Shown: piece after piece, positions 1-20,442 of the stretch
Numbering within the stretch: position 1 is the stretch's first letter
Layout of the letters: the number at the start of each line of letters is the position of its first letter
Virus record (IMG/VR): IMGVR_UViG_3300022442_000002
Location: 1-20,442 of that record
Origin: a virus
Length of the DNA: 20,442 nucleotides
Strand: one strand, 5' to 3'
Notes under the pieces: generated by a model
The model's input: only the letters and a program-made list of their open reading frames with translations
Told to the model about the DNA's origin: nothing
Database searches by the model: none
Made by a program: the position numbers and the translations under genes

Positions 1-1215
1 GGGCTACCTATACCGACAACAAAAGATGAAGATATTCAAGAGTTATTTAACGATATGCTTTTGGAGTTCTCGCAGGATATGCAGTCTATACATACACAGT
101 GCCATAGAGAAGGCACGATATGGATATGGCCGTCTTATGATTCGAGGGAACGGCGATTACGCTGGGAGTTTATACCAGATGAAGCTGTTTCAGATATTAT
201 CGTTGATATTAACACACGTGAAATTATCAAGATAATAGTTGATGAAGAGATAACGATAACCACCGATTATAATAAGACTGATAACGTACGGAGACGGCGG
301 GAATTCACACGCGAGAAAATCACGGTTACATGGTCGGGTGAAATACCTGAAAATGTTAATAATGAATCCTATAGGAATCCGGTTAGTATATTGCCTATCC
401 CATTCGCCAATAACAAAGACGGTGAAGGGCATAGAGGGTATTCAGATTATGAGCGAATAATAGCGGATCTAAAAGATTACAACGATATAGATTTTGCACA
501 GTCTAATATGTTAGCGAAATTCAAGATTAAACAAATACAGTATTTTTCAAGCAGCGTTGATGAATGGCTGGAAAATAACGGGTATGATTCACTTGCCGAC
601 GTTGATATTTCTAAAACAGATTTTATCATGAATAAATATGATGCTGAGAAAACAGAATATCTATTCCCTCAATCTGCACATGAAGCTTGGGAGGCTGCGC
701 TAAAAAGGAAATTCCGCAAAATAGTAGAAGGTTCTGGCTTACCTGAGCTTCTATGGGGTTCTAATATAACGGGTAACCAGGCTTCACCCGAGCAACAAAT
801 GAATACCTTTGTTTTATACGTAAAAAACAAGCAATCGCAGAAAACACAGATGTATTATGAGCTTTTCGAAGCTTCTATTCAGCTTCTATCGGCTGCAGGT
901 GAAATACCGGATATACCTGATTTTGAAATACGCTGGAATGATCTATCAGCAATAAGCGAAAAGGTAAAATCAGAAATATTCAGTAATTTTGCAAGCGGCG
1001 TATCTGCGCTTATAGATGTAGCAGGCATAACAAAAGAGCAATTGCAACAGCTATGGGAACAAATGTATCCACAGATAACAGAAGATGATATGGAAGAATT
1101 CAAACAGCAGCTTACTGATATGGCAGGGCATAAACAATATAAAGACGCTGATTTCTTGCAGACAATGGACCTTGGGGAAAACGGGGAATTAGAAGATGAC
1201 GAAGCAGGAGTATAA
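1..1215 (+). CDS. Phage portal protein (5' end missing)
   Basis: Open reading frame from the first base of the window; 404 residues are visible and the N-terminus lies outside. The portal is the dodecameric ring at one capsid vertex through which DNA is packaged and ejected. The sequence recalls SPP1 gp6/HK97-type portals: a beta-rich part at about residues 40-120, the segment PVSILPIPFANN, then an acidic helix SDYERIIADLKDYNDID, where portals carry their wing/stem helices, and an acidic Glu/Asp-rich C-terminus. The next gene (Mu F-like) and the protease, capsid order are the usual neighbours of a portal, which is the strongest support. An ATG at 55 is in frame but internal, since the frame is open to the window edge. 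It overlaps the next gene by 20 bases. Family assignment rests on remembered motifs plus synteny. Confidence 0.8.
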   Translation, partial: GLPIPTTKDEDIQELFNDMLLEFSQDMQSIHTQCHREGTIWIWPSYDSRERRLRWEFIPDEAVSDIIVDINTREIIKIIVDEEITITTDYNKTDNVRRRREFTREKITVTWSGEIPENVNNESYRNPVSILPIPFANNKDGEGHRGYSDYERIIADLKDYNDIDFAQSNMLAKFKIKQIQYFSSSVDEWLENNGYDSLADVDISKTDFIMNKYDAEKTEYLFPQSAHEAWEAALKRKFRKIVEGSGLPELLWGSNITGNQASPEQQMNTFVLYVKNKQSQKTQMYYELFEASIQLLSAAGEIPDIPDFEIRWNDLSAISEKVKSEIFSNFASGVSALIDVAGITKEQLQQLWEQMYPQITEDDMEEFKQQLTDMAGHKQYKDADFLQTMDLGENGELEDDEAGV

Positions 1216-2173
1216 TGCAGCTTATTCAGCAGCACGAAGGAAAGCCGGTAGGCTAACTGCTGCAGGTATGCGCGAATTAAAAACAACATATGAAAAAGCG
1301 GGTGAAGATGTTGCCCGTGTTGTCCGCGATGCGAAAGCGCGTTCGTTATCTGATTTGACTATTCAATCAAGGGAAGGTATCAGAAAACAATTAGAAGACG
1401 GCGCGAATAATATTCGGAATGATCTTGATAACATGCTTAATAAACAGATGCGTAGGGCTTCTAAAACCATAACAGATATTGACGCTAAATACCTGAAAGA
1501 AGCGCTCCCTACAGGTATAAATATAACAGCGGCGGGTATAGAATCAGTATCGGCGATTGTTAATGAGCGGGTAGTAAGATCCGTTATTAACCGTATTTTT
1601 TCGGACGGTTATACGCTGAGCGAAAGAATCTGGCGGGCTGGTTCCGATTATCCGGTTCAAATGAATCGGGTATTGGCTGCAGGTTTCGCACAAGGGCGCG
1701 ATCCTGTGAAAATAGCTAAGGATATGGAAGTATATATTGCAGACGGGAAGAGGAAACTTGCCGAGCGATACGGGCCTAATCTCAGATCGGGAACTAAACA
1801 GTGGGTTAAGCGTATCCGGGGAAAGGTTGATTATAGAGCTTTGAGGCTTGTGCGGAGTGAATTGTATATGTCTTTGCAGGAAGCGGGCCGGGAATCCGGA
1901 AGGGCTAACCCCGGGGCTATGGATCAATACGATTGGATACTGAATCCAGGACGGCAGCAGTGGGGTTGCGTTTGCCCTGATAATGCCGCAGGGAGTCCGT
2001 ATACATATCAGAATGTGCCGAGTTATCCGCATCCGCATTGTGCATGTAGAACACAAGCGAGACTAAGAAAAAGAAAAACGTTTGTAAATGATCTTAAAAA
2101 ATGGTCGAGAGGGCAAGACGTAGAATATCTCGATCAATGGAATAGGGAGTTTTATGTGCCCGCGACGCAATAA
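1196..2173 (+). CDS. Mu F-like minor head protein
   Basis: 325 residues. The C-terminal third carries the signature of the phage Mu gpF/SPP1 gp7 head morphogenesis family: an RxxRSELYMSLQEAGRESG helix, then WGCVCPDNAAGSPY (about residues 257-270) and PHPHCACRTQ (about 276-285), i.e. the paired Cys and HPxCxC motif typical of this domain. The N-terminal part is helical and Arg/Lys rich. These proteins bind the portal inside the procapsid and may travel with the ejected DNA. The start at 1196 lies inside the portal gene (20-base overlap), so translation is probably coupled. The position between portal and protease matches many siphophages. Confidence 0.86.
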   Translation: MTKQEYNAAYSAARRKAGRLTAAGMRELKTTYEKAGEDVARVVRDAKARSLSDLTIQSREGIRKQLEDGANNIRNDLDNMLNKQMRRASKTITDIDAKYLKEALPTGINITAAGIESVSAIVNERVVRSVINRIFSDGYTLSERIWRAGSDYPVQMNRVLAAGFAQGRDPVKIAKDMEVYIADGKRKLAERYGPNLRSGTKQWVKRIRGKVDYRALRLVRSELYMSLQEAGRESGRANPGAMDQYDWILNPGRQQWGCVCPDNAAGSPYTYQNVPSYPHPHCACRTQARLRKRKTFVNDLKKWSRGQDVEYLDQWNREFYVPATQ

Positions 2174-2175
2174 AA

Positions 2176-2226
2176 TGCACCTGTTATATAGTAACTTGAC
2201 ATTTTCTTTGTTAGGGTGCAAAATAT
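2176..2226 (+). promoter_or_regulatory. Candidate promoter with inverted repeat before the protease gene
   Basis: TTGACA at 2196-2201 is a consensus -35 box. CAAAAT at 2219-2224 (17-base spacer) or AAATAT at 2221-2226 would serve as -10. An inverted repeat TGCACC (2176-2181)/GGTGCA (2215-2220) brackets the -35 box, and a smaller dyad GTTA/TAAC lies at 2183-2195, so a regulator could bind here. The string CTTGACATTTT also occurs in the promoter at 6198. The 68-base gap between genes is unusual for this otherwise tightly packed module. The -10 match is imperfect. Confidence 0.5.
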
Positions 2227-2241
2227 AAAGAAGGATATAAT

Positions 2242-3360
2242 ATGATTAGATTCCAATTAGAAGGATTCGTAGGCGATGAAATTACCCCGGTGGGTGTAAG
2301 CGAGAAATTAACGGAAGCTGCAGGCGATGATATAACCGTTGATCTGTATACAGTAGGCGGTCAAATATACGACGGTATAGAAGTATATAATCGTATCGCC
2401 AATTATCCGGGCAAGAAAACCGCTGTACTAGGTGGGTTGGTTGCATCTATCGGAACATATATTTCTACTGCCTTCGATACTATCCAGGCGCAGAGTTCAA
2501 CTGTTTTCATGGTTCATAATGCCGGTAGTATGATGATCGGCGATGCGGACGCAATGGAAAAAGAAGCAAAGGAACTACGGAAGCTTAATAATCATATTGC
2601 AGAGCGATTAGCAGAGCGAAGCGGCAAAAAGAAAAAAGATATACTTGATATGATGGACGCTGAGACTTACTTGTATGGTCAAGAAATTGTAGATCAAGGT
2701 TTTGCAGATGAATTACTTGAAAACAAAAATGCCGTTGCACTTGATAAAGATGCGTGTAAACGTCTTATAGCTTCGGCAAAAGAAGAACATAAGAATAGAA
2801 TAGCAGCTAAAAATAAAAAACCTGAAGAAAAGGGGAATGATACTGTCAATGATGGTATTAGAATAATAACGAATAAGGAGATTCAGACTATGGACAAAAA
2901 AGAGTTGCTTCAAAGAATCGACGTCCTAAGACAGAATGGCGATATTACGCTCCTGGAAATCGCCAAGTCGATGGGCCTCGAAAATCAGATTGTAACCGAA
3001 GAAACACGGCAGGCGGTTGAAACCGTCAATCGTTTCAACGAAGCCGGTATCAAAGATATTGAAGCTGAGATGAAAAGGTTACAGGAAAAGGCCGAAAAGG
3101 CAGAAAAGGCAGAGCGCGAAAACACACTGCTTGAAAACTTCGGCCCTCGAAAGAACAAGGACGGTTCTGTAAATGTTGTACGTGATTACGCGGAAAAGGT
3201 ATACAATAGTGAAACATCTATTGAAGATATCAAGAACGATGAAATCATGAAACGGCTGCAGGCGCAAAATGCTGATTATACCTCCGAAGCAAATAGGCTT
3301 GGAGTTGTAGAGGAGCAGCAGAAACAGAAAAACGACGGCCCTAAGACCGTTAAATATTAA
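2242..3360 (+). CDS. ClpP-like prohead protease with C-terminal scaffold domain
   Basis: 372 residues in two parts. Residues about 1-165 are a ClpP/SppA-type serine protease as used for prohead maturation. The nucleophile is Ser69 in GGLVASIGTY, the general base His92 in FMVHNAGS, and the acid probably Asp136 or Asp139 in DMMDAETYLYG. Residues about 170-216 are a Lys/Glu-rich linker. Residues 217-372 are helical, with a Lys/Glu/Ala coiled-coil stretch near 280-295, as expected for a scaffolding protein. Such fusions put the protease inside the procapsid, where it cleaves scaffold and itself. The start ATG at 2242 has an AAGAAGG-type site upstream. It lies between the Mu F-like and capsid genes, as in other siphophages. 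An in-frame internal start is listed separately. Confidence 0.88.
   Translation: MIRFQLEGFVGDEITPVGVSEKLTEAAGDDITVDLYTVGGQIYDGIEVYNRIANYPGKKTAVLGGLVASIGTYISTAFDTIQAQSSTVFMVHNAGSMMIGDADAMEKEAKELRKLNNHIAERLAERSGKKKKDILDMMDAETYLYGQEIVDQGFADELLENKNAVALDKDACKRLIASAKEEHKNRIAAKNKKPEEKGNDTVNDGIRIITNKEIQTMDKKELLQRIDVLRQNGDITLLEIAKSMGLENQIVTEETRQAVETVNRFNEAGIKDIEAEMKRLQEKAEKAEKAERENTLLENFGPRKNKDGSVNVVRDYAEKVYNSETSIEDIKNDEIMKRLQAQNADYTSEANRLGVVEEQQKQKNDGPKTVKY
2890..3360 (+). CDS. Internal in-frame start: separate scaffolding protein
   Basis: Within the protease-scaffold gene, an ATG at 2890 (codon 217, same frame) is preceded by AAGGAG at 2875-2880 with a 9-base spacer. That is the same kind of strong ribosome binding site found before the decoration and capsid genes. 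Use of this start gives a 156-residue protein (MDKKELLQRIDVLRQNG...) made only of the scaffold part. This is the arrangement of lambda C/Nu3, where the short product is the main scaffold and the long one supplies the protease. The start sits exactly at the linker-scaffold junction, which supports it. It remains a prediction. Confidence 0.62.
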   Translation: MDKKELLQRIDVLRQNGDITLLEIAKSMGLENQIVTEETRQAVETVNRFNEAGIKDIEAEMKRLQEKAEKAEKAERENTLLENFGPRKNKDGSVNVVRDYAEKVYNSETSIEDIKNDEIMKRLQAQNADYTSEANRLGVVEEQQKQKNDGPKTVKY

Positions 3361-3366
3361 TTTCAG

Positions 3367-3403
3367 TTGCTATCTCTTTAAGGTAAATTGTCATGGATAG
3401 CAA
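3367..3403 (+). other. Hairpin in the leader of the decoration gene
   Basis: TTGCTATC at 3367-3374 is the exact reverse complement of GATAGCAA at 3396-3403, with a 21-base loop. No T-run follows, so it is not a standard intrinsic terminator. It lies just before AAGGAG and the start of the decoration gene, where an mRNA processing or stabilising structure upstream of the most abundant head proteins would make sense. Confidence 0.4.
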
Positions 3404-3420
3404 ATAAAAAGGAGTAAAAC

Positions 3421-3798
3421 ATGGCTGCAAATGTATATATTCAGAAAGAAAACGTCGATCATGTACGTTTTAAAAACGATACCGGCGCCGATGTATCGCA
3501 GTACGATTTCGAGGTTGTAGGGCCTTACGCTGCTGTCGCCGATGCCGATATTTCAAGCGGTTCAGTCGGTTCCTGGCACGTTGAAGAGGGTATTCAGATT
3601 CAGAGCGATGAACTTGAAACCAGTGAAGATACCTTCGGAACTGAGGGACAGGCCGTATACTGGAATGCAACTAACTTGACGTTCAGCGATACGGAAACGG
3701 TTGGTTACTATCTCGTCGGTTATCTTGTGAGAACAAAAGACACTAACGGTATGATAGTATTCGAGAAACTACGTTATGCCGAAGTTGTAACGAGCTAA
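3421..3798 (+). CDS. Capsid decoration/stabilisation protein (DUF2190-like)
   Basis: 125 residues, beta-rich, no signal peptide. The pattern of a short beta domain with a GQAVYWNA motif near residue 79 and a GYYLVGYLVRTKDT segment near 100 resembles the DUF2190/lambda-head-decoration type proteins that sit on the outside of the capsid lattice. The place directly between scaffold and major capsid protein, the length and the strong AAGGAG site fit. The capsid gene follows after 14 bases, so the two are almost certainly co-expressed. The family call is from remembered pattern and position. Confidence 0.72.
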   Translation: MAANVYIQKENVDHVRFKNDTGADVSQYDFEVVGPYAAVADADISSGSVGSWHVEEGIQIQSDELETSEDTFGTEGQAVYWNATNLTFSDTETVGYYLVGYLVRTKDTNGMIVFEKLRYAEVVTS

Positions 3799-3812
3799 AT
3801 AAGGAGTAAAAT

Positions 3813-5024
3813 ATGGCTGTAAAAATAATTAACGCAGATACGATAGCTAAGGAACGATACAACGCAGGGCATACCAGCCCGGTTCGTATTTTCCAAGGGA
3901 ACGCACGGGAAAACCTTAGATCGGCTGAACCGCGAATAATCGGTGATCCGATGTTCGTTCAAATGGGTTCCGAACGCTGGGAAGATTCCGCAGGTTATCA
4001 TAAACTATGGAATGAAATTGAAGATACAAGAAATCGTGTAAACGCGGCACAGACGCCAAGTGCATCCGATCTTGAAGACCTTCTCGGTAAAATCTTCATA
4101 GATATAACCCGTCGAGCGCAGGAATCTCCGGATCTTACAAGTAGAATTTGTACAGAAATAACCGATCTTGGTTTTCCTGAGACAATCAATCTAAGGGAAA
4201 TATACAAATACCGTGGTGATTTCCAAGAAATCGCCGGTACGAATGATAGTGTACCTTTGATTGAACAGACTCTTGGAGAGACTGATACGGTTGATCTTAA
4301 GATACGCGCTTTAGGCTGGAAAGATAGCCTAAAGAACATGCTGTATAACAGGCTGCATTCTATGCAGAAAGTAACACAGGCTGTTGCCGATGCCGACGTT
4401 GATAAACGTAACGAATTGACTGTAGGTGAAATAGTAGGCACTACTTACGATTCGAGTCAGAAACAGGCTGCTGATACAACCGCCAATTCGACGTATGATG
4501 TGAAAACATATAATACGTTTCGTAAGGCGATTAAAAAGCTTCGTGGCTTGAAAGACTACCGCACAGAGCGTAAGATTGCAGTTCCTACCATTTCGGTTCT
4601 CTGTAATTCTTATGATACCTGGACGATTCAGCGAGTGATAGGCGGACAGCTTACCACTGGCGGCGCGAATGGTACGCTTAATACTATTAACGCACAGGCG
4701 CTCCCGATAGGTGAAATAATCGAATACGATCAGGGTATTAACGATGGTTTTACTTGGGGTAAGGAAACACTCGATTATCCGGGTGTAACTGCAGGTGAAT
4801 GTTATATATTCGTACCCCGTGAGTATTCTTGGGTTATGAATAAACGTCCGCTTACCATGGAAACCGGTATGGGTTCCGTGCTGCAGCTTTCCACAGAGGA
4901 AAGAGCATGGTACAGAGTACAGGCAGAGTTTCTTAAGATTTTGCTTGGTTCGAGTTATTCAGGTACTGCACTTGGTAGTGGCTACGGGGCAATTGTGAAG
5001 CTCACACTCCCTACGGATAGCTAA
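3813..5024 (+). CDS. Major capsid protein
   Basis: 403 residues; strong AAGGAG site 8 bases before ATG. The place after protease/scaffold and decoration genes and before a terminator, and the length, mark it as the major capsid protein, presumably of HK97 fold. Visible features are a helical N-terminal arm (about residues 25-110) rich in charged residues, a long E-loop-like region and a C-terminal domain with FVPREYSWVMNKRPLTMETG (about 330-350), then hydrophobic beta strands. No separate N-terminal cleavage site can be identified. Transcription ends just behind the gene, so capsid expression is separated from the neck and tail genes. Confidence 0.85.
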   Translation: MAVKIINADTIAKERYNAGHTSPVRIFQGNARENLRSAEPRIIGDPMFVQMGSERWEDSAGYHKLWNEIEDTRNRVNAAQTPSASDLEDLLGKIFIDITRRAQESPDLTSRICTEITDLGFPETINLREIYKYRGDFQEIAGTNDSVPLIEQTLGETDTVDLKIRALGWKDSLKNMLYNRLHSMQKVTQAVADADVDKRNELTVGEIVGTTYDSSQKQAADTTANSTYDVKTYNTFRKAIKKLRGLKDYRTERKIAVPTISVLCNSYDTWTIQRVIGGQLTTGGANGTLNTINAQALPIGEIIEYDQGINDGFTWGKETLDYPGVTAGECYIFVPREYSWVMNKRPLTMETGMGSVLQLSTEERAWYRVQAEFLKILLGSSYSGTALGSGYGAIVKLTLPTDS

Positions 5025-5046
5025 GAAATAATCACTTAAAAATTAA

Positions 5047-5070
5047 CCCCCGCTATATGCGGGGGTTTTT
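5047..5070 (+). terminator. Bidirectional intrinsic terminator
   Basis: A perfect 7-base G/C stem CCCCCGC (5047-5053)/GCGGGGG (5059-5065) with a 5-base loop is followed by TTTTT at 5066-5070 on the plus strand. On the minus strand it is followed by a T-rich tract (complement of the A-rich 5036-5046). It ends the capsid transcript, and from the other side the minus-strand transcript of the small genes at 5106-5419. Confidence 0.9.
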
Positions 5071-5105
5071 AGTTTATAGCCATTAGTAGATGATGTTTAT
5101 ATTTT

Positions 5106-5273
5106 TTAAGTTATTATCGTGTTTATAATTTGCTCATATTCGCTTGCTCGATCGATTGGCCAACTGGTAACAAGCCCGCCTTCACGGTAAATAAGTCGTT
5201 TTACAATCCCGCATAAATCGTAAGAGATAACCAACAAGACTTTTACTCTGTTTTCGTTTTGCATATTTTGCAT
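5106..5273 (-). CDS. Small protein of unknown function (55 aa)
   Basis: ATG at 5273 going left, stop at 5106; starts MQNMQNENRVKVLLVISYDL and has no recognisable family. A clear Shine-Dalgarno element lies upstream: AAGGAGG complementary to 5289-5295 and a nearer AAAGGAT at 5282-5288 (9 bases from ATG). The composition is protein-like: a hydrophobic strand VKVLLVISY, then basic and acidic helical stretches. It follows another small minus-strand gene by 32 bases and ends just before the bidirectional terminator, so the two form an operon convergent with the capsid gene. No function is proposed; a phage-encoded host-modifying small protein is possible. Confidence 0.62.
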   Translation of the reverse strand: MQNMQNENRVKVLLVISYDLCGIVKRLIYREGGLVTSWPIDRASEYEQIINTIIT

Positions 5274-5305
5274 TGTTCAAAATCCTTTCCTCCTTATGTG
5301 TTTAT

Positions 5306-5419
5306 TTACCGGCCAATACCGGTATAATCGTAGTCAATACTCTGTTTGGCCGGGTGCTCTACCAAAGCCACATTGTCACTATTACGGTTCCAGCAAAGCA
5401 TGATATTTACTGCATTCAT
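5306..5419 (-). CDS. Very small protein of unknown function (37 aa)
   Basis: ATG at 5419 going left, stop at 5306; begins MNAVNIMLCWNRNSDNVAL. AAAGGAG complementary to 5426-5432 stands 6 bases before the ATG, an ideal ribosome binding site, which is the main support for a gene this short. No family is recognised. It is the first complete gene of the minus-strand pair and lies directly downstream (in its own direction) of the TACCGA box cluster, which could hold its control elements. Confidence 0.55.
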   Translation of the reverse strand: MNAVNIMLCWNRNSDNVALVEHPAKQSIDYDYTGIGR

Positions 5420-5442
5420 ATTCTTCTCCTTTTACTTTGTAG

Positions 5443-5545
5443 TACCGAACTACCGAACTTCCACAGATCGGTAATTTCGGTGATATACCGATAGTACCGA
5501 AGAACTCTCCCCCCCCCTAGGGGGGGAGTTCTTCGGTATTCGGTA
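5443..5545. repeat. Cluster of TACCGA/TCGGTA boxes
   Basis: Hexamer TACCGA occurs at 5443-5448, 5451-5456, 5486-5491 and 5495-5500. Its reverse complement TCGGTA occurs at 5468-5473, 5533-5538 and 5540-5545, and a one-mismatch copy TCGGTG at 5477-5482. Eight half-sites in both orientations within about 100 bases is far above chance. Such clusters serve as repressor/activator operators or as iteron-like replication initiator sites. No binding protein can be named. Confidence 0.65.
5495..5538. repeat. Strong palindrome with C-run/G-run centre
   Basis: TACCGAAGAACTC on the left and GAGTTCTTCGGTA on the right (5526-5538) flank a run of C, the centre CCTAGG and a run of G. The left arm has a few extra bases (the C-run is longer than the G-run), but otherwise the arms pair over about 18-20 bases. 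It lies just after the stop of the minus-strand remnant at 5555 and contains two of the TACCGA boxes. It could be a terminator-like or processing structure, an operator or an origin element. No good T-run follows in either direction. Long homopolymer runs also make this spot prone to sequencing error. Confidence 0.6.
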
Positions 5546-5554
5546 TCGGGCAAG

Positions 5555-5845
5555 TTAGGCCTCGCATAGTCTGCCGTCCTCTTTGGTTATTAGGCCTCGC
5601 CTCACAAGGCTTGCCAGTGCGTCATTAAACGCGCTTCGCTGTTTCTCGGTTTTTTCCTTGAATTGTTGAAGAGCAATTTCTTCATCTATCCCGTCGGCAC
5701 CTTCGATGATTTCCATTACCGCCGCCTGATTCCCCTGTAGTTTTCTTGGGGGTTTCGGCGTATGCCACCTATGACCCGGTCGCCACCTTCCCCCGCGTTG
5801 TGCACACTTTGCAGTGCAATTACGGGTTTTTCCTTCTAGAGCGCT
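5555..5845 (-). pseudogene. C-terminal remnant of a possible replication protein, or a 53 aa protein
   Basis: On the minus strand the frame is open from 5845 (just after an in-frame TGA at 5846-5848) to a stop at 5555. The only usable start is ATG at 5716, with a weak AGGCGG site, giving 53 residues (MEIIEGADGIDEEIALQQFK...LVRRGLITKEDGR). The open frame upstream of that ATG also reads like protein (TPKPPRKLQGNQAAVMEIIEG). The pattern RKLxGNQxAVxEII...F...LVRRGLI...DG is that of a winged-helix at the C-terminus of phage/plasmid AAA ATPase or primase-type replication proteins. This suggests a longer gene was cut short and only its end remains. The family call is tentative; a live 53-residue DNA-binding protein is the alternative. 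Confidence 0.45.
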
Positions 5846-5876
5846 TCACGAGGGAAAAACTACAAAATGCACTGCA
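5810..5876. repeat. Imperfect inverted repeat
   Basis: The 24 bases at 5810-5833 match the reverse complement of 5853-5876 at 19 of 24 positions: TGCAGTGCA and TTTTTCC are exact, the middle differs, and the loop is 19 bases. Beyond the arms, GTGCACAC (left) and TGTGTGCA at about 5886-5893 continue the symmetry. The repeat covers the break point of the minus-strand remnant frame. Confidence 0.5.
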
Positions 5877-6110
5877 TACCATGCATGTGTGCATCTTTGG
5901 CGATAATTAGTGTAATTATAGTTCCCATATGTAGCGTGTATCTGTTGCCCGTTTATTTTGATCTATAATTTTATATAGTGTATATAATTATGGAATCTTA
6001 GTTATAATTAAATAAAAATAAGCCCAAAAATAGGCTTACTACGCTATATATAGCGTAATAAGCCCTATGTTTATCAAGCGTTTTTATATTTTTTGTGCTT
6101 TAAATGGAAT
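5877..6110. other. AT-rich non-coding stretch with alternative hairpins
   Basis: I see no supported gene here. An 18-base perfect palindrome TACGCTATATATAGCGTA stands at 6040-6057. GGCTTA at 6033-6038 can pair either with TAAGCC at 6019-6024 or with TAAGCC at 6059-6064 (then enclosing the palindrome). Read on the minus strand, the second choice is a long antiterminator-like hairpin, and the first is a short stem followed by a T-rich tract, an attenuator-like layout. The region 5955-6020 is very AT-rich and holds several TATAAT-like strings without clear -35 boxes. Confidence 0.45.
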
Positions 6111-6112
6111 AT

Positions 6113-6152
6113 AAAAAAACCGGGGTTCGTAAAGGAGATTACGTAACCCCGG
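6113..6152 (-). terminator. Intrinsic terminator for minus-strand transcription
   Basis: CCGGGGTT at 6120-6127 pairs with AACCCCGG at 6145-6152, and the stem extends inward by about five pairs past a one-base bulge. On the minus strand the stem is followed by seven T (complement of 6113-6119). On the plus strand no T-run follows, so it works leftward only. It would stop antisense transcripts entering the island from the neck genes. Confidence 0.7.
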
Positions 6153-6197
6153 CGGGCAAAAGAAAGATGGAAGAAGAGAACTATATTTGTATTGTAT

Positions 6198-6233
6198 CTT
6201 GACATTTTGGTTGTGTCAAGCGATAATAGAAGT
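6198..6233 (+). promoter_or_regulatory. Sigma-70 type promoter with dyad operator, leaderless start
   Basis: TTGACA at 6199-6204 and GATAAT at 6222-6227 are separated by exactly 17 bases: a full -35 and five of six -10 bases. The -35 lies in an inverted repeat CTTGACA (6198-6204)/TGTCAAG (6214-6220), a likely operator. The expected transcription start, about 7 bases after the -10, falls on the A of the ATG at 6234. It restarts transcription after the terminator at 5047 and so drives the neck and tail genes. Confidence 0.8.
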
Positions 6234-6725
6234 ATGGCAACATTTAGTCAAATAAAAGAAGTTCGGATTCGTGTTGATGATCCTGCAGGGTTTCAGGATA
6301 TAATTGAAGTTGCAAACTCCGCAGCACTACCCGCCGCCCCCTCACCGTATACCGCTTATAAGCTTGCTGATACCGGCGCTTATGTGGCTACAGACTTGGA
6401 ATCGGGTGCAACAGCTTCTGATTATGAACGTCAACCGCTCAGGGTATCAGATAGCCGTATTGATAATTGGATAGACACCTACTCGATAGATAAAGCGGAA
6501 TGCAAAGCACTCGATGCAATAGCTACCCGGCTGGGTTCGGAAGTACGCTTACGCCGTGTACAGGCTGGTTCAGAGTCTACAGAGTTTACCGCTCTGAAAG
6601 ACCTGTATAATTATTACAAGGAATTATCGGACGAGTGTAAAGAGCGTTACCGGAAATCTAAAGGCAACAGTACTGGCCGGTATGGTTATTCCGATCAACC
6701 GGAAATCGCGGGGGGTGAAAATTGA
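6234..6725 (+). CDS. Head-tail connector/adaptor-like protein
   Basis: 163 residues from ATG 6234 (MATFSQIKEVRIRVDDPAG). This ATG was chosen because an upstream in-frame TTG at 6192 lies inside the promoter. There is no Shine-Dalgarno sequence, and the mRNA is predicted to begin at or within a base or two of the ATG. The N-terminal IKEVRIRVDDPAG segment and the C-terminal helical part with LKDLYNYYKELSDECKERY resemble gp6/gp15-like adaptor proteins that bind below the portal. The position as first gene of the neck module fits. The middle (about 40-75) is an insertion-like beta region. The C-terminus is polar and disordered-looking. The adaptor role is inferred mainly from position and helix pattern. 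Confidence 0.6.
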   Translation: MATFSQIKEVRIRVDDPAGFQDIIEVANSAALPAAPSPYTAYKLADTGAYVATDLESGATASDYERQPLRVSDSRIDNWIDTYSIDKAECKALDAIATRLGSEVRLRRVQAGSESTEFTALKDLYNYYKELSDECKERYRKSKGNSTGRYGYSDQPEIAGGEN

Positions 6726-6863
6726 TAACTCAATATACGATAACAAATGCAAGCTGGACGGCTATAACGTCCGCCGGGAACAAGAATATCGTGTAGATTA
6801 TCGGACGGAACTTCAGGGATCATTACTTGTAATGTTGGTTTTGAAGGACACTATTATGCTTAA
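6722..6863 (+). pseudogene. Small neck gene split by a frameshift
   Basis: A TTG at 6722 overlaps the preceding stop (TTGA) and has GGGGGTGA just upstream. Its frame reads LITQYTITNASWTAITSAGN and stops at TAG 6794-6796. The +1 frame then continues as CRLSDGTSGIITCNVGFEGH to TAA at 6861-6863, just past the next gene's start. Joined near 6790, the two halves give one plausible protein of about 46 residues. The TxTxTNxxWTAIT opening is common in small beta-rich phage neck/decoration proteins. Either one extra base inactivated the gene, or the frame changes during translation, or the sequence has an error. No classical slippery heptamer is visible at the junction. Confidence 0.5.
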
Positions 6864-7245
6864 TAAGATCATGCTGAAACAAGCGCGAGAAGGTTTCAAA
6901 AGAAACATCGCGGTTAATAGAAGTAGAATCACGCTCACAAGGCAGCCTACTACTACCGATCCGATAACAGGTGAACAAGTAGCAGACCCAACCGGCACGG
7001 CTACTACTCATACAATATACTGTAGGATAACGCACGAGCGTTCGCAGGTTCCAGAGAACGAAGCTAACCCCGCAGGGCTTTCAACGAATTTACAGCGTAT
7101 GATAATGACAGACTGGGAGAATATACCACAAGAGAACGATACCTTCACATGGAATGAAATCGGTTGGGAAGTTGGGCCGGTTGACCCTGTGATACAGTTC
7201 GGTGGTATAATAGGTTATCAAGCACCATTGCAGGAGGCGACCTAA
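6856..7245 (+). CDS. Head closure-like neck protein
   Basis: 129 residues from ATG 6856 (MLNKIMLKQAREGFKRNIAV). AAGGA at 6844-6848 stands 7 bases before this ATG. A longer frame reaching back to 6682 has no ribosome binding site and overlaps two genes, so I rejected it. The core, RSRITLTRQPTTTDPITGEQ, a beta strand TIYCRITHERSQVP, then TDWENIPQENDTFTWNEIGWEV, is the pattern of phage head-tail joining/head closure proteins (HK97 gp7-, SPP1 gp16-like) that plug the connector after packaging. It ends in the TAATG overlap with the next gene. Confidence 0.62.
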   Translation: MLNKIMLKQAREGFKRNIAVNRSRITLTRQPTTTDPITGEQVADPTGTATTHTIYCRITHERSQVPENEANPAGLSTNLQRMIMTDWENIPQENDTFTWNEIGWEVGPVDPVIQFGGIIGYQAPLQEAT

Positions 7246-7415
7246 TGGATCATAGAGGTATGAAAGAATACGTAGGCGGGGAGTATATAATCAGAGTTGT
7301 TGACGATGGAATTATAATTACTACTAATTCTAATCTAAAAACAACAGAAAAGATTAGATGGGAAGAAATACAGCATATGTTAAAACCTGTTGGTATTAAA
7401 AATAAGGATTTATAA
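7245..7415 (+). CDS. Small protein of unknown function (56 aa)
   Basis: ATG 7245 overlaps the preceding stop (TAATG) and has AGGAGG at 7232-7237, an excellent ribosome binding site, so the gene is well supported despite its size. It begins MDHRGMKEYVGGEYIIRVVD; a beta-hairpin-like N-terminus is followed by an amphipathic segment KIRWEEIQHMLKPVG. No family is recognised. Position inside the neck operon suggests a structural or assembly role. Confidence 0.65.
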   Translation: MDHRGMKEYVGGEYIIRVVDDGIIITTNSNLKTTEKIRWEEIQHMLKPVGIKNKDL

Positions 7416-7416
7416 A

Positions 7417-7623
7417 ATGGGAATGAAAATACCCGATTCGGCGGCAGACCCTGGGCATGATAATGAAAGCTTGCCGGATGCAAACGAAGCGTATATAATG
7501 AATCCGTATCCAGGGAAAGAATTATTGACAAGGCATGAAGCGCTTAACGCAATTAACGCCTTGTCGGGGATGTTACTAATAGATGGCAACAAGAGGAATA
7601 AACAGAGTAAAGAAGAGGACTGA
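7417..7623 (+). CDS. Small protein of unknown function (68 aa)
   Basis: Start ATG 7417 (MGMKIPDSAADPGHDNES) has AAGGA at 7404-7408, 8 bases upstream; an upstream in-frame alternative at 7390 lacks such a site. The N-terminal half is acidic and probably disordered; a helix KELLTRHEALNAINALSGML and a Lys/Glu tail follow. It overlaps the next gene by 41 bases, so both may be coupled. No known family is recognised. Confidence 0.58.
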   Translation: MGMKIPDSAADPGHDNESLPDANEAYIMNPYPGKELLTRHEALNAINALSGMLLIDGNKRNKQSKEED

Positions 7624-7936
7624 AAGCCTTTTCGAGCGGAAAAGAGCTGCGCTGTATGCTCTATCGCTTCGTTATGCTGCTGAGGCTCTGAATGATTTTC
7701 GCAAGAAACAAGCGCAAAATGCATACTGGACAAATAGGACTGGAACTGCACGTGATCTTGTTTTCTCGGATGCATACCTTGAAGAAACCGAGGTTGGTTG
7801 GTTTATTGCACATGGAGTTGAATACGGTGTATATTTAGAGCTTGCGAATAACGGAAGATACGAAGCTCTAAGACCGACAATAAAAGAGTTTGCAAAACCG
7901 TTTTTTAACGATGCAAAGAAATTGTATAAGGATTAG
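7583..7936 (+). CDS. HK97 gp10-like neck/tail completion protein
   Basis: 117 residues. Opens MATRGINRVKKRTESLFERK, continues as a long helix and then the diagnostic core: YWTNRTGTARDLVFSDAYLE, followed by a VGWFIAHGVEYGVYLE segment and ELANNGRYEALRPTIKEF. The pattern TGxAR...IAHGVEYGxYLELANxGxYxALxPT is typical of HK97 gp10/minor tail-type proteins at the head-tail joint. The order head closure, gp10-like, tail terminator, tail tube is standard in siphophages. The start lies within the previous gene. Confidence 0.8.
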   Translation: MATRGINRVKKRTESLFERKRAALYALSLRYAAEALNDFRKKQAQNAYWTNRTGTARDLVFSDAYLEETEVGWFIAHGVEYGVYLELANNGRYEALRPTIKEFAKPFFNDAKKLYKD

Positions 7937-7938
7937 AA

Positions 7939-8292
7939 ATGTTATCCAAAGTTATCGAGCAGATAAAAACCGGATCAATTACAAACGTTGTCCCGTATGG
8001 CTCGGCTCTTCCGGCTACGCCTTACGTAGTAGTACGTCCTGAACGTGATCCGCTCGACCGTGGACGCGTATTCCGGATAATAGCGCATTATCAGCCGGGG
8101 CAACAAGCTTGGCTTGAAGATTATATATTTGACGAAATACTTACCTTGTTAGATGAATTTACAGCTACGTCAAGGCATGGAAACGATAACAGGTTAGTGA
8201 CAGAACAAGAATATACTGATATAATAGTGGATAACGACGATGGCACAATAAGCATGGAACGTAGATTCCTAATGCCGTCGAGAACATTTTAA
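7939..8292 (+). CDS. Tail terminator-like protein
   Basis: 117 residues, starts 2 bases after the gp10-like gene. It shows an N-terminal helix MLSKVIEQIKTG, the strand PATPYVVVRPERDP, a helix WLEDYIFDEILTLLDEF and a C-terminal beta strand ISMERRFLMPSR. The alpha-beta layout, the length and the position right before the tail-tube genes fit the tail terminator that caps the tube and binds the neck (lambda gpU/SPP1 gp17 role). The sequence alone is not diagnostic. Confidence 0.6.
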   Translation: MLSKVIEQIKTGSITNVVPYGSALPATPYVVVRPERDPLDRGRVFRIIAHYQPGQQAWLEDYIFDEILTLLDEFTATSRHGNDNRLVTEQEYTDIIVDNDDGTISMERRFLMPSRTF

Positions 8293-8303
8293 AGGAGAAA
8301 AAA

Positions 8304-9251
8304 ATGTCATTAAGAAGTTCAGCAAAATACGAATTTGGGTTACCGTTTGCACGTTTCATGCCATTAAATGATGACTTAACAATTCCAACAGTAACTCGGA
8401 TGCTCGGCGGTACAGGGCCGTTCGATTTTTCAGGTGTTACAGATGATACAGCAGTACAGTTGTATATCAAGCAAGATGATGGAACGGCAACGAGTATAAC
8501 CGTTGATGTTTCTACCGCAAGCGACACATCTGCTGTAACTGTTTCAGAGTTGCAAACTGCGCTTGATTCTGGTGCTTCCCCCGCATTATCTACAATAGAT
8601 ATTGCAGCAACTACAGCAGCAGGCAAAAACGGAAGCACAAGGATTAAACTTGCTTCAACTGATACATCGACTACACCGAGCTACATACAGGTATACGGAG
8701 AACTCGCAGAAATCGCTAAGTTCGGACAGGGCTTCGGCCTGAAGTTTGTCAAGTTCGATACGCTACGAACATTCGGTCTTACCCCTACCATGAAAGACGA
8801 TGAAACTTTCACGACTACCGATGCACAGGGACAGGATACCGAAGTTATATCGGACGGCTACAGGAAAGGCTCAACAGCAAGTGTTACCGACACTGCAAAA
8901 GACCCTGAATTCAAGGTTCTAATGCTTGGCGGTTCATATAATTCTACAACCGGACGCTACGAAGCAGGTACTTCGGAATCTGTACGATACTACTTCTATG
9001 TAGAATTGTATTATCCGTATTACTCAAGAGGAACTAATCAGGAAGCTGATATTGTTGGATACAAGCAAAAAGTCATTCGTATGGCCAAAGGAGGCTTGGG
9101 TGAAGATACTCACGGACGTGAATGGTCGGACGGTAACTATACACTAACCGCTGTTACATACATAGATGAAAATGATAATCTTCTTGCAGATGAATACGAA
9201 GATGAATTAACCATTTCGGAATACAATGCGCTTGCATTATCAGATGTATAA
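8304..9251 (+). CDS. Major tail (tube) protein, first paralogue
   Basis: 315 residues; GGAG-type site 8 bases before ATG. Beta-rich, no membrane segments. It shares with the next gene an N-terminal LRSxAxYEFG motif followed by RFxPxND, then GPxDFSxxTDxTAVxLY, a central YIQVYGELAEI...FGQGFGL motif near residues 130-150 and a C-terminal SEYNALALSDV. These mark two copies of one tail-tube-type fold. The position between terminator and chaperone makes the major tail tube protein the best call. Residues about 50-110 are a Ser/Thr/Ala-rich region that may be an added Ig-like or loop domain. Which paralogue forms most of the tube cannot be told. Confidence 0.7.
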   Translation: MSLRSSAKYEFGLPFARFMPLNDDLTIPTVTRMLGGTGPFDFSGVTDDTAVQLYIKQDDGTATSITVDVSTASDTSAVTVSELQTALDSGASPALSTIDIAATTAAGKNGSTRIKLASTDTSTTPSYIQVYGELAEIAKFGQGFGLKFVKFDTLRTFGLTPTMKDDETFTTTDAQGQDTEVISDGYRKGSTASVTDTAKDPEFKVLMLGGSYNSTTGRYEAGTSESVRYYFYVELYYPYYSRGTNQEADIVGYKQKVIRMAKGGLGEDTHGREWSDGNYTLTAVTYIDENDNLLADEYEDELTISEYNALALSDV

Positions 9252-9263
9252 GGGGATATCTTT

Positions 9264-10196
9264 ATGGCCCTTCGTTCTGATGCAAGATATGAATTCGGGA
9301 TAGAATTTCTTCGTTTTCTTCCACATAATGATAATCACACGGTAGCCACAGAGGATAATGTATATTCCTCTGTAGGCCCGTGGGATTTTTCAAGCGCAAC
9401 AGACACTACAGCGGTTCCGCTATATACACAAGTAGACGATGGAGAGCTTATAACAAGGCTTGTCGATCTATCAGGAGTACTTGATATAACTGCTGTTACA
9501 CCGTCTGAATTGGTAGAGGTGATTGAAGCCGCGGAATCAACCGGATATGAAAGCTACGATATTAGAGTAACTTCCGATGGCGATACGCGTGTAACTACAG
9601 ACGGTGATACCCGCGTACTTCATGATCCGTACGATTCATTTTCAGTTGATGGAGATAGAATACAGGTTACATCATCAAGCGCGAATTATTGGATACAAGT
9701 TTTCGGTGAACTTGCTGAAATATCAGGATTCGGACAGGGTTTTGGGCTTCGCTGGATTAATTGTGATACGGTTAGAAGTATTGAAAAAACAAAACGTAAC
9801 CTTGGAAGTCAAACTCATGTTACCCGCGATGGATCAGGTGGATTTACAGAGGTACGGGAGCAACCGCGTGAGGCTGGAAGAGATATAAATATAATTGATA
9901 CTGCAACAGATTATTCGCTTAAAACTATGATAGATAAGCAAGGCAGATCATTATATATAGAAATATATACTCCTGTATATCGTAGTGGGATAAATCCTAA
10001 AAAAAATCCTGTATCATATGTTCAAGAAAAAATATATAATTGTGTTGGTAGAAGTTTAGGTAAGACAAGAGAGCAAGGCTTCTCAGGACAGAGATATAAT
10101 ATTAACTCGACTAAAGGGGCGGGCTACAGTGATGACTATAATACAGAAACTATTACACCGGCAGAATACGCAGCACTCGGACTTAGCGACTACTAA
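9264..10196 (+). CDS. Major tail (tube) protein, second paralogue
   Basis: 310 residues, 12 bases after its paralogue. N-terminus MALRSDARYEFGIEFLRFLP, centre WIQVFGELAEISGFGQGFGL and C-terminus AEYAALGLSDY align with the first copy, while the middle differs. Residues about 99-121 contain three tandem copies of an 8-residue unit (DIRVTSDG, DTRVTTDG, DTRVLHD). The last third diverges strongly from the first copy and uses more A/T. The two may form a mixed tube, or one may be a tail-tip or ring variant. Its end overlaps the chaperone frame. Confidence 0.65.
   Translation: MALRSDARYEFGIEFLRFLPHNDNHTVATEDNVYSSVGPWDFSSATDTTAVPLYTQVDDGELITRLVDLSGVLDITAVTPSELVEVIEAAESTGYESYDIRVTSDGDTRVTTDGDTRVLHDPYDSFSVDGDRIQVTSSSANYWIQVFGELAEISGFGQGFGLRWINCDTVRSIEKTKRNLGSQTHVTRDGSGGFTEVREQPREAGRDINIIDTATDYSLKTMIDKQGRSLYIEIYTPVYRSGINPKKNPVSYVQEKIYNCVGRSLGKTREQGFSGQRYNINSTKGAGYSDDYNTETITPAEYAALGLSDY
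9558..9626 (+). repeat. 24-base in-frame repeats (D-x-R-V-T-x-D-G)
   Basis: Three tandem units of 8 codons (9558-9581, 9582-9605, 9606-9626, the last shortened) encode DIRVTSDG, DTRVTTDG and DTRVLHD. At the DNA level the units differ at synonymous positions, so they are not fresh copies. A related run (TTEGDRRETTGGDIRVTQDA) occurs in the distal tail-like protein at 14270. Confidence 0.75.
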
Positions 10197-10842
10197 AGAG
10201 AAAATACAAGAATCTCAATATCCCATTATTATGGCGCCCTTTTTTGGCACTCCGGTTCCTGTAATGCTTCGTGAACTAACGCAAGCGCAGATAATGGCAT
10301 GTGGTAGTTTTTCCCTCATAGAAACATTCAAAGATAAAATCGAACGGCAGCAGAAATCCGATAATCTTGATCTTGATACTGTTATTGAATATTCAGAGAA
10401 ACATAACGAAATATGTAAACGCGCTCTTTTGAAACCGACGTATGATGAAATAATTGAAATGATAACAGATACGAAAATAGAAGAGGCACGAAATAAACTG
10501 AAAGAACTTAAAGAGCGTATCAAAGAAACTCCACGGGGTGAAGAGCGAACAAAAATAGAACATGAAATAGATTCGCTTAGAGTTTGGACGGATCTTATAT
10601 TGCCGGATGATTTCACTTCTTTCATAGTATCGTATACGCTTAATATTGAAAAATCTGATATAAAAGAGCTTACAAGAGAAGTGCTTTTGAATGCTGCTAT
10701 ATTGGCAGAGCAAGGGCATGATAACCCAGCAGATCATGTAACAGGGAAGTTCACTGATTTCATGAAAGATGATATAAACTCCCGTGCATGGATTATCCTC
10801 CGCGATGCAAGAGAAGAAAACCGGAGGACAAATGTCCGTTAA
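10132..10842 (+). CDS. Tail assembly chaperone-like protein
   Basis: 236 residues from ATG 10132 (a GTG sits directly before it). The start is uncertain. ATG 10231 lacks any ribosome binding site and would lose residues (KEKIQESQYPIIMAPFFG) that look like part of the fold, so the longer form is preferred although it overlaps the tail-tube gene by 65 bases. The protein is helical and highly charged, with no membrane segment. The position immediately before the tape measure gene is where tail assembly chaperones (lambda gpG/GT role) stand; they coat the tape measure during tube polymerisation. The +1 frame stays open past its end, so a frameshifted longer form is conceivable. Confidence 0.55.
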   Translation: MTIIQKLLHRQNTQHSDLATTKEKIQESQYPIIMAPFFGTPVPVMLRELTQAQIMACGSFSLIETFKDKIERQQKSDNLDLDTVIEYSEKHNEICKRALLKPTYDEIIEMITDTKIEEARNKLKELKERIKETPRGEERTKIEHEIDSLRVWTDLILPDDFTSFIVSYTLNIEKSDIKELTREVLLNAAILAEQGHDNPADHVTGKFTDFMKDDINSRAWIILRDAREENRRTNVR

Positions 10843-10885
10843 ACGTGATATACTAACAGCAACAGGCGGTTACAATGGCAGTTGA
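10832..10885 (+). CDS. Micro-ORF coupling chaperone and tape measure genes (17 aa)
   Basis: ATG 10832 lies inside the chaperone end and has GGAGG at 10823-10827, 4 bases upstream, a better site than that of the tape measure gene. It reads MSVKRDILTATGGYNGS and stops at 10883-10885, eleven bases into the tape measure gene. It may be a coupling peptide that delivers ribosomes to the tape measure start, or the C-terminal extension of the chaperone made by a frameshift (the +1 frame is open from about 10784). Confidence 0.4.
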   Translation: MSVKRDILTATGGYNGS

Positions 10886-13800
10886 TGCAGGAACTATATA
10901 CAGTGAAGTCCGTATCGAACTCGATAAACTTAAAGGTGATATAAGAAAAACTCGCACAGAATTTGATAAGTTTGGAAAGTCTAATCAAAGGCAAGCCCGG
11001 AAAGTTCAAAAATCATGGACAGACAAGTTTAAACAGATAAATCTCGCGGGTGTTGCTGCTTTTGCAGGAATAGGTGTTGCGCTTAAAAAAGCTATTACTC
11101 AGTTTGCTGATTTCGAGCAGGCGATGGCGAACGTCCAGTCCGTCGCCCGTGCTACCCCGGAAGAATTTAGGAGGCTTGAAGAGGCCGCACAGCAAGCAGG
11201 GGAAACCACGGCGTTTTCAGCGACTGAATCAGCTAACGCTCTGTATTCCCTCGCTTCCGCGGGATTAGATGCGAAAGAATCAGCAGCGGCGCTCGATGGG
11301 GTGTTGCAGTTAGCTGGCGCGACACAATCCGATCTTACTGATACTTCCGCTTCAGTTGCTGCTGCTTTGAGTCAATTCGGCTTAGATGCTTCCGAAGCAA
11401 CCGATGTTTCCAATACGTTTGCTGCTGCGATTGCTAACAGTCAGGCTAACATGACTAAGTTATCGAATGCGATGCGTCAAGTAGGACCCGTCGCGGGTAC
11501 ACTCGGTATATCAATAGAAGAAACCACAGGCGCATTACAGGCGTTATTCGATGCGGGTTTTAGAGGCGAGCAAGCAGGAACTGCGCTTCGTAATATTTTA
11601 TCCTCACTCGCGAATGAATCAGATGCAACAGTTAAAAAACTGAATGACTTAGGTGTGGCTTTTGAAGATGTTGACCCGGCTGCTAACTCTCTTACAGATG
11701 TGATAGGAACTCTTGCAGAGGCGGGACTTGAAACTGGACAAGTGCTTGATGCTTTCGGACGTGAAGCAGGGCCTCAATTATTAACTCTGTTACAGACTGG
11801 CGAACAAGGGTTGAAAGATTATACAGCAGCCGTAACTGATACAAACGCGGCCTCCGAAGCATACGAAATACAGATGGATACTATGCAAGGTTCACTTGCT
11901 GAACTTAGCAGTGCTACAGAATCAGCCGCAATTACTTTCATTAGTGAATTCGCACCGGCTATTCGAGCGGTTATCGAATCTTTAACATCTCTGATAAGAT
12001 TCATAAGCGATATTCCAGGGCCTTTAAAAGTCATGCTCGGTCTTTTCACTGGTGGGGTAGCAACAGTAGCAGGTTTCACTACTGCACTGTCAGTACTTGG
12101 CGTTACTGCGGGGGTTGCTCTCGGGCCTATAACAGCTATAGTTGCTGCAGCTTCCGCGCTTACGGCTGGTTTTATAGCAGTCAAGGGCGCTATAGGAAAT
12201 GTGAAACTCGGTGATCTACGGGGTGAAGTTGAGGGTATAGCTTCTGAGCTTGATCTTACGCAGCAGAAGGCAAAAGAGTTCGCGATAAACCTAAAAGCTA
12301 TAGGCGCTAACAAAGATAATCTCGATGGTATAATATCCGGAATAAAACAGATAAAACAAGAGTTCGGGTTATCTATAGATGTGATAGAAGAAGCGAATCA
12401 GAAGTTTTTGACGCTTCGCGAAATCGGGGTATCGACTGCGGATGCTGTCGATAATCTGAAACGTGAATACGGATTAACAGAGGAAGAAGTTTTCGCAGTT
12501 TTAGAAGTTAATGAAGAGCTGTCAAAGGAGACTGAAAATGCTCTTGAAACGCAGCAAGAGAAAACAAAAGAACAAAAGGAATTTGTTAAGCAATTATCCA
12601 GGGAAGTTACCCGTCGCGATGCTGTAAGACAACTCGCACAGGGAAATGAAAAACTCGCTCAATCTGCACTTAATTTTCTGAAAAAGCAAGATGAACAGTT
12701 AAATAAAAACGAAGACAGAGTAATCGATAAAATACAAGCTGAATTGGATCTTGAAGAAGAGGTAAACAACTTACAGGAACTAAAAAATGAAGGTGGAATA
12801 ACAGAAGCTGAACTTACTGAAAGAAGCAATTCACTAAGAAAAAATATTAGAGATAATCTGATAGAATCCGTACAGGCTGGTGAGGAATTAACAGAGGGAC
12901 AATGGCACTTACTCGGAGCTATAAATGAATTTCTCGGTGTACAAAAAGAAACTGTGGAAGAGTCTGAGAATCTTTCCGATTCTTTTGAAGAGATAGAAAC
13001 TAACATATACTCCGGTATAGATGCACTTGAAAAATACCATGATGAATCAAAAGCAACGTATACTGATATTTCCGATCAAACTGAATCATATGAAATGGAA
13101 TTACTGAGGCTTGTCGGGACAGAAGAGGAAGTAATTGAAGCCGAAAGAGATAGGGCGATTGCAGCTGCTCGGGCTTCCGGCGGTTCTATCGATGCGATAA
13201 ACAGACAGATAGATGCGATAAATAGATTGTATGATGAAATGCTAAACCGTGCGCGAGAAAGCACAGAAGAGCAGAAAACGTTATTCAGAGAATTCCTTGA
13301 TAGTGTACGTGAAACCGAGGCTGATTGGCAAGATTATTTTGACGTTGTAACAAATGGATTCACAAATCTTGTTTCGAGTATAGATAGTCTTGTGCAGGCA
13401 AGCGCTGATAATCAGATAGAAGAGATCAATCGGGTACTCGATGCGCAGTTGTCGACAATAAATAGATTAGAACAAAACCGTATTGATTCAATAGATAGAC
13501 AGTTACAAAAAGAGCTTGAAGCAGCAGGAGTAGCAGAAGAAACAAGGCTTGAATCATTAGAGCGACAATTAGAAGAAGCAAAAGAATCTGGGGATAAAGA
13601 AACAGAGGCAAGACTTGAAGATGAAATAACAAGACTTGAAATTATACAGAAATATGAAAAGGAAAAAACTAAAACAGAAGAAGAGGCCGAAGCAGAAAGA
13701 ATTGAAGCTACAGAAGAAGCAGAGCAAGAGAAAGCACAAATACAATATGAGGCAAACATAGCTGCATGGAGATCCAAGCTTGCAATTGCCTTAGCAGATG

Positions 13801-14273
13801 CAGCACGTGCTATAATAACAGGATATGCACAGCTTGGGCCGATTGCTGGTTCCATCGCAGCGGCTACGACAGGGGTTGCAACAGGAATACAGATAGCTGC
13901 TATGAGACAGGCGAAGCCGGAAGAACCGGATTTCGCTACAGGCGGAATCGTAAATCCTATACGTGATAATATAAATAATATTCAGAGTAGATCGAACAAG
14001 CCTGAGTTTCAAACAGGCGGTATTATGGTTCCCTCCGGTTCGGATGGTAGACAAATAACTGTCGCTGAAAATGGTTCTCCTGAGCTTATGCTTAATTCCG
14101 GCGGTGAAGGTGCTGCGCTATTAGATGAATTTGCAAATCGTATAGTACGAGCTATGGGAACACAGCGCGGTGGCGGTGGTATAATGAATGTTCAGCTTTC
14201 AGTTGACGGTAGAAAAATAGCAGAGAATACGGTAGACTATATTAACAACGGACAGATACGGGTTAAGGTATGA
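10875..14273 (+). CDS. Tail tape measure protein
   Basis: 1132 residues, the longest gene here. The N-terminal half has the TP901-type tape measure core: FADFEQAMANVQSVARAT (about 78-95), GETTAFSATESANALYSLAS, then NMTKLSNAMRQVGPVAGTLG and GFRGEQAGTALRNILSSL. Residues about 380-437 form hydrophobic, Gly/Ala-rich segments that may cross the host membrane on ejection. Residues 460-960 are mostly coiled coil, densest at about 850-965. The C-terminus has TGGIV and the ENGSPELML motif seen in many tape measures. By the usual rule of about 0.15 nm per residue, the tail should be very roughly 150-170 nm. The gene ends in an ATGA overlap with the next gene. The ribosome binding site (AGGCGG) is weak, consistent with coupling. 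Confidence 0.95.
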   Translation: MAVDAGTIYSEVRIELDKLKGDIRKTRTEFDKFGKSNQRQARKVQKSWTDKFKQINLAGVAAFAGIGVALKKAITQFADFEQAMANVQSVARATPEEFRRLEEAAQQAGETTAFSATESANALYSLASAGLDAKESAAALDGVLQLAGATQSDLTDTSASVAAALSQFGLDASEATDVSNTFAAAIANSQANMTKLSNAMRQVGPVAGTLGISIEETTGALQALFDAGFRGEQAGTALRNILSSLANESDATVKKLNDLGVAFEDVDPAANSLTDVIGTLAEAGLETGQVLDAFGREAGPQLLTLLQTGEQGLKDYTAAVTDTNAASEAYEIQMDTMQGSLAELSSATESAAITFISEFAPAIRAVIESLTSLIRFISDIPGPLKVMLGLFTGGVATVAGFTTALSVLGVTAGVALGPITAIVAAASALTAGFIAVKGAIGNVKLGDLRGEVEGIASELDLTQQKAKEFAINLKAIGANKDNLDGIISGIKQIKQEFGLSIDVIEEANQKFLTLREIGVSTADAVDNLKREYGLTEEEVFAVLEVNEELSKETENALETQQEKTKEQKEFVKQLSREVTRRDAVRQLAQGNEKLAQSALNFLKKQDEQLNKNEDRVIDKIQAELDLEEEVNNLQELKNEGGITEAELTERSNSLRKNIRDNLIESVQAGEELTEGQWHLLGAINEFLGVQKETVEESENLSDSFEEIETNIYSGIDALEKYHDESKATYTDISDQTESYEMELLRLVGTEEEVIEAERDRAIAAARASGGSIDAINRQIDAINRLYDEMLNRARESTEEQKTLFREFLDSVRETEADWQDYFDVVTNGFTNLVSSIDSLVQASADNQIEEINRVLDAQLSTINRLEQNRIDSIDRQLQKELEAAGVAEETRLESLERQLEEAKESGDKETEARLEDEITRLEIIQKYEKEKTKTEEEAEAERIEATEEAEQEKAQIQYEANIAAWRSKLAIALADAARAIITGYAQLGPIAGSIAAATTGVATGIQIAAMRQAKPEEPDFATGGIVNPIRDNINNIQSRSNKPEFQTGGIMVPSGSDGRQITVAENGSPELMLNSGGEGAALLDEFANRIVRAMGTQRGGGGIMNVQLSVDGRKIAENTVDYINNGQIRVKV

Positions 14274-15058
14274 AAATATTATTTGATAATGTTCTTGAAA
14301 ACGGTACGTACTCGGCTGATAATGCAAGCGCGAATTATCCCGCTGATAATTTAGTGCATGCGTTTCTTCATAAAAGATACCAGCATTTAGCGAAAGTATA
14401 TGATACTGTAGAAATAACTCTTCCCTCTACTGAAAGAATTAATTGTTTTTTCTTAGGGTATAGCAATGTAGGGAAGATAATAGTAAGATTTTACGATGCA
14501 TCGAGTTCTTTATTATTAACAAAAACGCTATATGGTGAACAAAATGTTAGGTATACAACAGAAGGCGACAGAAGAGAAACTACAGGCGGGGATATTCGAG
14601 TAACGCAAGATGCGTTCGGAGATAATTCTGATGCGGTTCATTTCTCTGATATTTACGTTAAGAAAATTGAGATTGATGTATACGGCGGGGCAGGCGGGTA
14701 TCTCGGCGGTGTTGCTGCGGGAGTATCTGAGGATTTCGGAGTTCCCGTTTCACCGTGGACAGAGCCTTATATTGATAATAGTATCGTAACATCTTCATTA
14801 TATGGACAGACCTTGCAGCAACAGATAGATCCGTTGCGTTCTTATACATGGATGCTTAGGGATTTAACACGCTCGGAAATAAATTATATTCGAGAAATAT
14901 ATTATAAGTATGGATACGGGGCGCGTATATGGATAGATCCGTTCGAAAGCGACCACGATTTTATGAAGCCGTTTTATGGACGATTAAACGCACCGCCTAT
15001 GATAACTAAAAATGGTAGGCGATATGATATAGAATGGGAATTTAGGGAGGCAAGATAA
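14270..15058 (+). CDS. Distal tail (Dit)-like tail tip protein
   Basis: 262 residues, beginning MKILFDNVLENGTYSADNAS and overlapping the tape measure stop by ATGA. The first part looks like a discoidin/carbohydrate-binding type beta sandwich (YDTVEITLPSTERINCFFLG, then VRFYDASSS and SDIYVKKIEIDVYGG). The second part has SYTWMLRDLTRSEINYIREI and ends NGRRYDIEWEFREAR, as in proteins that cap the tail tube below the tape measure. A loop at about residues 98-117 has TTEGDRRETTGGDIRVTQDA, related to the repeats of the second tail-tube paralogue. Position directly after the tape measure supports a distal tail role. No enzymatic motif is seen. Confidence 0.6.
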   Translation: MKILFDNVLENGTYSADNASANYPADNLVHAFLHKRYQHLAKVYDTVEITLPSTERINCFFLGYSNVGKIIVRFYDASSSLLLTKTLYGEQNVRYTTEGDRRETTGGDIRVTQDAFGDNSDAVHFSDIYVKKIEIDVYGGAGGYLGGVAAGVSEDFGVPVSPWTEPYIDNSIVTSSLYGQTLQQQIDPLRSYTWMLRDLTRSEINYIREIYYKYGYGARIWIDPFESDHDFMKPFYGRLNAPPMITKNGRRYDIEWEFREAR

Positions 15059-16545
15059 TGGCAATAAATAGAGTAGCATACCCTTCTACACCTACACCAG
15101 TGTCTAATGACTGGGGCAGGATTGTTGATTTAATGCAGACGAATTATTTACTTACTGAGGGTCCTGAGCGGATAGATTTCACGAATGACGATGTGAAGGA
15201 AGGCGCTGTTTTTCAGATCGGCGGGGTTGTTTACCTGGCTGATTCGGATACACCTATAACCGGCACATCAAGCGATTATGTTAAGATAACGCCGAGCGGA
15301 TCAACCGCCAGTGCTGCTTATGTATCGAACTTGACCGGTGTTTCGTGGAATGCGGTTTATAATGGATACTACGATGGTAGCGGGAATCTGTATGTTTTCA
15401 GTGAAGTTAAGGCCATACTTGCAGGTGATATAACGGCAGCTGAAACGAGAATCGGTAAGGCGTATAAAGATTTACTCGCGGGAAATAATACGTTTACTGG
15501 TGATAATACGCTGTCGGGGAATAATACGTTTACCGGAATAACAAGAGTTAAATTACGTGATTTAATTTCTGATTATGCAACTGCAGAAGCTTTACCTAAA
15601 AAACATATAATAAGACCATATGCATACGATTGGATTTTGCAGTCTAATGCTGCAAGTAATAGTTGGCATGATATAGCATGGAGTCCTTCGCTTGGTTTAT
15701 TCGCGGCAGTTGCGAATTCCGGCACAGGCGACCGAGTTATGACAAGTCCTAATGGCATTAATTGGACAAACAGAACAAGCGCTGCTGATAATTATTGGTA
15801 TGATATCACATGGAGTCCCGATCTTAGTTTGTTTGCTGCTGTTTCGATAACGGGTACTGGCGACCGGGTTATGACGTCGCCAGATGGTATAACTTGGACA
15901 TCAAGGACAAGTGCAGCCGATTATCAATGGCGTTCTATAGCATGGAGTCCTTCGCTTGGTTTATTTGCAGTAGTTTCAGATTCTGGCACAGGCGATCGCG
16001 TAATGACAAGTCCCGACGGTACGACGTGGACGCTACGAACAAGTGCGGCTGATAATAACTGGCGAGCAATAGCATGGAGTCCGTCACTTGGGTTATTCGC
16101 TGCGGTTGCAACATCGGGCACAGGCAATAGGGTTATGACCAGTCCCGACGGTATAAATTGGAGTATACAGACAAGTGCAGCCGATTATCAATGGCTTAGT
16201 ATAGCATGGAGTCCAACGCTTAGTTTATTTGCTGCGGTTGCATCTACCGGAACAGGTGATCGAGTTATGACGTCGCCAGATGGTACAACGTGGACATCAA
16301 GGACAAGTGCCGCTGATTACACGTGGACAAGTATCGCATGGAGTCCTGAGCTTGGTTTATTCGTAGCGGTTTCCTTATCTGGCACAGGCGATAGAATTAT
16401 GACAAGTCCCGACGGTATAAATTGGACACTTCGTTCAAGTGCAGCCGATGATCAATGGCAAAGTATCGCATGGAGTCCCGAGCTTGGTATATTCGCTTCA
16501 GTTTCTAGCTCTGGAACAGCAATGACCTCGAGAAAATACATATGA
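15058..16545 (+). CDS. Tail tip/fibre protein with seven-bladed propeller repeats
   Basis: 495 residues, starting in a TAATG overlap with the previous gene. Residues 1-140 contain short beta segments (AVFQIGGVVYLADSDTPI is typical of phage fibre N-termini). Residues about 142-165 have the repeated GNNTFTG motif common in tail fibres. From residue 193 to the end there are seven tandem 44-residue units with the consensus TSRTSAADYxW, then xSIAWSPSLGLFAAVxxSGT, then GDRVMTSPDGINW; the last unit is shortened. The WSP...VMTSPDGxxW pattern is that of BNR/sialidase-type or photosynthesis-system-assembly-like propeller blades. Seven units predict a closed seven-bladed propeller, probably binding a host surface glycan or protein. 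No hydrolase catalytic site is evident. Overlaps the next gene by ATGA. Confidence 0.8.
   Translation: MAINRVAYPSTPTPVSNDWGRIVDLMQTNYLLTEGPERIDFTNDDVKEGAVFQIGGVVYLADSDTPITGTSSDYVKITPSGSTASAAYVSNLTGVSWNAVYNGYYDGSGNLYVFSEVKAILAGDITAAETRIGKAYKDLLAGNNTFTGDNTLSGNNTFTGITRVKLRDLISDYATAEALPKKHIIRPYAYDWILQSNAASNSWHDIAWSPSLGLFAAVANSGTGDRVMTSPNGINWTNRTSAADNYWYDITWSPDLSLFAAVSITGTGDRVMTSPDGITWTSRTSAADYQWRSIAWSPSLGLFAVVSDSGTGDRVMTSPDGTTWTLRTSAADNNWRAIAWSPSLGLFAAVATSGTGNRVMTSPDGINWSIQTSAADYQWLSIAWSPTLSLFAAVASTGTGDRVMTSPDGTTWTSRTSAADYTWTSIAWSPELGLFVAVSLSGTGDRIMTSPDGINWTLRSSAADDQWQSIAWSPELGIFASVSSSGTAMTSRKYI
15634..16542 (+). repeat. Seven tandem 132-base coding repeats
   Basis: Units begin at 15634, 15766, 15898, 16030, 16162, 16294 and 16426; the seventh ends early with the gene. 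All are in frame. Blocks such as GCATGGAGTCC and GACAAGTCC recur almost unchanged, while positions after W, after FAAV and before GTG vary. Identity at DNA level is high enough for recombination between units, which could change blade number or shuffle variants. Confidence 0.9.
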
Positions 16546-18320
16546 TAATAACCGAGTTACTACGATACATTCTTAATACGTACTTCTCCCCTGTAGAGCA
16601 TTTTGTATATTCGGCTATAATACGAGAACAAGAATCAGATGTTGCCGATTTCTGGAAAAATACTTTTAGTGCCCCGTATGAAACTACAAACGAAAGAATC
16701 TACATCCGCGAATTCGTATCCGATGTTCTTAATTCTTATAACATCGCTGCAACTTACGCCGATTGCCTTGCACAAGAAAAATCATTTTTTTGGGATAACG
16801 ATACCCAAACTATATACGTACATTTCGACCACGATGCAAGCTGGTATACTGCCGACTATTCATTAGGACAGGTTTTTGGCTATACAGATTCGGACGTTTG
16901 CTATATAAACGATATCGAATATTTACCGCTTATAAAATCAGTTCCGAATATATCCAAGCAAGTTGATCTACAGAATTATTCAAAGCTTGCTTTTGTTTCC
17001 GGTTCTATTGTTATTAACAACGTAGAGGGCTTAGCCGATTGGATGATAAGCGCCGATATTTACGGCCAGTCTATTTACATGATGTACCTTGCCGATTCTG
17101 ATATTGAAAGTGGTAACGCTTCCCGCGATGATTTAGTTGATCTTGCGGCGTTTTATATTGAGGACTACGATATAGGAACGCAAGAGAATATAATAAGAGT
17201 ACAGGATATACGTAAGGCACAGAATATAGATATACCTGTTGATGTATTTTCAAGTAGCGATTATCCGAATATTCAGTCCGAATATGTTAATGAACCGATA
17301 CCCTTGATATACGGGGATGTAGCGGAAGTACCGGCGATTCCGGTAAACGGTGATACATCCGGGGATGTTACATTCAGAGCTGCCAAGGTATTAACAGCAA
17401 TCGGGCAGATTCAAGTATTCTATGATGATACCTGGAATAATGTTACTGCTACGTCTACCGATTTATCAACCGGATCATTCACACTTGCCTACGCAGATTG
17501 CAGGAAAGACGGCGCTACAGATGGAGATATATTCGATTGCCGTGTTCAGTCCGTATGCGGGGAAACTATAACATATGCTTCGGATGTAATTAAGAAACTG
17601 AATGAAGAGGCGCTTAATTTAGAATATACCGATACGAATTATGATACGGTTGAATGGGCTACGGAAGAAAAACAGCTTGCAGAAATAGGCGTTATGTTTC
17701 AAGAACGTGTTAAGTTATACGAAGCGATTAGACAAGTGCAGTCCGGCGCAAACATAGGTTTCCGCTATGAAATAAAAGCGAACGGACGCCGGACTATACG
17801 AATAGACGATACTTCCCGTACTGTTTCTGATTTTGCAGGGAAAGAAAATATACGTAACCTTGCAAACATGAATGTAGAGACTGATTCTGAATTACTCGCG
17901 GCTATTGCTGTTGTTAAGTACAAAAAGAATTATCAGAGCGGGCATCATCATAGATATATAGATGTATCAGAGCGCGAGACTGCAAGAAAAACATACAGGC
18001 AAACACCGACTTTGACTGCTGAGAATAATCTGTTACAGACAGAAACACTCGCTGCAGAGCGGGCTTCATGGATGCTTGACCGTTTCTCGACGATACCAAA
18101 AATAATCCAGCTTGAACTTATGGGAACCGACTGGTATACACTGAGGATTTATGATATAATACAAGCAGAAATTACGCTTGGGTTTGTCGATCTTGATGCA
18201 CAGACGATAACAGGCAGGGAGTTCTACGGAATTTGGAATGCACAGGTTATAAGTGTAGCACCTGATTTCCAGGGCTTGACAAACAGAGTTAGACTTTTAT
18301 TAACGGAGAAAATAGTATGA
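16542..18320 (+). CDS. Tail tip hub-like protein
   Basis: 592 residues, coupled to the previous gene by ATGA. Mixed alpha-beta, no signal peptide or membrane segment. Recognisable stretches are VNEPIPLIYGDVAEVPAIPV (about 248-267), a helix region EVKxx-like at 360-405 (LAEIGVMFQERVKLYEAIRQ) and a C-terminal beta region ending WNAQVISVAPDFQGLTNRVR. The last pattern is typical of tail hub proteins that close the tip beneath the distal tail ring (lambda gpJ/tail-lysin hub role, here without a visible lytic domain). The position between the propeller and the receptor-binding candidate supports a baseplate hub. The exact family is not recognised. A cluster GHHHRY near residue 467 is a possible metal site. 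Confidence 0.55.
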   Translation: MIITELLRYILNTYFSPVEHFVYSAIIREQESDVADFWKNTFSAPYETTNERIYIREFVSDVLNSYNIAATYADCLAQEKSFFWDNDTQTIYVHFDHDASWYTADYSLGQVFGYTDSDVCYINDIEYLPLIKSVPNISKQVDLQNYSKLAFVSGSIVINNVEGLADWMISADIYGQSIYMMYLADSDIESGNASRDDLVDLAAFYIEDYDIGTQENIIRVQDIRKAQNIDIPVDVFSSSDYPNIQSEYVNEPIPLIYGDVAEVPAIPVNGDTSGDVTFRAAKVLTAIGQIQVFYDDTWNNVTATSTDLSTGSFTLAYADCRKDGATDGDIFDCRVQSVCGETITYASDVIKKLNEEALNLEYTDTNYDTVEWATEEKQLAEIGVMFQERVKLYEAIRQVQSGANIGFRYEIKANGRRTIRIDDTSRTVSDFAGKENIRNLANMNVETDSELLAAIAVVKYKKNYQSGHHHRYIDVSERETARKTYRQTPTLTAENNLLQTETLAAERASWMLDRFSTIPKIIQLELMGTDWYTLRIYDIIQAEITLGFVDLDAQTITGREFYGIWNAQVISVAPDFQGLTNRVRLLLTEKIV

Positions 18321-18338
18321 TTATAAAGGGGTTTATAG

Positions 18339-19475
18339 ATGGCAAATAAAACGATTTCTGGAATAACTACAGAGGCTACAAGCAGAAACGATTCCGATTG
18401 GCTTGAAACAGAGCAAGGCGGTGTGTCTAAAAAGATAACCGCTGCTAATTTTCTCGGCGACTTAAATGATCTCGAGCCTGCAACCGGATACGATTCTACT
18501 GGTGCAACAATTATAATACCGGACACCCTCCGTGCTTCGGTTGAAGCAGCTTCAGGCGGAAGGGTTACTGTGTTGTACGACGATCAGGGTTACCCAAGTT
18601 ATATGGTACGGATACCAGCTTTCAACCTTGAGGATATCCACAGCGATTTCGGAACTGGTAGGCACCCGGCTTTTACAGTTGGAGGGGTTGATAAAGCGGA
18701 AATTTTCGTAGGCATGCACCAGGCCTCGGTTTATAATAACAGGGCTTTGTCTTTACCGGGCCTTGATCCAACAGTCAATGTGGATTGGGATGAAGCACAC
18801 ACGTATTGCACCAATAAGGGCTCAGGCTGGCACTTAATGACTAATTGGGAATGGGCGGCGGTTACCCTCTGGGTTATGAAGCAAGTAACAGATTCTATTC
18901 TCGCCAATCAACCACGAGGAAATACCGATTACGGGCGCGCACACGATGAGTACCAAGAGACCGGCACACGCCAAGATGGCGCGAGTTATGCTCCCGGGGG
19001 TAGCTCCGGTGAAGGACGGATATTGACAGGAAGCGGCCCGGCAGCATGGCGACACGATCTTACAGTAGCAGGAATTGCAGACATGGTAGGTAATATATGG
19101 GAGTGGGTTGGTGGCCTAAAAATTATAGACGGCGCAATCAAAATGCCGAACGATAACGACTATACGATGAGCGATAGTTCGTATCCGGATCAGGACGCTA
19201 CTATTACAGATTCTGATCCATGGAATGCGGACGGAGTAACAGTGGGAGGAACCGGTGATACGGAATTATTACGTGCGGCTTTATTAAAGCCTGCAACAGC
19301 AGTGACTGATACTACAAACGGTAGCTTGTTTGTTAATGATACCAGTGAGCGCGTGCCGCGCCGTGGGGGCCACTGGAACTGCGGGTCGATCGCTGGTTTG
19401 GCCGCTTTGTACCTCACCAATACTCGGTCGTACCCGTACAACTACTTCGGGTTTCGCCCCTGCTATATTGGATAG
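18339..19475 (+). CDS. DGR-type variable protein (FGE-sulfatase/C-type lectin fold), receptor-binding candidate
   Basis: 378 residues; AAAGGGG 8 bases before ATG. The N-terminus (NKTISGITTEATSRNDSDWL, then EQGGVSKKITAANFLGDL) is the attachment motif of many tail fibres. From about residue 119 the protein has formylglycine-generating-enzyme-like lectin fold motifs: VGMHQASVYN, WDEAHTYCTNKGSGWHLMTN (about 150-169), WEWAA, and MVGNIWEWVGG (about 248-258). The C-terminus RRGGHWNCGS...RSYPYNYFGFRPCYIG is the classic ending of variable proteins diversified by diversity-generating retroelements such as T. denticola TvpA and Bordetella phage Mtd. The fold gives a stable frame with exposed variable residues that bind the host. 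No enzymatic role is expected. It is likely the distal receptor-binding protein of the tail. Confidence 0.85.
   Translation: MANKTISGITTEATSRNDSDWLETEQGGVSKKITAANFLGDLNDLEPATGYDSTGATIIIPDTLRASVEAASGGRVTVLYDDQGYPSYMVRIPAFNLEDIHSDFGTGRHPAFTVGGVDKAEIFVGMHQASVYNNRALSLPGLDPTVNVDWDEAHTYCTNKGSGWHLMTNWEWAAVTLWVMKQVTDSILANQPRGNTDYGRAHDEYQETGTRQDGASYAPGGSSGEGRILTGSGPAAWRHDLTVAGIADMVGNIWEWVGGLKIIDGAIKMPNDNDYTMSDSSYPDQDATITDSDPWNADGVTVGGTGDTELLRAALLKPATAVTDTTNGSLFVNDTSERVPRRGGHWNCGSIAGLAALYLTNTRSYPYNYFGFRPCYIG
19359..19475 (+). other. Putative DGR variable region (VR) with 3' IMH-like end
   Basis: Codons 341-378. Candidate variable codons all end in C or T and have non-A bases where AAC would be expected in a template: H345 (CAC), C348 (TGC), I351 (ATC), Y358, T360, Y365, Y367, Y369, F370, with N347, N361 and N368 possibly unchanged. 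Between them are codons without A (GGG, TCG, GCT, GGT, TTG, GCC, CGG), which adenine-specific mutagenesis cannot alter. The end CGGGTTTCGCCCCTGC is G/C rich and resembles the initiation-of-mutagenic-homing element. The template repeat and reverse transcriptase must lie outside the window. Confidence 0.8.
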
Positions 19476-19485
19476 GAGATAGTAT

Positions 19486-19776
19486 ATGATGCACGAATAT
19501 ATAGCTAAGATGTATAAAAACGGACAGAATACAGAAGCACGCCGAGCAATCAAGCAAGAGATTGCCCGGGAGAATACTCCGGAAGGTGAGAATCCGGCTT
19601 ACCGGCCGACAACGGAAGAAATAGATGCGGTCGAGGCTGAATACTACGCTTCACGCCGTGCATACCGGTACGGCCCGCCGGAAAAGCAAACAGAGTATAT
19701 AGCCGAAAACGGGATATCTGCATGGCAGCAGCTTGTTTCGCAGGTTAAGGCTGATATCCCGAAGCCAGTTGAATAG
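19486..19776 (+). CDS. Tail fibre assembly/chaperone-like small protein
   Basis: 96 residues; AGGAG at 19474-19478 precedes the start. It begins MMHEYIAKMYKNGQNTEARR, is helical and charged, and ends PEKQTEYIAENGISAWQQLV followed by KADIPKP. The pattern YxxxxEQxEYIxENGxxAWxxxVxxIKxxxPKP is found in small proteins that follow tail fibre genes in many phages and are thought to help fibre folding or attachment. It lies 10 bases after the variable protein, which it may assist. It is not the DGR accessory protein Avd: too short, with no matching helical-bundle pattern. Confidence 0.5.
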   Translation: MMHEYIAKMYKNGQNTEARRAIKQEIARENTPEGENPAYRPTTEEIDAVEAEYYASRRAYRYGPPEKQTEYIAENGISAWQQLVSQVKADIPKPVE

Positions 19777-19784
19777 GGGGATGC

Positions 19785-20060
19785 ATGGAGCTGCAGGGAA
19801 TACAGAAAGACATCGAGAAGCTTAAACAGTGGAGAGACGGAAATGGAGCGAAAGGGGCAGAGAAGCGCCTGCAGGAGTTAGAATGGAAAGATGAGAACCG
19901 ATATAGTAAGTGTTTCGGAATTAAAAAGGTAGAAGAAGTGAAAGAGGAAATCGCAAAAAAGGAGGGTGAACAATTGCAAAAAAAGCATTTTTTAATAGCC
20001 CAATCAATACAGACTATCGTGCTAATTGTCATGTTAGCTGGATTGGTTGTGAGCTTATAA
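19785..20060 (+). CDS. Coiled-coil protein with C-terminal membrane segment (holin/lysis accessory candidate)
   Basis: 91 residues; AGGGGG just before the ATG. Residues 1-66 are charged and helical (KDIEKLKQWRDGNGAKGAEK, VEEVKEEIAKKEGEQLQ). Residues about 69-91 are one hydrophobic segment ending the protein (AQSIQTIVLIVMLAGLVVSL). A cytoplasmic coiled coil with a C-terminal anchor is the layout of XhlA-type or other small phage lysis proteins, and holins commonly follow the fibre genes. A single membrane segment does not prove a holin; a membrane-bound exclusion protein is another option. Confidence 0.5.
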   Translation: MELQGIQKDIEKLKQWRDGNGAKGAEKRLQELEWKDENRYSKCFGIKKVEEVKEEIAKKEGEQLQKKHFLIAQSIQTIVLIVMLAGLVVSL

Positions 20061-20072
20061 GCTGGGGGAACT

Positions 20073-20442
20073 ATGATACAGAAAATTAGAGGAGGCGGAG
20101 TAGAGAGAAAATCCATTTGGTATCAGACGGATTTTACCGGTGTTAGGCATGATGATGGATGCTTGGCATTCTCAATCACAGATATGTGCCGCGGTGTTCT
20201 TATTGATATGGGGCACGAGCCAAGGAATCTATCAAGAGCTGAAGTTGAGTGCATGCACAAACATGCACATGAGCGAGGCTATTTGCGGAAAAGTAGAAAT
20301 AATCCCGAATTCGGAATGTACGTATACAACCATGGGGGTTATGCCAATGAGGCGCTATCTTGGTTGATAGAACCTTACGTCAGATGCCAATACATCGGTG
20401 CATTCTATCTGCACGGCTCCGGCCAAAGCTGGGGGATAAAAG
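20073..20442 (+). CDS. Unknown protein, 3' end beyond the window
   Basis: ATG 20073 (MIQKIRGGGVERKSIWYQTD) with GGGGGA just upstream; 123 codons are visible and the frame is open at the window edge. Notable are DDGCLAFSITDMCRG (Cys near residue 30), NLSRAEVECMHKHAHERGYL, and YIGAFYLHGSGQSWGI at the edge. The pattern of an early GC followed by S/D and a late glycine-rich YxxGxxHGSGQSWG loosely recalls C39/papain-like cysteine peptidases and the spirochaete DUF261 small proteins, but neither is certain. Its place after a holin-like gene would suit a lysis enzyme. It is not a reverse transcriptase. Confidence 0.5.
   Translation, partial: MIQKIRGGGVERKSIWYQTDFTGVRHDDGCLAFSITDMCRGVLIDMGHEPRNLSRAEVECMHKHAHERGYLRKSRNNPEFGMYVYNHGGYANEALSWLIEPYVRCQYIGAFYLHGSGQSWGIK

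Follow-up and report, generated by a model that had tools for sequence, protein, structure and literature searches.

A variable region of diversity-generating retroelement type beside an empty cassette site in a phage tail receptor-binding gene, probably a frozen variant

The window analysed here is a whole IMG/VR record (IMGVR_UViG_3300022442_000002), linear, 20,442 bp long and probably a fragment of a phage genome. Its gene order begins with the portal, continues with head, connector and tape-measure genes and reaches the tail tip. The tail tape-measure protein is encoded at 10875–14273 (plus strand, like all window features given here; phrog_1533, E=2e-80), and its upstream position places the target gene, encoding a 378-aa tail receptor-binding protein at 18339–19475, in the tail module. 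The target gene ends in a variable region (VR) at about 19349–19466. The site at which relatives carry a cassette and cis-elements is here 10 bp long (19476–19485), directly followed by a small phage gene of 96 aa (19486–19776; phrog_9114, E=8e-6). Next comes a 91-aa protein (19785–20060), putatively lysis-type by sequence, with a charged region and then a hydrophobic stretch at the C-terminus; family searches gave no match above threshold. The last ORF (20073–20441), truncated by the contig end, belongs to no known family: neither PHROG nor Pfam nor NCBIfam gives a match, and a search for relatives found none. More of this phage was sought through the neighbour genes. The tape-measure gene and the last ORF returned no relatives, the 96-aa gene only unrelated contigs, and the gene at 16542 one 38-kb contig without a reverse transcriptase (RT) and without the target directly behind that gene.

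The target matches PF03781 (FGE-sulfatase; E=5e-6) and phrog_2889 (E=1.7e-109), and a profile built from it and 14 relatives finds PDB 5VF4 (E=3e-108). 5VF4 is the crystal structure of TaqVP, the variable protein belonging to a diversity-generating retroelement (DGR) in a Thermus aquaticus prophage (PMC6328139). The target is accordingly classed, on sequence grounds, as a homologue of DGR variable proteins of the TaqVP/phrog_2889 type with a C-type-lectin fold. Homology to TaqVP supplies both the fold and the assignment of the VR to the ligand-binding face, and by the same homology the protein would bind a receptor. The initial annotation had likewise proposed a tail receptor-binding gene with an FGE-like lectin core, which these matches and the upstream tape measure support. 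AlphaFold, given 15 sequences, produced a model with a mean pLDDT of 54.5 (below 50 in the VR), which was discarded in favour of 5VF4. Scanning IMG/VR yielded 24 relatives of the target (best-segment identity 37–61%); others occur in assemblies of Treponema, another spirochaete, Aliarcobacter, Geobacter and Desulfobacteraceae.

TRs (template repeats) from seven relatives align to the window at 19349–19460 and give only chance-level matches elsewhere. The scored VR core is 19362–19460, in register with the relatives' TRs, and the 3' end of the VR was set from the conserved GFRP plus two codons. In place of the window's own TR, 20 TRs of relatives served as the panel for a column test. Against this panel, the window VR is changed in 9/20 conserved adenine columns and in 0/34 conserved non-adenine columns (Fisher p=3e-5). 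Its variable codons are CAC, AAC, TGC, ATC, TAC, ACC, AAT, TAC, TAC and TAC, all ten of the form NNY. VRs linked to a cassette, scored identically, give the same picture; compared each with its own TR, they carry 200 of 204 mismatches at template adenines (sum over IMG/VR relatives, bacterial genomes and named phages). The column test also detects erosion where it has occurred, as the eroded orphan of Pseudoalteromonas phage KB12-38 demonstrates, with 8/34 non-adenine columns changed and 6/10 codons NNY; by the same measures the window VR is uneroded. A second copy of the window VR was sought in IMG/VR and not found. It is close to certain, judging from these alignments, that a DGR made the window VR. 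The earlier reading, that this gene ends in a DGR-type VR, is thereby upheld, and the sequence it described at 19359–19475 is present as described. Its picture of variable codons on a conserved scaffold also holds, but the conserved codons are not all adenine-free as it had supposed (e.g. ACT at 19422).

In relatives, Avd, TR and RT lie directly 3' of the target gene. An RVT_1 match is present in 11 records among the 24 IMG/VR relatives, and a near-repeat of the target 3' end lies behind the gene in 12 loci of these relatives. The distance of this TR past the stop codon is 407–442 bp in 11 of the 12 loci and 331 bp in the remaining one (L020, a partial match). The window extends 967 bp past the target stop, roughly double the span that normally separates stop and TR. 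Within the window, a search for a TR-like repeat on both strands, ungapped and by BLAST, gave nothing above chance (best ungapped match 50/110), tblastn with four Avd proteins gave nothing significant, and the 20,442-bp record has no RVT_1 match. The initial annotation was right that RT, Avd and template repeat are absent from the window; its suggestion that the retroelement lies just downstream is not supported, as TR, Avd and RT are missing from the whole 967 bp and only 10 bp separate the target from the following phage gene. Genes like this 96-aa neighbour occur in relatives: in ACA, VHML and L104, phrog_9114-like proteins lie behind the RT (2e-5 to 1e-3; they match other PHROGs better), and in the cassette-less L102 a phrog_9114-like gene (weak match) lies behind the target, as in the window. 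The window shows an empty-site arrangement at the cassette position. No deletion scar of a cassette was found in it. Judged by RT, TR, Avd and post-VR hairpin, the record does not hold a complete DGR.

The elements that normally follow a VR are missing as well. Efficient homing in BPP-1 depends on a GC-rich hairpin that follows the VR, and almost all VRs have inverted repeats of this kind behind them (PMC3240598). In a comparison set of 21 cassette-linked targets, a hairpin behind the VR (GC stem of 7–10 bp, GRNA loop) is present in 15, one of them imperfect. A second feature, found post hoc in these related sequences, consists of YTGD units, for the most part TCTGA or TCTGG, that recur as an array with a pitch of 7 or 8 nt; it is present in 18 of the 21, with 46 pairs at this spacing against 1.9 expected (sd 1.4) and a maximum of 8 in 2000 single-base shuffles. 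Other spacings show hardly any excess, and no array stands behind any of 20 TRs. The array lies between VR and Avd in L002, L004, L005, L009, L014, L015, L016, L018, L019, L021, L039, L041, L085, L088, L090, L091, L093 and L104, and the longest arrays occur in several lineages without a hairpin (L005, L009, L016, L039). Hairpin, array or both accompany 20/21 cassette-linked targets; L037 has neither. In the window, neither was found within 110 bp of the VR, and the post-VR flank is no more stably folded than its shuffled versions (z=-0.5). The phased array may be a candidate recognition element for retrohoming. No description of it was found in open-access papers, which were not searched by motif, and it is possibly undescribed so far. 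The array is an unforeseen result; orphan or partial DGR targets are an already known class.

Targets without their RT recur in this family. No RT is present in the record or assembly of L007 (59 kb), L012, L024, L038 and L044 (the last two being MAGs), nor in Salicola phage CGphi29, pYD38-B, V. lentus phages, KB12-38 and Klebsiella phages. L012 (L012:10919–12598) keeps Avd without an RT in its record, with a tail-sheath-like gene directly after Avd. Two cases preserve the deletion itself. L102 is 98% identical to ACA until just past the target, where about 1.6 kb of Avd–TR–RT is gone (L102:9232–9294 versus L091:4619–6299, an ACA-type P2-like phage), and the target and hairpin are intact. All 10 differences between the L102 VR and the ACA TR are at adenines; L102 was considered as a user of the ACA TR in trans, and this was dropped, the contig being an ACA relative (98% identity) from which the cassette has been deleted. 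The Vibrio phage pYD38-B aligns to L104 from the VR past the hairpin into the beginning of Avd, then jumps to the RT end, leaving an Avd::RT deletion scar (L087:4332–4738). Templating of pYD38-B in trans by an L104-type TR, with 2 non-adenine mismatches, was likewise dropped, given the shared Avd-side flank and the scar. pYD38-B and L104 share 87% identity across VR, hairpin and cassette remnant but only 36% protein identity in the gene body; the VR end together with the cassette was therefore probably transferred between phages as one unit, ahead of the pYD38-B deletion.

Orphan VRs also appear static. One VR is common to the four V. lentus isolates compared and one to the metagenome contigs L102, L103 and L106, all cassette-less, whereas the cassette-bearing ACA1 and ACA2 differ at 22/4148 positions, 20 of the 22 within or beside the VR. 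In these phages, which represent few hosts and few samples, orphan VRs seem unchanging among near-identical isolates, while cassette-bearing VRs change. A different arrangement is seen in bacterial assemblies. On one Aliarcobacter MAG contig, L043 (L043:10001–10843) and L037 (L037:10858–11492) lie on opposite strands about 20 kb apart; with one TR and RT, those of the L037 cassette, present for both, the L043 target resembles this TR except at adenines and is thus a remote DGR target, acted on at a distance. In a Geobacter MAG (L041:10001–12537), two tandem targets share one TR, with mismatches at adenines in 12/12 and 11/11 cases. In L001, the closest relative of the window target, 107 bases around the target start (8858–8964) recur just behind the gene at 10397–10503 with 99% identity; a second target copy seems to follow the first, but the repeat may also be an artefact of assembly where the contig ends.

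Several explanations can be weighed for a DGR-type VR without its cassette. Ordinary diversifying selection on a lectin surface, with no DGR ever involved, would fit a record in which TR and RT are absent. The column test already contradicts it: changes are confined to template-adenine columns, every variable codon is NNY, and in homologues it is these columns that depart from an actual TR. It is very improbable. Rewriting in trans by the cassette of a host or co-resident (pro)phage, which would keep the VR uneroded but would have to do so without the hairpin thought to be required, is scarcely more credible: RT-less phages with uneroded VRs do exist, but both apparent examples, L102 and pYD38-B, proved to be cassette deletions. 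In addition, none of the known TRs is a fit for the window VR, the best one showing 17/77 non-adenine mismatches, and an IMG/VR scan with VR/TR patterns, open at template-adenine positions and exact elsewhere, gave no match. A complete DGR in the unsampled part of the genome, or a second target with a cassette, could instead diversify the window target remotely. This is a more substantial alternative, though still unlikely; the service of L043 by the L037 TR, the two targets with one TR in L041, the apparent second target gene in L001 and the uneroded state of the window VR all agree with it. Yet among the members examined without an adjacent cassette, a recognisable remote cassette was seen only for L043, and L043 has a hairpin whereas the window has none.

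The reading favoured here, with moderate confidence, is that the window VR was made by a DGR and is now a frozen receptor-binding variant. As the comparison with relatives shows, adenine-directed mutagenic retrohoming from a TR wrote the C-terminal ligand-binding face; the cassette may then have been lost, or the target acquired without it, and a single sampled receptor specificity would now be inherited as an ordinary gene. Freezing is suggested by the absence of Avd–TR–RT from its canonical site and of the post-VR elements in the 967 bp present. It is further supported by precedents in the same family, namely the cassette deletions in L102 and pYD38-B and the invariance of orphan VRs compared with the variability of ACA1/ACA2. 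The uneroded VR would mean that freezing was recent or that the VR is under strong constraint. Since neither cis-element is present at the cassette-linked L037 either, a target without them need not be frozen, and with an uneroded VR and most of the phage genome outside the 20-kb fragment, the support for freezing is moderate.

Because DGRs are commonly identified by an RT with a repeat close to it, a target that has no cassette beside it goes unnoticed, and a large survey says of itself that remote targets would escape it (PMC8144416). A panel of TRs from relatives makes an orphan VR recognisable without RT or TR, as here. The pairs ACA and L102, and L104 and pYD38-B, are natural before-and-after comparisons of cassette deletion, in which one can follow directly what becomes of a hypervariable receptor-binding protein once its mutator is gone. 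The proposed role of the phased YTGD array that follows cassette-linked VRs is open to experiment.

A parallel to a VR without its RT is found in Nanoarchaeota, where partial DGRs keep target, VR and cis-elements and pose the dilemma "fossil or remotely diversified" (PMC4372165). There the cis-elements are retained and further DGRs exist in the genome, whereas the window VR has no cis-elements and lies on a 20-kb fragment. In epsilon crAss-like phages, the RT is fragmented or absent (PMC11054128); the likeness to the window would be cassette loss in a phage lineage, but another target protein and another phage group are concerned. Vibrio phage VHML ORF35 (38% identity) and the Pseudoalteromonas phage ACA1 antireceptor (34% identity) belong to the same family as the window target and share its tail tip position. 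Unlike the window, both phages have Avd–TR–RT and a GRNA hairpin behind their targets. The TaqVP gene, too, is adjoined by avd, TR and RT, none of which is adjacent in the window; the two proteins belong to one family over almost the entire chain, with the VR at the same C-terminal place and a common RGG...GFRP/GARP scaffold.
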